This document shows positions 1 to 64,000 of a stretch of 64,000 nucleotides of DNA, one piece after another. Made by a program: the position numbers and the translations under genes. Source of the DNA: Mesorhizobium sp. 131-2-1 (GTDB taxonomy: Bacteria > Pseudomonadota > Alphaproteobacteria > Rhizobiales > Rhizobiaceae). Location: the NCBI RefSeq assembly GCF_016756535.1, contig NZ_AP023248.1, positions 1 through 64,000 on the forward strand, given 5' to 3'. Below the pieces are notes generated by a model. That model was not told the DNA's origin. It saw only the letters and a list, made by a program, of their open reading frames with translations, and searched no databases. How positions within the stretch are numbered: position 1 is the first letter of the stretch; each line of letters opens with the position of its first letter.

Positions 1-772
1 CCATGCCGAAAACTATATGGGCGCCGGCGGCCCGCCGCACGACGCGCTGACCAAGATTCGTCGCGACTATCCTGTTTCACTGCACGGGGTGTGCATGTCG
101 ATCGGCGGACCGCAGCTGCTCGACAAAGTGCACCTCGGTCGTTTCAAGGCGCTCGTCGAGCGCTATGAGCCGGCGCTCGTTTCCGAGCATCTAGCTTGGT
201 CGACCCACGACAGCACCTACTACAACGACCTGCTTCCCCTGCCCTACACACCGGCAACGGTTTCACGCGTGGCGGATCACATCGACGAAGTGCAAGGGGC
301 GATCGGCCGCCCGATCCTGCTCGAGAACCCCTCGAGCTACGTCCTTTTCCCGGAATCAACGATGAGCGAGACGGATTTCATCCGCGCGCTGGTGCGGCGT
401 ACCGGCTGCGGCCTGCTACTCGACGTCAACAACGTTTTCGTTTCGGCCACCAATCACCGCTATTCAGCCCTTTCCTACCTCGCGGATTTCCCGCTCGAAC
501 ATGTCGGCGAAATCCACCTGGCCGGCCACGCCGAGCAAGAGGACGACGAGGGCGATCTGCTGCTCATTGACAGCCATGACGGCCCGGTCGCCGACGCGGT
601 CTGGAAGCTCTTCGATATTATCATCGGCAGTTGCGGGCCGCTCCCGACGCTCATCGAATGGGACAGCAGTATTCCCGACTGGCCAGTACTCAAGGCGGAG
701 GCCGACGCCGCCCAGGCGATCCTCGACCGCCATGCCAGCCAAATGCTCGAAAAAGCCCATGCCGCAGGATGA
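1..772 (+). CDS. bufB: MNIO/DUF692 oxidase (BufB-like), 5' truncated
   Basis: C-terminal 256 residues of a DUF692 protein, the multinuclear non-heme iron-dependent oxidase family that modifies cysteines of small metal-binding peptides (bufferins, MbnA-type precursors). The frame is already open at base 2 and reads [13 protein letters not shown], an iron-ligand region that normally lies well inside the protein, so the start is outside the window. Further conserved stretches are [30 protein letters not shown] and EIHLAGH, with His/Asp/Glu metal ligands. The stop overlaps the next gene by 14 bases, and the order DUF692-DUF2063-DoxX is the usual buf operon. The peptide precursor gene would be expected just upstream. 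I infer a role in copper or other metal stress. Confidence 0.93.
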
Positions 773-1559
773 GCTCCAGTCGGGCTATCTCGGCCGCAGG
801 TTTGAGTATGCCGCGGCATTCACCGCCGGCCTGCTCGATCCTGACCGTGCTCCGCCCGACGCCGTTTCGGGGCCGAACGGGAAGGTTGCGGTCAAGCGAT
901 ATGCCGTCTATCGCAACAACGTCACGGTCAGCCTGATCGATGCGCTGGCCGCCAACTTTCCAGCGACGCTGCGCATCACTGGCCCGGACTTCTTTCGCGC
1001 TATGGCTCGCTTCCATATCCGCGAGACTCCGCCTACCTCGCCACTTCTATTCGAATACGGCCGCGACTTTCCCGATTTCATCGGGCGCTACGAATACGCA
1101 CAGCCGATGCCGTGGCTCGCCGACGTCGCACGGATCGAGCGGGCCTGGCTCGACGCCTATCATGCTACCGACGCGGAGCCGTTGGCTTCCGCAACACTGG
1201 CATCGATCCCGCCCGAACGATTGGCCGATACCGTCTTTGAGCCGCACCCGGCAACGCGAATCGTGCGCTCCCGTTTCCCGGCAGTCACCATCATCGCAGC
1301 AAACCGGAGAGACGCTCCCGTCGGGCGGATCGAGGCGGTCGATCCTGAAGATGCGTTGGTCACGCGGCCCGGCCTCGAGGTCTTTGTTCGCCACCTGCCG
1401 CCCGGTGGCGCAGTGTTTATCGCGCATCTGATCTCGGGTGAGGCGCTCGGCGCGGCGGCGGCGGCAGCATTTGCGGAAAGTCTCGAATTCGACCTCTCCG
1501 CGAGCATTGCCGGCGCGCTGCAGGCAGGTGCCTTCACAGCTGCACACCAGGGAGAGTGA
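759..1559 (+). CDS. bufC: DUF2063 protein, putative DNA-binding/precursor-recognition partner (BufC-like)
   Basis: 266-residue partner of the DUF692 oxidase. The N-terminal DUF2063 region has the typical YRNNV..SL..AL.A.FPA and [18 protein letters not shown] stretches, then [12 protein letters not shown]. In MNIO systems this protein helps recruit the peptide substrate to the oxidase. The frame is open further upstream inside bufB. I chose the ATG at 759, which overlaps the bufB stop, because the DUF2063 homology begins there; an ATG at 732 is an alternative. The C-terminal third is more divergent. It is translationally coupled on both sides, ending inside the start of the DoxX gene. Confidence 0.88.
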
Positions 1560-1561
1560 TC

Positions 1562-2065
1562 ATGACGAACCAAGGGCGGAACGCTGCCGCCGACGCCGGA
1601 CGGCGAGGTGTCACCGCCCTCATCGGGAGGGTGAACGCCACCTTGCGCACGATTGCCACGCCGTCGCTGACGCAGCTTGTGCTGCGCTGCGCACTCGCCG
1701 TTCCATTCTGGCGGTCAGGCATCAACAAATGGGACGGTTTCCTGCAGCTGAACGATGTCGCGGTGCTGCTTTTCAGTTCGGAGTTCAAGCTGCATCTGCC
1801 GGGCGGGCCTTACGATTTTCCGGCACCTGGGCTCGTGGCGTTTGCGTCGGGGTCGGCGGAAATCCTGTTGCCGATTCTCCTTGTTCTCGGCCTTGCGACA
1901 CGGCTGGCGGCATTCGGGCTGCTCGCGATGACGCTGGTCATAGAACTCACCGTGCCGGACGGCTGGCCACTGCACATCACCTGGGCGGCGATGGCCCTTG
2001 GCATCATGGCGTGGGGACCCGGCCGGATTTCGCTCGATCATTTGCTTGGTCTGCAAAAAAGATAG
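1562..2065 (+). CDS. DoxX family membrane protein
   Basis: About 167 residues with four predicted hydrophobic helices. LRCALAVPFWRSGINKWDGF and the later P.LLVLGLATR..A.GLL are typical of DoxX proteins, which often close bufferin operons. The ATG at 1562 has a GGGAG ribosome site 8-12 bases upstream; a GTG at 1556 overlaps the bufC stop and is an alternative. DoxX proteins are inner-membrane proteins linked to redox or thiol homeostasis, and the exact role in bufferin clusters is not known. It is the last gene of the plus-strand operon, because the following genes run on the minus strand. Confidence 0.88.
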   Translation: MTNQGRNAAADAGRRGVTALIGRVNATLRTIATPSLTQLVLRCALAVPFWRSGINKWDGFLQLNDVAVLLFSSEFKLHLPGGPYDFPAPGLVAFASGSAEILLPILLVLGLATRLAAFGLLAMTLVIELTVPDGWPLHITWAAMALGIMAWGPGRISLDHLLGLQKR

Positions 2066-2179
2066 GCGATGAGCCATCGCAAGATCCGCGAGCTTGAGCT
2101 CTGCCGGAGGCTGAGCTTGGTTCTCATGCACGGTTCGTTCAGGCAGACGCCAACCCTTCACGAAGCCATACAAGATTGT

Positions 2180-2365
2180 CTAGCTGAATGCGCCTGTGCC
2201 GTGAGTCACAATACAAGGGTGGGAAGCCCAAGTCAGTGAAGCGGATATGTCCATTTGGCCGCGCCACACAGGCTTCGGAAGCTGAAAAAACCAGAAGTAG
2301 ACGCCGATCGCGACGAATGTGGCCAGCATTATCCAAAAGATGACTTTCGGCCAATCCCTTTTCAT
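2180..2365 (-). CDS. Small single-pass membrane protein
   Basis: 61 residues from the ATG at 2365; a GTG at 2410 would add 15. Residues 7-27 form one hydrophobic helix (VIFWIMLATFVAIGVYFWFF) followed by a short polar tail. The helix and the pattern IxxMLAxxxAIGxYxxFF recur in the microprotein at 5419-5556, so the two are probable paralogues. No family is recognised. It lies 3' of the small gene at 2411-2647 on the same strand. A plausible role is a membrane-embedded regulator or subunit, but nothing in the sequence fixes it. Confidence 0.55.
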   Translation of the reverse strand: MKRDWPKVIFWIMLATFVAIGVYFWFFQLPKPVWRGQMDISASLTWASHPCIVTHGTGAFS

Positions 2366-2410
2366 TCCGAGGGTTCTACTCGTACGGTCTTTCAATGCAG
2401 GAAGCACCAC

Positions 2411-2647
2411 TCACTTGCGGTCCGTGCAGGCGTTGTTGCGATCTCTCAGCCAATCACTCAATGCCATCCGAATGAGATCCAAGCGGCTAATGTTCATCTC
2501 AGTGGCCATTGCCACTAGCGCATTTTCGGTCGCCGCGTCGAACGACATGTGGCGGGCTTCGCGTAGCATTGTCGCCGCGCGAAAATCGGCAAGCCTTTCG
2601 CCATCGCTGGCATGTTGAATTTCGTCCCCGGAAGACCCATCAGTCAC
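2411..2647 (-). CDS. Small hypothetical protein, possible ribbon-helix-helix-like C-terminus
   Basis: 78 residues starting at a GTG (2647) preceded by a good AAGGAG ribosome site. The C-terminal half (MATEMNISRLDLIRMALSDWLRDR) has the helix pattern of CopG/Arc-type or degron-like tails but lacks a clear N-terminal strand, so DNA binding is only a possibility. Just downstream on the same strand is the single-pass membrane protein. I do not recognise a family. Confidence 0.5.
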   Translation of the reverse strand: MTDGSSGDEIQHASDGERLADFRAATMLREARHMSFDAATENALVAMATEMNISRLDLIRMALSDWLRDRNNACTDRK

Positions 2648-2939
2648 CCGAGTGCTCCTTTCTCGGGTTCAAAAGGCGACCTATGTACCTGGCAGCCTGT
2701 TGTCCCTGCGAGCGTGTCGCTCTGAATCCTAAACAAATGCCCGCAGTCGTTTCGAAGAAGGTTGATCGGCCCGGCACTAACCCCGCCGGCAATGCCGGGC
2801 CGTGAGGAAGCGCCCGCGGGTGCACTTCCTCGAGCAGGACCATTCTCACGCGCCCTCTCAAGACCGTGGCATTGATCCGTTTCTGTTGTCATTGACGTTC
2901 TCATGAAGCCTAGCCCGGTGCGGGTCTCCCAAAATGCAA
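2648..2939 (-). other. Intergenic stretch, no supported gene
   Basis: Overlapping open frames exist on both strands here but none has a convincing start, composition or motif. The segment probably holds the promoter and leader of the small minus-strand gene that begins at 2647. Confidence 0.4.
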
Positions 2940-3227
2940 TTATGCGCCGCCGGTCAGATCTTCATTCGTGCAAGCCAGTAGGGCAATTTGCAACCTGCTT
3001 GGCGCTTGTTGCCTGGCTTGCGCAAGCCACGTCTCGCGGTGGTCCTGCGACATGCCTCTCATTGCCGACCTCGCAGCGAAGGTGATTTCGTATCCGCCGC
3101 AGCGAGAGCATTGGAACTCGACTTTGCGAGGCGTGGTATAGGCTTCGAGCGCCGTTCCTGTGCAAACCGGGCAAGTTGACGGGTAGTAGCGCATGGACTT
3201 CTTGGCCGAAGACGGTAGTCGTATCAT
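2940..3227 (-). CDS. Small zinc-ribbon protein
   Basis: 95 residues. Two cysteine pairs, CPVC near residue 19 and CSRCGGYEI near residue 40, form a compact zinc ribbon, followed by a basic, helical tail with two Trp/Arg-rich turns. The ATG at 3227 overlaps the stop of the upstream gene (ATGA), so the two are translationally coupled. An internal ATG (MRYYPSTCPVC) is an alternative start. Function unknown; zinc ribbons of this size bind nucleic acid or act as adaptors. Confidence 0.65.
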   Translation of the reverse strand: MIRLPSSAKKSMRYYPSTCPVCTGTALEAYTTPRKVEFQCSRCGGYEITFAARSAMRGMSQDHRETWLAQARQQAPSRLQIALLACTNEDLTGGA

Positions 3228-3547
3228 GCTGTCGTTCCCGAGGCTTCTGCTTTGGAAAGTGGCTCTGCCTCCAGTGGCTGACGCGGCCTGTCATTTGCGG
3301 AAATGTTTACACCACGCTGCGTGCGGCCGAGAGGGCTCTCATATGAGACAAGGAGTCGGTCAATCTTGCCTGCGATGTTTGGTGCAGTCTTTTCCAGCTC
3401 TTCGAACGCCCACGTCACGAATGTCTCCGAAAGTCTGTCCGGCCGATATAGGACGACCTCACGGGGATCCGCAGGATCTTTAAAAGACACTCCCACATCT
3501 ACACCGAGAAACCGGACGAAATGTTTCTGGATCTGTTCCGCAGACAT
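3224..3547 (-). CDS. Hypothetical protein, coupled to zinc-ribbon gene
   Basis: 107 residues with an AGGAAGG ribosome site upstream of the ATG at 3547. The N-terminal two thirds look folded (FVRFLGVDVGVSFKDPADPREVVLY, then a helical FVTWAFEELEKTAPNIAGKIDRLLVSYE). The last 35 residues are polar and probably disordered. No family recognised. It sits between the anti-sigma gene and the zinc-ribbon gene on the same strand and overlaps the latter by 4 bases. Confidence 0.5.
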   Translation of the reverse strand: MSAEQIQKHFVRFLGVDVGVSFKDPADPREVVLYRPDRLSETFVTWAFEELEKTAPNIAGKIDRLLVSYESPLGRTQRGVNISANDRPRQPLEAEPLSKAEASGTTA

Positions 3548-3592
3548 TCAGCTTCACCTTCCTCTGGTTCGTCATTGTCGCCAACGTGCTCA

Positions 3593-4381
3593 TCAACCCC
3601 TTATCTTGGGTGCAGCGTTCCTCCTCGTAGCGACTTCGATTTCCTTGGCTTCCTTCTCGAGCCGGTCCGGCGCGGCAGGGCCCATCAGAGCGTAGGCCGT
3701 GCCACCCGATTGCCAGTACACGGTCGGTACCCGGCCATCGGTGGCGGGGGTCGGAGGTACGGCGTCTTCGCCGCTCATCGGGACCGCCACCAGCGTGATC
3801 CGGCCGACGCTCGGTGTGTCGGCCGTCACCACAAGGCTCTGCTTTCCGTTCCAGGGCTGGACCTGAACATCTTTGACCTCCCACACCGCCGGAAGGGTCG
3901 GCAGGCTGATGTTGATGGCGCCGACCAGTCTTTCGATCTTGTCCTGCTTCGGTTCACTGCCCTTTTCCGGGCCGGCGTTCAGCTGCGCGACACGCAAGGC
4001 ATCACGCGCGGCCAGAATGAAATTCTCATCCGTGGTTTGACCTCCCTGGCGAATAGGCAGTGTCAGTGAGTTGGCGGACCAACCCAACAGAACGAGCAGG
4101 GCGGCTGCCGCTTGCAATTTGAGCACGGCGAATATCTTCCGCTGTCGAAACGCACCTTCCAATCGTTTTGCGCTGTCCAGACTGGCACGGGGCGGGAAAA
4201 GCCGCTGGGGTTGAGCGACGCGCAAAGCCTCCATGCGCTGCGCTTGCGCGAACACCTCCGCCGCCAGTTCCGGCTCCAGGGCAAGACGTGCCTGGAGGTC
4301 AGATCTCTGGGCCGGGGCCAGTTCACCGTCGAGGAAGCGATTGATCTCATCTTCAGAAATGCGATCACTTGGCCACATCAC
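3593..4381 (-). CDS. Anti-sigma factor, membrane-anchored
   Basis: 262 residues. The N-terminus (ISEDEINRFLDGELAPAQRSDLQARL) is the classical anti-sigma helix that clamps ECF sigma factors. It lacks the HxxxCxxC zinc motif. A transmembrane helix at about residues 90-107 (LQAAAALLVLLGWSANSL) is followed by a periplasmic domain of about 150 residues with a WEVKDVQVQPW...LVVTADTPSVGRITLVAVP core, the likely sensor. It overlaps the sigma gene by 17 bases, which supports translational coupling and equal expression. It should hold the sigma factor at the membrane until a periplasmic signal arrives. Confidence 0.85.
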   Translation of the reverse strand: MMWPSDRISEDEINRFLDGELAPAQRSDLQARLALEPELAAEVFAQAQRMEALRVAQPQRLFPPRASLDSAKRLEGAFRQRKIFAVLKLQAAAALLVLLGWSANSLTLPIRQGGQTTDENFILAARDALRVAQLNAGPEKGSEPKQDKIERLVGAINISLPTLPAVWEVKDVQVQPWNGKQSLVVTADTPSVGRITLVAVPMSGEDAVPPTPATDGRVPTVYWQSGGTAYALMGPAAPDRLEKEAKEIEVATRRNAAPKIRG

Positions 4382-4898
4382 GGCCTCCCACTACTTTCAA
4401 CGCGGCGGGTTCGCCGTCGCTCGATTTTTCCATATTGCGTTTCAGGGCGGCCCGCGCGCGGCTCAGGCGTGACATGACGGTTCCGTGCGGTACGCCGATG
4501 ACGGCGGCGGCGTCGTAATACGTGAAACCAAGGACGCCGACCAAATGGAGAACTTCAGCCTGCTCGGTCGGCAATTCCGCGAGCGCCTTCCTTACATTGG
4601 AGAGCTCGGCGCTGTGCTCCTGCGAGGGCAGCAATAGAGGATCGGACACCTCCGCATACGCCGCAATCCAACGCCTCTCCACATCCGCGCGGACAGCGCT
4701 GGTCAGAAACGTGTTCCGGACGATTGCAATCAACCAGGGCATAAGCGGGCGCGAAGCGTCGTAGCTGCGAGCCAGCGTGAGGGCGCGCGCAAGCGCCTCC
4801 TGCACCAGGTCGTCAGCATCTGCGTCGTTGCGCGTGAGCACCCGACCATAGCGCCAAAGATCCTCCAGATGTGGAGTGACGTCAAAGTTCGCCTTCAT
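4365..4898 (-). CDS. ECF-family RNA polymerase sigma factor
   Basis: 177 residues. Region 2 spans about residues 7-75, with LTRNDADADDLVQEALARAL and the DNA-melting helix MPWLIAIVRNTFL. Region 4 spans about residues 105-155, with ALAELPTEQAEVLHLVGVLGFTYYDAAAVIGVPHGTVMSRLSRARAAL, a clear helix-turn-helix. It is transcribed before its anti-sigma gene. Candidate targets are its own operon and the bufferin genes at the left edge, since ECF pairs are often linked to such metal-stress loci. That link is inference. The base order upstream of the ATG contains GGAATA and AGTATA blocks that might be an ECF promoter. Confidence 0.92.
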   Translation of the reverse strand: MKANFDVTPHLEDLWRYGRVLTRNDADADDLVQEALARALTLARSYDASRPLMPWLIAIVRNTFLTSAVRADVERRWIAAYAEVSDPLLLPSQEHSAELSNVRKALAELPTEQAEVLHLVGVLGFTYYDAAAVIGVPHGTVMSRLSRARAALKRNMEKSSDGEPAALKVVGGRDVAK

Positions 4899-5418
4899 GT
4901 GCCGTATACTGAGACCAGCGGGAAACTATTCCAACCCAATCCGATTTTTTGGACTGCCGCCGGATTGGACATCTCATCGGAGCTCGCCACTGTTCAGCCA
5001 ACGGCGCTTGGTGGCGTTAGAGGTTGACGTCGTGGAAACTCCCGCTTGCCGCGGCCGCTGGGCTCATCTTGCCCCAAGTCGCAAGGACTGGGCTGCAATA
5101 TTCCCATGTGTTAATTTGGCAGCGGCGTAGCTACCCAATTCCTGCGCCATCGAGCGCCGGCCTGCCGGTCCCCGTAGCTGGCCGATCGGATCGGACCGGC
5201 GCTCGTCTTCGCTAGAAGGGCGAAGGACGATCTCCGTGACCTGTGCGGGATGCACATTCGAAGCAGGCTTCAGGAATGTCCGAGATTTGGGCACTGGAGC
5301 GTTTTGGCTCTGTCGACTTTGAAACAGGCGAACGGCAAGGCTTGGTCAAAGTGCAATGATTTGAAGGCTATTGTTGGTGATATCGTACGCATCCTGGCGG
5401 CGCTCAGATTCTGACGAC
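4899..5418. other. Intergenic region upstream of ECF sigma gene
   Basis: About 520 bases without a convincing gene. Short frames on both strands have shadow-like composition. The part next to 4898 should hold the sigma operon promoter; on the minus strand a GGAATA block and an AGTATA block precede the ATG, but the spacing was not matched to a known ECF group. Confidence 0.35.
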
Positions 5419-5556
5419 CTAGGCGAGGATCATGTCAGCCAAAACGTTCAGATCTTGGTGAGTAGGCGGCGCAAAGAACAAAAGGTAGATACCGATCGCG
5501 ATCAACGCCGCTAGCATTAGCCAAATCAGAAGATGCAACTTATCCATGGCCGGCAT
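5419..5556 (-). CDS. Membrane microprotein, 42-45 residues
   Basis: A short frame from ATG 5556 (45 residues) or ATG 5547 (42 residues). A CAGGG ribosome site favours 5556. The body is one hydrophobic helix (LLIWLMLAALIAIGIYLLFF) with a short soluble tail ending VLADMILA. It matches the 2180-2365 protein over the helix (W-ML-A-AIG-Y-FF). Finding two such proteins on the same strand 3 kb apart makes both more likely to be real. No family is known to me. Confidence 0.5.
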   Translation of the reverse strand: MPAMDKLHLLIWLMLAALIAIGIYLLFFAPPTHQDLNVLADMILA

Positions 5557-5685
5557 CGTAATCGCCCTGAGCCCTTTCGCTCAACGCGGGATGATGCCGC
5601 ACAACGGTTTTGGGCGGCCGGTTCAAGAAAAGATGTGCCGTACGCAAATGTTTTGCATCCTGTGCCTGGAATTCCCGCAGCAGTA

Positions 5686-6447
5686 TCACAAGACCCAGCA
5701 GAAAGCCCGCTTGAGTTCCTCGGCCCCATTCACCTCGTACCAGCGCCCGTGTGAAATGATTACACGTTCCGGATTCCAGGCGATCATCCGCTGAACTGCC
5801 AGTCGCAATGCTTTTCGGCGTCGCAGGAAACTCAGCTGCATGTCGATTGGAGCCTTGCCGTCTGGGTCCGTGACGCCGCTAATGCTCAGAAGCAGCCTGA
5901 AGAATCGACTGCGGATTCGCTTCGGCTCGAAATTCTCGATTAGGTCGGTGAGAACCAGGGTTCGTGTGGCACGATGAAACAACACTGCCTCGGTGATAAT
6001 GTCGCTGCGGACAGTCAAGACGTCGATTTCATCGGGCCAGGGCGACCTGTGCCCCACCAGCAGGCTATCGACGACTATTGTGCGCTTGGCACGGTCTTGC
6101 ACACCCCGCACTGCCAGAACCACCGCCCCGGGCAAGTGAGCTTTCCAGTCTGGAATCCACCAATAGTGAAGGGAATTTGGCGAAACGAGGTAACGGATGG
6201 GCCCCAAGATCTCTACAGCCGATTGAAGCGCGGATGTTTGGGCGACTGGCGAATGGAGGACCAGCTCACCGTTGCGCAGCCGCACAACTGTCATGCGCGT
6301 GGTGAACGGTATTTTTAGGCAACCCAGTCCAAAGCTGATTTTCGGCCCGTCAACGATCCAGACATTGGCGGCCACGGGTTTGAGAACATTGATCGGGGTG
6401 TATGGCTCCAACCAGTCGCCGCCGCGGTTGTGGCTGTCGGCTTCCAT
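5686..6447 (-). CDS. DUF4336 protein, metallo-beta-lactamase-like fold
   Basis: 253 residues. The order VWIVDGPKISF, MTVVRLRNGELVLHSPV, LGPIRYLVSPNSLHYWWIPDW, VLTDLIENF and VIISHGRWYE is that of DUF4336, a relative of the metallo-beta-lactamase fold in which the canonical HxHxDH loop is changed (here SPNSLHYWW). Hydrolase activity is therefore doubtful without biochemistry. It begins 4 bases after the MarR gene stop, so the two form an operon. The substrate is unknown. Confidence 0.82.
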   Translation of the reverse strand: MEADSHNRGGDWLEPYTPINVLKPVAANVWIVDGPKISFGLGCLKIPFTTRMTVVRLRNGELVLHSPVAQTSALQSAVEILGPIRYLVSPNSLHYWWIPDWKAHLPGAVVLAVRGVQDRAKRTIVVDSLLVGHRSPWPDEIDVLTVRSDIITEAVLFHRATRTLVLTDLIENFEPKRIRSRFFRLLLSISGVTDPDGKAPIDMQLSFLRRRKALRLAVQRMIAWNPERVIISHGRWYEVNGAEELKRAFCWVL

Positions 6448-6451
6448 AGGA

Positions 6452-6976
6452 TCATCCCAAACTTCTCAGCCCCCGGAGAGATTCCGCCAGAAGAGGCTCG
6501 TGTTTGAGCATTTCCCGAAGGTGATCAGCGGCAAGACTCTCGAGCAGTTCGACACCGTCGGCCGTCATGGCGACGAGCACGCTGCGACGATCCGTCGGGG
6601 ACGGTCTGCGCAGCGCCAGGCCAGCTTCGACAAGTCTGTCCACCAGCTGCACCGCCCCATTCGGCTGCAGCAACAGTTGATGAGCGAGATCCTTGATCAT
6701 CATGGCTTGATCTGGATGGACCCTGACCGCCAACAAGGCCTGGTATTGCTGCGATGTGATGCCCGCCGATGATGCTGCTACTTCGCTAAAGGCGAGAAAC
6801 CGGCGTAAGGCAAAACGAAACCCCGCCAGCCCCCTGTAGGCATCTTCGTCCAACCGGCTTGCGGTGGCGACCTTTCTGTTGCCCGCTAAACCCCTGTTAA
6901 GAGGCCGGTTTCCGGGTGGCACCCTAGCACTGGCCGCACCGCTTCCCGAAGCCGGGGCACCTTCTGTTTTTGACAC
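6452..6976 (-). CDS. MarR-family transcriptional regulator
   Basis: 174 residues from a GTG at 6976. The winged-helix core covers about residues 55-150: ITSQQYQALLAVRVHP, then the recognition helix region MIKDLAHQLLLQPNGAVQLVDRLVEAGLALR, and the wing PSPTDRRSVLVAMTADG with its DxRS/R signature. The first 45 residues are polar and unlike the family, so the true start may lie further in. It heads a two-gene operon with DUF4336, which it probably autoregulates together with that gene in response to a small ligand. Confidence 0.88.
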   Translation of the reverse strand: MSKTEGAPASGSGAASARVPPGNRPLNRGLAGNRKVATASRLDEDAYRGLAGFRFALRRFLAFSEVAASSAGITSQQYQALLAVRVHPDQAMMIKDLAHQLLLQPNGAVQLVDRLVEAGLALRRPSPTDRRSVLVAMTADGVELLESLAADHLREMLKHEPLLAESLRGLRSLG

Positions 6977-7142
6977 TCTCTTAAGCCCTTCAATTATGTC
7001 ATGTCGTGATGTATATCACGCCGAGGCAGGGCAATCGAGCAGCCCCGCAGCACCTTGTTGTGATCGGACAATGCCTGTCCAACGATTGCGATGCGCAACA
7101 GCGCGTCGGCGAGCTGCTTGGGAACTAGAGGGGAGGCCCCCA

Positions 7143-7532
7143 ATGCCAGATCAACTGGACGCCAATCGAACGGTCTTGGTTGTTGAAGATGATCCTGTCA
7201 TCCGGTTGAACATCGCCGACTACCTGCGAACCTGCGGCTTCCGCGTTGTTGAGGCCAGTAGCGCGGCGGAGGCTATTCAGATCATGCAGAGCGACGAGGC
7301 CCAGGTGGAACTTGTTTTTTCCGAAGTGCAGTTGCCCGGTGACATCGACGGCTTGGGCCTGTCTCATTGGCTGCGACTGAACAAGCCGGGTTTTCCTTTG
7401 ATTTTCACCTCGGCTTACGCGGTTGCCATTGAAGCCGAGGCCGTTATCAACGAACGGCGGCCGTTCATCGCCAAGCCCTACGACGACCAGCAGGTTGTTC
7501 ATCGGATTAGATCGGTGCTGAAGGTTCTTTGA
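7143..7532 (+). CDS. CheY-like receiver with Glu in place of phospho-Asp
   Basis: 129 residues, receiver domain only. Acidic pocket EDD at residues 15-17, switch T/S in FTSAY, and the conserved lysine in FIAKPYDD are present. The phospho-acceptor position in the loop VFSEVQLPG is Glu61 instead of Asp. Glu there often mimics the phosphorylated state, so the protein may be locked on or respond to something other than phosphorylation. The ATG at 7143 follows a GAGGGGAGG ribosome site. No kinase is next to it. A longer frame upstream is open but has no homology. Confidence 0.82.
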   Translation: MPDQLDANRTVLVVEDDPVIRLNIADYLRTCGFRVVEASSAAEAIQIMQSDEAQVELVFSEVQLPGDIDGLGLSHWLRLNKPGFPLIFTSAYAVAIEAEAVINERRPFIAKPYDDQQVVHRIRSVLKVL

Positions 7533-7584
7533 CCGATCGCTTATTGGTTCCTTGGATGACCTGGTCGAATCATGGCACCGTTTG

Positions 7585-8151
7585 TTACAGTACTTCGCCG
7601 GGATAAACGCCCCACAAGCCGATTTGTCTGACGAAGCCAGATATCGAGCCTAGCGCCACTGCGCACCATTGCCCGTCGCACCGTATCAGTTTGACTCGAA
7701 CGCGAGGTTGGAGCCAGGCAGTGATTGGGCTATCGATTGTCGGTTTCTTGCGCAGCGCAGCGTTGTCTTTGGTCCAGGGAGCGACGATGCCGGTCCGGCG
7801 CCCTGACAAGAGCGGACCGTAGATCCATCCGCTGGTTCCCTCCCAATCCCTTACCCGGCGCCAATTGTCATATTCCTGGTAGATCTCCAGCGGGATGCCC
7901 GACCGTTTGAAGACCCATTCAATGTCGTAACCGACACCAGGCCCGACCCGCAGATTGGCGGACGCAGCTTTTAGCGAGACGAAGCGAGGCAGAGGCAGGG
8001 CACTGGCCTGTGCTCGCAGCCCCGTCGTCGTTGCTGATGCTGCAAGCAATGCAATTGTAAGAACGGAACGAATGAGCGCGACATACGAGCGATGTCTGAC
8101 CTTCGTTCGGACTGTTAAGAAACCGAAAGCCGCTCTGGATTTCATGGTCAT
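7585..8151 (-). CDS. Exported SH3-domain protein
   Basis: About 188 residues from the ATG at 8151; upstream ATGs are possible. The N-terminus has a hydrophobic segment (YVALIRSVLTIALLAASATTTGLRAQA) that reads as a signal peptide with an AXA cleavage site. Two bacterial SH3 repeats follow: ASANLRVGPGVGYDIEWVFKRSGIPLEI..WRRVRDWEGTSGWIYG and NAALRKKPTIDSPITAWLQPRVRVKLIRCDGQWCAVALG..GFV. Such proteins bind peptidoglycan or cell-wall peptides in the periplasm. Confidence 0.8.
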   Translation of the reverse strand: MTMKSRAAFGFLTVRTKVRHRSYVALIRSVLTIALLAASATTTGLRAQASALPLPRFVSLKAASANLRVGPGVGYDIEWVFKRSGIPLEIYQEYDNWRRVRDWEGTSGWIYGPLLSGRRTGIVAPWTKDNAALRKKPTIDSPITAWLQPRVRVKLIRCDGQWCAVALGSISGFVRQIGLWGVYPGEVL

Positions 8152-8417
8152 CCATTCACTTCCGAATGGCATCGATCTGCCACCATCGTAGGTCATGACA
8201 ATGCTGCGCGGGCCATTGTTTCCGTTTCGGGCGCGTTGGGGGGTTACTCGATGGGAAGTTGGGGCCGTAAAGCTTTCCCTGGTGAAGAGAGGACTTCGTC
8301 ACAGCCACGAGTTTGTCCTGGAATGCTTTTCGTCACCGCATGGCCGGGTTCGCTTCCGGTCAGGCGTCTCTGCACTTCGACGAGATACATGTGATGCAAG
8401 TTCGATCACCAGTCTTC

Positions 8418-8663
8418 TTATTCTACGAGCATGTGCGCTTCTCGGGCCGCGTGGACAAATGCGTCCCTGGCGACGTCAGCCGAAATACCGCCATTCATGG
8501 CTTGGCGGCAGGCCTGCAGCGCAGCCAGATGCTTCGGACTTCTCGCACTGCGCCAGTGCTTGGTGAGTAAGTCGACGGCTTGATTGGCGTTGGAAAGGTT
8601 TGTGATTTCGCCAGATATGCCGGTGACCACTGGCACCGGCCTTGAAAACCACGCCACGTACAT
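8418..8663 (-). CDS. DUF982 family protein (copy 1)
   Basis: 81 residues from an ATG with a strong GGAGGCGAGG ribosome site; the frame is open to 8696. It has the DUF982 pattern: a short PVPVV strand, ITNLSNANQAVDLLTKHWR, then HLAALQACRQAMNGGISADVARDAFVHAAREA. DUF982 proteins are small, of unknown function and found in many copies in rhizobia. This is one of five in the window. Confidence 0.75.
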   Translation of the reverse strand: MYVAWFSRPVPVVTGISGEITNLSNANQAVDLLTKHWRSARSPKHLAALQACRQAMNGGISADVARDAFVHAAREAHMLVE

Positions 8664-8734
8664 GGCCTCGCCTCCATAGCGATGGTTGCCCGGCAAACGC
8701 TCGCGCCGCCGGGCGAAACTCTAGTATTGGGCTA

Positions 8735-9160
8735 TCAACCGTTGGTCTGGTTCTGAGAAAGTTTGGGCGCGGGTATTGCGTCCATCGCCGCCAATTTGTC
8801 CGCGCACAGATCTGCTGCGCCCGGAGCATCCTTCTCCATGCCTGCCAGTTTGACCCACCCGCCGTCGCTGATGAAACTATCTCGCTGGTAGGAAGACGTT
8901 TCCTTCAACTTGGCCAGGTTCTGGCTCGCGTCGGACGCTGTGATGAACTTTTCGACACAAAGATTGGCGACGAGTTCAGCCCTCGCCTTGATGGCGGAGG
9001 TCTTGGCCATTTCCGATGCTGTTCCTGCTGTGGTCCAACCGCCGGCCGTAAAGCCGACGATCATCGTCAATACCGCGGCGCCTACCACTGACCAGAACCA
9101 GAGCGTCTTGGAAGGTTGGTATTCGTCGAAGCGTTGCGACAGTGTTTGATTGTCCGTCAT
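8735..9160 (-). CDS. Hypothetical membrane-anchored protein
   Basis: 141 residues. The ATG at 9160 follows GGAAGAAG. A single helix at about residues 20-42 (WFWSVVGAAVLTMIVGFTAGGW) anchors a C-terminal domain of about 95 residues that probably faces the periplasm. That domain has two cysteines (LVANLCVEKF and AADLCADKLAAM) that could form a disulphide. This architecture is common among uncharacterised Mesorhizobium proteins. I cannot name the family. Confidence 0.7.
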   Translation of the reverse strand: MTDNQTLSQRFDEYQPSKTLWFWSVVGAAVLTMIVGFTAGGWTTAGTASEMAKTSAIKARAELVANLCVEKFITASDASQNLAKLKETSSYQRDSFISDGGWVKLAGMEKDAPGAADLCADKLAAMDAIPAPKLSQNQTNG

Positions 9161-9646
9161 AGCTTCTTCCTTTCGATGATGATCGGAAAGCGACCCGATC
9201 GTTTGAGCTGGTGAGACTTTGCTGCAGGGGTGGCCCCCCAGTTGGGGGACAGGGAAGGGGGTTATTGGGTCTGCCCCGCAGAGCTTCCGATCGCGAGCAA
9301 AAATCGGCCGGCGCAGATCCTCGCACGCCTGCATTCGACTCGTGTACTTCAGCATCTGCGGTGTTGGGCCTAGGCACCCGGAAATTCTCCAAAATGCGGA
9401 GTGCGGACAAAGTTCGCCCTGATGCCCCATATACCGTGCCTGACCGGAATCTATTCCAAGCCAGTCGCAATTATGTGAAGTTGTGGCACGTTGGCGTGGT
9501 CGGTTGGCCAGACCTGAGAAACGTCGCGGTCGGACCAAGCGGCAGGATTTCGGTCGCATACCCGCGCCAAATGATGCTGCATTGGGCACGATGCCGCCGA
9601 CCGCGGGCAACTGTATAGCGCGTCGACGACAGGTTATTCGTTCCGC
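9161..9646. other. Intergenic region, no gene recognised
   Basis: Nearly 490 bases with overlapping open frames on both strands but no motif, ribosome site or composition that supports one. The left end should carry the promoter of the gene at 8735-9160. Confidence 0.35.
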
Positions 9647-10014
9647 TCAGCGGATTGCGCCCGCCCATCTCGCTGCCAGTTCGGCAGCAGAGACGATACC
9701 AACCCCGCAATCCGCCAATATCCGCGCGGTGTCGCCGCTACCAGTTCAGCGTTGGATGCGGCGACGCTGCCGTTCGGCAAAACGAGGTTGTTTTCGAAGC
9801 CGACTCGGACATGGCCGCCGAGCAACGCGGCGGCGGTGACGCAGGCAACTTCGTTGCGACCGAAAGCGCAGACGCTCCAATGAGTGAAGCGCGGCATGTC
9901 TTTGGCGAGAAATGGCAAAAGCTCGGAGGGAGAAGAAGTTTGCCCCTGTGTGTAGCGGCCCAGAACAAGGAGCACCGGTACGTCTGACCAGGGGACAAGG
10001 CCGCGCTGCTGCAA
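9647..10014 (-). pseudogene. BKACE/DUF849 C-terminal remnant
   Basis: The minus strand reads VLGRYTQGQTSSPSELLPFLA, then WSVCAFGRNEVACVTAAALLGGHVRVGFENN and LVLPNG..A.SNAELVA, the C-terminal third of beta-keto acid cleavage enzymes (DUF849). After NAELVA the frame must shift by one base to continue as ARILADCGVGIVSAAELAARW, stopping at 9647. The N-terminal two thirds, with the metal-binding residues, are absent. It is a truncated, frameshifted relic directly abutting a ligase relic. Confidence 0.72.
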
Positions 10015-10033
10015 GTTGGACAGCCTGATAGCC

Positions 10034-10235
10034 TCAGCAGCGACTTGAAGTCAGACAACCCGGCCTCATTTGTGACGATCACCTCGCCGTCGATGATGGC
10101 GCTCTGCACATTCAGGCCTTGGGCGGCGTCGGCCAAATCGCGGTACTTCGAAGTCCAATCGAGGCCGCGCCTGGTGAAGATACGAACATCAGCACGATCG
10201 ACGACGATCTGCGTCCGATAGCCGTCGAACTTCAC
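10034..10235 (-). pseudogene. ATP-dependent DNA ligase (LigD-type) fragment
   Basis: About 67 residues read VKFDGYRTQI, RIFTRRGLDWTSKY, and SAIIDGEVIV..EAGLSDFKSLL, which are the adenylation-domain motifs after the catalytic lysine in LigD/LigC-type ligases. K-FDGYR is motif I, but the sequence before KFDGY is unrelated and the match stops after DFKSLL. The fragment therefore lacks most of the adenylation domain and all of the OB domain. It cannot be functional. Confidence 0.75.
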
Positions 10236-10375
10236 CTCATTTCTACGGCTTTGAGGATGAGAACTTGGTCACCGGACTCATGCGGCAGGAGTTCGACATG
10301 GGGGTCGAATGGCGGCTCGAACAGCTTGAGCCACGCTTGTTCGTCCGAACCGTCAGCCTTCAACGACAACCACAT
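10232..10375 (-). CDS. Possible 47-residue ORF upstream of ligase relic
   Basis: The frame from ATG 10375 reads MWLSLKADGSDEQAWLKLF and then a strand-rich tail (HVELLPHESGDQVLILKAVE) with protein-like composition. Its stop overlaps the start of the ligase remnant frame. It may be another gene fragment in this decayed region. No ribosome site is obvious. Confidence 0.28.
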   Translation of the reverse strand: MWLSLKADGSDEQAWLKLFEPPFDPHVELLPHESGDQVLILKAVEMR

Positions 10376-10421
10376 GGTCGAGCCTAAGTTGAGGACGCTG
10401 TTGCGACTCAGAACGCCAGAA

Positions 10422-10865
10422 TTAGGCCTTCGCCTTCCGCTTCTTCGCCGGCCTTGCCGCGGGCTTCCTGCCGAGCCCGCTGGATTTTGCCAGTGCGGAC
10501 CGTTGAGCCGCGTAGTTCGGCGCCACCATCGGATATTCCGGCTTCAGCCCCCATTTCTCGCGGTACTCGTTGGGCGTCAGACCGTAGCGCACGCCAAGAT
10601 GGCGCTTCAGCGATTTGAACTTCTTCCCGTCCTCGAGGCAGATGATGTAGTCGGGGAACACCGACCGCTTCGGATTGACCGCGGGCGCCTGGGTTGGCTT
10701 CTCGGGCTCGGCCGGTTGTCCGATTTTCGACAGCGACGAATTCACGCTTTCGATTAGCTCTGGAAGAGAGGCAACCGGCACTGGGTTTTTGCTGACGTAG
10801 GCAGACACAATGTCCGCGGTGAGCTCGATCAACTGGCTTCGGCTGTTCTCAATCTCTTCCGGCAT
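10422..10865 (-). CDS. mucR: MucR/Ros-family zinc-finger regulator (copy 1)
   Basis: 147 residues. N-terminal oligomerisation region (LIELTADIVSAYVSKNPVPVASLPELI), then the single Ros-type zinc finger: C in [36 protein letters not shown], followed by [23 protein letters not shown] and a basic tail. MucR proteins are H-NS-like repressors of exopolysaccharide, motility and AT-rich foreign DNA in rhizobia. The copy at 51645-52100 is a paralogue with the same order. A plasmid-borne MucR could silence or buffer the horizontally acquired genes here. Confidence 0.93.
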   Translation of the reverse strand: MPEEIENSRSQLIELTADIVSAYVSKNPVPVASLPELIESVNSSLSKIGQPAEPEKPTQAPAVNPKRSVFPDYIICLEDGKKFKSLKRHLGVRYGLTPNEYREKWGLKPEYPMVAPNYAAQRSALAKSSGLGRKPAARPAKKRKAKA

Positions 10866-10962
10866 TCAGTAACTCCGTTTCGCAGCAACAATAGATGAAA
10901 CCTCTTAGCCGGTTTTCGGCGCAGCGCAACAGTGTGAAGACGCTACGCACGAAGCCATTGCT

Positions 10963-11220
10963 TCACAACGAATGCTGCCTCGATGAGCGTGTCGAGGCGA
11001 CCGGAGACACCGTTTGTACGCCTTGAACGGCCGCCTTGCGATCGACCGTCTTGCCGGGATTCTCGGTCGCGCGCTCGAAGGGCTTCCAGGCCTCGCCGAC
11101 GACCTGCTCGTATGCGCTGACGGCGGCCATGCGCAAGGCGTGGGACTGGAGCGCCATGTCGGCGGCGAACTCTCGCTTGCGCTGGGCGGCGCTGTCGAAG
11201 CCGACGGCTTCCATCGACAT
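10963..11220 (-). CDS. Small hypothetical protein
   Basis: 85 residues from ATG 11220. The middle is helical (RKREFAADMALQSHALRMAAVSAYEQVVGEAWKPFERATENP) and looks vaguely phasin-like, without the length or leucine pattern to be sure. The frame is open further upstream but the extra sequence has non-coding composition. Function unknown. Confidence 0.35.
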   Translation of the reverse strand: MSMEAVGFDSAAQRKREFAADMALQSHALRMAAVSAYEQVVGEAWKPFERATENPGKTVDRKAAVQGVQTVSPVASTRSSRQHSL

Positions 11221-11712
11221 GTTCGTCCCGGTCGTGGCACGCTGACTTGGCCGTTGCGTCGCGCGCCTCGGTAATTGGCGTCCGCCTGCTAACGCTGCCG
11301 GATCGCCCGTCTCAGTTCGGCCATCGCCGCATCGCCGCAAGCCTGCAACCCTCCTCTTGCACGACGCTCTTGTGCTGCGCATCAGGGATGTCCGATGGGT
11401 TAGGTTGTTGACGCCACCCCATATCGAATGGACCACCGATGACATGATGAACCTGCGCAAGCTGCCCGAGAAATCCCGGACGCCGATGCTGCGGGAGATG
11501 ATCGGTTTTGCCGCCAAACGGCCGCGGTGGATCTGCGCGCGGCCACCGGCCGCTGCCTATGGCGGGAAATGACGCGCGCTGGCCGAAATCCCCTGCTTTG
11601 ACAGCCGGCCGGAGCGACACGCTCGAACGAATGACAAGGCACTTGACGCGACTGCGAACGGGGGCATGCTCGGTGGGCGCGGCCTGCTTCCCCACCCCCA
11701 CGGAGAGACATC
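11221..11712. other. Intergenic region upstream of site-2 protease gene
   Basis: About 490 bases. Frames on both strands lack recognisable motifs; one plus-strand stretch (about 11357-11530) has protein-like composition and may be a remnant. The right end holds the ribosome site (GGAGAG) of the protease gene. Confidence 0.35.
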
Positions 11713-12795
11713 ATGCAGTGGTCCTACCCGATCCTCCGTGTCGGCGACACCGAGATCCGCATCCACCTGACCTTCCTCCTGCTGCTCGCCTGGATCGGCA
11801 TCGCCTATTTCCAGGAGGGTGGAACGTCGGCTGCGATCGAGGGCGTCGGCTTCATCGGCGCTGTGTTCGCCTGCGTGGTATTGCATGAGCTCGGCCATGC
11901 CGCTGCCGCTAGTCGCTACGGCATCCGAACTCCAAAGATCACGCTCTTGCCGATCGGCGGCGTCGCGGAGCTGGAGCGCCTACCCGAGAAGCCGTCGGAA
12001 GAGATCGTCGTGGCGCTCGCCGGCCCGCTGGTCAATGTCGTCATTGCCTCTTTCCTCGTCGTCGCGCTCGGGACCACAGTCGGTATCGACGCGCTGACGT
12101 CGATGGATAACCCGCGTGTCGCGTTCGTGGCTCGCCTCGCCGCTGTCAACATCTGGCTGGTCCTGTTCAACCTCATTCCGGCCTTTCCGATGGATGGCGG
12201 ACGCGTGCTGCGCGCCTTGCTCGCCACGCGCTACGACCGCGAGCGCGCGACGGAGATTGCAGGGACCGTTGGTCAGTTCGCCGCCTTCGCCTTCGGCTTC
12301 ATCGGTCTCGTCGCCGGCAACGTGCTGCTCATTTTCGTTGCGATCTTCGTCTACCTCGCCGCCACTGCGGAAACGCAGGCGATGGGGCTTGAGGCAGCCG
12401 CGCGTGCCGTTAACGTCCGCGACGTCATGATCAGCCGGTTCGAAAGCCTGCCGGCGACCGCGACCCTCGACGAGGCGGCGCGGGCCCTGTTGCGCACGAC
12501 GCAACACGAGTTCCCGATCGTCGACGGTGGCGGCGGGCTGCGCGGCGTGCTGACGCGTGCGGGGCTCGTCGCCGGCTTGCAGCAGCGCGGCGGTCAGACT
12601 CCTGTGATCGAGGCAATGGCCGCAAATATCCCGGTAGTTGGCGGCCATGAGAAGCTCACGAAGGCGCTCGAGCACCTGAAGAAGGGAGCTGCACCTGCCG
12701 TCGCCGTGGTGGATAGCAAGGGCAGCTTGGTCGGCTACGTCACCCTCGAAAACATCGGCGAACTCATGATGCTGCGCAGCGCCATCGCAAGCTGA
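11713..12795 (+). CDS. Site-2 protease family zinc metalloprotease with CBS domains
   Basis: 360 residues. The M50 core has the catalytic HELGH (HExxH) at about residue 59 and the third zinc ligand region NLIPAFPMDGGRVLRALL at about residue 152, embedded in about six membrane helices. Two CBS motifs follow from about residue 238 (VRDVMISRFESLPATATLDEAARALL...FPIVD; IPVVGGHEKLTKALEHLKKG...VVDSKGSLVGYVT), which may sense adenine nucleotides. This is the SpoIVFB-like branch that cleaves membrane-anchored factors. It stands alone on the plus strand. The anti-sigma factor at 3593 is one conceivable substrate, but that is speculation. Confidence 0.93.
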   Translation: MQWSYPILRVGDTEIRIHLTFLLLLAWIGIAYFQEGGTSAAIEGVGFIGAVFACVVLHELGHAAAASRYGIRTPKITLLPIGGVAELERLPEKPSEEIVVALAGPLVNVVIASFLVVALGTTVGIDALTSMDNPRVAFVARLAAVNIWLVLFNLIPAFPMDGGRVLRALLATRYDRERATEIAGTVGQFAAFAFGFIGLVAGNVLLIFVAIFVYLAATAETQAMGLEAAARAVNVRDVMISRFESLPATATLDEAARALLRTTQHEFPIVDGGGGLRGVLTRAGLVAGLQQRGGQTPVIEAMAANIPVVGGHEKLTKALEHLKKGAAPAVAVVDSKGSLVGYVTLENIGELMMLRSAIAS

Positions 12796-13059
12796 CAGAT
12801 ATCGGTCGGGCCGCGGCCCATGGATATACGGCTTGCGCGGTGAGATGCACTTGAACCCCTGGGATCGTATCGCGGCCTGTTGACCTTCTGCCGGTTTCAC
12901 ACTGCCTTTTATGCGACCGGAAACGCACAAAACATGAACATGCCGTAGCCGCTTTGCGCCGGCAATGATGACATCAGGTCGCACGTCGCCCTACGCGAAG
13001 TTTAGCTACAGCCGGGCCATTATCGTCAGGACCTACCGATGTGAAGCAGGCTACGAAAT

Positions 13060-13674
13060 CTACAATGGAACTGACCGGCCAGCCAAACCCGCCGCCGTTT
13101 CGATCCAACCACCTATGTTTTGGCGACCGTTTTGCTTCGTGAAGTCGTAACGAATATAATGATTAGAGATTTCGACAACCGTGTCACTGGTCGGCGGTTT
13201 GAACCAGAGGTCGCCCGCCGAGACCGCCAGGGTATAGTCGTCATACTTTACCCATTTGCCGCTCTTCCATTCGGCGACGAAAATGCCACTCGACGTTTTG
13301 TAGAGCCCCACCTGCGCCAATGGATCCGCACCCTTGAGGCCGGCCTCGCCCGCGACGTTCTTGACGCCATCAACGTCAACCGTAAGCAGCCCATTCCCCT
13401 TCAGAATGCTACGAACAATCTCGTATCGGACCCATCGTCTCTGCCACGTGAGCCTTCCAGAAAGTACGCAGGTCACGGACGTGTTGTCCAAGCTATTACG
13501 TAAGAAATTCTTGAGCGCGGTGGGGCTCTCGTTCTTGGCGGCCTCGAACACGCTACTGTCGAAGAAGCCACGATCAATCTGATCTTGCGGACGGACAACC
13601 CAGCTGTTGCGCACGTTCCTTGCGCGCCACTTGTCTTCGTCATGATGGAATAAGAAGAACGTCCTCCGAGCCAT
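13060..13674 (-). CDS. TIR-like protein of the ThsB (DUF1863) type
   Basis: 204 residues. The N-terminus TFFLFHHDEDKWRARNVRNSWVV is the beta-A/helix region of MTH538/ThsB-like TIR domains. TSVTCVLSGRLTWQRRWVRYEI carries the likely catalytic Glu in the W-V-x-x-E-I context. The last 90 residues are an extra domain of unknown fold (VGLYKTSSGIFVAEWKSGKWVKYDDYTLAV). TIR proteins of this type make cyclic ADP-ribose signals from NAD+ in Thoeris. It lies 235 bases after the patatin gene on the same strand, so a shared operon is possible. No ThsA is adjacent. Confidence 0.8.
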   Translation of the reverse strand: MARRTFFLFHHDEDKWRARNVRNSWVVRPQDQIDRGFFDSSVFEAAKNESPTALKNFLRNSLDNTSVTCVLSGRLTWQRRWVRYEIVRSILKGNGLLTVDVDGVKNVAGEAGLKGADPLAQVGLYKTSSGIFVAEWKSGKWVKYDDYTLAVSAGDLWFKPPTSDTVVEISNHYIRYDFTKQNGRQNIGGWIETAAGLAGRSVPL

Positions 13675-13908
13675 CGGGCGCGCCGTCCTAAGCTGTCTTC
13701 CTGAACGCTTGCGCGTTGCCGGTCTTAGAAGAATTGAAATCGCGTGTTGCCTCGTTCAGGATCGTCGGCGCGGACTTATAAGTCGTCACGCGTCTTGCGC
13801 GGCTTCGGGCACGGTCTTCGGCAATTGTCGGCATGTCGGATCCATCCAGAATGAACGATGTCTAGCACAAGTATGTCCAGAAATACCGCGACTATGACTT
13901 GGATACTT

Positions 13909-16464
13909 TTAGCTCGGTGGGATCTCGCCGAAGTTTTCGGCGTACTTCTGCATCCACTCCTCCACTCCAATTGAGTTGGTCGCGAGGTCCCCAATGATGG
14001 CTCTCATGAATAGCTTGTCGCCGATGTGCTCTCCCAATAATCGATATGCCTCGAATTGAGTTTCAGAAAAGAATTGGTCGACGGTCGAGTGGTGCGGAAA
14101 CGACGGCTCGTCTAAGCGATATCTCCTCAGAAACTCCCCCTCGTTCCCTGTAAGCGAGAGTTTCACGTAAAGCAGATAGCCGATTTCCCAAGGCTCGATG
14201 GCGTCTCCGGTAGGGTAGCGAATTCGGCAGAACCGGAAGTGTGAGCGACTGAACCCGGTATCGAGAAGTCGAATCTCGTCAAGTTCGGCGTCGATCATGA
14301 TCCCCATGTCGATATAGGCAAGCCGCTGAAGGTTGGTGAGTGCATGGAATGTCATTTTGGGGTCGGCCTCACCGTCGACCGCGACAATGTATCGGCAACG
14401 TCGACGCAATAGCTCGTAAACACCCAGGTTCTCGATATGGCCGCCATCGGAGATGTTGACGTAGGGGAGTCGCTCACTGGCCGTCGCCATGAACTCGCGG
14501 AACAGATACTGGATGCCGGGATCCCGCCGCCAGCGCCCCCAAGTCGCCGCCGCCTTGTCGTTGCCCGCTATCCCGGGCTTTCTCAGCCAGGCATTGAGGC
14601 GCATGTTGAAAAGTGTCAGCCAGAAGCTCCCCTGCTTCGTGGTCCGCAGCCCCATCTGAGGAGAGACGGCCGCACCCGACAGAGCCATGGCCGCCGCGAG
14701 GTCAAGCTTGGGATTTAGGTCCTCCCAGGCTTTGGTCTCTTGATACCCCACGAGATTACTGCCGGTCATCAGTGGCGTGAATGTAAACACGTCGGAAAGA
14801 CGGCCTCGCATTTTGGGGTCGTCGGATCCTGGCGCATTGAGCGCGCAATTAATGATCGGATAAAAGGATAGATCCGGCTCGAACTCGCTCAACTTGGGCG
14901 AAACATTGGTCCCGCCTGTATGTATGAACGCGGTCGCCAGCTTCGAGCGATAGTATCGATAAAGCGAGGTTTCATTCACATCGACAAAGCACCAAAGAAG
15001 GCCAATGGCAACGGCCATGATTGCGAGAACGAGAAGTGTTGTTGTAAGGTCTTGACCCTCAAATGTTACGTAGAAGGCGTGCTCGGCAAGCAGGAGAAAG
15101 GCACCGGTAACTACGGGAATGACCATTGATCGCGCCCGCGCGAACACCGCGAATATTGATCCCAGGACAGCGATGGCAGTCGCGTTCAAGAGAAGCATCG
15201 CAAACAATGGACCTATTTCAGCAACGAGCGCGAAATTTCCGGTAAGACGCGTGATGCCGACGTGGAAGGCTCCGAAGGCGATCCAAATCAGCGGAAAACA
15301 AAATAGGAATCCAAGACTTAGATGCCAGACTGTCAGTTCGTTCAGTTGCAGCCGTTCTTGCCGGGCGACGTTGCTCAGAAGGACCAAGGCCACGATCGGA
15401 CATACCCATCCCAGCCATGTCGGCACACCGAAAAGCTGTAGGCCCGTTCGGCCAACTAATTCGACGGCCGCGATAAAGGCTATCACACTGAGTGCAAGGA
15501 CTGCGTTCACGAACACGCCGTACATTGAGCGCATTACTAGGAGCAATCGCTCGATGAAACCCGCGGAAAGGAAGCTTGCCCGTTGTCTGACGCGTGCCAA
15601 ATGGTCGGATTCTCGTTCCGTCCGTTTGAAAGGCTCTTGATCGGATAGCAGCCCAAACCCTTCGGCTGGGTTGGAAGTACCGAGCAGTGAAGTAAGGAAG
15701 CACCCTGTGTAACCGCCGCCGGATACCGTCGATAGATAATCGAACTGTGGCAAGAGGTTCTTGCGTGAAAGCGCGGCGAGGACCCCAAGCGAGAAGGTGG
15801 CACTCCGTATTCCGCCCCCGGACAGTGCGATTCCAGCTGCCCAGTCTCCATGAGACACCCCATATCGGTCCCTCCGGCGCTGGATCGCCGTTCTCTCATG
15901 ATCGCCATAGGTTTCATGGCCACCGGCTGGTCGCCATTCAGCTTCCCTTTGGGGAGGTTCGTCCGCCCCAAGAATCGCGGATCGGCTTGGATCGTAGGAC
16001 GCGGTCGTTCCCGTGAGCAGTGCAAGCGCGCGCTCGAGTACACGCAGGCTGTTCTGAATCTGGTATAGTTCGGCGCGAAACGCATCGCTGGAGTCGAGTG
16101 CGTCTAGCACGCCGCTTTGGCTTAACGGATGCCATTTCGCTGTGAACGGCCTAACCTCCACGTTCAGGGTATGCCAAACGAGGATTTCGAAAGTGCCACA
16201 TCCGACATTGTTTGCCGTGATCGCTCGCGCTTTGCCAAACAGCTCGGCCACGCTTTCAAGCGCGCGTTTCTCGGTTCCACTGCCATACGCGAGGCGGGCC
16301 GTGGCGATACGGGAAATTAGCTCTACGCGAAACTGATGAGCGGCCGTTTGGTTGGCGGTGTCACTATTCCAACTGCTGTCGCCGAAAACGGACAGAAAAT
16401 TCGCCCCGAAAATATCGGTAGCAGATAGCTCCGCCAGTTTTGATCGAATCGTGTCGCTCGTCAT
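13909..16464 (-). CDS. Patatin-like phospholipase with central membrane domain
   Basis: 851 residues from ATG 16464 (AGGTGAAA ribosome site). The patatin core is split. The oxyanion loop ALSGGGIRSATFSLG (about residue 215) and the serine nucleophile in STVSGGGYTG (about residue 245) come first. About six transmembrane helices fill residues 310-510. The catalytic Asp in NISDGGHIENLGVYELL follows near residue 665. The N-terminal 200 residues and the C-terminus are of unknown fold. Patatins act as membrane-degrading effectors in several anti-phage systems. In a TIR-rich island, on the strand of a TIR-Nmad2 pair and 115 bases behind it, this is a strong effector candidate. Confidence 0.88.
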   Translation of the reverse strand: MTSDTIRSKLAELSATDIFGANFLSVFGDSSWNSDTANQTAAHQFRVELISRIATARLAYGSGTEKRALESVAELFGKARAITANNVGCGTFEILVWHTLNVEVRPFTAKWHPLSQSGVLDALDSSDAFRAELYQIQNSLRVLERALALLTGTTASYDPSRSAILGADEPPQREAEWRPAGGHETYGDHERTAIQRRRDRYGVSHGDWAAGIALSGGGIRSATFSLGVLAALSRKNLLPQFDYLSTVSGGGYTGCFLTSLLGTSNPAEGFGLLSDQEPFKRTERESDHLARVRQRASFLSAGFIERLLLVMRSMYGVFVNAVLALSVIAFIAAVELVGRTGLQLFGVPTWLGWVCPIVALVLLSNVARQERLQLNELTVWHLSLGFLFCFPLIWIAFGAFHVGITRLTGNFALVAEIGPLFAMLLLNATAIAVLGSIFAVFARARSMVIPVVTGAFLLLAEHAFYVTFEGQDLTTTLLVLAIMAVAIGLLWCFVDVNETSLYRYYRSKLATAFIHTGGTNVSPKLSEFEPDLSFYPIINCALNAPGSDDPKMRGRLSDVFTFTPLMTGSNLVGYQETKAWEDLNPKLDLAAAMALSGAAVSPQMGLRTTKQGSFWLTLFNMRLNAWLRKPGIAGNDKAAATWGRWRRDPGIQYLFREFMATASERLPYVNISDGGHIENLGVYELLRRRCRYIVAVDGEADPKMTFHALTNLQRLAYIDMGIMIDAELDEIRLLDTGFSRSHFRFCRIRYPTGDAIEPWEIGYLLYVKLSLTGNEGEFLRRYRLDEPSFPHHSTVDQFFSETQFEAYRLLGEHIGDKLFMRAIIGDLATNSIGVEEWMQKYAENFGEIPPS

Positions 16465-16578
16465 TTTCACCTGCCCGATCATCATCGGCCACAAAGCCAA
16501 TTAAAAGCTGCAGTCCCGCGGGCTGCGTAGCGTGGATGCCTCGTGCCATCGCCCGCAACTGCCTTGTCTCGGCAGCGC

Positions 16579-17220
16579 CTATTCGAAAATCTTGTCGTCA
16601 CTGACCGAATAACGGGCCGCGCTTTGCTTGAATTGAAAGGGATCATCGACGACCCGGTTCAGGTAAGCGGATTGGCTAGTTGTAAGCCAGTTGAGGAGCC
16701 CCTCACACTCATGGTTCAGATAGACTCGATGTCCCCTCAGGTTAGTGTATCGAATCTCCTCAAGGATTGCTTTAGGAACCTCGGGCGCGGACCTACCGAA
16801 ATAGAAGAATTTCTCCGATATCAGAACCCGGTCGGCTCCAGTGTCCGTGCCAATATTGTGAAGATCTGGTGATCCGTTCGGCCGGCTATGATGTGAGTCA
16901 AGTTGCCTCCAGTCGCCGTCCTCTTGGTGGTATATATTGTCGCCGAGCATCATTACTCGACTGCCGTTGCGGACAGGTCGTTTGTCCCGAAACCTCGGGT
17001 CTGCCCAGTATTCATTGAATGACATGGCTCCGGTGACCTGCATCGCAAAAATGCAGCGTCCCACCGCATCGAGTTTCGCGCCGCCCATCCCGATTACCCA
17101 GTCACCAATTTTTGCCTTGCGTCTCACAACTGGCTTACAGGTCGCGAGCGTGCAGACGCCATGAAAAGGATTTGGGGCGAAACCGAAGTCGCGCGCCACA
17201 ACATACATGTAGACCGCCAT
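16579..17220 (-). CDS. Nmad2 (nucleotide modification associated domain 2) protein, copy A
   Basis: 213 residues. GFAPNPFHGVCTLATCKPVVRRKAKIGDWVIGMG (about residues 12-46) and LGDNIY (about residue 92) are the hallmarks of Nmad2, a family named by Aravind and colleagues from its association with DNA-base modification operons; its biochemistry is not established. Conserved Cys, Asp and His residues suggest a nucleotide-binding or catalytic pocket. It starts 3 bases after the TIR gene stop. The copy at 18959-19579 is a clear paralogue in the mirror-image cassette. Confidence 0.85.
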   Translation of the reverse strand: MAVYMYVVARDFGFAPNPFHGVCTLATCKPVVRRKAKIGDWVIGMGGAKLDAVGRCIFAMQVTGAMSFNEYWADPRFRDKRPVRNGSRVMMLGDNIYHQEDGDWRQLDSHHSRPNGSPDLHNIGTDTGADRVLISEKFFYFGRSAPEVPKAILEEIRYTNLRGHRVYLNHECEGLLNWLTTSQSAYLNRVVDDPFQFKQSAARYSVSDDKIFE

Positions 17221-17223
17221 GGA

Positions 17224-17712
17224 TCAGCATCGCGAAGTGGAGGACGTGTGGACAGGGGTACGCGAAGATCCGTCGGCGTCACGGAAATCTGGGTCAGCGC
17301 CCTCCACCGCGTCGATGATCGCGTCCGGATTCCAGTTTACGAGATCGCTACCATAGTCCTCGAAGGCCGGCGGTATATCCGCCTCCGTTCCCCCGCGGGT
17401 AAATACGCCAATGATACGCTTTCCGAGTTCGTGCGCTTTCCGAATCTCCCAGTTCACCCAAGGGCGCGCATGGGTTTCTTTTCCGATCAGGACGATGACG
17501 GTCGACGCCCAGGACATTTTCATCCTCAGAAGGCGCCTGATCGCATTGTCGCTGACCAGACCCTTATCCAGCCTCTCCTGGTTCGCTGGCTTCGCCCTGA
17601 TCGAGCTATTCCTGATCTCGTATCCCTTGCGGGCAAGCGACTCGGTTAGTTTCGTGACGTGTTCGTCATCGGCATGATGGTGACTAATAAAAACGTGGCG
17701 CCTTCCCGACAT
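17224..17712 (-). CDS. TIR-domain protein paired with Nmad2, copy A
   Basis: 162 residues from ATG 17712 (GGAGAAG ribosome site; the frame is open to 17748). HVFISHHHADDEHVTKLTESLARKGYEIR is the TIR beta-A/alpha-A. WASTVIVLIGKETHARPWVNWEIRKAHELGKRIIGVF contains the catalytic Glu in W-V-N-W-E-I. The closest relative in the window is the protein at 18477-18962, which shares the same start, the ISH-H-DD motif and the WVNWEI motif. It is first in a minus-strand operon with Nmad2 copy A and shares a 71-bp divergent promoter region with the plus-strand operon. Confidence 0.9.
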   Translation of the reverse strand: MSGRRHVFISHHHADDEHVTKLTESLARKGYEIRNSSIRAKPANQERLDKGLVSDNAIRRLLRMKMSWASTVIVLIGKETHARPWVNWEIRKAHELGKRIIGVFTRGGTEADIPPAFEDYGSDLVNWNPDAIIDAVEGADPDFRDADGSSRTPVHTSSTSRC

Positions 17713-17783
17713 TTCACTTCTCCGAATACTTGACGGAATGTATATCACTGGTTGAACTTCGGCGCGACTGCTTGGGGAGCCTC
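17713..17783. promoter_or_regulatory. Divergent promoter region of the two TIR-Nmad2 operons
   Basis: Only 71 bases separate the start of the minus-strand TIR gene from the start of the plus-strand kinase gene, so promoters for both operons must lie here or overlap the coding ends. A TTGAC near 17728 and a TATATC near 17742 are visible, but spacing to a standard promoter is poor. Co-regulation of both arms is likely. Confidence 0.5.
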
Positions 17784-18437
17784 ATGGCGGGAAATCTGTT
17801 TATATTCGAAGGGCCGGATGGCGTTGGAAAAACGACGATCGTACAGGCACTCAAAGATAAGTTGTCGAGCGACCGTTTCGAATTTTTGAGCTTTCCTGGC
17901 CGTGAGGAAGGAACGCTTGGTCACACCATCTACCGCATCCATCACAGCCCTGAAGACTTTGGCATCGGTGCGATGTCGGAACTCGCGCGTCAAGCCCTCC
18001 ACGTAGCGGCGCATATTGATGTTATCGAGACCCGCATTAGACCGTGGTTGGCAGAAGGAAAAAATGTGGTCCTCGACCGGTTTTGGTGGTCGACTGTCGT
18101 TTACGGAAGCGCCGGCGGCGGCGAGCATAAAGCCCTGATGGACCTTGTTGCGGCCGAACAGACCGTTTGGGGGGAAATCAAGCCGGCGATCGCGTTTCTC
18201 ATTGATCGTGACAGCCCAATCAATCGTAAGGAAGACCCAGTTTATTGGCAACAGCTTCGCTTAAGTTATGCTCGGCTCGCCGGTCATGAGAGCGGACGTT
18301 ACAAAGTTTGTACAATAAGCAATAGTGGCAGGGTCGCCGACTCGATTGCATTCGTAGAAGGTGAGATTGCAGAGGTCCGCAGCCGCAACCCGGATAAACG
18401 AATGCAAAAACGCGCGTACAGAGATCCCGGGCATTGA
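17784..18437 (+). CDS. Thymidylate-kinase-like P-loop nucleotide kinase
   Basis: 217 residues from ATG 17784 (GGGGAG ribosome site). Walker A EGPDGVGKTT (residues 9-18), the DRFWWST motif at about residue 96 that matches the dTMP-kinase DRY..S element, and a LID-like DRDSPINRKEDPVYW. The chromosomal tmk would serve replication, so this copy probably phosphorylates a nucleotide for the linked genes, perhaps a modified or damaged thymidylate. It heads the right-arm operon and ends 39 bases before the TIR ATG. Confidence 0.82.
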   Translation: MAGNLFIFEGPDGVGKTTIVQALKDKLSSDRFEFLSFPGREEGTLGHTIYRIHHSPEDFGIGAMSELARQALHVAAHIDVIETRIRPWLAEGKNVVLDRFWWSTVVYGSAGGGEHKALMDLVAAEQTVWGEIKPAIAFLIDRDSPINRKEDPVYWQQLRLSYARLAGHESGRYKVCTISNSGRVADSIAFVEGEIAEVRSRNPDKRMQKRAYRDPGH

Positions 18438-18476
18438 TTTCTTGTCTGGTTACCCTGCGGCAATGTGAGTAGCGAA

Positions 18477-18962
18477 ATGGCCAATTTCATAAAGAACGTC
18501 TTTATCAGCCACATCCATGAAGATGATCATGGCTTGGCAAAGCTGAAAGAAATCCTCGCCAATCATAACCTATCCATCCGAGATTCCTCGATAAACTCGA
18601 GCAATCCAAACAAAGCGAAAAGCCCAGAATATATCAAGTCCTCTGTCCTCGCGCCGCAGATCCAGTGGGCCAGCACCTTGATCGTCTACGTCACGGCCGA
18701 TACCCGTCACAGTGAATGGGTGAATTGGGAAATTGAGTATGCGGCAAAGTTGGGCAAGCGGATCGTTGGCGTTTGGGGTGAGGGAGAACAAGGTTGCGAA
18801 TTACCGGATGCCCTCAAGGATTATCACGACGCGATGGTCGGCTGGCACGGTAATTCCATAGTTGAGGCGATTGTTGAGGACCAGGACAAAACAGAAATGC
18901 CAAACGGCGATGCCGCTCCGATCCTTCCGATCGTCCGACACCCCTGCGGGGCACGGGGATGA
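18477..18962 (+). CDS. TIR-domain protein paired with Nmad2, copy B
   Basis: 161 residues from ATG 18477; an in-frame GTG at 18465 is the alternative. NVFISHIHEDDHGLAKLKEILANHNLSIRDSS and WASTLIVYVTADTRHSEWVNWEIEYAAKLGKRIVGVWGE show a full TIR fold with the catalytic Glu in WVNWEI. It is paralogous to copy A at 17224-17712. Its stop overlaps the Nmad2 start (ATGA), so the pair is made together. The expected activity is NAD+ hydrolysis or cyclisation on phage sensing, as in Thoeris ThsB; the trigger is unknown. Confidence 0.9.
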   Translation: MANFIKNVFISHIHEDDHGLAKLKEILANHNLSIRDSSINSSNPNKAKSPEYIKSSVLAPQIQWASTLIVYVTADTRHSEWVNWEIEYAAKLGKRIVGVWGEGEQGCELPDALKDYHDAMVGWHGNSIVEAIVEDQDKTEMPNGDAAPILPIVRHPCGARG

Positions 18963-19579
18963 GCATTTACTCGTACATTGTTAGGTTCGACAGCGGGTTC
19001 GCTCCAAATCCATTTTATGGGCTTTGCTCTCTGGCTACGTGCAAGCATCCCATCCGGAAGCATGCGGAGATTGGAGACTGGGTTGTCGGATGCGGTAGCG
19101 CAGATCGGGCTGTTCGCCGTGGTGGCCATATTGTCCACGCGATGAGGATCACGGAGACGTTGACATTCGAGGAGTATGACGCCGATCCGCGCTTTAAATC
19201 AAAGAAGCCGATCCGTAATGGTAGCCGCAAGCAGAACGCCGGGGACAACATATATTTTCCAACGGCGCATGGTTGGTCGCAGCGTGACTCCTTTCATAGC
19301 AAGTCGGACGGCAGCCCAAACCCAAAGCATGTGGCGAACGACACTCAGGTCGACCGCGTGCTTCTGAGTGATGATTTCGTTTATTTTGGCGGTGAAGGTC
19401 CCGAATTTCCAGCCGACCTTCAGGACAAATACGGCAGACATATCTGTAAGGCAGGCATTGGCCGGTCGAAATTCAATGATAACGCCTTGGAGGAGAAGCT
19501 CGTCGCTTGGCTCGACTCGATCGGGCCTAGGGGCCTGCAGGGATCGCCATTTGAGTGGTTGAGCTTAAGAGAACGATGA
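18959..19579 (+). CDS. Nmad2 (nucleotide modification associated domain 2) protein, copy B
   Basis: 206 residues. Same landmarks as copy A: YSYIVRFDSGFAPNPF, GLCSLATCKHPIRKHAEIGDWVVGCGS, KPIRNGSRKQNAGDNIYF and VLLSDDFVYFGGEGP. Start and stop both overlap neighbours by 4 bases (ATGA), locking it between TIR and MazG-like genes. The high conservation of cysteine, Asp-Trp and GDNIY between two diverged copies suggests these residues are functional. A role in binding or altering an unusual nucleotide is inferred from the family name and the neighbours. Confidence 0.87.
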   Translation: MSIYSYIVRFDSGFAPNPFYGLCSLATCKHPIRKHAEIGDWVVGCGSADRAVRRGGHIVHAMRITETLTFEEYDADPRFKSKKPIRNGSRKQNAGDNIYFPTAHGWSQRDSFHSKSDGSPNPKHVANDTQVDRVLLSDDFVYFGGEGPEFPADLQDKYGRHICKAGIGRSKFNDNALEEKLVAWLDSIGPRGLQGSPFEWLSLRER

Positions 19580-20727
19580 ATTCGATGTCGAACGACCATC
19601 TCGGATTGAATGAGTATCAAAGCCTGGCATCCCGAAGTGACCGGACAAAGGGGAAGGGGAACGGGTTCGACCTCCCCGTCCTTGGCCTTGTCGGCGAAGT
19701 TGGTAGCCTTCTGAGCGAGGTGAAGAAGCGGCAGCGTGATAAGGCGGCGATCATCGGGTATGAGCAGACCGTCCTCGAGGAACTGGGCGATAGCCTATGG
19801 TATCTCGCCATAATCGCCGATCACGCGGATATAAGGCTGGCAACCTTGGACGATGCCGGAGTGGAAACAGATCTGCCGTTTGCCGTGCTGCAACCCCAAC
19901 ATGCCCTACCGCTGAACACGCCAAGCGCTCAGTTCGAAAAAACGCTTCTGCGCTTGGCCGCCGCGACTGGCGAGCTGGCGGCAGCCGTCGATGGATCCCA
20001 TGGCGACAAACCTCTCCTGCAGGCTCGCTTGGCGACAGTACTGCGGCACCTCGTTCAGGCCGCCAATGAATCGGAGGTACTTCTCGAGGCCGCCGCTCGC
20101 GCCAACCTTAAAAAGGCCGAGGATCGTTGGCCGCGCGAACGCACTTATCCCCCGCTGTTCGACGCTGAGTTTCCAGCGGATGAGCAACTACCGCGGGCGC
20201 TCGAAATCGACATTTACGAGCGGGATGCCAGCAATGACAAGCGCTACGTACTGCAGAGCTGCCGTGGCCTATTCATCGGCGATCGGCTGACCGACAACAT
20301 CATGCAACCCGACGACTATCGGTTCCACGATGTCTTTCACTATGCCTACGCCGCTGTGCTCGGCTGGTCACCGGTCACGCGAGCTCTCTTGAAAAGAAAG
20401 CGGAAAAGCAAATCGCGGGTCGATGAGGGCGAGGACGGCGCACGCGCGACCCTCATTGAGGAAGGAGTGGCCACCTATGTTTTCGGAATAGCCAAGGATT
20501 TCGACTTTTTCGCTGACCAGAACCCCGGAGATCTCAGCCTTAGCTTGCTCAAGAACGTCAGACAGTTCGCTCGCGGATATGAGGTTCACTCTTCTCCGCT
20601 GTGGCTGTGGGAGGACGCGATTCTTCAGGGGAACCATGCGTTTCGCTTCCTTCGAGAAAACCGTCGCGGTCGCGTCAAGCTTGATATAGAGAAGCGTTCG
20701 TTATCGATAGGGGAACTACCGCGATGA
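19576..20727 (+). CDS. MazG-like nucleotide pyrophosphohydrolase with C-terminal domain
   Basis: 383 residues. The N-terminal MazG-type domain shows GLVGEVGSLLSEVKKRQRDK (about 38-57) and VLEELGDSLWYLA (about 67-79), which provide the ExxE/ExxD magnesium ligands. A helical linker follows. From about residue 215 there is a second domain with RFHDVFHYAYAAVLGWSPVTRALLKRKRK and LIEEGVATYVFGIA, whose His-His-Glu pattern suggests another metal site and matches the MazG C-terminal domain type seen in conflict-system operons. It would hydrolyse NTPs or dNTPs, possibly the product of the linked kinase. The ATG at 19576 overlaps the Nmad2 stop. Confidence 0.82.
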   Translation: MNSMSNDHLGLNEYQSLASRSDRTKGKGNGFDLPVLGLVGEVGSLLSEVKKRQRDKAAIIGYEQTVLEELGDSLWYLAIIADHADIRLATLDDAGVETDLPFAVLQPQHALPLNTPSAQFEKTLLRLAAATGELAAAVDGSHGDKPLLQARLATVLRHLVQAANESEVLLEAAARANLKKAEDRWPRERTYPPLFDAEFPADEQLPRALEIDIYERDASNDKRYVLQSCRGLFIGDRLTDNIMQPDDYRFHDVFHYAYAAVLGWSPVTRALLKRKRKSKSRVDEGEDGARATLIEEGVATYVFGIAKDFDFFADQNPGDLSLSLLKNVRQFARGYEVHSSPLWLWEDAILQGNHAFRFLRENRRGRVKLDIEKRSLSIGELPR

Positions 20728-21392
20728 ACACCGCCCAGTTCGTTGAGACACTGGCCGACCTTTCATTTAAAGACGCATTCAATCCGTACGCTGATGCTTG
20801 TGGGGATTTCGATCGAGACGACGCCCCCGCCATCCGGCGCACAAACCTGAAACTCGTCCTCGACGCGGCAATTGAGTCGAAAGTGGACTCTATTTGGATC
20901 GCTCGGGACCTCGGTTATCGCGGCGGTCGTCGCACTGGTCTCGCGCTAACGGACGAAGCGCATCTAAATGATCATTCCACCCTCTACGGCAACCTGCCCC
21001 TTGCCCGCGCCACCAGGGGTCCTGCTATCTCCGAGCGAACGGCGACCGTGATCTGGCAAACCCTGAATCGTATTCAGCGCCCGGTCTTCCTATGGAACGT
21101 CTTTCCTTTGCATCCGCACGAACCCGGCGACCCTCAATCGAACCGCTGCCACACTCGAGCTGAACGCAGTGCCTGTCGTCCGCTTTTGGCCTGGCTGCTT
21201 GAGAGGCTTGTACCACGCGTGGTCGTAGCGGTCGGGCGGGACGCCCAATTCGCGTTGGCGGATCTCGGGATCGATGCGATGCAGGTCCGGCATCCGAGTT
21301 ATGGTGGCCAAAGCGACTTTATTTCCGGGATTGAGGGGCTCTATGGACTTCCCATCCTCTCAAAATCGCCCCAGCAGTTGGCAATGTTGTAG
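20724..21392 (+). CDS. Uracil-DNA-glycosylase-superfamily protein
   Basis: 222 residues. SIWIARDLGYRGGRRTGLALTDE (about 55-78) corresponds to the glycosylase motif 1, PVFLWNVFPLHPHEPG (about 133) to the Asn-containing strand, and VRHPSYGGQSDF (about 192) to the HPS minor-groove loop. These are intact, so base-excising activity is plausible. The usual EAPG start of motif 1 reads ARDLG, which may mark a changed substrate. It is the last gene of the right-arm operon, with ATGA coupling to the MazG-like gene. It may remove a base recognised or produced by the other members. Confidence 0.83.
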   Translation: MNTAQFVETLADLSFKDAFNPYADACGDFDRDDAPAIRRTNLKLVLDAAIESKVDSIWIARDLGYRGGRRTGLALTDEAHLNDHSTLYGNLPLARATRGPAISERTATVIWQTLNRIQRPVFLWNVFPLHPHEPGDPQSNRCHTRAERSACRPLLAWLLERLVPRVVVAVGRDAQFALADLGIDAMQVRHPSYGGQSDFISGIEGLYGLPILSKSPQQLAML

Positions 21393-21461
21393 CATCGATT
21401 GCAATCCATGCGAAACCGTTAAGATCGGACTGCCAGAGCTGGTCGGCGCTATCGTCTTGTC

Positions 21462-21734
21462 TTAAAACTCGTCGGTGGCCTTGATGACGACGAAGGCCGG
21501 GTTGGTGATCAGGTCATGGACCTTGAGCAGACTGTAGACTGAGGATTCCGACACGAAGTAGCTCTTGAGTATGCTCGACACGCCCGCATTGCGCTCGCAA
21601 AGGGCGGCGGGCGAACTCAAATAGAACACGACAGCCTTTCGACTATGCCGGAAGCCCGAAATTCTCGCTAGCCTGATTTCCCTACGTGTCGGATCAACCT
21701 TGCAGAAGTTGACAAGCCCGAAGCAGCGGAGCAT
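21462..21734 (-). CDS. Possible small hypothetical protein
   Basis: 90 residues with protein-like composition (VVFYLSSPAALCERNAGVSSILKSYF, then LLKVHDLITNPAFVVIKATDEF). It runs against the flanking operons and has no visible ribosome site. It may instead be a remnant. No family recognised. Confidence 0.35.
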   Translation of the reverse strand: MLRCFGLVNFCKVDPTRREIRLARISGFRHSRKAVVFYLSSPAALCERNAGVSSILKSYFVSESSVYSLLKVHDLITNPAFVVIKATDEF

Positions 21735-21769
21735 CCGTGCTTGTAGGAAATGCTGAGGGGGCGGTGCGC

Positions 21770-22297
21770 ATGGCCACGGATTATGGCGGATGGCGGCGCG
21801 ACGTGCGCCGCGAGGTTTTCGTTAGTTATCACCATCGGGGAGACCAAGCCTATTACGACGCCTTCTCGCGCATGTTTCACGATTCCCTGCGGCTAATCAC
21901 CGACAACTCTCTCGAGCGGAAGGTGGACAGCAACGATCCCGGCTACATCATGCGTCGCATTCGGGAACACCATCTCCATGGCAGTTCGTGCACCATTGTC
22001 CTTTGTGGCGCCGACACCTGGCGGCGCAAGTTCGTGGACTGGGAAATCTATGCCTCGCTTGATCAGCAGATGGGACTTGTGGGTGTTAGGCTACCGACGC
22101 TTCTGCTGGCTGCGAACGGGGGCACGGCTAAGCCCCAGCGGCTTCAAGACAACATTGACAGTGCCTATGCGCCGTGGGTCCAATGGAATGACATCGCTAA
22201 CGACGCGGGTGCGGTTCAGCGCGCAGTCGAGACGGCGCTCGAAAGGCCTAGGTCGACTATAGCCAACACACGCCAGCGCATGGTGCGAAATCTGTGA
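21770..22297 (+). CDS. TIR-like protein of the ThsB type, first gene of the SLOG operon
   Basis: 175 residues from ATG 21770 (GAGGGGGCGG ribosome site; GTG 21737 is an alternative). EVFVSYHHRGDQAYYDAFSRMFHDSLRLI opens the domain. SSCTIVLCGADTWRRKFVDWEIYASLDQQMGLVGVRLP has the catalytic Glu in the F-V-D-W-E-I context, as in ThsB/DUF1863 proteins. The stop overlaps the GTG start of the next gene. With the second TIR gene and a SLOG-like gene it forms a three-gene operon related to Thoeris. Confidence 0.87.
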   Translation: MATDYGGWRRDVRREVFVSYHHRGDQAYYDAFSRMFHDSLRLITDNSLERKVDSNDPGYIMRRIREHHLHGSSCTIVLCGADTWRRKFVDWEIYASLDQQMGLVGVRLPTLLLAANGGTAKPQRLQDNIDSAYAPWVQWNDIANDAGAVQRAVETALERPRSTIANTRQRMVRNL

Positions 22298-23511
22298 CCA
22301 GCCCTGGCTTTCCATCGGGTGCTCATCGCGCCGAGAACCTCGAGTCACGTTTGACCGATATCCTACGCATCCAAGTGGTCTGGGCGTCTGGCTCGGACGA
22401 AGGCGCCCGCATCGCAGAGATGATCTCGAAGCATTTTGACGGAATCGGAATGGAACGGGACGGCGTTGCATACCGTGTTCCGGTGCGATTCGCGAGCGAG
22501 CCGTGGGACGGGTCTTCTCCTCTTCCCAAGCCGTTGGATTTGGATCGCGCGGTACATAACGCAGTTATTCTACTGCATGACGACTTGATGCATGAGGATG
22601 CCGCACAGTGGGACGGCTGGGTCCAAGCTACCCGTGCCTCCATGGAAGCGAGAGGAACGACCGACGTCTACATCCCCTTCGGGAGTCCAACGGGCGAGCC
22701 AGCACTACGTTCGGACCGGGCCCGACACACTCAATACGCTTATCGGAAGAAGTGGATGGCGCTTGCCGATCCGAACGCGCGAGACAAGCGGCTTCTGCTC
22801 CATGCACTCCACCGCATCCGTGAGCATCTGCGGCAGTCTTTCGGCAGGCACGAGGACGAACCCCTTTTCGTCAGCCATGCCAAGGCGGATGGCGACAGGA
22901 CCGCCCGTGCCATCGTCGATTTCGTAAACTCCTCGGGTCACGACGTGCCACTCCACACGTTCTATGACGCCATGGAATTGAATCCCGGCGAAGACTTCGA
23001 GCAGCGCTTCAAGATTGAGATCGGGCACGGCACGCTGATAGCGATCGTTTCTGACGTCTACGATTCGCGGCCGTGGTGTGTGTTCGAGCTAACCACAGCC
23101 AAGCGCGAGCGCCGACCGATCGTCCTCGCTGACGTGGGCGGCGTTCGAATCAGCCGTACCTTCCCATACGGAGCTAATCTACCCCGCGTAAGACTCAAAC
23201 CTGACCCGGGCAGCGACGCCTGGATCGAACCTCTCTTGGTCGAGGCGCTCTCCGAGGGGTTGAGATGTGATCTTTTCGAGGCGCAGGCGCGAAACCTCCT
23301 GAGCAAAAGTGTGGCTGACGCCCTGGTGCTGCCGCGACCGCCAGAGCTGTTCGACATAGTGGACCGGCCAGTGCCTGACATGATCATTTACCCCGACCCG
23401 CCTCTCGGTGATATTGAGGCCGACCTGCTGCGCAAGGCACTGGACGTTATCGCGCCAGGCTCTCGGTTCGTTACTCTTGGAGCGCTGACATGGGCGACTT
23501 GGCAGGCTTGA
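22294..23511 (+). CDS. TIR protein with divergent N-terminal TIR-like domain
   Basis: 405 residues from a GTG at 22294 coupled to the previous stop. A C-terminal canonical TIR (about residues 188-320) reads EPLFVSHAKADGDRTARAIVDFV, DAMELNPGEDFEQRFKIEI and RPWCVFELTTAKRERRPIVL, with the catalytic Glu in C-V-F-E-L. The first 185 residues also look TIR-like (IQVVWASGSDEGARIAEMISKHFDG ... AVILLHDDLM) but lack the Glu, so they may be a pseudo-TIR scaffold. The last 70 residues are unknown. Its end overlaps the SLOG gene by 22 bases. Confidence 0.85.
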   Translation: MTSPGFPSGAHRAENLESRLTDILRIQVVWASGSDEGARIAEMISKHFDGIGMERDGVAYRVPVRFASEPWDGSSPLPKPLDLDRAVHNAVILLHDDLMHEDAAQWDGWVQATRASMEARGTTDVYIPFGSPTGEPALRSDRARHTQYAYRKKWMALADPNARDKRLLLHALHRIREHLRQSFGRHEDEPLFVSHAKADGDRTARAIVDFVNSSGHDVPLHTFYDAMELNPGEDFEQRFKIEIGHGTLIAIVSDVYDSRPWCVFELTTAKRERRPIVLADVGGVRISRTFPYGANLPRVRLKPDPGSDAWIEPLLVEALSEGLRCDLFEAQARNLLSKSVADALVLPRPPELFDIVDRPVPDMIIYPDPPLGDIEADLLRKALDVIAPGSRFVTLGALTWATWQA

Positions 23512-24389
23512 AGGTCGCGCTCTCAGTGAGCGATGCTCCCGACCGAGCAAGGCTTGGGTTTCCGTCGCGCGAGATTGATCGCGTGCTGCTCACGATATGC
23601 ACGGTCCTCGTCCGCGCGGGCTGCGACATCTTGTATGCAGGCAACCTGGATCCCAATCAGTCCACCTTCAAAATTTTTCGCCATCTCGCCGGTGCGTATG
23701 CCGGCGGACGAGAGAAGGCACCATTCGTCCATATCATCCCAGAGCCAATCGCGCGGCGCACCAGTTTCGTGGCCTTGCACGCAGCGCTTCGCGAGAATGG
23801 CGGTATTACGCGGACCTCCATTAGCCTTGCAGCGGGTCTGGTGCCGGTCCGTGCCTCGGGCGACGTGCTGCTGCTGGGCAACAAGGGCTTAGATCGTAAA
23901 CGGGTTGGCTCGCACGATGAATGGACCGTCTGGCTCGATGGGCACGAGCGCGCCCAGCCGACGGATGCCTACACGAAGGCAAGAGCAGCCGTATCTGCGG
24001 AAGCCGACGCGCGAGTGGTGCTTGGAGGCAAAATGGGCGTGCTCGACCGCCCTGACGACCTTTACGAAGGCGCAATGCCAGGAATTGCCGAGGAGGCGAT
24101 CTTGACACTAACGGTCGGCCGGCCTCTCGTGGTGCTTGGTGCGTTCGGGGGCGCCAGCCGCGACGTCGCTATCGCATTAGGGCTGCTGGCACGGAACAAA
24201 GCAGTTCCGCGCGGCAAGCAACAGGCTAGCTATGCACTCGCCATGGATCAGGTCTCCGCCCTCGCCCATCGCATTCCGGCCGAGGTCCGTCCTTACCTAG
24301 CGGCCATCGCCGACGATGATCGTGGCGAACCGACCGCGTATGCCATCGCTGAGGCTATCGCGACGTGGCGGGCCACAGCCGTACTCTGA
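23490..24389 (+). CDS. SLOG-superfamily Rossmann protein linked to TIR genes
   Basis: 299 residues. LKVALSVSDAP, then LVRAGCDILYAGNL, and later VVLGGKMGVL...YEGAMPGIAEEAILTLTVGRPLVVLGAFGGASRDVAIALGLL match the SLOG fold that binds nucleotide-derived ligands in Thoeris ThsA and LOG enzymes. No SIR2, macro or membrane effector domain is attached. Either it is a sensor that passes the TIR-made signal to another protein, or it is itself the enzyme that consumes the ligand. It is the third gene of the TIR-TIR-SLOG operon. Confidence 0.8.
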   Translation: MGDLAGLKVALSVSDAPDRARLGFPSREIDRVLLTICTVLVRAGCDILYAGNLDPNQSTFKIFRHLAGAYAGGREKAPFVHIIPEPIARRTSFVALHAALRENGGITRTSISLAAGLVPVRASGDVLLLGNKGLDRKRVGSHDEWTVWLDGHERAQPTDAYTKARAAVSAEADARVVLGGKMGVLDRPDDLYEGAMPGIAEEAILTLTVGRPLVVLGAFGGASRDVAIALGLLARNKAVPRGKQQASYALAMDQVSALAHRIPAEVRPYLAAIADDDRGEPTAYAIAEAIATWRATAVL

Positions 24390-24714
24390 GACGACTCCCA
24401 ATCGCAGTGGCAATCGCTTGTCGACAGTCGTACCTCGACCGGCGCGTGACAGCCGCCGTTTACGTGTTTCCGAATGCCAGGAGACCGCTACGCCAAAACG
24501 GCAATCGTGATCTGACCCGTCGGACTTGTTGGCGGCCCTTTCTGCCGACTTTGTCGGCACAATGATCGAGCCCGGGTTAATCTTCGCTCTATTTAGCGAT
24601 TTTCTAAAATCGTGCGTCGACTAGTTCAAAAAAGTAGATTACTTTAAGGATATTTTCTTGCCTCTGTAAATAATATGATCAATTGAGCGATAAGTTCAAC
24701 CAGGGGAGGGGCAA
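24390..24714. other. AT-rich intergenic region between defence operons
   Basis: 325 bases. The right half (about 24590-24700) is the most AT-rich stretch nearby and should hold the promoter of the 24.7-31.8 kb operon. A clear GGGGAGGGG ribosome site ends it. No gene seen. Confidence 0.5.
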
Positions 24715-24897
24715 ATGACTAGGCGTACAATGGCTGAATTGACGCAATTATCTGCTCTCAAGAGCCATTCCCTGGTGATCCAATTAAGACTTTCATCACA
24801 GGCCAGAAGGTTCAAGCACGACTATCTTGGCGGCGGCCCCGATCGGGGACTCGTTGGCAACTCCGCTGATGCTGAATCGCAATACCAAATATCATAA
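24715..24897 (+). CDS. Small leader ORF of the exported-protein operon
   Basis: 60 residues beginning at an ATG with one of the strongest ribosome sites in the window (GGGGAGGGG, 5 bases upstream). The sequence is polar and basic with no signal peptide and no recognised family. It stops 9 bases before the next ATG, which itself has a poor ribosome site, so translational coupling is likely. It could be a regulatory leader rather than a functional protein. Confidence 0.45.
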   Translation: MTRRTMAELTQLSALKSHSLVIQLRLSSQARRFKHDYLGGGPDRGLVGNSADAESQYQIS

Positions 24898-24906
24898 AGT
24901 GATTTC

Positions 24907-27765
24907 ATGATACAATGGATCTTTCTTTCCTTGATGACCATCGGCCTTGCGGGGGCACTGACGAGCCCAGCAGTCTCGGAAGAAGTGTCGTGCGGAAACC
25001 AATCAACCTTTGAGAATCCAAATGGGGATCCAGCTTGCGCCGACGCGCTGCGGCTGAAGCTCCGCGCGCTCCAGCTTGACCACCTGGAGCGCCTCAGCTG
25101 GGTTCCCACGGCCGGCGCCAGACCGTCGGTCCGCCCGCCCGGCTCCGCGACCCAGCAAAGCCTTGATGATCCCTTCCTCGACAGCCTCCGGTCCGATCTG
25201 AAGAGCCTGATGCTGAACCAGCGCCCGCTCAGCGGCGAGGTGGATCTCGCCATACACGCCGCCGCCGTCCGCCACTTGGAGGAGCAGGCCGCTGCCTACG
25301 AGCAGGTCTATGGCCGCCACGACGGTATGCCGACGACTCGCTACACCGTCCTCTCGGACGTGGAGCTGCAAGGCGCCGAAGCGAAGATGGCAAGGGCGCT
25401 ACGCGAGCACTTGATGCAGTCCGCCGCGCTTCCCGAAAGCGCCATCGAGCAGCGCGCACGGCTGAGGGTTGACGAACTGCGCGAGACGCTTGCCGAGATC
25501 GGCGCAGAACGGCTCCGCCGGGCGGGTGGCGCTTGGACGCTCGTGAAAATCGGCAGCCGGCCCGAGGCTCTCGACGCTGGGGAGGCCCGCCTTGTCCTCG
25601 AACGGGCGAAGTCGCCCCGCCGGGCCGAGGCGATCCTCGCCTTCGAGGTCGAGCGTCGCCTGGTCTGGGCCCCCGACGATCCCCATCTCGGACTCGTCCG
25701 CCGCGGGATTCGCGAGAAACCGGCCGTCGTCGCGGTGTCCCTGCTGCAGCGTGCGCGGCGCGGTCCGGGTCCGGACGGCGGCGGCGCGCCGCCGCCGTCG
25801 CCCGAAACTCCCCTCCCTCCGGAGCCGAAGCCGCCCACCGGCGGCGGCCGCGCCGTCGGGATGGTAGAGGAAGGGGTGCGCGACGAGGTCGACGCGATGA
25901 CGCGCGGAAACCTCGTCGAGCGCGCCGAAGCGGCCGCCCGCTGGCAGGTGGGGGCGGAGTACCTAGCGGCAAAGACCCGCATCGCCGAGCCGGGCTGGCA
26001 GACGGCCCTGCGAGCCCTCGAGACCGCCGATCTCCTACGCCACAAGGCCACACTCGAAACTTACAAGAAGGCGCTGATGCAAAGCACGGCTCTGCCGCAT
26101 ATCGCGCAGTGGCGCCGCGTCGCGGAACTCGCCATCATCGAGCAGCGGCTCGCCATCCTCACGAGCGAGATCAGCATCCGCGGCCCGCCTGCGCCGGACC
26201 TCTCTTCCGGTCCGCGCGGCGCCACGGCGATGCGTCGCGCCGCCGAAATCGCCGCCGGCGAGCCGCCGCCTCGCGGGAGCGGCCTAGAAAATGCCCTGGG
26301 AAGGCGAACTCTGGTGGAACTCCGCCAAGCAGGCGACGTCGCAGTCCCGGCCGACCAGCCAGCGATCGCAGAGGCGATCACGCTCCGCGCCCGCCAGGTT
26401 GTAGCCGAGACTGGCGATACCTTCGAGCATACCCTTACTGGCCTAGCCGAAACCCAGCGCCGGTCCTATGTCTACGGCCGCGGCAGCGCCGCCGTCATCG
26501 ACGAGACACAGTTGATCGTAGGGCGCCGCGACATCGAAGCGGCCGCCTCCGCGCTGCGCTCCGAGACCAAAACGCTTTCCGCAACCGTCCCGGACGAGGT
26601 TTTCGCACGCCTTGACCGGATCGCGGGCACGGCAGCGCCCGCCGCTCCTTCCCAATTAGCCTCCGACGCGGCGGTCGATATGGCCCGAGCGGCCACCCTT
26701 GCGCCAGCCGAGACGATCTCTCTCGGAACCTCCGCTCCGATCGACCTTGCGAGAGCACCGGAAGAGCTGCGCTTTGAAGCGAGGTTCGGGCCGGCAGCTC
26801 CCAACACTGCCGAGGGATTCCGGCGCGCGCCGACGCTCGCTCCGGGCGGCGTTGTCATCGACGCCACCCTGCCCCGCATCCTAGCAGAGCGAATAGAAGC
26901 CGTCCGCTACCATGCCGCAAACTCGCGCTTCGAGGCGAAAGTGGCGGGAAGCTGGCGCAGCATTGACCCCGCGGTCGACCCGCTCACGGCACGCGCGGCA
27001 CTGGGCTTCGTGCTCGACGGACGGGTCGTGGCGGCCGATATCGGCGCGATCGCGGATAACGAAACCTTCAGCTTCCTGATCCGGGCCGGCGCGTTCCCCG
27101 GTCTGCCGCCTGTGCTCAACCGATCGGAAACGGCCGAGCTGGTGGACGCGCAGGCGCTGCTCAGCATCGTGCGGATCAATCCCGCGCTCGCCGACACCGC
27201 GGTGGCGCGCGAGATCCTCGGCACGGACGAGCTCATCTTCTCGGTCCTCCATCTCGACCGCACACTTCAGGAGCAGCAACTTGTCTTCCGCGGCATCGAT
27301 GCCGTCGACCTGCATCGCCGGCTGCGCGACGCCCGCGCACAGCACGCGCCGCTGTCGGACCGCTTCAAGAGCCTCCTGACGATCGACCAGGTGGATGTGG
27401 AGTTCGGCCAGACGATCCGCATCGCGCCGAAGTTTGACTATGCGGTCTATGGCTGGCTCGCGGATTCCGGCGGCGAGGAGACGGTCGGCGAGCCGTTCCT
27501 TCTCCCCGCTGTCTCGCAGTGGTTCGCGGCAAAGGACGCTGACCTCCGGCGCGTCTCGCCAGAACTGCGGCGAACGGCGGATTTCGCGGTCGCCGTGGCG
27601 GTGCTGCGGACGGCGGTCGGGCGCGGCCTGCTCGCCTCGTTCGACGACTTCGCGCTGATCGCCGACCCGGGCCTGCCCTCGCCGGCCTTCCTCTGCCGCA
27701 GCGCGGTCGCGGCCGCCTGCGCGAAGCCCTTCATTCAATCCCTCCTGTCCCCCAACGGTCCCTGA
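24907..27765 (+). CDS. Large exported protein of unknown function (952 aa)
   Basis: A typical signal peptide covers residues 1-24 (FLSLMTIGLAGALTSPAVS, then EEVSC). The mature protein is alanine/arginine-rich and helical, with a Pro/Gly-rich linker at about residues 290-318 that separates an N-terminal helical half from a second half. Short helical units (LRHKATLETYKKALMQSTALPHIAQWRR...) recur with HLMQSAALPESAIEQR, so an internal duplication at about residues 160-180 and 385-405 is likely. I do not recognise a family. It stands first in a block with another exported protein and a TIR gene; base composition is more GC-rich than the TIR-Nmad2 locus. Confidence 0.75.
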   Translation: MIQWIFLSLMTIGLAGALTSPAVSEEVSCGNQSTFENPNGDPACADALRLKLRALQLDHLERLSWVPTAGARPSVRPPGSATQQSLDDPFLDSLRSDLKSLMLNQRPLSGEVDLAIHAAAVRHLEEQAAAYEQVYGRHDGMPTTRYTVLSDVELQGAEAKMARALREHLMQSAALPESAIEQRARLRVDELRETLAEIGAERLRRAGGAWTLVKIGSRPEALDAGEARLVLERAKSPRRAEAILAFEVERRLVWAPDDPHLGLVRRGIREKPAVVAVSLLQRARRGPGPDGGGAPPPSPETPLPPEPKPPTGGGRAVGMVEEGVRDEVDAMTRGNLVERAEAAARWQVGAEYLAAKTRIAEPGWQTALRALETADLLRHKATLETYKKALMQSTALPHIAQWRRVAELAIIEQRLAILTSEISIRGPPAPDLSSGPRGATAMRRAAEIAAGEPPPRGSGLENALGRRTLVELRQAGDVAVPADQPAIAEAITLRARQVVAETGDTFEHTLTGLAETQRRSYVYGRGSAAVIDETQLIVGRRDIEAAASALRSETKTLSATVPDEVFARLDRIAGTAAPAAPSQLASDAAVDMARAATLAPAETISLGTSAPIDLARAPEELRFEARFGPAAPNTAEGFRRAPTLAPGGVVIDATLPRILAERIEAVRYHAANSRFEAKVAGSWRSIDPAVDPLTARAALGFVLDGRVVAADIGAIADNETFSFLIRAGAFPGLPPVLNRSETAELVDAQALLSIVRINPALADTAVAREILGTDELIFSVLHLDRTLQEQQLVFRGIDAVDLHRRLRDARAQHAPLSDRFKSLLTIDQVDVEFGQTIRIAPKFDYAVYGWLADSGGEETVGEPFLLPAVSQWFAAKDADLRRVSPELRRTADFAVAVAVLRTAVGRGLLASFDDFALIADPGLPSPAFLCRSAVAAACAKPFIQSLLSPNGP

Positions 27766-27773
27766 GGTTTCCC

Positions 27774-30700
27774 ATGCGCCGTGCTGCTCCCGTCATCGCC
27801 ATACTGCTTGCCGTCGGCTGCGGCGGCGCCTATCTCGCGCTTCGAAACCGACTGCCGGAGGCAGCTCGCGACACGCTTGAAACGAGTGAGTCCACCCGAG
27901 CGGCCGTCGCCGCGCTGGCCAACGACGCCGACCCGGACGGCGATCCGATCAAGGTGACGGCGGTCGGCGAACCCCAGCACGGCACTGCCGAGGTCGGACC
28001 GGACGGTAGCATCGTCTACACCCCCGCCGAGCGCTTCTCCGGTAGCGATGCTTTCACCTACACGGTGTCCGACGACCGCGGCGGGACGGCCACGGCGGAC
28101 GTGGATGTCGAGGTCAAATTCTCCCCGCCGAGCTTCCACATCCGCAGCCAAGCGGCCTCGTTGCAAGAGATGCTTGCCGAGCCCGCGACGAGCGCTTACG
28201 GGAGCACGATCAACCTCTTCGTCTACAGGGACGACACTGGCCAGGCGCGCCGGCTCGCGATCGCCGGTCACGCGGACAGCATAACCTGCTCGCATACGAG
28301 CGCGGCCTTCACCAAGGCCCTGCTCGGCGGCCGGTTCGGCAGAAGCGGGTTCCTGCTCGCGGGCGCCGGCCAGGTCTCCATTCCAGCCTTGGGATCGACG
28401 GGCGACCAAGCCGATCCCGACGTCGAGGCCTATATCAGGGAGAAGCAGGTCTTCGACTTCATGACCACGCTCGGGCAAGCGGGCACGGAAGAGGGGCGGG
28501 CGCAGAAGGAAAGGCTCGACGCCCTCGCCGAGAAGGATGCCGTGAAAGCCTATCTCGCCGAACGGCTGCAACCCGACACGGCGGACGCCTTCCTGCGGGA
28601 GGCCAGGGAGATTGCGGATAGGTCGGGATTGCTCCGCATTCACGACGGGCTCCCCTTCTCTCTCGTTGGCGCGGTCGAGAAGCGCCTGCACGATGCCGCG
28701 ACGAAGCCGGGCGACGGCGCCATCATTCGCTTCGACGACCTGCTGCCCGCCGAGACGCCGGACGCCGTCCTCTACATGCCGATGCTGCATCTCGGCTCCG
28801 GCGAGCCCGTAGTCCTCCAGGTCGACGGCGCGCGGTTCACGACGGAGGCGTTTCGCAGGGCGGCCGCAGCCAATCGCTCAGCGCTCGAAAACGCGATCGT
28901 CAAGAGCGCCCAGCGCCGGCTCGAACATGCGACGCGGCTCGTTGACAGGATCGAGGGCCAAGCTCGGGACTGCCGGTCGCTGCCCGCAGAACAGCGTTCG
29001 GAACTGCTCTCGGGTACGAGCGAGATATGCGACAAGGACATCTGCAGGCCGGCCACCGACGAGACCATCACCCGGGGGACCTACTGCGACGAGAACGTAC
29101 CGTTCCTGCAGCAGCAATACGCCGGCTTCAAAGCGGAGGCGGAGGACGTTCTCGCGCAGATGGAAGCCTACCGCACTGCCGCCTCCAAGATCGAGATCGA
29201 TACCCTAACCCATGCTGCGCTGCTTGATTCTATGCTGCGCGACTGGGCGCTTCCGATTCCCGACGCGCAAGAGGCGTTCGATCTCTGGCGGACCGAGGAG
29301 CGGCCCGCCGCATGGCAGGCGCTGACCGAGGCCATGGCCGCGCAAGGGAACGGCCGCGCAGCGCTCGCCGGCGAGAGCGTGGTGTTCGACGCCTCGGTCG
29401 AGAACGATGTCGTGACGGTGCGGCCACTTCTCGCCATCGACCTGCGCAGGACCCGGCTGGTCATCGATCCGAAGATCGGCGTGATCGCAGCTATCACGCC
29501 GTGGGAGATGCGCAAGCTCCGGCCGTCCGAACCGGCGGCCGCCGACCCCGCGCAAACCCTGGCAACGGACCCCGCCCGCTTCGCGGACGCGATCGCACGA
29601 GAGCCGCGCCGCGCCGCCTCCGCCTTCGTTGATCACCAACTCGGCCGGCTGCCGGCGCGTCTCACGCTGTTCGATACGCTCCGGTCGCAAGGGTTGCGCA
29701 CCTTCGGCAAGGAGATCGAGCAGCAATACGCACCTGGAGTGGACAAGGCTCTCCAGGCGCCGCCCAGTACGCAGACTGAAGCAGCTGCCCAGTTGGATGA
29801 ACTTCGCGATCCGATCATCGCCGCGGCCGACGTCCCCGGGATCAGCCCCCGGATGCGGGTCGCGACGGCCTATGTCCTTGTCCGCGGCATTGCGCTGCTG
29901 GACGGTAAGAATGATGCCTGGAGGCAAATGAAAGGCGGGCTGCTGGATACCGATCGCGATCTGGCGCGTTTTCTGGGACGTGGATACCGCGAGACCGTCG
30001 AAGCGATCCTCCAGCGCGCCCGCGACGAGGACAAGGGCGCGACCGGTGCGCTTCTATCGGAATCGAGTCCCCCTCGATCCGCGCAAGATCCGGATGCTGG
30101 CCTGCCCGTCGTGACGAGCCTCGGCCATTTTGTCCTGTACGCGGATCGGGCGCGATCCGTGATGCTGCTGCGCGATGCGGTAGATCGCGCGTTCCTGGCC
30201 TATGGTCCAGATGGAAGCGTCGATCGGGGGATGCTACTGCGCGCTCTGCAACGCCCCGACGACATTGTCACAACGTACGACTTTATGACTTGGCAATTTC
30301 TGTCGGACAGCTTTCATGCGTACATGCCCGAGGAAAGTGTTTCACCGGTCGACGCTCAGAAGTTCGCAGCAATTCTGGCGAAACTCCAGGATGCGTTGGC
30401 GGCACAGTTGAAGCAGTTCGGAGGCGCACTCTCCGCCGTGCAGCTTTCGCAAGACCAGCAGGTGATCGTGCTGCGCCTGCTCTTCGACGAAGGCGACTAC
30501 GAGGCGGGCCTCGAGCGGCTGGCCGGCGCGACGATGCCGGTCGCAGCGCTCGCGAGGGACGGAAGCTGGTCCGTCCTCGCCCCCGATCTAAAGGGCACGC
30601 CCTCCAACGTGGTCCTGGCGTCGAGCGGCAGCGATCTAGTGGCGCGGGCCACCATCGGTGACCGGTCCACCGAAGTCCTGAAGTTTGGTGGCCTCGATCC

Positions 30701-31106
30701 GGTGCTGCGCGACTCTCTCGCCGGTCAGGTCCCCGCCTATCCCGGCGGCGCCTGGAGGGAAGAGAGTCCGCTCTGGGAGCAGATATTCCTCGCCGAGGTC
30801 GCGGGCCCGCCGGACGCGGGGGCCGTCTCCGCTTTCATCGGCGACGAGGCCCGCCGGACCGCGCTCCTCAAGGCGATCGTCTACACTTGCGCCGGCCCGA
30901 TGCAGAGCGTGCTAACCGCAGGCCAGCGATGCGGCGAGATCGGCGACACCCAGCGCCTGCACGACCGCGCGCGGGACATCGCTTCAGTGACGATCACCGT
31001 ACCGGATGATGGTGCGGCGGACGCTGCGGCGAGAACCGCCCTCACGGCGCCGCTCGCGTGGCGGCGCCTTGATCCGACCCTCGCCGAGACCCCTACCACA
31101 GATTAG
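27774..31106 (+). CDS. Large exported protein with cadherin-like Ig repeat (1110 aa)
   Basis: The N-terminus (VIAILLAVGCGGAYLAL) is a membrane anchor or lipoprotein signal; Cys16 would be the lipid site. Residues about 40-120 form a bacterial cadherin/Ig-like repeat: NDADPDGDPIKVTAVGEP, GSIVYTP and FSGSDAFTYTVSDDRGG. The remaining 980 residues are helical and unrecognised, with a cysteine cluster near residue 400-440 (CRSLPAEQ..., CDKDICRP, YCDENV) that suggests disulphides and a periplasmic site. It begins 8 bases after the previous gene and ends 9 bases before the TIR gene. Together they look like one system with a periplasmic module. Confidence 0.75.
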   Translation: MRRAAPVIAILLAVGCGGAYLALRNRLPEAARDTLETSESTRAAVAALANDADPDGDPIKVTAVGEPQHGTAEVGPDGSIVYTPAERFSGSDAFTYTVSDDRGGTATADVDVEVKFSPPSFHIRSQAASLQEMLAEPATSAYGSTINLFVYRDDTGQARRLAIAGHADSITCSHTSAAFTKALLGGRFGRSGFLLAGAGQVSIPALGSTGDQADPDVEAYIREKQVFDFMTTLGQAGTEEGRAQKERLDALAEKDAVKAYLAERLQPDTADAFLREAREIADRSGLLRIHDGLPFSLVGAVEKRLHDAATKPGDGAIIRFDDLLPAETPDAVLYMPMLHLGSGEPVVLQVDGARFTTEAFRRAAAANRSALENAIVKSAQRRLEHATRLVDRIEGQARDCRSLPAEQRSELLSGTSEICDKDICRPATDETITRGTYCDENVPFLQQQYAGFKAEAEDVLAQMEAYRTAASKIEIDTLTHAALLDSMLRDWALPIPDAQEAFDLWRTEERPAAWQALTEAMAAQGNGRAALAGESVVFDASVENDVVTVRPLLAIDLRRTRLVIDPKIGVIAAITPWEMRKLRPSEPAAADPAQTLATDPARFADAIAREPRRAASAFVDHQLGRLPARLTLFDTLRSQGLRTFGKEIEQQYAPGVDKALQAPPSTQTEAAAQLDELRDPIIAAADVPGISPRMRVATAYVLVRGIALLDGKNDAWRQMKGGLLDTDRDLARFLGRGYRETVEAILQRARDEDKGATGALLSESSPPRSAQDPDAGLPVVTSLGHFVLYADRARSVMLLRDAVDRAFLAYGPDGSVDRGMLLRALQRPDDIVTTYDFMTWQFLSDSFHAYMPEESVSPVDAQKFAAILAKLQDALAAQLKQFGGALSAVQLSQDQQVIVLRLLFDEGDYEAGLERLAGATMPVAALARDGSWSVLAPDLKGTPSNVVLASSGSDLVARATIGDRSTEVLKFGGLDPVLRDSLAGQVPAYPGGAWREESPLWEQIFLAEVAGPPDAGAVSAFIGDEARRTALLKAIVYTCAGPMQSVLTAGQRCGEIGDTQRLHDRARDIASVTITVPDDGAADAAARTALTAPLAWRRLDPTLAETPTTD

Positions 31107-31115
31107 GACGTTCCC

Positions 31116-31775
31116 ATGCCAAGCGTACCGCGATCCGTGCCGGTCTTCGTCTCCTACGCGCGCGCCGATGAAGCGTCGCTCGACCTTCTCGTCTCAGCCG
31201 TCGCCGCGCTCGACGATTCGACGGTCGAGCTTCGCTTCGACCTCCAAATCCCGCTGGGCGAGGACTATTTCGAGCGCATCTTCGACGATATCCTCGCCTC
31301 GCCTGTCGTCGTCTTCATGGTCAGCAAGGCGTTTCTCGCCTCCGGTGCCACGCAGAAAGAGCTGGCATACGCGCAGGCGGCGCAAGGAGCCGGGACCGCT
31401 GCTATCCTGCCGGTGATCCTTGAAGACTGCCCCTGGCGGGAGACGCCGCTCAAGGCGTTCCAGGCGCTGCCGCCCGGGTCGAAGCCGGTCGCGTCCCACG
31501 ATGACCGGCAGCAAGTCTGGCGGATTGTCGCGTCGGGGATCGCGGAGGCGGCGGCGCGGTTCGCCGCGCCCCGCCGCAACCCCGACTTGAAGCTGTTTAC
31601 CGATGCGGAAATCGTCCAGTTGCTCCGAAACCTTGAGGGCGCCCTGAAGGCGCTGGTCATGGCTGCTGCTCCATTCCCGATTGCGCCGACGCATCTCCTG
31701 ATCGACATGCAGCAGCTCGAAGCGAAGCGCGCCACATATCGGGACGAGCTCAAAGCACGCATAGGCCGATTGTAG
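31116..31775 (+). CDS. TIR-domain protein with helical C-terminus
   Basis: 219 residues. PVFVSYARADEASLDLLVSAVAALDDSTVELRFDLQIPLGEDYFERI is a TIR_2-type N-terminus. VVVFMVSKAFLASGATQKELAYAQAAQG has the Glu in T-Q-K-E-L at the catalytic position. A helical tail (about 165-219, with LLRNLEGALKALVMAAAPFPIAPTHLLI and LEAKRATYRDELKARI) could oligomerise or bind the exported partners' regulator. It is the last gene of the operon beginning at 24715. The coupling of a cytosolic TIR enzyme with two exported giants is unusual. Confidence 0.88.
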   Translation: MPSVPRSVPVFVSYARADEASLDLLVSAVAALDDSTVELRFDLQIPLGEDYFERIFDDILASPVVVFMVSKAFLASGATQKELAYAQAAQGAGTAAILPVILEDCPWRETPLKAFQALPPGSKPVASHDDRQQVWRIVASGIAEAAARFAAPRRNPDLKLFTDAEIVQLLRNLEGALKALVMAAAPFPIAPTHLLIDMQQLEAKRATYRDELKARIGRL

Positions 31776-31952
31776 GTCTGACAGGGCAAGCTGTTGTTGC
31801 TCAGTGTTTCCTCATTGCGGACATGTTGGCACCGTCGATACGTCTAGAGGGCAAGAGTTATGTTCGTCGGCTTGCGGCAGAATTGACGCTTCAACGTTCA
31901 TCAGGCGATCCTGAAACGAACCGCGAAACCGGTACGGAAAAGGTGGGGGAAG

Positions 31953-32507
31953 ATGCCGGTTTTCGTTACCCAGAGGGAGTTACGCTCGTTCGCCGCGCAG
32001 AAGACTCTGAACGAGCAGCAAACCATCCGCAAAAGCGCATCAGAGCGGCCTCTAGAGGGTGCTACGTTCCTGTCGCACTCGACTAAGGACGATGACTTGG
32101 TGGTGGGTGCCACGATCGTGCTCGAGAACCATGGCGCAAAGGTCTACACTGACAAAGTTGACCCGGAGATGCCGCCTTACACCACAGAGAAAACAGCTTC
32201 ATTGCTGAAGACCCGCATTCGACAGACCAAGCGGTTCGTTCTTCTCGCCAGCAAGAACAGCAAAGAGAGCCGGTGGGTGCCCTGGGAACTCGGGGTCGCA
32301 GATGGGTACAAGGGTATTCCGAAAATCGCCCTTTTCCCGTCCGCGGACGATCCGAACGACATGACTTGGGCCTCCTGGGAATATCTCGGCCTGTATCCCC
32401 GCATCGTCTGGGGTGAGATCAAGGATCGGCCCAACCCACTTTGGATGGTATGGGACCACAAGACGAATACGGCAACGCCCCTACGGGGCTGGCTCGCCGG
32501 ACCCTGA
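31953..32507 (+). CDS. Stand-alone TIR-domain protein
   Basis: 184 residues. After a 35-residue helical lead (QRELRSFAAQKTLNEQQTIRKSA) the TIR domain reads GATFLSHSTKDDDLVVGATIVLENHGAKVYTDKVDPEMPP, then RIRQTKRFVLLASKNSKESRWVPWELGVADGYKGIPKIALFP, with the catalytic Glu in W-V-P-W-E-L. A GGGGGAAG ribosome site precedes ATG 31953. It has no partner gene on its strand: 178 bases separate it from the previous TIR gene and the next gene converges. It may act alone or with the neighbouring operon. Confidence 0.88.
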   Translation: MPVFVTQRELRSFAAQKTLNEQQTIRKSASERPLEGATFLSHSTKDDDLVVGATIVLENHGAKVYTDKVDPEMPPYTTEKTASLLKTRIRQTKRFVLLASKNSKESRWVPWELGVADGYKGIPKIALFPSADDPNDMTWASWEYLGLYPRIVWGEIKDRPNPLWMVWDHKTNTATPLRGWLAGP

Positions 32508-32518
32508 CATCCTTTCTC

Positions 32519-32866
32519 TTAGCTGCGGCTTTTAACAAAGCGGCGGGTCTCATCCGTCTTTACGACGCGGATGGCGACATATTCTGAGGCGGTCACTTTG
32601 TAATCGACGATGAGCTTTCGTGCGACGAGGTGGGCAAGCGCGGGATTGATGCGGCGTGGCGCCCAGCCATAGCGCTCGGCTACCTCGCCGGTATCATGTG
32701 GCATGTTCGGATCGTTCACAAGGTCGGCCGCGAAGCGCAGCGCGTCCTCCTCGGGGTTCCAGCCCATGAAATATTTGTCGAGTGTAGCGAACAAGGTTTC
32801 CCTTGGCAGTACCCTATGCCAGTGTTGCACGAATCGGTCCAAGCGAAGCAAGCTACATAATTCCAC
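32519..32866 (-). CDS. Small winged-helix-like protein
   Basis: 115 residues. The C-terminal 70 residues (EEDALRFAADLVNDPNMPHDTGEVAERYGWAPRRINPALAHLVARKLIVDYKVTASEYVAIRVV) have the helix-helix-helix-wing order of a DNA-binding domain. The N-terminal 40 residues may be a false extension, and MGWNPEED is a possible start. It converges on the TIR gene with 11 bases between stops. It could regulate the island, but this is not shown. Confidence 0.5.
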   Translation of the reverse strand: MELCSLLRLDRFVQHWHRVLPRETLFATLDKYFMGWNPEEDALRFAADLVNDPNMPHDTGEVAERYGWAPRRINPALAHLVARKLIVDYKVTASEYVAIRVVKTDETRRFVKSRS

Positions 32867-33221
32867 AGGCCTGGAAACTCTCCTCGCCAGTCATCTCGCG
32901 CGGGCTGAAGGCGCCGCCGAAATTGAGCGCGCTGCCGCGAGACCCCAAGTTCCTGCTGGTCCATATTGGCCGAGATCATCGGCATCGAAAAGACGAAGTC
33001 CACTAAGCGAGGCAGCTTCGAGTTCCCGCGGCGGCCCCACAGCAACCGCCAGTGAGAGCAGAGGGGACCACCATGCTTGAGACACAAAGATCTCAGCAGA
33101 AGGTCACTTCCATTTCCGAAATTTGCCTGCACACCAAGAGCCGTTGGCGACTCATTGCTGTAGCAATTCGCCTTAGCCGCAAGCGTACGCAACAGCCAGC
33201 CGCTGCTACGTCAGCAAGTGG
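32867..33221. other. Intergenic region, no gene recognised
   Basis: 355 bases between two minus-strand genes. Open frames here lack motifs or ribosome sites. It marks the right edge of the TIR island. Confidence 0.35.
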
Positions 33222-33953
33222 CTAATCCTCGACCTCGAGATCAGCGGTTTGATGGTTGGATGAAAAGGCAGGCACTATGGCACCGGCCAACAGCTTTTCC
33301 TTCGACAGCAGGCCGGCGTCCTCCAAAGCCTCGAAATCCGGCAGGTCGCGCAGCGTGTCGAGCCCGAACTCCAGCAGGAATTCGTTTGTCGTCACGTAGG
33401 TGTAGGGCGCACCGGGCGTGGGGCTGCGCGGCCCGGAGGAGATGAAGCCGGCGCCGCGCAGATGCCCAATGAAATCGCGGCTGATCTCCTTGCCGAAGAA
33501 CGACGACAGTTCGCCGCGCGTGATCGGCTGAAAATAGGCGATGCACATCAGCACCAGCACCTGTGACTGCGTCAGGTCTTTGGCACGCCCGCTCCCGCCG
33601 ACGGCCGTGCCAAATGCACTGCGGATGGCGTCGGCATAGGCGGGTCGGGTCAGGTGCTTCCAGCCGCCGGCGACGGCGACCAGGTCATAGGGCCGGCCGC
33701 GGAGTTCCTCGCGGATATCGTCGATGAGAAGATCAATGCTGCAGCTCTTACCGACGACCCGCGCAAGCACCTCACGTGTCACCGGTTCGCTGGCTGCAAA
33801 GATGGTCGCCTCGATTCGATGCATCCATTCGCGCCACCGAGCTTCCGGCGGCAGATGATCCAATTCGCGGTCGAACAAATGATCATTTGGTCGATCATTG
33901 TCAGAACGCCCTTTGCCTCTTCCACTGCGTACCGCGTCTACCATCGCTCTCAA
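33222..33953 (-). CDS. scpB: ScpB-like chromosome segregation protein
   Basis: 243 residues. The winged-helix ScpB core is clear: WMHRIEATIFAASEPVTREVLARVVG, IREELRGRPYDLVAVAGGWKHLTRP, QVLVLMCIAYFQPITRGELSSFFGKEISRDFIGHLRGAGFI and PYTYVTTNEFLLEFGL. ScpB is part of the SMC-ScpAB condensin. This copy overlaps the DUF1403 gene by 4 bases. That pairing is known on rhizobial plasmids, where ScpB is separated from ScpA, so it likely serves plasmid segregation or has a changed partner. Confidence 0.9.
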   Translation of the reverse strand: MRAMVDAVRSGRGKGRSDNDRPNDHLFDRELDHLPPEARWREWMHRIEATIFAASEPVTREVLARVVGKSCSIDLLIDDIREELRGRPYDLVAVAGGWKHLTRPAYADAIRSAFGTAVGGSGRAKDLTQSQVLVLMCIAYFQPITRGELSSFFGKEISRDFIGHLRGAGFISSGPRSPTPGAPYTYVTTNEFLLEFGLDTLRDLPDFEALEDAGLLSKEKLLAGAIVPAFSSNHQTADLEVED

Positions 33954-34972
33954 AGCCCGTAGATGCGGAAGGTCGGACGGCCGGATAGCTCACGGACGGC
34001 GCCGAGTTCGACCAGACGGTCGAACAGGCGGCGTAACCCACGGTCGCTCATACCCGCGATCTGTTCCGAAGCGACGATCGCGTCGTCGGACAGCAGCTTG
34101 CCGACGACGAGGTCCGCTGCCTTGGCCCTAAGTTTCGGCGCGACGCCAAGCAACCGGTCCGCGCGGCGCTCGAGCTCGGCGGAAAGATCAATGGCGCGCA
34201 ACGCGGCGCGCGCCTGCGCGGCAAGCAGATCTTTCCCACGCTCAGGATCTATCCCAATGCTTGTCGCCACGGAGCTGGCTGCCGATCGACGCGGGCGGAC
34301 GCTTGTCCCCAAGGCTACCTCGGCGCCCAGCAGAGGCACCGCGTGGGCCCAACCCAGCCGCTGCGCAAGCAGGGCGTCGGCGAGCCAACATCCGAAGGCT
34401 CGTGCGAAGCCATACCTTTCGGCGGCCGTGAACGCGTCGGTCAGCATGCCGACCATTCCGATGTTCGCGGAAAGCTGTCGAAGATCATCTGCCAGTTCGC
34501 CGACTGCGTCGTCGTCGCGGCGGAGACCGAGGTCATCCAGCACCGCGCCGATGCTCGCCTCCGTCAGCAGTTTCTCGGCAGGCGTGCCGACCAGCCGGCG
34601 CCAGGCAAGCAGCATCGATCCGGCGGGGCCGACGGACAAAAAATCGCCCGGGCGTGTGAGCAGCACGGCGTCGCGCAGCGCCCCTTCATCCTCGACGCGC
34701 CCTGCCTGCTTCGCCGTGACCGCAGCCGCCGAAAGCGCCAGGCGTCGCCGCCAGGCGCCGGCCCACCGCTCCTGCCGGCGGACCACCGCATCGAGCGCGC
34801 CGATGGCGGCGCCGGCAGTGAGCGCGACGTCTTCAACATCTTTGCCCGCAAGGCTTTGCGCATCCGGGATGGCCCGGCGCAGCCAGGCCGGCACCGTCGC
34901 CATCGGCGCGGTCGAAGGAGCACCGGCAAGCGAGGCGTGGTGGCGTCGAGAGGGCTTGGGACGCAGAATCAT
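33950..34972 (-). CDS. DUF1403 family protein
   Basis: 340 residues from ATG 34972; a GTG at 34981 is possible. The family signature includes VPAWLRRAIPDAQSLAGKDVEDVALTAGAAIGALDAVVRRQERWAGAWRRRLALSAAAV and GWAHAVPLLGAEVALG. The C-terminus (SDRGLRRLFDRLVELGAVRELSGRPTFRIYGL) looks like a winged helix. It is mostly helical and of unknown function, typically beside ScpB on plasmids. It is first of the two-gene minus-strand operon; the inverted repeat at 35050-35078 lies 78 bases upstream. Confidence 0.85.
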   Translation of the reverse strand: MILRPKPSRRHHASLAGAPSTAPMATVPAWLRRAIPDAQSLAGKDVEDVALTAGAAIGALDAVVRRQERWAGAWRRRLALSAAAVTAKQAGRVEDEGALRDAVLLTRPGDFLSVGPAGSMLLAWRRLVGTPAEKLLTEASIGAVLDDLGLRRDDDAVGELADDLRQLSANIGMVGMLTDAFTAAERYGFARAFGCWLADALLAQRLGWAHAVPLLGAEVALGTSVRPRRSAASSVATSIGIDPERGKDLLAAQARAALRAIDLSAELERRADRLLGVAPKLRAKAADLVVGKLLSDDAIVASEQIAGMSDRGLRRLFDRLVELGAVRELSGRPTFRIYGL

Positions 34973-35049
34973 CGAAAACACGATGATTCATGACGGCGCT
35001 TTTAGCAATGGGATTCGCACATAACCGCCGCACCTGTCGCCCGCAGAAT

Positions 35050-35078
35050 ACGAACGATAATGTTGCCTTATCGTTCGT
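35050..35078. repeat. Perfect 11-7-11 inverted repeat, Xer/dif-like recombination site candidate
   Basis: Arms ACGAACGATAA (35050-35060) and TTATCGTTCGT (35068-35078) are exact reverse complements around the 7-base TGTTGCC. The arm ends ..ATAA/TTAT.. facing the centre match the inner ends of Xer dif sites, and arm length equals the 11-bp XerC/XerD arms. A tyrosine recombinase gene lies 1 kb away. A palindromic operator for the downstream DUF1403-scpB operon is the alternative. Confidence 0.6.
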
Positions 35079-35216
35079 TTTGCTCTTATATGAGAAATGG
35101 CCGTTTTCAGCGATCAGAAGCCCAAAAATCACGCCGAGCGACCCTGCGGAGCGTGCCACAGCACGGGGCCGCAAGACGACGTTTCGATCGCCTGCGCGTC
35201 GGCCGACGGCGTACCC

Positions 35217-35744
35217 TCAGAGGTGCCCGCTGGCTTTCAAGGATTCGGCAAAAGTCTTGAGCGGAAGGACAAGCGTCATTGGACGATCGTTCAGCGGCTC
35301 GGCGCCGTAGCTCGCGTACCAGCTCGCGGCCCGACTACTTTTGGCGTCGATGATCATCAGCACACCGCCGACTTCCTCAGTAACGCGGATGCAGCGCAGC
35401 GCGGCTGCGAGCAGAAGCTGGCCACCAAGCCCCCTGCCCGCCACCGATTTGTCGACAGCAAGCCGCGCCAGCAGAAAGCCCGGCACATCGTGTCGCGCCA
35501 GACCCTTCGTCATCGTGGGAGGAACCGCGTGATGTTCGACCGAGGCCGGAGCCAGACTGTAGAAGCCAAGGATTTTTTCCGGTGCATCGTCGGGTACCGC
35601 ACAGAACGTCTTTACCGCGTTCTGCTCGTGCCCTTGCCGCGCGAAGCGCTGCAAGAAGGCATTCATCTCGACATCGCCACAGTCAAAGGCTTTCCGGTCG
35701 TGCGACCGGGCGATCGCCTGCTCATGCCAGGGCGGAAGGCTCAC
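35217..35744 (-). CDS. GNAT acetyltransferase toxin (TacT-like)
   Basis: 175 residues. FDCGDVEMNAFLQRFARQGHEQNAVKTFCAV at the N-terminus, GFYSLAPASVE, LLARLAVDKSVAGRGLGGQLLLAAALRC (acetyl-CoA loop R-G-x-G-G) and SWYASYGAEPL are those of type II GNAT toxins such as TacT and AtaT, which acetylate aminoacyl-tRNA. It overlaps the DUF1778 antitoxin gene by 4 bases on the same strand. The likely role is addiction and stability of the replicon. Confidence 0.9.
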   Translation of the reverse strand: MSLPPWHEQAIARSHDRKAFDCGDVEMNAFLQRFARQGHEQNAVKTFCAVPDDAPEKILGFYSLAPASVEHHAVPPTMTKGLARHDVPGFLLARLAVDKSVAGRGLGGQLLLAAALRCIRVTEEVGGVLMIIDAKSSRAASWYASYGAEPLNDRPMTLVLPLKTFAESLKASGHL

Positions 35745-36019
35745 CGGGTCTTCGGAAGCGCGGCCGCCGCCGCACGCAACTTGGCGTTCGGCTTCGGAGG
35801 ATTGTCCAGAAGCTCTAGGATGCGGCCAAAATCCCGCTCTGATACCTTTATGGTGTCAGCTTCGGCGATTACGGTTTCGGCTGCGCGCAGCGCGGACTGG
35901 GTGACGAAGCTGGTGAGATCGGTATGGCGAAGCGCTGCGGCGCGCAACAGGCGCGCCTTCACCTCCGGCTTCACCCGGATGTTCATCCGATCAGTATCAT
36001 CAAGGGCTGCCCGTGCCAT
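35741..36019 (-). CDS. DUF1778 antitoxin (TacA-like)
   Basis: 92 residues from ATG 36019. The ribbon-helix-helix N-terminus reads RMNIRVKPEVKARLLRAAALRHTDLTSFVTQSALRAAETVI. The C-terminal tail (VSERDFGRILELLDNPPKPNAKLRAA) is the toxin-wrapping region typical of DUF1778. It precedes and overlaps the GNAT toxin gene, and should repress the operon with the toxin as co-repressor. Confidence 0.9.
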   Translation of the reverse strand: MARAALDDTDRMNIRVKPEVKARLLRAAALRHTDLTSFVTQSALRAAETVIAEADTIKVSERDFGRILELLDNPPKPNAKLRAAAAALPKTR

Positions 36020-36118
36020 GGCTTCGATTCCCAGATTGCTTGGACAGCATAGATACATCTGCCGGATCGCGATTGCAATAACGTACGCATTGAATGCGCA
36101 CAGGCTTGAGACATTATC

Positions 36119-37228
36119 ATGAGTCCTGACGAGGGCGATCTTCCCGACATTGTCGATATGGTTATGGCGATGGGGCGTACGGAAGAGGAGCCAGCGGCAT
36201 CCCCTTCCCCTCCCCTTCCGGCGGCGGCTGCTCCTCGCCTGGCGGCGCATCTCGAGGCGCTTGCCGGCCGCGCTCGCGACTATGTCGAGGCGGCGAGCTC
36301 CGCCAACACGCGGCGCGCCTATGCCGCTGACTGGAAGCATTTCGCCAGCTGGTGCCGGCGCCAGGGCATCGAGATGTTTCCGCCCGATCCGCAGGTCGTC
36401 GGGCTCTACATCACCGCTTGCGCATCCGGCACGGCGACTGGCGATAAGACGACGAACTCCGTGTCGACGATCGAACGCCGGCTGTCCTCGCTGACGTGGA
36501 ACTACGCCCAGCGCGGTCAACCGCTGGACCGCAAGGATCGCCACATCGCCACGGTGATGGCCGGCATCCGCAACAAGCACGCCGCCCCGCCCCGGCAGAA
36601 AGAGGCGATCCTGCCAGAGGATCTGATCGCCATGCTGGAGACGCTCGACCGCGGAAGCTTACGCGGCCTGCGCGACCGCGCCATGCTGCTCCTCGGTTTT
36701 GCCGGCGGTCTGCGCCGCTCCGAGATCGTGGCTTTGGACATCGGCCGCGACCAGACCGAGGACGGCGGCGGCTGGATCGAGATCCTCGACAAGGGCATGC
36801 TCGTTTCCCTTCGCGGCAAGACCGGCTGGCGGGAGGTCGAAGTCGGGCGCGGCTCGTCCGATACCACCTGCCCGGTTGCCGCGGTGCAGATCTGGCTCAA
36901 GCTCGCGCGCATCGCACACGGACCGCTGTTCCGGCGCGTCACCGGCCAGGGCAAGGCGGTCGGCGCCGATCGGCTCAACGACCAGGAGGTCGCGCGCCTG
37001 GTCAAGCGCACTGCGCTGGCGGCAGGCGTACGCGGCGACCTGCCGGAAGGCGAACGCGAAAAGCTGTTTGCCGGCCATTCGTTGCGCGCGGGCCTCGCCT
37101 CCTCGGCCGAAGTCGACGAGCGCTATGTGCAGAAGCAACTTGGCCATACCAGCGCCGAGATGACCCGCAAGTACCAGCGCCGCCGCGACCGTTTCCGTGT
37201 CAACCTCACAAAAGCCTCCGGGCTTTAG
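36119..37228 (+). CDS. Tyrosine site-specific recombinase
   Basis: 369 residues. The N-terminal SAM-like DNA-binding domain (SSANTRRAYAADWKHFASWC...) is followed by the catalytic domain. Catalytic residues: Arg in LLLGFAGGLRRSEIVAL, Lys region in LRGKTGWREVEV, H-x-L-R in GHSLRAGLAS, His in LGHTS and Tyr in MTRKYQRRRDRF. All are present, so it should be active. Related enzymes on rhizobial plasmids resolve dimers or mediate replicon integration. The 11-7-11 palindrome at 35050 is a good candidate for its site. A TacAT pair lies divergently at its left. Confidence 0.92.
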   Translation: MSPDEGDLPDIVDMVMAMGRTEEEPAASPSPPLPAAAAPRLAAHLEALAGRARDYVEAASSANTRRAYAADWKHFASWCRRQGIEMFPPDPQVVGLYITACASGTATGDKTTNSVSTIERRLSSLTWNYAQRGQPLDRKDRHIATVMAGIRNKHAAPPRQKEAILPEDLIAMLETLDRGSLRGLRDRAMLLLGFAGGLRRSEIVALDIGRDQTEDGGGWIEILDKGMLVSLRGKTGWREVEVGRGSSDTTCPVAAVQIWLKLARIAHGPLFRRVTGQGKAVGADRLNDQEVARLVKRTALAAGVRGDLPEGEREKLFAGHSLRAGLASSAEVDERYVQKQLGHTSAEMTRKYQRRRDRFRVNLTKASGL

Positions 37229-37264
37229 GCGCTGGTAGAAGGCCCTCCCCTCCGCTGTGGCGGC

Positions 37265-37393
37265 TCACATGGTCGGCGCAATCAGTTTCAATGACGGAAA
37301 GTACGTCCGGTAGCGCCTTACATCGCGCGTCAAAAGCGGCAGCTGAGCTACAGCCGCATAGGCACCAATGAAGAAGTCGGGCAGCACACCGGT
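37265..37393 (-). pseudogene. VapC/PIN-domain C-terminal remnant
   Basis: The minus strand reads VLPDFFIGAYAAVAQLPLLTRD and then VRRYRTYFPSLKLIAPTM with a stop at 37265. It is the last 40 residues of PIN toxins, including two of the catalytic acidic residues (LPDFF and LTRD). The N-terminal half and any VapB antitoxin are missing, so this is a relic of an earlier toxin-antitoxin locus next to the replication region. Confidence 0.75.
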
Positions 37394-37602
37394 CCTCGAT
37401 CCACCGGCCCTCCCCTACCCCTCGCGAATCGTTGTTTTGGAAGTCCGTAGGCCCGCGTCAGTTTACGCCTTGTTAAGGTTAACGGTTGACATGGCTTCCA
37501 GAAAGTGTCCCGGGACCCTGCAGCTGGGCGGGAGCGGCGACTTGGAAGAACCGCCAAAGTGTGACATGACGTTGCGGCTGCGCAAACTGTAGTCGTTACG
37601 AA

Positions 37603-37618
37603 GTTGTCCACGTACAAC
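37603..37618. repeat. parS-like palindrome 1
   Basis: GTTGTCCACGTACAAC, with complementary A/T just outside. First of six similar 16-mers upstream of repA; likely RepB binding site. Confidence 0.7.
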
Positions 37619-37791
37619 TGTGCTGCCCTTGGGAGGTTCGCCCGAGACTTTTGCAGCGGCGACCCAGCGGAGATGCTCTGGAAGCCTGCCGCCTGCCCCG
37701 GTGTACGATTGGTAGATCACTGCCGATGGGCGTTGCCGGGCCGCTCGTCGCTGCATCGGCGCGAGAGACATCCAGCCAGCGCCGACAGGGA

Positions 37792-37807
37792 GTTGCGCAT
37801 GTACAAC
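37792..37807. repeat. parS-like palindrome 2
   Basis: GTTGCGCATGTACAAC with flanking A/T. It is 189 bases from copy 1. Same GTTG...ACAAC ends. Confidence 0.7.
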
Positions 37808-37879
37808 TGCGGCGAAGCCGCGGGCGCGGCTGGAGGACGGCCTGAGACAAAGTCCATTTCCCGAGGCGCGCTTGATGAA

Positions 37880-37895
37880 GTTGCACATAGACAAC
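37880..37895. repeat. parS-like palindrome 3
   Basis: GTTGCACATAGACAAC with flanking A/T. It is 88 bases from copy 2, the closest pair. Confidence 0.68.
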
Positions 37896-38222
37896 TGTTC
37901 AAGCGAGGCCGTGATGTCGACCCCCTGGTATACGCTGTCATCAGGACTGGTGCGCAATTGTCTCCAAGTGCTGCGACTTGGCAAAGCAGCTGCACGGGCC
38001 CAATCTTGCGCGGGATCCGCCGTCCGTACCGACCAAGGTGCCGAGCCGTTGGGCAAGTCGGCCGCGACATTGGCAGCGGTCTAAGCAGATGCCTTGCGGC
38101 ACTGCCGGCAATCGCCAAGAGCGATCGTGGCAAGGCCCACTGATCGGGACCCGGGCGGGAATTGCTGCAGGGCGACTTCGATGAGCAGCTCGCCGCGACT
38201 GGCCAACGAGTGCGCCTATTGA

Positions 38223-38238
38223 GTTGTACACGGACAAC
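38223..38238. repeat. parS-like palindrome 4
   Basis: GTTGTACACGGACAAC with flanking A/T. It is 343 bases from copy 3. Confidence 0.7.
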
Positions 38239-38439
38239 TGGAGTCAGTGGTCTAGCTGGCGTCGCATTGGGTCAACAACTACAGCGAGGTCGTATTCCAT
38301 TCTGCTCAATGGCCGTGCTGACCATTGCAGCTTTCCGCGGTTCACCCGCGCCGACAATGTCCCGCGCGGCTAAATCGGCGGGCGCAGTTGTCACGGGCCG
38401 CGCAAGTCGAGGTGGCTGGACTTGGCATCATCCAGATGA

Positions 38440-38455
38440 GTTGCACACGTACAAC
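38440..38455. repeat. parS-like palindrome 5
   Basis: GTTGCACACGTACAAC with flanking A/T. It is 217 bases from copy 4 and closest to the consensus. Confidence 0.72.
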
Positions 38456-38757
38456 TCAGGCTTTGACTTGAGCAGGGCCTCTCGCATGTCAGTCCCGCAG
38501 GTGTGATTGATCTATACGGCGGAATTCTCGATCGCCCCACAATCCGCGAACTCACATTGTGCGTTGGGTCAAGTCCACCAAACGCCATCGCGAAAACGGG
38601 GATCGTTCCGGCTCCAAGCCACCGATGCATTAGTGCCGCCCAGGCCATGGGCCGGCCCTGCCGTAGCGCGCGAATTGTCGGCAACCTACTTAACCCACGT
38701 CGTGAGCAGAGAACGTGTCGCTCACGCTAATGGCTCCAGCGTCGACCTTCAAACCAG

Positions 38758-38773
38758 GTTGCTCAGGTACAAC
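38758..38773. repeat. parS-like palindrome 6
   Basis: GTTGCTCAGGTACAAC; here the flanking pair is G/C instead of A/T, still complementary. It is 318 bases from copy 5 and 316 bases before the repA start. Confidence 0.68.
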
Positions 38774-39089
38774 CGATCGAGACGCACTGCACCCCAACTC
38801 TCACGGTGTCCGCGCCCGCTGTAGCGCGGCTATCCGCCAGCAAGAGCGTGCCTCGACTGATGCTGCGAAAAGCTATGTGTCTCGGTTCTACCGTGCAGTT
38901 GCCTTGCAGACATAGTAATGTCGGGCGTTGATTCTTTGGCCTTTCCAAGTCCCCGCAGACTCGTCCACCGATCAGCCGTGTTAACCTTCTGTTAACCAAA
39001 AAGCGTTTGTCGGCCGTCCAGAATCAGTTCATCTTGATCAGCGCATTTACGTTTCTCATTCGCTAAAATGCGCAGATCAGGAGAGAGTC

Positions 39090-40295
39090 GTGTTGGACAA
39101 GGTCAGCCACGGCAAGCCGGCGGGTGAAAGCCTTCGCGAACTCATCGCCGCGGACGCCACCGAACTATCGAGGCAGTTGCAGGCGCACCAGGCGAGGACC
39201 TTCCCACCGACCGCGCAGAAGGGCATTCGCTTGTTCACGCCTGGCGAGGCCGCCGATTTCATTGGCATTCATGAAGGCTACCTGCGCCAGATCGTCTCCG
39301 AAGGCCACGGGCCGCAGCCACAGGCGAACGGAAGGCGGATGTATTCCGTAGGGGACATCGACCGGCTCCGCCAAGTGCTCGACGAGGCAAACTCAAAGGC
39401 GCCGGGGAAATACATACGTCACCGAAGGGGAGAGGAGAAACTCCAGATTCTCTCGGTGATGAATTTCAAAGGAGGCAGCGCCAAGACCACCACCGCGGCT
39501 CACCTTGCCCAGTTCCTGTCCTTGCGCGGTTACCGGGTGCTTGCCATCGACCTTGATCCTCAGGCCAGCCTGTCAGCCATGTTCGGCCATCAGCCCGAAC
39601 TCGATGTCGGGCCCAACGAGACCATCTACGGCGCGATCCGCTACGATTCGGAATGCAGAAGCATCCTGGAAATCGTCCGCTCGACCTATACACCCAACCT
39701 GCATCTCGTCCCGGGCAACCTGGAGCTCATGGAATTTGAGCACGAGACGCCGAAGGTGCTGGCCAACCGCCAGCCGGGTACCATGTTCTTTGCCAGGCTC
39801 GGCGAATGTCTGGCCGAAATCGAGGCCGCATACGATGTCGTGGTCATTGATTGCCCGCCGCAACTGGGCTTCCTGACGCTGTCTGCCTTGTGCGCGGCCA
39901 CGGCCGTCATCATCACCGTGCATCCGCAAATGCTCGACGTGATGTCGATGTCCCAGTTTCTGCTGATGACCTCAGACCTGCTAACCGTCGTCGAGAACGC
40001 CGGCGGCAACACAGACTATGACTGGATGCGCTACCTGGTCACCCGGTTCGAGCCGAACGACGGCCCGCAAAGCCAGATGGCCGGGTTCATGCGCTCGATC
40101 TTCGGCAACCGGGTTCTCGAAAATTCAATGCTCAAGTCGACCGCGATCTCCGATGCGGGACTGACCAAGCAGACCCTTTATGAGGTTGAACGCGGACAAT
40201 TCACGCGCGGGACTTATGACCGGGCGCTTGAGAGCCTGACGCTTGTCAACGGCGAAATCGAGGAGCTGATCCGCAAAACCTGGGGGCGGAAATAA
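39090..40295 (+). CDS. repA: RepA, ParA-type partition ATPase of repABC
   Basis: 401 residues from a GTG (39090) with AGGAGAGAG upstream. The N-terminal helix-turn-helix (LFTPGEAADFIGIHEGYLRQIVSEG) binds the operator for autoregulation. Deviant Walker A MNFKGGSAKTTTAAHLAQFL at about residue 125, Walker A' LAIDLDPQASLSAMFG and Walker B VVVIDCPPQLG follow. Length is normal for RepA. It positions the plasmid with RepB and represses the operon. RepB starts 2 bases after its stop. Confidence 0.96.
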   Translation: MLDKVSHGKPAGESLRELIAADATELSRQLQAHQARTFPPTAQKGIRLFTPGEAADFIGIHEGYLRQIVSEGHGPQPQANGRRMYSVGDIDRLRQVLDEANSKAPGKYIRHRRGEEKLQILSVMNFKGGSAKTTTAAHLAQFLSLRGYRVLAIDLDPQASLSAMFGHQPELDVGPNETIYGAIRYDSECRSILEIVRSTYTPNLHLVPGNLELMEFEHETPKVLANRQPGTMFFARLGECLAEIEAAYDVVVIDCPPQLGFLTLSALCAATAVIITVHPQMLDVMSMSQFLLMTSDLLTVVENAGGNTDYDWMRYLVTRFEPNDGPQSQMAGFMRSIFGNRVLENSMLKSTAISDAGLTKQTLYEVERGQFTRGTYDRALESLTLVNGEIEELIRKTWGRK

Positions 40296-40297
40296 TC

Positions 40298-41308
40298 ATG
40301 GCCCGCAAGAACCTTTTAGAACTGTCCGAGGGTGCCGGCGAGCAGGCACCGCCTGACGCCACCAGGACCTCGCTCGTACGGCCCCTTATGGGCCTTGATC
40401 GACCATTGAAGCCGGGCAGGCCGGTGGGCGCCATCTCGCAATCGCTGGAGAACATAAACTCGCGGGCCCAGCGGGCAGAGGAAATCGAGCGCAAATTGTC
40501 GGAAGGGCAGGCGGTTGTTGAACTCGATCCAAGCCTTATCGATCAGTCTATCGTGGTCGATCGCCTGGGCGTCACCGACGAAAGACGAGCGGCCCTCGTC
40601 GATCAGATACGCGAGCACGGACAGCAGGTGCCCATCCTGGTGCGGCCGCATCCAGATGACAGCGCTCGCTACCAAGTCGCCTACGGACACCGCCGATTGG
40701 CTGCAGTCCGGCAACTCGGCCGGATGGTGCGCGCGGTCGTCAGGGAACTGACCGACGAGCAGCTCGTCGTCAGCCAAGGCCAGGAAAACAACAGTCGCAG
40801 CGACCTTTCCTACATCGAACGGTGCTATTTCGCAGCAAAGCTGGAAGCCAAGGGTTTCTCGCGCGACATCATCATGGCCTCGCTTGGGGTCGACAAGGCA
40901 GCGCTGTCAAAGATGATTGCGCTGGTCGCGCGCCTGCCGGCGGAGATCATCGAGGCCATCGGCACCGCTGAATCGTTCGGTCGCCAAAGATGGGCCGAGC
41001 TCGCCGATCTGCTCGAGGATGGGGCCAAGCGCGCCAGCGCAATGAAGGCAATTCAGGATCCCGAATTCGCGGCACTCTTCAGCGACGAGCGCTTCCAGTC
41101 AGTTTACGACATGGTCAAGATTCCGGCAAAAAAGCCCGACCGGACGCTATGGACAGCACCCAACGGTTCTCGCCTGGTCAGCATCAGCGACAGCGAATCC
41201 AAGACGACCTTCGCCTTCGATAATCGTATCGAACCGGAATTCGCCAACTTCGTTCGGGAGCGCTTGCAAGCGCTCTATGACGAGTTCCGTCAAAAGATAA
41301 CGGACTAA
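40298..41308 (+). CDS. repB: RepB, ParB-type centromere-binding protein of repABC
   Basis: 336 residues. The RepB N-terminus is followed by the ParB nuclease-like domain (IREHGQQVPILVRPHPDDSARYQVAYGHRRLAAVRQLG), box II SQGQENNSRSDLSYIERCYFAAKLEAKGFSRD and the helix-turn-helix IIMASLGVDKAALSKMIALVARLP. The C-terminus dimerises. It should bind the six palindromes at 37.6-38.8 kb. Only 2 bases separate it from repA, so they are co-translated. Confidence 0.95.
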   Translation: MARKNLLELSEGAGEQAPPDATRTSLVRPLMGLDRPLKPGRPVGAISQSLENINSRAQRAEEIERKLSEGQAVVELDPSLIDQSIVVDRLGVTDERRAALVDQIREHGQQVPILVRPHPDDSARYQVAYGHRRLAAVRQLGRMVRAVVRELTDEQLVVSQGQENNSRSDLSYIERCYFAAKLEAKGFSRDIIMASLGVDKAALSKMIALVARLPAEIIEAIGTAESFGRQRWAELADLLEDGAKRASAMKAIQDPEFAALFSDERFQSVYDMVKIPAKKPDRTLWTAPNGSRLVSISDSESKTTFAFDNRIEPEFANFVRERLQALYDEFRQKITD

Positions 41309-41327
41309 GGAGCACTCAACCCGCAAA

Positions 41328-41380
41328 AGAAAAAGGCCCCCAGACGTCGCCGTCGTGGAAGCCTCTCTCATGATCTAAGC
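41328..41380 (-). ncRNA. Counter-transcribed RNA (incompatibility RNA) of repABC
   Basis: In the repB-repC spacer the minus strand carries TTGACA (41410-41415), a 17-base spacer and GATTCT (41387-41392), a good sigma-70 promoter. About 50 bases downstream lies a hairpin with GGCTTCCA pairing to TGGGGGCC, followed by TTTTTC (41329-41334), an intrinsic terminator. Position, size and orientation match the ctRNA (incA/inc-alpha) that controls RepC translation in all repABC plasmids. Start and end are predicted to within a few bases. Confidence 0.85.
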
Positions 41381-41474
41381 AGTCTGAGAATCGCAAATCC
41401 ACGAATCACTGTCAAGAGTCCAGGCGCCGATTTGGCGAGCTGATTTCTTTTGCCTAGCAATAGGTGGAAGAGAA

Positions 41475-42680
41475 ATGGGGACGCATACCGCAACGACGCC
41501 CTTTGGGCGGCGGCCAATGACGCTTGCGCTGGTGCAGGCGAACGCGGCGGCACGAGAGATCCCGCAAGGGTCCGTCGTGGAGAAATGGCAGGTCTATCGC
41601 TGGCTTTGCGAGGGCAAGTCGATCATCGGCGTGGGAGACCGCGCTTTGGCCGTGCTGAGCGGGCTGTTGTCATTCTATCCGGACGATCAGATCAGTGAGG
41701 AAAACGGCCTGATGGTCTTCCCCTCGAACGCCCAGCTGTCAATGCGGGCGCACGGCATGGCTGATTCCACGCTGCGCCGAAATCTGGCTGAACTGGTGAC
41801 TTGCGGTCTGATCATCCGCCGTGACAGTCCGAACGGCAAAAGGTTCGCTCGCAAGGGGCAGGGCGGGACTGTCATGGAAGCGTTCGGCTTCTCACTGGCG
41901 CCGCTGCTGACGCGAGCTGAGGAGTTCCAGCGCGCGGCCGAGCAGGTTCGCGCCGACAGCCGGGCGCTGAAATTGATGCGGGAGCGGATCACGCTCCATC
42001 GCCGTGACATCCACAAGCTAGTCGAGGCCGCGATCGACGAGAGCGCGCCTGGCGACTGGGGAGCTATCTGGACGCGGTTCAGAGCCATCGTGGAGGCGAT
42101 TCCGAGGCGGGCAGGGCTGCCAGAGCTAGAAGGGATCGTTGCTGAGCTGACCGTGCTCCATGACGAAGTGGACAGCATGCTGGAAAGCTTCATGAATTTC
42201 ACGAATCCGAGCGGCAATGAGTCCCAAACTGAGCGGCAGCAATCTGATTCAAACACCGACTCTAATTTTGAATTTGAACCTGCTTTAGAGAAAAGCGGGG
42301 CGACGGTCGCACCAAGACGGGCAGTCGACGAGAAGCCGAAAGGCTATCCGATCGGACTTGTGCTGAAAGCCTGCCCCGAGATTGCCGACTATGCAGCCGA
42401 CGGGATCGCAAACTGGCGCGATTTGATGATCACCGCGGCCCAGGTGCGAGGCTACCTTGGCGTGTCGCCCTCGGCCTATGAGGAGGCTTGCCATGTGATG
42501 GGCCAGGAGGTCGCCGCGATCGTGATTGCCTGCATCCTGCAGAGGGCGCAGCATATCAACTCGGCCGGCGGTTATCTGCGGGTGCTGACCGAAAAGGCGA
42601 GGGCAGGGCAGTTCTCCGTCGGGCCGATGCTGATGGCGGCGCTTAAAGCCAATGGCGCCACCGTGAGGATGACCGGATGA
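41475..42680 (+). CDS. repC: RepC, replication initiator of repABC
   Basis: 401 residues. The start ATG follows GGTGGAAGAG. Conserved RepC sequence includes KWQVYRWLCEGKSIIGVGDRALAVLSGLLSFYP, VFPSNAQLSMRAHGMADSTLRRNLAELVTCGLIIRRDSPNGKRFARKG and, at the C-terminus, DLMITAAQVRGYLGVSPSAYEEACHVMGQEVAAIVIACILQRA..I.SAGGYLR. It is the rate-limiting initiator, and the origin lies within its own coding sequence. Its level is held down by the ctRNA just upstream. Confidence 0.97.
   Translation: MGTHTATTPFGRRPMTLALVQANAAAREIPQGSVVEKWQVYRWLCEGKSIIGVGDRALAVLSGLLSFYPDDQISEENGLMVFPSNAQLSMRAHGMADSTLRRNLAELVTCGLIIRRDSPNGKRFARKGQGGTVMEAFGFSLAPLLTRAEEFQRAAEQVRADSRALKLMRERITLHRRDIHKLVEAAIDESAPGDWGAIWTRFRAIVEAIPRRAGLPELEGIVAELTVLHDEVDSMLESFMNFTNPSGNESQTERQQSDSNTDSNFEFEPALEKSGATVAPRRAVDEKPKGYPIGLVLKACPEIADYAADGIANWRDLMITAAQVRGYLGVSPSAYEEACHVMGQEVAAIVIACILQRAQHINSAGGYLRVLTEKARAGQFSVGPMLMAALKANGATVRMTG
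42237..42292. other. Putative oriV, AT-rich stretch inside repC
   Basis: The segment encoding QQSDSNTDSNFEFEPAL is markedly AT-rich against its GC-rich surroundings and separates the two RepC domains. In studied repABC plasmids the origin sits at just this AT-rich place in repC. Position inferred from that rule. Confidence 0.6.
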
Positions 42681-42749
42681 AATTTCGAGCACATCGCCGG
42701 CCCCTCCAAGACCTTGCGCGGGTACCGTGACACAAAATCAGGAAGTGAA

Positions 42750-43076
42750 GTGGAGCTGCGATACCCTTCTGGAGCCTTTCTCCTGGAGAGATCCGAAGAA
42801 CGTGCGAATTCAGCCCGATCTTTTCGAGCCCGAGACAGGAACGCGTGGCGCGACAAGGTGTTTGCTGCGATGGCGCTTTGTCCGGAGCATCGATTTTGGC
42901 TGAGGACCGCGTATCCGCAGCTTTACGGTCAGTACATTGAACAGATCGCCCATGATCGTCTCGAATGGCTTGCCTGGCGGGTTTCGGTGAGCCAGGTGCT
43001 GCGGGAGCTTGGCCGGCAGGAGGAGGCGACCGGCGATGGCCCCGCGTGGCCGCTGGCCAATGTCGATGTCGAATGA
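42750..43076 (+). CDS. Hypothetical protein downstream of repC
   Basis: 108 residues from GTG 42750 (GGAAG ribosome site); a TTG at 42714 would extend it. Basic, with a helical centre (RNAWRDKVFAAMALCPEHRFWLRTAYPQLYGQYIEQIAHDRLEWLAWRVSVSQVLRELGRQEEA). It follows repC closely on the same strand. No family recognised; small proteins at this place are common on rhizobial plasmids. Confidence 0.5.
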   Translation: MELRYPSGAFLLERSEERANSARSFRARDRNAWRDKVFAAMALCPEHRFWLRTAYPQLYGQYIEQIAHDRLEWLAWRVSVSQVLRELGRQEEATGDGPAWPLANVDVE

Positions 43077-43299
43077 GCGGCGCAGTCCGCAACAGACCGA
43101 GGGCCTCGTCTTCGCTCGTATATTAGCTTTTCGACACGGCCAATGACATCTTGCTAATAAAGCTGCAACGCGTCGCCGGCCGGGCCGCCTACGATATCCA
43201 TTCGCAGGTCATCGGCCCGCGGCCCGAACTAGGTGAACGACAGATTGTCAGCCGAAATCCCGTGGAGAACCAGTGTATCGATGCCGGCTTTCTGCTGCT

Positions 43300-43605
43300 T
43301 TAGGAGAAGCGGCGGTCTTTTGGGGACCTTTCTGCAGGGTTGGCCTCGTTCGGCAGCGGGAAATCGGAATCAGCCAGGATACGGGCAATCCTGGCAAACC
43401 CGACAAATGCCTTCCGCGCCTGATCGGTGGTCATCTGACCGGCGATCGCGGCGTTGCAGCTCCTCACAGCGCAACCATACACCGGTCCTCGCCGCGGTTT
43501 CGGCCATTGGTTTAAAAATACGAGCGCCTCTCGGACTGTGGTTATGTCGTTGATCACACCGTTGGTCCTAACCGGGACCGGGACCAGAAAAGCCAGACTT
43601 GTCAT
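43300..43605 (-). CDS. DUF982 family protein (copy 2)
   Basis: 101 residues from ATG 43605 with GGGAGG upstream. VPVPVRTNGVINDITTVREALVFLNQWPKPRRGPVYGCAVRSCNAAIAGQMTTDQARKAFVGFARIARIL is a full DUF982. A 25-residue polar tail follows. It is last in a run of minus-strand genes that begins with the heat-shock genes, 35 bases after the NDUFS4-like gene, so it may be heat-inducible. Confidence 0.8.
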   Translation of the reverse strand: MTSLAFLVPVPVRTNGVINDITTVREALVFLNQWPKPRRGPVYGCAVRSCNAAIAGQMTTDQARKAFVGFARIARILADSDFPLPNEANPAERSPKDRRFS

Positions 43606-43640
43606 TTTTGCCTCCCTAAGACTGCTATGATTGCCGTGCT

Positions 43641-44075
43641 TCACCTCCCGCCTGGGCTGTTGCAGGGGACTGGGATGAGCAGCCGCTTTGCGGAAACGGT
43701 TCGAACGTTTCGTCGAGGCCGCTGGGGCTGAACAGTTTGTACGACATAATCCAGCCCGTGCCGCTCAGCGAAGGCGATGGCCGAATTTCGGCTGGGAAAA
43801 TCCAACTGCACTTGGGTAAGCATGTCGCCGCCGCCGCAATAGCCCATCAGATGATCGATGACGGTCGGAGTTCGGCGTTCGAACTCAAGGCGCCAGGGCC
43901 GGCGCGTAACACGCGCCGAAGTCATGACCGAACGGCTAGGCCGAAAGATCCGTGCCGATTGGTGGGCCGAAGCCGGGGTGTTGAGACCACCATCAAACAG
44001 TTGGAGTTCCTCGCCCTGCCAGGACCTTGAGGTGATCCGGCTCGATTGTTTGGCTCCTGTGAGTAGCTCCGGCAT
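43641..44075 (-). CDS. NDUFS4-like (ETC complex I conserved region) protein
   Basis: 144 residues from ATG 44075 with GAGGA upstream. The family core is clear: ARIFRPSRSVMTSARVTRRPWRLEFERRTPTVIDHLMGYCGGGDMLTQVQLDFPSRNSAIAFAERHGLDYVV. NDUFS4/NuoS proteins are accessory subunits of complex I, normally encoded once on the chromosome. This diverged copy sits between Hsp20 and DUF982 genes. The divergent N-terminus (ITSRSWQGEELQLFDGGL) and Y for W in LMGY suggest a changed role, perhaps a stress variant. Confidence 0.82.
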   Translation of the reverse strand: MPELLTGAKQSSRITSRSWQGEELQLFDGGLNTPASAHQSARIFRPSRSVMTSARVTRRPWRLEFERRTPTVIDHLMGYCGGGDMLTQVQLDFPSRNSAIAFAERHGLDYVVQTVQPQRPRRNVRTVSAKRLLIPVPCNSPGGR

Positions 44076-44136
44076 TCGATGTTCCTCGCTATCTGCGAGG
44101 ACCGGGGCTCATCGAGCCCCGGCCTTTTCTCGACCG

Positions 44137-44646
44137 TCATTTGTTGCCGTTGATTGCAATCCGCTTGGCGTTTGCCTGCGCCTTTTTGGTCTTCGGCAGT
44201 GTCACGGTGAGCACACCGTTCTTGAACGTCGCCGCCACCTGGTCGTCCTCAACCTCCCGACCGAGGCTGAAGCGCCGCTCAAAGCGCCCATAATAGCGCT
44301 CGCTGAACTGGCGGTCCTTGTCCTCGGTTTCTGCTTTCTTCTCGCCGCGAAGCGTCAAAACACCATCATCCAGCATGACCTCGACGTCGTTTTCATCGAG
44401 GCCAGGGATTTCGGCCGTCACCCGGATTTCCTTATCGGTTTCCGAGAACTCCACGCTTGGCCAAGTGCCATTGAGAGGAGGCACGCGGCCAGGAACCGAA
44501 GGCGTGTCAAAACCGCGGAACACTTCGTCGAATAGCCGGTTGACATTGCGGTGCAGCGACAGGAACGGATCCATGTCGTCACCGCGATAAATACTCGGTG
44601 CCTGGCTGCCGCCACGGCTCCAGGGAATCAAGTCACGTACGCTCAT
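44137..44646 (-). CDS. Small heat shock protein Hsp20 (class A-like)
   Basis: 169 residues from ATG 44646 with AAGGAGAAGGA upstream. Alpha-crystallin domain at about residues 60-160: WPSVEFSETDKEIRVTAEIPGLDENDVEVMLDDGVLTLRGEKKAETEDKDRQFSERYYGRFERRFSLGREV and the C-terminal GVLTVTLPKTKK. The I-A-I anchoring motif is near the end (AKRIAINGNK). ATP-independent holdase, oligomeric, cytosolic. It follows the other Hsp20 gene by 88 bases and probably shares its ROSE-controlled transcript. Confidence 0.93.
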   Translation of the reverse strand: MSVRDLIPWSRGGSQAPSIYRGDDMDPFLSLHRNVNRLFDEVFRGFDTPSVPGRVPPLNGTWPSVEFSETDKEIRVTAEIPGLDENDVEVMLDDGVLTLRGEKKAETEDKDRQFSERYYGRFERRFSLGREVEDDQVAATFKNGVLTVTLPKTKKAQANAKRIAINGNK

Positions 44647-44733
44647 TTGTCCTTCTCCTTCTCGTTCTATAGGTCGCACCCGGACCCCACCCACGACAGG
44701 ACGGGGTGTCTGCTGCAGGCCGACCGCCAAAGA

Positions 44734-45201
44734 TCAGGCCGCCGCGCTTTCAATGCGCTTGGACGCCGCCTTCTTGTCGGTCTCGACATTGATCGCGATG
44801 CGGCGCGGCTTCATCTCCTCGGGAATTTCTTTCTTGAGGTCGATGATCAGCAGACCGTTTTCGAGCTTTGCCCCGACAATGGTCACATGATCGGCCAGTT
44901 CGAAGCGGCGCGTGAACGGCCTCAACGCCAAACCATGATGGAGGTACTGAACATCGTCGTCCTCTGTCCTGGCGCCCTCGATCACGAGCATATTTGGCTC
45001 CTGCGTGATCGTAAGCTCGTCTTCAGCGAAACCGGCGACCGCAAGGACAATGCGGTAGGTGTCTTCGCCGAGCTTGGCGATATCGTAGGGCGGCCAGTTG
45101 TCCGCGTTCTGTGGTGGGCTGGCGTTTTCGAGCAGGTTGAAGATGCGGTCAAAGCCGATGCTCGACCGATAGAAGGGGGAAAAGTCCAGGTTCGTTCTCA
45201 T
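44734..45201 (-). CDS. Small heat shock protein Hsp20 (IbpA/HspA-like)
   Basis: 155 residues from ATG 45201 with AAGGAGG upstream. The N-terminus MRTNLDFSPFYRSSIGFDRIFNLLENA is the IbpA/class A sHSP type. WPPYDIAKLGEDTYRIVLAVAGFAEDELTITQEPNMLVIEGARTEDDDVQYLHHGLALRPFTRRFELADHVTIVGAKLENGLLIIDLKKEIPEEMKPRRIAIN is the alpha-crystallin domain with the IAI motif. Its ribosome site is held in a ROSE-type hairpin, so translation should rise with temperature. First gene of a four-gene minus-strand run. Confidence 0.93.
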   Translation of the reverse strand: MRTNLDFSPFYRSSIGFDRIFNLLENASPPQNADNWPPYDIAKLGEDTYRIVLAVAGFAEDELTITQEPNMLVIEGARTEDDDVQYLHHGLALRPFTRRFELADHVTIVGAKLENGLLIIDLKKEIPEEMKPRRIAINVETDKKAASKRIESAAA

Positions 45202-45265
45202 AACTACATCCTCCTTGGAGCAACATAGATACGAGGGAACGCCAAGAAGCATGGGCGCTCCCTGA
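45202..45265 (-). promoter_or_regulatory. ROSE-type RNA thermometer of the Hsp20 transcript
   Basis: In the 5' leader (read on the minus strand) TTGCTCC is followed by AAGGAGGAT, the ribosome site, as in the 3' hairpin of rhizobial ROSE elements. Just upstream is a second stem in which GGGAGCGCC (45254-45262) pairs with GGCGTTCCC (45235-45243) around a 10-base loop. Order and distance to the ATG fit ROSE. Heat would melt the hairpin and free the ribosome site. Confidence 0.78.
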
Positions 45266-45301
45266 CACATCGGCCCCTTACGTGGCGGCCGACGAGAATG
45301 A

Positions 45302-45329
45302 ATTGGGAATTGACTTCCGCGGCGTCAAG
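45302..45329 (-). promoter_or_regulatory. Probable RpoH (sigma-32) promoter of the Hsp20 genes
   Basis: Minus strand: CTTGAC (45324-45329), 16 bases, CCCAAT (45302-45307). This resembles alphaproteobacterial RpoH promoters and would give a leader of about 95 bases that contains the ROSE element. Confidence 0.5.
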
Positions 45330-45431
45330 AGGGTCCGCCAAGGCAGTTTTGCGACCGCCTTCGAATGGCTGGTGGCAACTGCTCCATCGAATACCCATCT
45401 GCTTCGCTAGCATTTCGAACGGAGGAAAAGG

Positions 45432-45686
45432 ATGACCTTGACACGCCAAGACGTCGTCTCGGTCCTCGGACCCGTGGACAACGTGACGATTGCGGAGATC
45501 ATCGCGTCCGGCGCCTCGCTCGAGGAATTGAGAGAGGCTTGGGCCTGGGCCTCTGGTGACGAGGCGCTGATGAGCCAAGGGCGACCGCTGCCGGGCACAC
45601 GGGTGGCAGCGCTAATCGACCTGATCGAGCCCGACGACGAAGGCGACCTGGCGCATCCGGCCCAAGGGGACCCGGACGAAACTTGA
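45432..45686 (+). CDS. Small hypothetical protein
   Basis: 84 residues from ATG 45432 with GGAGGAAAAGG upstream. Acidic. TRQDVVSVLGPVDNVTIAEIIASGASLEELREAWAWASGDEALM looks like a small helical domain seen in many rhizobial stress islands. The tail ALIDLIEPDDEGDLAHPAQ is acidic. No function known. It is divergent from the Hsp20 genes. Confidence 0.6.
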   Translation: MTLTRQDVVSVLGPVDNVTIAEIIASGASLEELREAWAWASGDEALMSQGRPLPGTRVAALIDLIEPDDEGDLAHPAQGDPDET

Positions 45687-45858
45687 AGAGGCGCCGGCGG
45701 CTTGCCATTCAGGCAGACGCGCTTAATCGCGCGATCCGCTTGGTAGTTTGTCTGTGCTGAAGGCATCTATATGAACAGGCAACAATATGGGTTCGGCTTC
45801 CCGCTCCCGTTGACGCACCGCTCTGATGCTGCCGCGGTAGATTACCGCCGCAGTGAAT

Positions 45859-46173
45859 TTAGCCCTCACCTTCTAAAAGTTGGTCTACCTTGCTGATCTT
45901 CGGCCCTGTCATCCACGGCGGCGCTACGGGCACGTCCTCGATGACACCGACCCTGCGTGCCCAAGTCCTAAAGGCCTTGTTCGCTGCCTCGACAGACTTC
46001 CCACCATCGTACGCGGAGCAGCATGCATCAGACGCCGCTGCGTGGAGAAGGCCGCGTCTTTCAACCGGCCATTCTTCCAGAAACTCTATCGCATCCATGA
46101 CACAGCCGATCTTTTGGACACCATAGCCGTCGTCTCTTACGAAAACCGGCTGTTTGAACGTCGCACTTTCCAT
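45859..46173 (-). CDS. DUF982 family protein (copy 3)
   Basis: 104 residues from ATG 46173 with GGGAGG upstream. FKQPVFVRDDGYGVQKIGCVMDAIEFLEEWPVERRGLLHAAASDACCSAYDGGKSVEAANKAFRTWARRVGVI is the DUF982 core, followed by a 30-residue tail. It stands alone on its strand here. Confidence 0.78.
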   Translation of the reverse strand: MESATFKQPVFVRDDGYGVQKIGCVMDAIEFLEEWPVERRGLLHAAASDACCSAYDGGKSVEAANKAFRTWARRVGVIEDVPVAPPWMTGPKISKVDQLLEGEG

Positions 46174-46521
46174 TAGTGACCTCCCTTCAACCGTGAGCGG
46201 CAACTGATCCTGCCTCGCCGTGTGGGCGACGATGTCAGTTCCCGGCAAACCCATGCCTGCGAGCTTGGCGAACGCCACGGCAAACAAGGACGGAAACGGG
46301 ATTTCCAAGGAAAATCGTTCCCATGCGATCTATCCGCTTCTGTTCGCCTCGACGTCCGGCAAGCCGTGCTCGGCACCTGGGAAAAAGATTGGAAACACCT
46401 CTTTTCAGTTCAAGGGGGATGGCGAGCCGCCAGCAGCTTTATGATCGGACGCGGGCAACTACAAAGGAGTGTGTCCCATTGCCGCTTGTGCCAAGTCGCA
46501 TTGGGCCAGTACAATCGGGAT

Positions 46522-46704
46522 ATGAAAAGCGCGAAGCCTGCTTACGTTGTGTACAACCCGCCAGCGTACGGATTCCCGTTTCTTGCGGTCATTCTGTCAG
46601 ATGATGGTACGGTGACTGCAAGGGCGTTCGATACTGCCGAGGAAGCTGCAGCATTCAACCACCAAATGGCGCGGTCACAGTTCCCGGGAAAGCGGACGCA
46701 CTGA
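46522..46704 (+). CDS. Small hypothetical protein (60 aa)
   Basis: The frame is open upstream, but the protein-like part begins at ATG 46522 with a CGGGA before it. KPAYVVYNPPAYGFPFLAVILSDDGTVTARAFDTAEEAAAFNHQMA has a beta-beta-alpha rhythm. No family recognised. Isolated gene between two minus-strand genes. Confidence 0.5.
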   Translation: MKSAKPAYVVYNPPAYGFPFLAVILSDDGTVTARAFDTAEEAAAFNHQMARSQFPGKRTH

Positions 46705-46926
46705 CCACCGACGCTGGGCGGAGATCGAGCCTCCCTTCTAGGAGAACCCGTCGCGCGAAGTCCAGATGGCGCCGCGACCTCTGCTAGGCTCGTTCGTCTG
46801 TTTCCTCAAATCCAGTGGAAGCGTTGTGGCTGTGCACCGCTATCGGCATCAACAAAGAGGCTTTGGTGCAACCGTCTTGGCCAATAGCCTGATGACGGAG
46901 AAGGGGTGGACGCGGCCTCGGCCTGG

Positions 46927-47196
46927 CTATTGAATTGTGAGGATGCCGTCGACGGCCTGCCATTCGGAAGGCCGGATAAGGCGGTGATGGGCGACGCGCA
47001 CGGAATGCAGCGCGCCTTCGAGTTCGCGCTCCCAGTAATCCAGAAACCCCTTGAGGGTCGGGAATTCCGGTGCGAGATCGTATTCCTGCCAAACGTAGAG
47101 CTGCAGAAGGCTTGGATGATCGGGAAGGTGGTAGTGGATCTCCGCGGTGGTGAGACCGTAGCCCTCCACCTGCAGCCGGAACTCCCTGCTGACCAT
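46927..47196 (-). CDS. usg: Usg family protein
   Basis: 89 residues from ATG 47196 with AGGAGAAACG upstream. MVSREFRLQVEGYGLTTAEI, YHLPDHPSLLQLYVWQEYDLAPEFPTL and LHSVRVAHHRLIRPSEWQAVDG identify the alphaproteobacterial usg family, small proteins of unknown function with a tandem aromatic core. Usually chromosomal; here it lies in a stress-gene block. Confidence 0.87.
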   Translation of the reverse strand: MVSREFRLQVEGYGLTTAEIHYHLPDHPSLLQLYVWQEYDLAPEFPTLKGFLDYWERELEGALHSVRVAHHRLIRPSEWQAVDGILTIQ

Positions 47197-47218
47197 GCGT
47201 TTCTCCTATCGCGCGCGT

Positions 47219-47566
47219 TCAGGCATCAAGTCTTTGCGGGCGTTCTCGGGCCCGCCGTTGCTTGAAGTCACAACCTGCCTCGGACCTACGATCGTCCAGT
47301 CGGCGAAGTGCATCCATGATCGCGTCAAACGTCACCGGGCTCGCAGCACCCGGTGGTTTTCGCAGCGCAGGCATGGATTCGACGGCGCAAGCATCCGATG
47401 CCCATGAGGCAAGAATGGCGCGCTTTTCCTGAATGTCGAGTGTGCGGTCGCCCACCACCTCATCGGGGTGACTAAAGTGCAGCGCCGGGAACAGCAGGCG
47501 GTCAAGCGAAGGATCAGAGGTTTCAGGGGCGATCGAGGGGATGTTTTTCGACGAGGTTCGTTCCAT
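47219..47566 (-). CDS. Hypothetical protein of rhizobial stress islands
   Basis: 115 residues from ATG 47566 with GGAGACTG upstream. The conserved-looking part is HFSHPDEVVGDRTLDIQEKRAILASWASDACAVESMPALRKPPGA.SPVTFDAIMDALRRLD, an acidic helical domain that I associate with uncharacterised proteins beside usg-type genes. Basic tail (KQRRARERPQRLDA). It ends 22 bases before the usg start on the same strand, so they form an operon. Confidence 0.65.
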   Translation of the reverse strand: MERTSSKNIPSIAPETSDPSLDRLLFPALHFSHPDEVVGDRTLDIQEKRAILASWASDACAVESMPALRKPPGAASPVTFDAIMDALRRLDDRRSEAGCDFKQRRARERPQRLDA

Positions 47567-47711
47567 CGACAGTCTCCGTTTCCTAACAATCTCCTTGGCA
47601 TCGTTGTCTTCTTGGGACTCCAATCGCACAAAATTTCGTGGAGTTCGGATCGAATTTCAAGACCTGAAAGTCGCGCGCCCTTAGCGAAAATAGCTTCATG
47701 AATTCATGTCC

Positions 47712-47738
47712 CTAGCACTCTTGAATACAGAGTGCCAA
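47712..47738. promoter_or_regulatory. CIRCE operator upstream of groESL
   Basis: TAGCACTC (47713-47720), nine bases, GAGTGCCA (47730-47737): one mismatch from the CIRCE consensus TTAGCACTC-N9-GAGTGCTAA. It is the binding site of the HrcA repressor, so this groESL copy is under HrcA control. It lies about 160 bases before groES. Confidence 0.9.
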
Positions 47739-47894
47739 AATTTTTCCAGCGACCCCTTGAAACCCGAAAAATGCAAAACTAGCTCGATATACGCGCGATG
47801 CCTGAAAAAGGGTCGCGGTGCCCCACGCCGGCCCGATATTGCCGGTCCGGCGTGGAGGAACCTCAAAAATCTGTTTGTCCCGAAGGAGAACGAT

Positions 47895-48209
47895 ATGACG
47901 TTCCGTCCATTGCATGATCGTATCCTGGTCCGCCGCATCGAAGCCGAGGAGAAGACGGCCGGCGGCATCATCATCCCCGACACCGCCAAGGAGAAGCCGC
48001 AGGAGGGCGAGGTGATTGCCGTAGGCCCAGGCGCCCGCGACGAGAGCGGCAAGCTCACGCCTCTCGACGTCAAGATCGGCGATCGCATCCTGTTTGGCAA
48101 ATGGTCCGGCACTGAGATCAAGCTCAACGGCGAGGACCTGCTGATCATGAAGGAAAGCGACGTGATGGGCGTGATCGAGCAGGCCACGGCGGTCAAGAAG
48201 GCCGCCTGA
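47895..48209 (+). CDS. groES: Co-chaperonin GroES
   Basis: 104 residues from ATG 47895 with AAGGAGAACG upstream; the frame is open to 47706 but homology starts here. [93 protein letters not shown] is a complete GroES with its mobile loop. It is 56 bases before groEL in the same operon. Confidence 0.98.
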
Positions 48210-48253
48210 CCGAGGCGCTGGTCCAACCGCAATTCGATGAAACTGCCTATTGA

Positions 48254-49894
<1,641 letters not shown>

Positions 49895-49905
49895 GGAAAC
49901 GCAGC

Positions 49906-49934
49906 GGTGTCCGCGCCCGGTGGGCGCGGACACC
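49906..49934 (+). terminator. Strong hairpin after groEL
   Basis: GGTGTCCGCGCCC pairs perfectly with GGGCGCGGACACC over 13 bp with a 3-base loop. No T-run follows, so it may stabilise the groESL mRNA or terminate in a Rho-assisted way rather than as a classical intrinsic terminator. Confidence 0.7.
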
Positions 49935-49952
49935 CTGACAAATGGTAAGGCC

Positions 49953-50174
49953 ATGAACGTGATAAACTTGAACGTAATCCCCCCGCCGTCACGCGCGGCC
50001 ACCGATCTGAACTACGAAGCAGACCTGAAGGTTGCGCTTGACCCGATACTGGTCGAGTTGCTCGACAGAGCGGAGGCCGCGGGTTGGGATCGGCGCAAAG
50101 CAGCATACACGGTGATGTTTCTGGCCGCGCGGAATCTTACCGACGGCAAAGGCCCTCCTGGAAACGGGAGTTAG
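49953..50174 (+). CDS. Small hypothetical protein after groEL
   Basis: 73 residues from ATG 49953. MNVINLNVIPPPSRAATDLN and ADLKVALDPILVELLDRAEAAGWDRRKAAYTVMFLAARNLTDGK form a short helical protein with an amphipathic centre. It begins 59 bases after groEL, downstream of the hairpin. Family unknown. Confidence 0.6.
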   Translation: MNVINLNVIPPPSRAATDLNYEADLKVALDPILVELLDRAEAAGWDRRKAAYTVMFLAARNLTDGKGPPGNGS

Positions 50175-50267
50175 GTAGGCTAAGCCGCGACGCACGCAAC
50201 CTGTCGACCACGCGCCGTGGGAAAGGTTTCCGATCGATTGAGCTAAACACGTGAAACGGAGGAGAAC

Positions 50268-50588
50268 ATGGAACACAACCAGTTTCAGCATCCCGTAAGG
50301 GTGCTCGTGGGTCTTGGGTTTCCGACCGACATTCAAAGTGTACAGGACGCCTTCGTCCTGCTGGATGAATGGCCGCCATCGAAGCGAAACGCTGCTCATG
50401 GGATCGCGCTCAATGCCTGTCGGGCAGCCCTTGCCGGCGATGTGGATGCCGAAACCGCTCGTAGCACTTTTGTTGCCTTCGCCCGCCGCATGGATTTGCT
50501 TGTACCGGCCGCAGGGGACGTCGTCGCGGCTAACGCAGTCGGTGCCTTGGGCGTCGCTTCAGGAGGCCATTACAACAACTCGATGTGA
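50268..50588 (+). CDS. DUF982 family protein (copy 4)
   Basis: 106 residues from ATG 50268 with GGAGGAG upstream. HPVRVLVGLGFPTDIQSVQDAFVLLDEWPPSKRNAAHGIALNACRAALAGDVDAETARSTFVAFARRMDLLVPA is a complete DUF982, followed by a low-complexity tail. It is directly followed by copy 5. Confidence 0.82.
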   Translation: MEHNQFQHPVRVLVGLGFPTDIQSVQDAFVLLDEWPPSKRNAAHGIALNACRAALAGDVDAETARSTFVAFARRMDLLVPAAGDVVAANAVGALGVASGGHYNNSM

Positions 50589-50613
50589 TCGAACCGTGCG
50601 AGCGGAGAAAACC

Positions 50614-50859
50614 ATGAGGGATGTTCGATTTCCCGAACCAGTGAGACTTCGCGTGAAGCCCGCAAGGGAGCGCATCGTTGCCAGTTCCTGGGAAGCGCTC
50701 GAGTGCCTTCACGACCAATGGCCAATATGGGCGAGAGGACCAAGCTATCGAGCAGCCTGCCGCACTTGCCGCGATTCCCTGGACGGTTGGCGGCGCCCGC
50801 AACAAGCAAGAAGGGCCTTCTTGAAGGCGGCGCGTCGCGCCGGTCTGATCCAGACCTGA
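50614..50859 (+). CDS. DUF982 family protein (copy 5)
   Basis: 81 residues from ATG 50614 with GGAGAAAA upstream. FPEPVRLRVKPARERIVASSWEALECLHDQWPIWARGPSYRAACRTCRDSLDGWRRPQQARRAFLKAARRAGLI is a DUF982 with a basic surface. It lies 25 bases after copy 4 and is about equally diverged from it, so the tandem pair is old. Confidence 0.8.
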   Translation: MRDVRFPEPVRLRVKPARERIVASSWEALECLHDQWPIWARGPSYRAACRTCRDSLDGWRRPQQARRAFLKAARRAGLIQT

Positions 50860-51166
50860 CGATTGCGAGCAACGACGCATTCTCTATGGTAACTGATTGA
50901 GGTCGGAACGCGCGTGACATTCGTGCTACCGCTACCGCAACCCTGCGCTCGACTGTTGCTAGGATCGAGCGACGCCTGGCCCTGCCAAAGTTAGGCAAAT
51001 CCAGGGTCGAGAACCCATCTTTCCGACAACTGACTCAGCAGGTCTCAGTTCCGTTTCCTCCCTCGGAACCTCATGGATCTCATGTGCCACCTGTGGCCGA
51101 ATCCACGTAACGGCGGCGGCAATGTTGCATATTAATTGATCGGCAGCCGGAGGCTGATCGACGAAT
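50860..51166. other. Intergenic region, no gene recognised
   Basis: About 300 bases between convergent genes. No motif-bearing frame, repeat or clear terminator was seen. Confidence 0.4.
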
Positions 51167-51373
51167 TCAGGTCGCAGCCCCTTGGCGTTTCTCGATCACA
51201 TAAGACGCCCAACGGAAGCACATGCCAATCATTGATGTGGCGGCCCCGCCGACTAGGCAGGCTGCCACCCAAAAATCTTGAGATGCGCTCTTCCCGCTGA
51301 CGATCGCCAATAAGACCACGCTGCCTGTCGACACAAGGTAACCTATGCCCTTCAGGGTGTGTGGTGAAACCAT
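51167..51373 (-). CDS. Small two-helix membrane protein
   Basis: 68 residues from ATG 51373 with GAGGAGGAC upstream. Two hydrophobic helices: GIGYLVSTGSVVLLAIVSG and FWVAACLVGGAATSMIGMCFRWASYVI. Short basic tail (EKRQGAAT). No family recognised. Isolated between the DUF982 pair and MucR copy 2. Confidence 0.65.
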   Translation of the reverse strand: MVSPHTLKGIGYLVSTGSVVLLAIVSGKSASQDFWVAACLVGGAATSMIGMCFRWASYVIEKRQGAAT

Positions 51374-51595
51374 GGTTGTCCTCCTCTCGTTCAGCCGCTC
51401 TGGAACCGTGACACGAGAGCGAAGTTCCAGATGCGCACAAGCGCGATTCACCTTTCGTTCACGATATTAGCGCAGGCTCATATTTAGACATACGCTACGG
51501 CGTCCATGGTAAGTTCTGGGTGTTCTGCAAGGGCGGGTTAGCAGATTGCTGCAAGGCGTTGCGAATTCCGTGGAGATAAAGGAACTTCTTGAAAC

Positions 51596-51619
51596 GGAAG
51601 GCGGGGGTCCCCGCCTTCC
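51596..51619 (-). terminator. Terminator of mucR copy 2
   Basis: GGAAGGCGGGG and CCCCGCCTTCC form an 11-bp perfect stem 26 bases beyond the mucR stop. On the minus strand it is followed by GTTTC, a weak U-tract. Confidence 0.75.
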
Positions 51620-51644
51620 TCCAGAGCGAGGCTCGATTGCCTGA

Positions 51645-52100
51645 TCAAGCTGCGACCTTCTTGCGAACCCGCTTCGTCGGCTCCGCCGCTTTCGGTTTGC
51701 GGCCGAGCCCCATCGTCTTGGCTAATGCCGAGCGCGCGGCGGCGTAATTCGGCGCGACCATGGGATAATCAGCCGGGAGACCCCATTTGGCGCGATATTC
51801 ATCCGGCGTCAGTCCGTAGTGGGTCGACAGATGGCGCTTCAGCGACTTGAATTTCTTGCCGTCCTCAAGGGAGATGATGTAGTCCGGTGTCACCGACTTC
51901 CTGATCGGCACCGCAGGCTTTTGCGCTTCCGGCATTTCTGCGGAAACGTTGCCGATCGTGCCTTTCAGTGCTGCGTGCACCTGGTCGATCAGGGCGGGGA
52001 GATCGCCCAATGGGACCGGATTGTTGGAGACATAGGCTGAGACGACATCAGCGGTGAACTCGATGAGGACGTCGGTTTTGTTGTCGGCTTCTTCTGTCAT
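51645..52100 (-). CDS. mucR: MucR/Ros-family zinc-finger regulator (copy 2)
   Basis: 151 residues. [32 protein letters not shown], then [62 protein letters not shown] and a basic tail. Compared with copy 1 (10422-10865), the first zinc-ligand position reads S (IISLEDG) instead of C (IICLEDG). As in Mesorhizobium Ml proteins, it may therefore fold without zinc. It has its own terminator. The two paralogues 41 kb apart could form mixed oligomers. Confidence 0.93.
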
Positions 52101-52605
52101 GAAAACTCTCCAGAGTAGCTTGAAAGACAGTCGGCGAAGTGCTGCTTCATAGTGGTGGTTGTCGGTAGAAGCAATGAATCCCCGGCAGCATTTTGCGATG
52201 CTGCGGTTAACAGCGATGCGTCTCGACTTTTGCGCGCGTATTTATTCGGTGGGACAGATCCCTTCCCCGTCATAGAGGCGTGCCACCCAGTTAATGATGC
52301 CGCTTGCCTGGTAGTACTGTGCTGAACCGATCGGGTAATTACGATTGAGGTAATTTCTCGAAATGCCCGGGGTTACGTTGGGCCGCCTGCATGACATGTT
52401 CCATCGCGCTGGTCCCGACCTCAGGCGCAAGCGTTCCTGAAACCCGAGCCTTCCGTCTTGGGCGTCAACCCTGACGCGGCCGCTGCCGCTACGCCGACGC
52501 TTCTGGTGGCGCGCGGATGCCGGGAGAGGAGGAGTGCGGGCGGGTTGCGGTGGCGGGTGAAGGTCCAGGAGAGAGTCTCCCGGCGCCCGCCGAGGAGCCA
52601 CACCC
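52101..52605. other. Intergenic region upstream of DUF932 gene
   Basis: About 500 bases. A minus-strand frame of 51 residues (52242-52397, with NYLNRNYPIGSAQYYQASGI) has protein-like composition but no homology I can name; it may be a remnant. The part next to 52100 should hold the mucR promoter and the right end the promoter of the plasmid-backbone operon. Confidence 0.4.
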
Positions 52606-53802
52606 ATGACCCAGATGGAAATTCACACGCCCCAGCGCAACGAGCGTGCTGGTTACAAGGTCGACGTCAGCCGCGGCCAACGCATCGGCCGCGTGTCGTC
52701 AGAATGGTTCAACCGGCCAGCGGACGAGCGATACCTATCGCTCACCGACCTTCGGAATTCGGTGAAGAGCCGATCGGAGCGCAGCAAGACCCGCGTCGTC
52801 GAAAGTGAGCTGATCCGCGTCGAGGCCAGCCGCGACGACCCGGAGCGCCTGAGGCTAATGCTACCCGATGCGTCGGCCCCAGTTGCCCCCACCCATTGGA
52901 GTTTTGGCCAACTAGCCAGCCTGGTCGGCGCGCCGGCCACCTATCTTCGCCAGCTTCCTGCTCCGCTCGCAGCGATCAACCTTCAGCATGGTCTCCTCAA
53001 TCACCGTGCCGAGCAGGTGAAGACGCTGGAAATCGAGAACGGACGCCTCGAACTGCGAGCTGTAACAGGCCCTGATTACGGCAGAATATTTGACTCGGAG
53101 CTGGTGGACGCCGTGCAAAAGATCGCCGGCAACGGTACCGGCGACACGCGCTGGAAAGTACCCGGCGTGCTCGACTGGTCAACGGGAATATACAATCCGC
53201 ACGTCGACATCTCCTGGGACACCACGACGCTCTACGCGTCTGATCGCGATGTCTTCGTGTTCCTCGTCGACGATCTGAACCCGATCGAGGCCGGGCGGTT
53301 GCCGAATGGGGAACCGGATCTCTATTTCCGCGGCTTCTACTGCTGGAATTCCGAAGTCGGAGCCCGCACCCTCGGGATCGCCAGCTTCTATCTGCGCGCA
53401 GTGTGCCAGAATCGAAATCTGTGGGGCGTGGAAGATTTCGAGGAAATCACCATCCGCCATTCAAAATACGCAGCCTCCCGTTTCGCCCTGGAGGCCGAGC
53501 CGGCCCTGATCCAGTTTGCCGATTCCTCGCCCATGCCGTTCGTCAACGGCATCAAGACAGCGCGGCAACGGATCGTCGCTCGGGACGACGACGATCGCCA
53601 GAGCTTCCTGCGCAAGCGCGGCTTCTCCAAGTCCGAGACTGCAAAGATCATCGATATTGTTCTCATGGAGGAAGGCAGACCGCCGGAATCAATCTTTGAT
53701 TTCGTGCAGGGCATCACGCGGATCGCGCGCGACAAGCCGCATCAGGATGTTCGCCTGGAAATGGAGGGCAAGGCCAAGAAGCTTCTCGATTTCGCCGCCT
53801 GA
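52606..53802 (+). CDS. DUF932 family plasmid protein
   Basis: 398 residues from ATG 52606. SLTDLRNSVKSRSERSKTRVVESELIRVE, WSFGQLASLVGAPATYLRQLPAPLAAINLQHGL, RAVTGPDYGRIFDSELVDAV and YNPHVDISWDTTTLYASDRDVFVFLVDDLNPIE with FRGFYCWNSEVGARTLGIASFYLRAVCQNRNLWG are typical of the DUF932 (phage/plasmid) family. Its role is unknown, but it recurs beside ParB-like and helicase genes on large plasmids. First gene of a plus-strand block. Confidence 0.88.
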   Translation: MTQMEIHTPQRNERAGYKVDVSRGQRIGRVSSEWFNRPADERYLSLTDLRNSVKSRSERSKTRVVESELIRVEASRDDPERLRLMLPDASAPVAPTHWSFGQLASLVGAPATYLRQLPAPLAAINLQHGLLNHRAEQVKTLEIENGRLELRAVTGPDYGRIFDSELVDAVQKIAGNGTGDTRWKVPGVLDWSTGIYNPHVDISWDTTTLYASDRDVFVFLVDDLNPIEAGRLPNGEPDLYFRGFYCWNSEVGARTLGIASFYLRAVCQNRNLWGVEDFEEITIRHSKYAASRFALEAEPALIQFADSSPMPFVNGIKTARQRIVARDDDDRQSFLRKRGFSKSETAKIIDIVLMEEGRPPESIFDFVQGITRIARDKPHQDVRLEMEGKAKKLLDFAA

Positions 53803-54082
53803 TCCTGCGCAGGCCGGCGAAACTCTCGTCGCCGGCCTCGCCTACGGGCCGTCTCCATCGATCCCAGCGCGGTCCTCCGATGCAAGAGGACGGCGCTTTT
53901 TTCATGGGAGAACCCTGTGACGCCAACGTGCTGGAGGCCCGCGGGTGGCACGATCGCGTCGAGATCCGCGAGCCGGGGCCAAGTTGGCGTGAGGCCTGGA
54001 GGCAGAGGAGGGAGGGGAGGGTTCTGACGGGTTTGGAGGTTCGGGGAGAGGCCCCGGGCCGCCCGTCATGGAGAACCTGACC

Positions 54083-56233
54083 ATGGCAAAGAACGCCATT
54101 GAGAAGATCGCGATGAACGCAGCGGAGAATATTCCCTATGACAAGCTGATGCTGTCGCAGAAGAATGTTCGGCGCATCAAGGACGGCGTGTCGATCGAGC
54201 AGCTGGCCGAAGACATCGGACGGCGAAAGCTGATCCAGAGCCTGAACGTCCGTCCTGTGCTCGACGGTGAAGGCGAGGAGACCGGCACGTTCGAGGTGCC
54301 CGCCGGCGGCCGGCGTTACCTCGCGCTCGGGATCCTCATCAAGCAAAAGCGCCTGGCGAAGAACGAGCCGATCCCATGCATCGTCAACCGCGGGCAGGAG
54401 ACCTCGGCCGAGGAAGATTCGCTTGCCGAAAATCTGCGGCGCGCCGACCTGCACCCGCTCGACCAGTTTCGGGCCTTCAAGACGCTCAGCGATCAGGGCC
54501 TCGATCCCGACGAGATCGGCGCCCGCTTCTTCGTATCGTCGGCGACGGTCAGGCAGCGCCTACGGCTGGCCTCGGTGTCACCGAAACTTCTCGATCTCTA
54601 CGAGAAGGACGAAATCCGGCTCGAACAGCTCATGGCGTTCTCGATCGCGGACGATCATGCGCGCCAGGAACAGGTCTGGGAGCGGATTGCCAGCTCGCAC
54701 ACGCAGGAACCATACTACATCAGGCGCCTGCTGACGGAGACGACGGTGCGGGCCGATGATCGCCGGGCCGTCTATGTCGGCGCCGAAGCCTATGAGGCGG
54801 CTGGCGGCATCATCCTTCGCGACCTGTTCGAGCAGGATTCCGGCGGCTGGTTCCAGGATGCCGGACTTCTTGAGCAACTGGTCTTCGACAGGCTGAAGAT
54901 GGATGCCGAGGCAATCCGCACCGACGGCTGGAAATGGGTCGAGGCGGCGATCAGCTTTCCCTATGGCCACACCTCTGGCATGCGGCGCATCTACGCCGAA
55001 GCGCAGGAGCTCAGCGCCGAGGAGATCGAACGCTATGACGCGCTGAAGGCCGAATACGCCAAGCTGGATGCGGACTATGCCCAGGCCGAGGATGCCGACG
55101 AAGCAATCGAGGCGAAGCTCGACCAGCTGGGAGCTGAGCTCGATGCGATCGATGATCGTCCTCAAAGCTACGATCCCGCCCAGAAGTCCATCGCCGGTGT
55201 GTTCGTTACGCTTGCCGCGAATGGCAAGCTCCAGGTCGACGCGGGTTTCGTACGGTCAGAGGACGAACCGCGGACCGAACCCGGCGATGTCGATGAGGGC
55301 GAGGAAGGGAGCGCCGACGGCGGAAACCGATCCAATGGCGACGACGATGGCGATGGTGTTGTCGTCAACGGCAAGCCGGTGAACGACGCCTCTGGCGATG
55401 ATGGCGAGGACGATCGCATTAAGCCACTGCCCGATCGGCTCGTCTTCGACCTGACCGCGCAGCGGACATTGGCACTGCGCAACGCGCTCGCCGGTGACGT
55501 CGACATCGCCTTCGTCGCCGCACTCCATGCCTTCGTCCTGCAGGTTTTCTATCGCTTCGCGCCGGACACGTGCCTGGAGATCAGTCTGAAGAGCGGCAGC
55601 TTTAGCCAGGTCGACGGTCTTGCCGAGACATCCTGGGCCAAGGAGGTCGCCGAGCGGCACGAAGCCTGGGACCGCGATTTGCCCGATGAAGCGGAAGCCC
55701 TGTGGGACTTCCTTCTCGGCCTCGACGAAGCAAGCCGCAAGGCGCTGTTCGCGCACTGCGTCTCGCTGACCCTCAATGCGGTGGTCGAACCCTGGAACAG
55801 GCGACCGAAGGCGCTCGAGCATGCAGACAGGCTTGGCCGCTCGCTCCAGTTCGACATGGTCGACGCAGGCTGGACGCCCACGGTCGAGTTCCTCGGGCGG
55901 CTCACCAAGGCGCGGATCCTGCAGGCTGTGCGTGAAGCGCGTGGCGCAGACTCCGCGCAGCTGATCGACCACATGAAGAAGGACATCATGGCCCGTGAAG
56001 CCGCCCGTCTTCTCGAAGGATCGAACTGGCTGCCCGAGCCGCTGCGCCTTGAGGTCGATGAAGTGGTTTCCGATGCTGGCGACGCGGTCGCCGGCGAGAT
56101 GTCGGAAGAGGCGGCTCCCGACGACGATGCCGCCGAGCTGCCGGCCTTCCTCGCCGACGATGCGGATCCGTCCTCCGATGAGCCGGTGACCATAGACGGC
56201 GACGAGGCCGACCACCTTCAGGCCGCCGAATAA
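54083..56233 (+). CDS. Large ParB/Spo0J-like nuclease-domain protein
   Basis: 716 residues from ATG 54083 (GGAGAACC upstream; ATG 54068 is an alternative). ParB domain at residues 15-170: PYDKLMLSQKNVRRIKDGVSIEQLAEDIGRRKLIQSLNVRPV, FEVPAGGRRYLALGIL and EEDSLAENLRRADLHPLDQFRAFKTLSDQG, then helix-turn-helix ARFFVSSATVRQRLRLASV. The large C-terminal part has an acidic, low-complexity linker (about 395-450) and a helical domain. Much longer than segregation ParB, it belongs to the plasmid family often found with DUF932. It probably acts in DNA processing or regulation rather than partition, which RepB provides. Confidence 0.88.
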   Translation: MAKNAIEKIAMNAAENIPYDKLMLSQKNVRRIKDGVSIEQLAEDIGRRKLIQSLNVRPVLDGEGEETGTFEVPAGGRRYLALGILIKQKRLAKNEPIPCIVNRGQETSAEEDSLAENLRRADLHPLDQFRAFKTLSDQGLDPDEIGARFFVSSATVRQRLRLASVSPKLLDLYEKDEIRLEQLMAFSIADDHARQEQVWERIASSHTQEPYYIRRLLTETTVRADDRRAVYVGAEAYEAAGGIILRDLFEQDSGGWFQDAGLLEQLVFDRLKMDAEAIRTDGWKWVEAAISFPYGHTSGMRRIYAEAQELSAEEIERYDALKAEYAKLDADYAQAEDADEAIEAKLDQLGAELDAIDDRPQSYDPAQKSIAGVFVTLAANGKLQVDAGFVRSEDEPRTEPGDVDEGEEGSADGGNRSNGDDDGDGVVVNGKPVNDASGDDGEDDRIKPLPDRLVFDLTAQRTLALRNALAGDVDIAFVAALHAFVLQVFYRFAPDTCLEISLKSGSFSQVDGLAETSWAKEVAERHEAWDRDLPDEAEALWDFLLGLDEASRKALFAHCVSLTLNAVVEPWNRRPKALEHADRLGRSLQFDMVDAGWTPTVEFLGRLTKARILQAVREARGADSAQLIDHMKKDIMAREAARLLEGSNWLPEPLRLEVDEVVSDAGDAVAGEMSEEAAPDDDAAELPAFLADDADPSSDEPVTIDGDEADHLQAAE

Positions 56234-56330
56234 CCGGCCGCAGGCTCGGCCCGCGCCAGCCACAACACAGCAAGCAGTTGCCATGGCGCGGCGATGCCGC
56301 GCGTGGCCGACTTGCCTTCAGGAGAACCTC

Positions 56331-56930
56331 ATGACCGCACATCCACCCTTCAGGAAGGTGCTCGACGGCGTCGCCACCCGCGAGCAGATGTTCCAACTGT
56401 TCAGCCGTCACAAAGACACTCCCGGCATCGATCCCAATTCCGGCACTCCCTATTCAGGCGAGTGGTTTGAGATCACCGCGTCCGAATACCACTTCATGCT
56501 AGATTTGTTGCCGCCGCTCTTCATGCGCACCGGCATGTTCGGAATGTCGGAGTATAAGGCCGGCAACGTGACCAGCGTATTCTTCGCGATCCGGATCCGG
56601 GGCCGGGAGCGCTGGTTTCATGGCTTCTGCGATCTCACGGATCGGCAGTCGCCAGACAAGATGCGCGCCGCCATCATCGCCCACGAGACCGGCGCGAGCG
56701 ACAGCATGACCCGCGCGGAAAAGCTCGAGGCGATCTGGAACATAACCCCTGTCGAGCTCAGGGGGACAGCCCGCAATGCAGACCCCGAGACCGGGTGGGC
56801 CGAACATCGCGGCAAACGCACGATTCTCGTTAACGCCGGAAGGCATGATGCTGCCTTCAGGCTGCTCGATGACCTGTCGGATCTCGAGATCGCCGAGTAC
56901 CTGTCCAAAGTGCGATTGCGTCGGAGCTGA
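56331..56930 (+). CDS. DUF1419 family protein
   Basis: 199 residues from ATG 56331 with AGGAGAACC upstream. FRKVLDGVATREQMFQLFSRHKDTPGIDPNSGTPYSGEWFEITASEYHFMLDLLPPLFMRTGMFGMSEYKAGNVTSVFFAIRIRGRERWFHGFCDL is the DUF1419 signature. It follows the ParB-like gene on the same strand; the same order is common on rhizobial plasmids. Function unknown. Confidence 0.88.
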   Translation: MTAHPPFRKVLDGVATREQMFQLFSRHKDTPGIDPNSGTPYSGEWFEITASEYHFMLDLLPPLFMRTGMFGMSEYKAGNVTSVFFAIRIRGRERWFHGFCDLTDRQSPDKMRAAIIAHETGASDSMTRAEKLEAIWNITPVELRGTARNADPETGWAEHRGKRTILVNAGRHDAAFRLLDDLSDLEIAEYLSKVRLRRS

Positions 56931-56997
56931 CGAAGGACATGCGAGACCGTATGGCCAACTGCAACGAGGATACAAGCATCCGGCCTTCAGCAAAACT

Positions 56998-57393
56998 TCA
57001 GTGCCTGCCACGCGGGAAGTACCCGGCATTGCGTAAAGCGCCGATGAACAAGCTGGCCGGGCCGGCGATACTCGTCCTGGCCTGCGTTGCGAGCGGCATA
57101 TTGTTCCAGTCCTCCAACGGAGCGATAAAGCTGGAGAAAGTGCCATTGACCATGCAATGGCTGGTCAACAAGCCCTGCTTATCCAGCACCAGAACCCCTG
57201 TCTGATTGCTTGGATACCGGATGGCGGCGACGCGCTGAAGTTCCATGTCGCCATCGATGCGCAAATTGAAAAGCAGCACGCCCTGGCTTCTGTGGGCGAC
57301 TTCCGCGACTTTTTCCGCGAAAGGAACAGAAAGCGCACGAACGCTGTCGACCGCCATCCCGAAAACAAGCGCGTCCAGCTCATCCGCCGCCAT
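56998..57393 (-). CDS. Hypothetical protein
   Basis: 131 residues from ATG 57393; the frame is open to 57411. AADELDALVFGMAVDSVRALSVPFAEKVAEVAHRSQGVLLFNLRIDGDMELQRVAAIRYPSNQTGVLVLDKQGLLTSHCMVNGTF has alternating strands and helices like a small alpha/beta domain. No family recognised. It faces the DUF1419 gene (convergent). Confidence 0.5.
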   Translation of the reverse strand: MAADELDALVFGMAVDSVRALSVPFAEKVAEVAHRSQGVLLFNLRIDGDMELQRVAAIRYPSNQTGVLVLDKQGLLTSHCMVNGTFSSFIAPLEDWNNMPLATQARTSIAGPASLFIGALRNAGYFPRGRH

Positions 57394-57684
57394 GAGAAGA
57401 TTAGTTCCCAAGAATATAAGGATTGCAACAGGTCCAGCCGGAATTGTGCACAGTCATCGCACTCCGCCGGCTAGACGCCTGAGCATCGCGTGTATGAGGC
57501 AGCTCTCTCTCGGTAGGCATGTTGCCTCGTTGATTGAGCCGATTGCCCTAGGCCCATGACACACCGCTTGCTCGTTGCGGAGCTTCTCCGATAAAGCACG
57601 GCGAAAGCGATATGATACGTCGGGTACTCGCTAACACGAACTGCGACTTGGCTTGCAAGTCATGCTGATATCAAGGAACAGACT

Positions 57685-58369
57685 ATGAAGCGCCAGATCC
57701 GGCCATTCATCGTGGAAATGAAACAGAGGCGCGGTAAGCAGAAGCCAAGCCATTCGATCTGGGGGCGATCTCGACCTGTCCAAGATTGCCACCGAGATGA
57801 CGCAGCCGGGCTATGCTGCTCCGCTCCCAAATTCCCAGGTCATTGACTTCAGTATAAGACCCCTTGATGCTGAAGAAGGGGATAAACCACAAGCGGAGTA
57901 TATGATGGCCGATTTTCAGGACGCTCAGACTGTTCAGACGACAGTAGCGCCAGCCAAAGTGGAAGTGCCTGAATCCAAGAAGAAAGTTCCGCGAGAAAAG
58001 AAATCGAAGGCAGAGCTCGTAAAGCCGGCCCGCAAGAACGGAGCGAAACCTGCGCCCGCGGCCGCAGGAGCTCCCGTGGCAGCGAAGACCGCCCGCAAGA
58101 CATATTCCGAGAAGGAACGCGCCCAGAAGCTTGCCCAGATCGAGAAATCGATCGCTGCCGGCGCGACCAGCAAGATTGCGGTCGGCCAGGCCGGCATATC
58201 GGAGCAGACCTACTATTATTGGAAGAGGGCTGTGGCGCCCGCTTCGGACAGCGGCGATCTCCGTGATCTTGTCGCGCTAGAAGAAGAAAACAAGCGCCTT
58301 AAGAACCTGCTCGCTGACCGTCTGCGCAAGGAAAATGCCGAGCTCAAGAAGAAGCTGGGCCTGGCCTAA
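57685..58369 (+). pseudogene. syrB: SyrB-like regulator gene, frameshifted in a G5 tract
   Basis: ATG 57685 (AAGGAACAG upstream) opens MKRQIRPFIVEMKQRRGKQK and reaches SIWG at 57757-57765. Skipping one base in the G run 57761-57765 continues it as GDLDLSKIATEMTQPGYAAPLPNSQVIDFSIRPL and on to the SyrB-like part (ARKTYSEKERAQKLAQIEKSIAAG, GISEQTYYYWKRA, LVALEEENKRLKNLLADRLRKENAELKKKLGLA). A restart at ATG 57905 could yield a 154-residue C-terminal protein with the helix-turn-helix and coiled coil. SyrB represses syrM in Sinorhizobium. Whether the extra G is fixed, phase-variable or a base-calling error cannot be told here. Confidence 0.72.
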
Positions 58370-58404
58370 GGCATACTGAGGCGCGTTGGAAATTCCGCCG
58401 ACGC

Positions 58405-59598
58405 TCAAAGGGGTAGCGGCGGCATATCGCCTTCGCCGACCCGCCAGACCCAGGAGCCGATCTCCGGACGCGCGGCCATCAAATCCTGCAACGAAGCGTT
58501 GAACGCTTCGTCCGCACCGGCCGGGACAACAAAGAGGGCGATCGGCTCTTGCCTGTTCTGAAGCAAAGCGTTGGCGATCGGTTGGTCGGTTTGCAGGTCG
58601 TAGCGCAATCCCTTCACGCTCTTCTCGCGCAGGCGGGCGAGCCCATCGACGAGCCTTTTCTCCGGGACCGTCTCGTAGGGAATCCAGTTCTCGGAGACCA
58701 CCATCAACGCAATCTCCTCGACAATGGCGAGGCCGGCCGGGTTCAGTCCGAAGGTCGCGATCACCATCAGATGTGAGTTCGGATCCGCTGCCCACAGCGA
58801 CAATTCTCTCTCGAAACGTGCCTGCAAACGGCGATGCAATGCATCGTCGATGATGAAGGGAAAGCCGGGCAAGTGCCTAATGACGAGTTTCTGACCGGAG
58901 CGGGCGGGAACCATCTCCTTCATCTCGCCCACCAGGACGAGCAACTTTCGTGGACCTGATTTCGGCGGGAGCGCCGTGCCGAGAACCGCGTTGCGACGCT
59001 GCTCGATGGCTTGCCTGTTCTCGGCCCGAAACGGCTCGGGCACGAACAGGATATCGGCGAGTGGTCCGCCCCTCACTGTCATTTGCCCGGCAGCCTCGAG
59101 CAGATGCCAACGGACATTCCACCAATGCCGCTTGCCGGCCCACCTCGATGTCCAGACCGTCAGTTCGGCCTCGTGCCAGAGATAATGAAGCAGGCCACGC
59201 AGCGACATCCGCCTGGGATCGGCGGTTACACCGGCGGAACTTTGCCCCGCAGGCACCGATGCCGCCCGGCTCCCCGTCTTCGACAGGCTGAAATCCAACT
59301 TGAGGGCGGCCAAGCCGTTTTGCGGATCGAGCTGTATCGCACTGCCCATCAAGGCGCCCAGGCCGGACAGTTCGTAAGGCGATTCATATGAATCACAGGA
59401 CGGATCATGGCCGCCGCCGCTCAGCGGCATGCGCTTGATCAAATGAAGGTCGCCGATGCGGGCGATGTACATCGGGCAGCCCGGCTCGCGGCACAGGCAT
59501 AGCGGACGCTCGGTGCGGGCATAGGCCTTGGCCAGCGCCGCTTGCAGGTTAGGTGCTCCCTCCTCGTAGACCTCGCTGCCAATTTTGAACCGTCGCAT
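58405..59598 (-). CDS. DUF1173 family protein
   Basis: 397 residues from ATG 59598; MEG at 59607 is an alternative. The N-terminus has a cysteine cluster (RPLCLCREPGCPMYIARIGDLHLIKRMPLSGGGHDPSCDSYESP) that could bind zinc. Then RMSLRGLLHYLWHEAELTVWTSRWAGKRHWWNVRWHLLEAA and MKEMVPARSGQKLVIRHLPGFPFIIDDALHRRL identify DUF1173, found on rhizobial and agrobacterial plasmids beside DUF932 and strawberry-notch genes. It runs against the helicase gene, 184 bases away, so the two are divergently transcribed. Function unknown. Confidence 0.85.
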   Translation of the reverse strand: MRRFKIGSEVYEEGAPNLQAALAKAYARTERPLCLCREPGCPMYIARIGDLHLIKRMPLSGGGHDPSCDSYESPYELSGLGALMGSAIQLDPQNGLAALKLDFSLSKTGSRAASVPAGQSSAGVTADPRRMSLRGLLHYLWHEAELTVWTSRWAGKRHWWNVRWHLLEAAGQMTVRGGPLADILFVPEPFRAENRQAIEQRRNAVLGTALPPKSGPRKLLVLVGEMKEMVPARSGQKLVIRHLPGFPFIIDDALHRRLQARFERELSLWAADPNSHLMVIATFGLNPAGLAIVEEIALMVVSENWIPYETVPEKRLVDGLARLREKSVKGLRYDLQTDQPIANALLQNRQEPIALFVVPAGADEAFNASLQDLMAARPEIGSWVWRVGEGDMPPLPL

Positions 59599-59782
59599 CC
59601 CCTCCATAGCTCCAGGTCGCCGCCGCATCCCCTGCGCGCATTCAAGTCTGGCTTCGCGCAGAGCGCAACCCCTTTGGTGCATCGGCGCCAGAGGCAGAGG
59701 GGAGCCGGGAGGAGTGTGGCCCGGCTGGCGCGGAGAGAGTGCCGGCGTGAGGGCCACTCTCCCTCTCGCGAAGGACATCTCC

Positions 59783-62700
59783 ATGAACATCGTTTCGACC
59801 ACATCGATCGTCGCCCGTACGGCCGCTTCCCTTGCCGCGCCGGCACAAGACGCCGTCAACAACGCCCAGGCGATCCATCAGGCGGCAAAGCACCTTCTGC
59901 CTTTTCTCGAGCAGGGTGAGCCTGTCACCACCGCCGCACTGCGCACCGCCATGACGACAAGTTTTGGCGGCAGCGATGCGCAAGGGTTCTGGGTCTGGAA
60001 GGACGCCTATGAGTCGCTGGAAGTCGCGCAGGTGCTGTTTCTGCGCCGGTTCGGTCCGGCGATCCTGTCCCGGTCGACCACGCCCCAGGCAATGCTGGCG
60101 ATGATGAAGCGCATCGCCGACCTTCTTCCCACCCATACGCGACGGTCGGACGAGAGCCAGGCCATGCAGCAGCTCTCCACGCCCTTGCCGCTGGCCTTCG
60201 TTACAGCGCACGCCGCGGCGATCGCATCTTGCGACCTCGTTCTCGAACCCTCGGCCGGCACCGGTCTGCTCGCCGTCCATGCCGAGATGGCGCGCGCCTC
60301 GATCGCCGTCAATGAGCTTGCCGCGACGCGGGCCGATCTCCTCGACCTGCTGTTTCGACGGTTGCCCGTCTCGCGGCACGACGCCGCCCATATCGACGAT
60401 CATCTCGACGCGGCCATTGAGCCGTCCGTCGTGCTGATGAATCCACCCTTCAGCGTCGGCGCTTATGTCGACGGCCATGTCGCCGATGCGGCATGGCGGC
60501 ATCTCTCTTCCGCATTCGCACGCCTGCGCGCCGGCGGGCGCCTGGTCGCCATTACCGGCACCGGGCTGTCTCCCGAAAACCCCAAATGGCGGCCCGCTTT
60601 CGAAGGCCTGCAGCAGCGGGGCACCGTCATCTTCAACGCAGCGATCGACGGCCGTGTCTACGCCCGCCATGGCACCACCACTGAGACCCGCCTGACAATT
60701 ATCGACAAGGTACCGGCCACGGACCCGACCGGCTTCGTCCCGTCGCCCGGCAAGGCCACGGATGTTGAAACGCTGCTCTCCTGGATCACCGATCTGCCGC
60801 CGCGGGCGCCGGGCGGCTTTCCGGACTCGATCGGTGCATTTTCCAGCGGCATCCTGCGCAATGCCGCCATGCACATGGGTGCCCGATCGGGTGCGGCTCT
60901 CGCCCCCCTCGCTGTCTCAAGGGCTGCTCCGAAGACCATCCAATCGGTCCGTCCGATTGCGCGGGCGAAGCCCGCTCGCCAGGTCATGGCAAACAGCACG
61001 CCGGCTGTCCCCCTCGCCTATGAGCTCCGCGACTGGATGCCGGAGCAGGGCGGCCGGCTTACCGACACGATCTACGAACCATATGCCCTCCAGTCGATCG
61101 ACATTCCCCGCGCAAAACCGCATCCGACGCCGCTGGTACAATCGGCCGCCATGGCCGCCGTCGCGCCACCAAAACCTTCCTATCGTCCGCTCCTTCCTGA
61201 TGCGATCATCGACGAGGGCCTCCTGTCGGACGCCCAGCTCGAAAGCGTCATCTATGCAGGCGAAGCCCATTGCGGCCATCTCACTGGCGCCTGGACGGTT
61301 GACGAGACCTGCGATGTCGTCTCGGCCGCGCCAGAAGGTGTTGCGAACGCCGTCCGCTTCCGTCGTGGTTGGTTTTTGGGTGATGGAACCGGCTGCGGCA
61401 AGGGACGGCAAGTCGCCGGCATCATCCTCGACAATTGGCTGCAGGGGCGGCGCCGCGCGATCTGGATTTCCAAGTCGGACAAGCTGCTGGAAGACGCTCA
61501 ACGCGATTGGGCGGCACTTGGCCAGGAAAAACTTCTCGTGCAGCCGCTGTCGCGCTATCGGCAGGGCACGCCGATCCGCCTTGCCGAAGGCATCCTCTTC
61601 ACCACCTACGCAACCCTTCGTTCCCAGGAACGCGAGGGCAAGAAGTCCCGCATCGCCCAGATCCTCGATTGGGTCGGGAAGGACTTTGATGGCGTCATCG
61701 TCTTCGACGAGGCGCACGCCATGGCCAATGCCGCCGGCGGCAAAGGCGAGCGCGGTGGCGTTGCTCCCTCGCAGCAGGGCAGGGCGGGCTTGCGGCTGCA
61801 GCACGCCCTTCCCGACGCGCGCGTCGTCTACGTCTCCGCGACCGGTGCGACCGCGGTCGAGAACCTGTCCTATGCGCAGCGTCTCGGCATCTGGGGCAGC
61901 GAGGATTTTCCATTCGCCAACCGCGCCGAATTCGTCGCCGCGATTGAGGATGGCGGTGTCGCGGCGATGGAAGTGCTCGCCCGCGATCTCAAATCGCTCG
62001 GTCTCTATACGGCGCGTTCGCTCTCCTATGACGGCGTCGAATACGACCTCCTCGAGCACACGCTGACCGAGGAGCAGATCCGCATCTACAACGCCTATGC
62101 CGATGCATTCCAGGTCATCCACAACAACCTGACCGCCGCACTCAAGGCGGCCAACATCACCAGCGAGGCAGGCACGCTGAACCGCAACGCCAAGTCGGCG
62201 GCACGCTCAGCCTTCGAGAGCACGAAGCAGCGCTTCTTCAGCCATCTCATCACCTCGATGATGACGCCGACCCTGATCGGCGTGATCGAGCAGGACCTCG
62301 CCGACGGTCATTCGGCGGTCGTGCAGATCGTCTCCACCGGCGAAGCGCTGATGGAACGACGCCTTGCCGAGATCCCGACCGAGGAATGGTCGGATCTGCA
62401 TGTCGACATCACGCCGCGCGAGTACGTCGGCGGGTACTTGATGCACTCCTTCCCCACGCAGTTGTTCGAGGAATATTCGGATGCGGAGGGCAACGTCTAT
62501 TCGCGGCCTGTCCATGACGAAGATGGCAATCCCGTCCGGTGCCGGGAGGCCGTGCGTCGGCGCGACGAGATGATCGAGAAGCTCGGGTCGCTGCCGCCGG
62601 TCGGCAGCGCGCTCGACCAGATCCTCCATCACTTTGGCACCGACACCGTCGCCGAGGTGACCGGCCGCTCGCGCCGCATCGTGAAGAATACCGGCCGCGA

Positions 62701-64000
62701 TGGCATCGACCGGCTTGCCGTCGAGAATCGCCCAGGCTTGGCCAACCTCGCCGAGACCCAGAGTTTTATGGACGACGACAAGCGCGTGCTGATTTTTTCA
62801 GAGGCCGGCGGCACCGGTCGCTCCTACCACGCCGATCTCGGGGCGCGAAACCAGAGGCTGCGCAAGCACTATCTGCTCGAAGCCGGCTGGCGCGCCGACA
62901 ACGCCATCCAGGGTCTCGGACGGACCCACCGCACAAATCAGAAGCAACCGCCGTTGTTCCGGCCGATGGCCGCCAATGTGAAGGCGGGCAAGCGCTTCCT
63001 GTCAACCATAGCGCGACGTCTCGACACGCTGGGCGCGATCACACGCGGCCAGCGCCAGACTGGCGGGGCAGGGCTGTTCCGTGCCGAAGACAATCTCGAG
63101 AGCCCGTACGCGCGGGCCGCACTTCGCCAATTCTACATGCTGCTGCATCAGGGCAAGATCGAAGGTTGTTCGCTCACGACCTTCGAGACCGTGACCGGGC
63201 TGTCTTTAACGACCGACGAGGGCGGGTTGCGCGACGAGCTGCCGCCGATCACGACCTGGCTCAACCGCCTGCTGGCGCTGCGCATCGAAACACAGAACCT
63301 GCTGTTCGAAGTGTTCGAGCAGTTGATGACGGCGAAGGTCGAGGCCGCGATCGCTGCCGGCTCCTATGACAAAGGTCTGGAGACGATTGCGGCGGAGAGC
63401 ATCGTCGTCACCGATCGTCGCACCGTCTACATGCATCCGGTCTCGGGCGCGCAGTCGCATGTGCTGACCGTCGCGCGCAGGGACCGTATTCGGCCGCTCG
63501 GTCTGGTCGATGCGCTGGCGATCACCCGCGCGGAGCCACAATCTGTTCTGTTGGTGAACACGCGGTCGAACCGCGCGGCGATACAGCTGCCGACGGCGAG
63601 CCTGATGCTCGACGACGGCACGATAGAGCATCGCGTACGCCTGCTGCGGCCGACGGACGAGGTGCGCTTCGGTCTCGACGCCCTTGCCGAAACCCACTGG
63701 CAGCCCGCCGACCGAAAACTTTTCTGCGACCTGTGGCAAGCAGAAGTCGCCGCCCTCCCGGAGTTCACCACCAGCACCTTCCACATCGTGACGGGTCTGC
63801 TGCTCCCGATCTGGCGTCGGCTGCCGGACCATGATTGTCAGGTCTACCGGATCCAGACCGATGCCGGCGAACGCATCATCGGGCGTCACATTGCGCCGAC
63901 CCTTGTCACGACCATGTTCCGCAATCTGGGGCTCGATAATGTACCGGCGCTCGCACCGGACGATGCATGGACCGGCTTGGTCGAGGGCAGGATCGAGTTA
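59783..64000 (+). CDS. Strawberry-notch-type helicase with N-terminal methyltransferase domain, 3' truncated
   Basis: Open from ATG 59783 to the window end, 1406 residues without a stop. An N-terminal class I methyltransferase shows the SAM loop LEPSAGTGLLA (about residue 154) and the catalytic NPPF in MNPPFS (about 219), as in N6-adenine enzymes. A superfamily 2 helicase core follows: Walker A GDGTGCGKGRQ (about 532), DEAH in VFDEAHAM (about 641), motif III SATGA, and motif VI QGLGRTHR (about 1043). This is the plasmid strawberry-notch family, unlike restriction enzymes in lacking a nuclease in the visible part. It may protect or control replicon DNA. Confidence 0.92.
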   Translation, partial: MNIVSTTSIVARTAASLAAPAQDAVNNAQAIHQAAKHLLPFLEQGEPVTTAALRTAMTTSFGGSDAQGFWVWKDAYESLEVAQVLFLRRFGPAILSRSTTPQAMLAMMKRIADLLPTHTRRSDESQAMQQLSTPLPLAFVTAHAAAIASCDLVLEPSAGTGLLAVHAEMARASIAVNELAATRADLLDLLFRRLPVSRHDAAHIDDHLDAAIEPSVVLMNPPFSVGAYVDGHVADAAWRHLSSAFARLRAGGRLVAITGTGLSPENPKWRPAFEGLQQRGTVIFNAAIDGRVYARHGTTTETRLTIIDKVPATDPTGFVPSPGKATDVETLLSWITDLPPRAPGGFPDSIGAFSSGILRNAAMHMGARSGAALAPLAVSRAAPKTIQSVRPIARAKPARQVMANSTPAVPLAYELRDWMPEQGGRLTDTIYEPYALQSIDIPRAKPHPTPLVQSAAMAAVAPPKPSYRPLLPDAIIDEGLLSDAQLESVIYAGEAHCGHLTGAWTVDETCDVVSAAPEGVANAVRFRRGWFLGDGTGCGKGRQVAGIILDNWLQGRRRAIWISKSDKLLEDAQRDWAALGQEKLLVQPLSRYRQGTPIRLAEGILFTTYATLRSQEREGKKSRIAQILDWVGKDFDGVIVFDEAHAMANAAGGKGERGGVAPSQQGRAGLRLQHALPDARVVYVSATGATAVENLSYAQRLGIWGSEDFPFANRAEFVAAIEDGGVAAMEVLARDLKSLGLYTARSLSYDGVEYDLLEHTLTEEQIRIYNAYADAFQVIHNNLTAALKAANITSEAGTLNRNAKSAARSAFESTKQRFFSHLITSMMTPTLIGVIEQDLADGHSAVVQIVSTGEALMERRLAEIPTEEWSDLHVDITPREYVGGYLMHSFPTQLFEEYSDAEGNVYSRPVHDEDGNPVRCREAVRRRDEMIEKLGSLPPVGSALDQILHHFGTDTVAEVTGRSRRIVKNTGRDGIDRLAVENRPGLANLAETQSFMDDDKRVLIFSEAGGTGRSYHADLGARNQRLRKHYLLEAGWRADNAIQGLGRTHRTNQKQPPLFRPMAANVKAGKRFLSTIARRLDTLGAITRGQRQTGGAGLFRAEDNLESPYARAALRQFYMLLHQGKIEGCSLTTFETVTGLSLTTDEGGLRDELPPITTWLNRLLALRIETQNLLFEVFEQLMTAKVEAAIAAGSYDKGLETIAAESIVVTDRRTVYMHPVSGAQSHVLTVARRDRIRPLGLVDALAITRAEPQSVLLVNTRSNRAAIQLPTASLMLDDGTIEHRVRLLRPTDEVRFGLDALAETHWQPADRKLFCDLWQAEVAALPEFTTSTFHIVTGLLLPIWRRLPDHDCQVYRIQTDAGERIIGRHIAPTLVTTMFRNLGLDNVPALAPDDAWTGLVEGRIEL

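What the first reader, a model, noticed from the sequence alone, without database searches (positions are those of the whole stretch)
13060..21392. Two-armed TIR-Nmad2 locus with nucleotide-metabolism enzymes: candidate new defence system
A 71-bp divergent promoter region separates two operons that each carry a paralogous TIR-Nmad2 pair. The right arm adds a dTMP-kinase-like, a MazG-like and a UDG-like enzyme, with ATGA overlaps linking TIR, Nmad2, MazG and UDG. The left arm adds a membrane patatin phospholipase and a ThsB-like TIR. Seen directly: gene order, overlaps, and the catalytic Glu in all three TIR domains. Inference: the kinase, MazG and UDG set makes, clears or removes an unusual nucleotide. 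Nmad2 binds or reads it, TIR makes a second messenger, and patatin is a membrane-attacking effector.
Basis: partly seen in the sequence, partly recalled or inferred. Interest (0 to 1): 0.92.

Follow-up and report, generated by a model that had tools for sequence, protein, structure and literature searches.

The report
Mobile TIR locus with nucleotide enzymes
A twelve-gene bacterial locus combines NAD-cleaving immune-type proteins with a predicted modified-base reader and uracil-type nucleotide enzymes; its four-gene heart recurs across many bacteria on mobile DNA, so it is very probably an untested defence system against viruses.

Summary
The right arm is a real, recurrent operon: TIR-Nmad2-MazG_C-UDG is complete in 64 of 80 Nmad2 loci, nearly all proteobacterial; none of ten profiles hits 29 hand-picked 20-kb control regions. 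The 80 are close relatives of the query, some near-copies: in an even draw of 398 phylum genomes only the own genome had both Nmad2 and MazG_C. The left arm belongs to a second TIR-Nmad2 subtype without MazG/UDG. The predicted Nmad2 structure resembles YTH/ASCH-type readers, with modest scores. MazG has a dUTPase-like fold, but one metal-binding Glu is lost in 72 of 72 sequences. Nmad2's partners share a C-terminal basic-Cys tail, kept even by some without the TIR Glu. Effectors around the core swap: TIR+SLOG, patatin-SLOG, ThsA. Most likely a mobile Thoeris-like system triggered by unusual nucleotides or DNA. Its domains were already predicted as defensive (PMC13092281). Function is inferred.

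The parts
13060..13674 (-). ThsB-type TIR protein (204 aa)
   Evidence: PF08937 75.6 bits; PADLOC ThsB 165 bits
13909..16500 (-). Patatin-like phospholipase with a hydrophobic middle (863 aa)
   Evidence: PF01734 35.8 bits, cut-off 27.7; hydrophobic stretches 319-510
16579..17220 (-). Nmad2, left arm (213 aa)
   Evidence: PF18753 242 bits; clade with MazG-less TIR-Nmad2 loci L186 and L194
17224..17712 (-). TIR partner of Nmad2, left arm; ends in ...SRC
   Evidence: PF08937 73.4 bits, PADLOC ThsB 173 bits, sequence
17713..17783 (.). 71-bp divergent intergenic region
   Evidence: Sequence; no promoter consensus match inside it
17784..18437 (+). Thymidylate-kinase-like P-loop protein
   Evidence: PF02223 63.4 bits; below the NCBIfam dTMP kinase cut-off (63.2 of 83.25); PADLOC candidate PDC-M51B 49 bits
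18465..18962 (+). TIR partner of Nmad2, core; tail ...VRHPCGARG
   Evidence: PF08937 84.3 bits, PADLOC ThsB 213.5 bits, sequence
18959..19579 (+). Nmad2, core: predicted PUA-like (YTH/ASCH-type) fold
   Evidence: PF18753 235.6 bits; model pLDDT 85.9; structure matches, modest
19576..20727 (+). MazG-like domain (dUTPase-like fold) + MazG_C
   Evidence: PF18722 256 bits, PF03819 29.7 bits; model pLDDT 89.3
20724..21392 (+). UDG-superfamily protein with conserved RDLGYRGGRRTGLALTD, WNVFPLHP and RHPSYGG
   Evidence: PF03167 36.5 bits; conservation with 65 relatives
21737..22297 (+).
   Evidence: PF08937 87.7 bits
22294..23511 (+).
   Evidence: PF13676 31.5 bits
23490..24389 (+).
   Evidence: PF18163 90.1 bits

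Best explanation
The locus is a mobile, modular, Thoeris-like anti-phage (or anti-plasmid) system. Its core is TIR-Nmad2-MazG_C-UDG. Nmad2 is a PUA-like reader that recognises an unusual pyrimidine base or nucleotide made during infection, and holds its TIR partner through the TIR's C-terminal basic-Cys tail. The UDG-superfamily enzyme excises that base from DNA, and the MazG/dUTPase-like protein binds or hydrolyses the matching dNTP; together they generate, limit or clear the trigger. When Nmad2 is engaged the TIR is released or assembled and uses NAD+ to make an ADP-ribose-type signal, which SLOG proteins sense. TIR5, patatin or, in relatives, SIR2-SLOG then deplete NAD+ or attack the membrane. 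Shown here: gene content, recurrence, mobility, conserved catalytic-type residues, predicted folds, the shared tail and effector swapping. Inferred: every activity, the trigger, the signal and the order of steps.
For: Four-gene core complete in 64 of 80 loci; 29 of 29 control regions empty. Of 52 core loci with at least 6 kb on both sides, 47 carry a SLOG-family protein, 43 a TIR5-type TIR, 8 a patatin-SLOG fusion, 4 a SIR2-STALD protein, 4 the membrane patatin, and 3 no accessory (counted anywhere in the fetched stretch). The SIR2-STALD protein of L043 matches ThsA over its length in PADLOC (514.8 bits). Nmad2 model resembles YTH and ASCH domains. UDG and MazG_C motifs are invariant or nearly so. 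The C-terminal tail occurs in 83 of 90 ORFs directly upstream of Nmad2 against 5 of 41 other TIRs (one fragment row dropped from 84 of 91). Near-identical islands in loci labelled as different classes: 99.9% over 12,935 bp and over 9,008 bp. Related loci carry 5-hmdU DNA kinase-type, dCTP deaminase-like and weakly thymidylate-synthase-like genes.
Confidence: 0.5

Rival explanations
1. Restriction by base excision: the UDG-like enzyme is the main effector and destroys phage DNA that carries a modified base, Nmad2 guides it, MazG clears the modified dNTP; the TIR and SLOG genes are a separate Thoeris-like system that travels with it.
For: Brig1, a glycosylase resembling uracil DNA glycosylases, is by itself an anti-phage effector (PMC11078745, passages read). 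A MazG-UDG pair occurs with no annotated TIR in plasmid locus L234, beside a dCTP deaminase and a C1 peptidase.
Against: A TIR sits directly upstream of Nmad2 in 72 of 80 loci and MazG directly downstream in 71 of 80; overlapping reading frames; the tail on Nmad2 partners; TIR-Nmad2 loci without MazG/UDG exist (L186, L194).
Confidence: 0.2
2. Self-modification: the enzymes put a modified pyrimidine into the cell's own DNA as a self mark, and the TIR arm kills cells in which the mark is lost or foreign DNA enters.
For: 5-hmdU DNA kinase-type, dCTP deaminase-like and weakly thymidylate-synthase-like genes near relatives are of the kind used in base modification.
Against: Pfam shows no base-modifying transferase among the 12 window genes; the kinase profile hits only L002 and L003 among the 80 loci.
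Confidence: 0.1
3. House-cleaning against damaged nucleotides, with the TIR genes as unrelated neighbours.
For: MazG, dUTPase and UDG families have house-cleaning members (established knowledge).
Against: Rare and patchy (6 and 4 of 398 genomes), mobile, tight TIR linkage.
Confidence: 0.05

Closest known systems
Thoeris (ThsA/ThsB)
   Same: ThsB-type TIRs, three of them with PADLOC ThsB scores of 165 to 214 bits; SLOG protein; 4 of 52 core relatives carry a SIR2-STALD protein, the one of L043 matching ThsA over its length.
   Different: No SIR2-SLOG or TM-macro effector among the 12 window genes; the core adds Nmad2, MazG_C and UDG.
DefensePredictor systems with NMAD, MazG-C and UDG (PMC13092281)
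   Same: Section 8 and the Fig. 6F legend name a nucleotide modification associated domain, MazG, MazG-C and UDG among eight predicted, unvalidated systems; the legend of Fig. 3C (validated systems) also explains the label NMAD, so some NMAD-bearing system was validated.
   Different: The figures are not held, so which NMAD and which gene order cannot be checked. TIR and SLOG do not occur as words in the held main text.
Brig1 (PMC11078745)
   Same: Glycosylase resembling uracil DNA glycosylases, in defence; a Brig1 relative lies near a ThsA-like SIR2 gene (passages).
   Different: Brig1 acts alone on alpha-glucosyl-hmC; homology of this UDG to Brig1 was not tested.
EVE/YTH/ASCH (PUA-like) readers of modification-dependent restriction (PMC12707154)
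   Same: Predicted Nmad2 fold; several such domains recognise modified bases (passages).
   Different: The ones described there feed nucleases; here the partner is a TIR.
Nucleotide-centric conflict systems, Burroughs et al. 2015 (PMC4678834)
   Same: Cited by PMC13092281 for predicting several of these domains as defensive.
   Different: Not held; I saw nothing of it, so the overlap is unknown to me.

Membership tests
Thoeris | TIR protein of the ThsB family | tested here: met
   PF08937 over the cut-off for four window proteins; PADLOC ThsB hits
Thoeris | ThsA effector (SIR2-SLOG or TM-macro) | tested here: not met
   None among the 12 genes by Pfam; a lone SLOG is present. Four of 52 core relatives have SIR2-STALD
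Thoeris | cADPR-isomer signal from NAD+ on infection | not testable with these tools
   Needs biochemistry
CBASS | CD-NTase | tested here: not met
   No nucleotidyltransferase family among the 12 genes
YTH/EVE/ASCH (PUA-like) fold, Nmad2 | PUA-like barrel | tested here: inconclusive
MazG / all-alpha NTP pyrophosphohydrolase | Fold and sequence relation | tested here: met
MazG / all-alpha NTP pyrophosphohydrolase | All four acidic metal ligands (role recalled; letters seen in the aligned iMazG and dCTPP1) | tested here: not met
   EVGE is EVG[G/S/A] in 72 of 72; the other acids are kept
UDG superfamily | UDG domain and conserved motifs | tested here: met
   PF03167 36.5 bits; motifs conserved with 65 relatives; only weak NCBIfam UDG matches, under their cut-offs
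Brig1 family | Homology to Brig1 and excision of alpha-glucosyl-hmC | not tested
   -

The most novel reading that the evidence does not exclude
The glycosylase makes the message. The UDG-like enzyme frees a modified base from phage DNA (or MazG frees the matching dNMP), and the tethered TIR uses that base in a base-exchange reaction with NAD+, giving a base-ADP-ribose messenger that only appears when phage DNA carries that base; SLOG effectors read it. Base exchange by a ThsB is published (PMC11204291, passages read); linking it to DNA base excision would be new.
Probability: 0.08. Interest if true: 0.9.

Novelty: new variant of a known kind. Interest (0 to 1): 0.64.

Why it matters
How TIR systems sense infection is largely open. 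A core that couples a TIR to a predicted modified-base reader, a glycosylase and a dUTPase-like protein would give a direct, testable trigger: the phage's unusual bases, which shield it from nuclease defences. The shared C-terminal tail, kept by partners without the TIR Glu, is a concrete handle on how sensor and TIR are joined. The core is widespread, mobile and, as far as I could see, untested.

Tried and rejected
Chance neighbourhood was rejected. A phage-borne modification operon was considered: tblastn of the Nmad2, UDG and MazG proteins found no match in annotated phages; in IMG/VR 7 Nmad2 loci, of which L090 carries the whole core. The IMG/VR scan with the MazG alignment kept 80 of 302 loci, all matching only within residues 2-97, that is the MazG part; it was not used. 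E. coli genomes gave no match to a relative's core DNA. The promoter and terminator scan found no clear excess over shuffles (7 against 6.1; 9 against 10.5). MazG_C was hardly covered by the structure rows and not predicted alone, so nothing is claimed about its fold. Paper searches for this gene set showed no paper whose listed title or abstract describes the operon; one search listed 20 of 606 and 15 of 86; searches used an unhyphenated enzyme name that probably misses the usual spelling, corrected. Corrections to my own counts: L062 and L063 failed my Glu pattern but have YVNWEI, so the Glu motif is in 78 of 90 partners, not 76; L077 counts as incomplete only because its Nmad2 frame is split.

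Full report
What is there. The window is the first 64 kb of a 285,993-bp contig of a two-contig, 7.1-Mb genome. The contig carries a RepB-family match at 40796-41287, but the large contig has one too, so a plasmid is only a guess. All nine genes of the finding are present with the stated domains. In the own genome, ThsB_TIR gives five matches: four of these TIR genes (not TIR5) and a weak one at 32067-32294. G+C falls to 0.54-0.56 over 14001-20000, against 0.575-0.69 in the other 2-kb blocks of the window.

Recurrence. A scan of genome contigs with an alignment of 31 Nmad2 proteins found 125 loci, of which the best 80 were kept. With my own profiles, a TIR lies directly upstream of Nmad2 in 72 of the 80, a MazG_C protein directly downstream in 71, a UDG follows in 66, and all four are present in 64. 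Of the 16 others, L019 and L066 are cut by contig ends; L064 is cut on the TIR side and has no UDG; L077 has all four parts but a split Nmad2 frame; L074 has an ORF between TIR and Nmad2; L073 has a short Nmad2 and no MazG; L062, L063 and L065 lack the UDG; L070 has TIR-Nmad2 with a 5-hmdU DNA kinase helical-domain gene; and six (L075, L076, L078-L081) have none of the partners. Hosts of the 64 are alpha-, beta- and gammaproteobacteria by record title, plus one Gemmatimonadetes MAG (L072). The loci are not independent: some are near-copies. Control: 29 regions of 20 kb, at hand-chosen round positions in 11 genomes, held no hit to any of the ten profiles. L002 and L003 have 11 of the window's 12 genes in the same order, lacking the outer TIR, with the kinase of L003 split in two ORFs.

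Limits of that count. The 80 were found with patterns from close relatives. In an even draw of 398 genomes of the phylum, 6 have Nmad2 and 4 have MazG_C, and only the own genome has both. Of the other five Nmad2 genomes, one (L186) has TIR-Nmad2 beside TIR5-SLOG without MazG/UDG, and four (L187-L190) have Nmad2 without any of these partners. Of the other three MazG_C genomes, L192 has MazG and a UDG in two pieces around an ORF that looks like a transposase by eye, and L191 and L193 have MazG without UDG, L193 beside a 5-hmdU DNA kinase helical domain. In a set of 101 genomes, the own and its relatives, 4 have Nmad2. So Nmad2 is a broader family, and TIR-Nmad2-MazG_C-UDG is one successful subtype.

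Two subtypes in one locus. In a tree of 88 Nmad2 proteins, all 57 rows labelled as core fall on one side of a 100/99 branch (67 rows), with the window's right-arm Nmad2. The left-arm Nmad2 groups with L002's left arm, L194 and L186 (100/97), and the latter two have TIR-Nmad2 with SLOG-TIR5 but no MazG/UDG. The root is only a midpoint and several rows are long branches. The window therefore seems to join two TIR-Nmad2 subtypes back to back (inference).

The tail. ORFs directly upstream of Nmad2 end in a short basic stretch and a Cys (KRHPC, KRNKC, SRC). My pattern found it in 84 of 91; one row is a fragment whose neighbour is Nmad2 itself, leaving 83 of 90 (near-copies included). Other TIRs in the 80 loci whose best profile is TIRc or TIR4 have it in 5 of 41. 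The TIR Glu motif is present in 78 of the 90 (76 by pattern, plus L062 and L063). L092, L094, L096, L195 and L196 (the last two with the same tail) keep the tail without the Glu motif, as does the partner in plasmid locus L237. L092, L094 and L195 match the TIR profile weakly, L094 and L195 only over the part that holds the tail; L096 does not match. The tail looks like a docking or control element specific to Nmad2 pairs (inference).

Effectors swap. Of the 64 core loci, 52 have at least 6 kb on both sides; anywhere in their fetched stretches, 47 carry a SLOG-family protein (28 SLOG cluster3, 14 SLOG cluster2, 8 patatin-SLOG, 4 SIR2-STALD; a locus can have several), 43 a TIR5-type protein, 33 a further TIR, 4 the membrane patatin, 3 no accessory, and 18 an integrase. 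Pfam confirms the types on examples. The SIR2-STALD protein of L043 matches ThsA over its length (514.8 bits). MazG-UDG also travels with other sets, by the records' annotation: dCTP deaminase, C1 peptidase and an I42-type protein near a Shedu gene (L234); metallophosphoesterase, AAA ATPase, SIR2 and, by my reading, Nmad2 (L237). In two genomes of the window's genus Nmad2-MazG-UDG recurs (L195, L196); L195 also has IrrE-type and papain-type peptidases, a dCTP deaminase-like protein and a Glu-less partner.

Mobility. Core islands are 99.92% identical over 12,935 bp between L006 (a MAG labelled Lysobacterales) and L010 (Eoetvoesiella), and 99.89% over 9,008 bp between L012 (Variovorax) and L014 (Stutzerimonas), which are different classes. 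In 72,556 plasmid records, 44 match the UDG and 15 the core Nmad2. In 50,697 phage records, none matches Nmad2, UDG or MazG.

Mechanism and probability. That the core serves defence against phages or other mobile DNA: about 0.8. That it is triggered through an unusual base or nucleotide: about 0.6. That SLOG proteins read a TIR product: about 0.55. The combined statement: 0.5. None of the activities is shown.

Prior art. PMC13092281 (outline, sections 5, 7, 8, legends and passages seen) lists a nucleotide modification associated domain, MazG, MazG-C and UDG among predicted, unvalidated systems, and reports a 5-hydroxymethyluracil kinase and a thymidylate synthase among validated ones; the legend of its validated systems (Fig. 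3C) also explains the label NMAD, so some NMAD-bearing system has been validated there. It credits Burroughs et al. 2015, which is not held. The idea that these domains defend is therefore not new. I file it as a new variant of TIR signalling defence, not as Thoeris, because no ThsA is present among the window's 12 genes.

Noticed in passing
window 32067-32294: A further, weak ThsB_TIR match (23.7 bits, just over the cut-off of 21.2).
   Followed up: no
window 40796-41287: RepB-family match on the 286-kb contig; the large contig has one too.
   Followed up: partly
L195 5319-12316 (G038): Same-genus locus with IrrE-type and papain-type peptidases, a dCTP deaminase-like protein and a Glu-less partner before Nmad2-MazG-UDG: looks like a protease-based sister system. 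L196 (G033) shows the same Nmad2-MazG-UDG end.
   Followed up: partly
L006 7237-20163 and L010: An almost identical 12.9-kb island in loci labelled as two different bacterial classes.
   Followed up: partly
L079 and L080: Archaeal Nmad2 genes sit next to Nmad3, with no TIR, MazG or UDG profile hit: a different Nmad2 context.
   Followed up: no
L091 7514-9642: In a viral-collection contig, TIR-Nmad2 is followed by a 5-hmdU DNA kinase helical-domain gene instead of MazG.
   Followed up: no
L002 1766-4831: A TIR-WD40 protein lies beside the relative of the window locus.
   Followed up: no
L194 9127-11419 (G001): Two convergent partner-Nmad2 pairs, one partner with the TIR Glu motif and one without it and without the tail.
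   Followed up: partly
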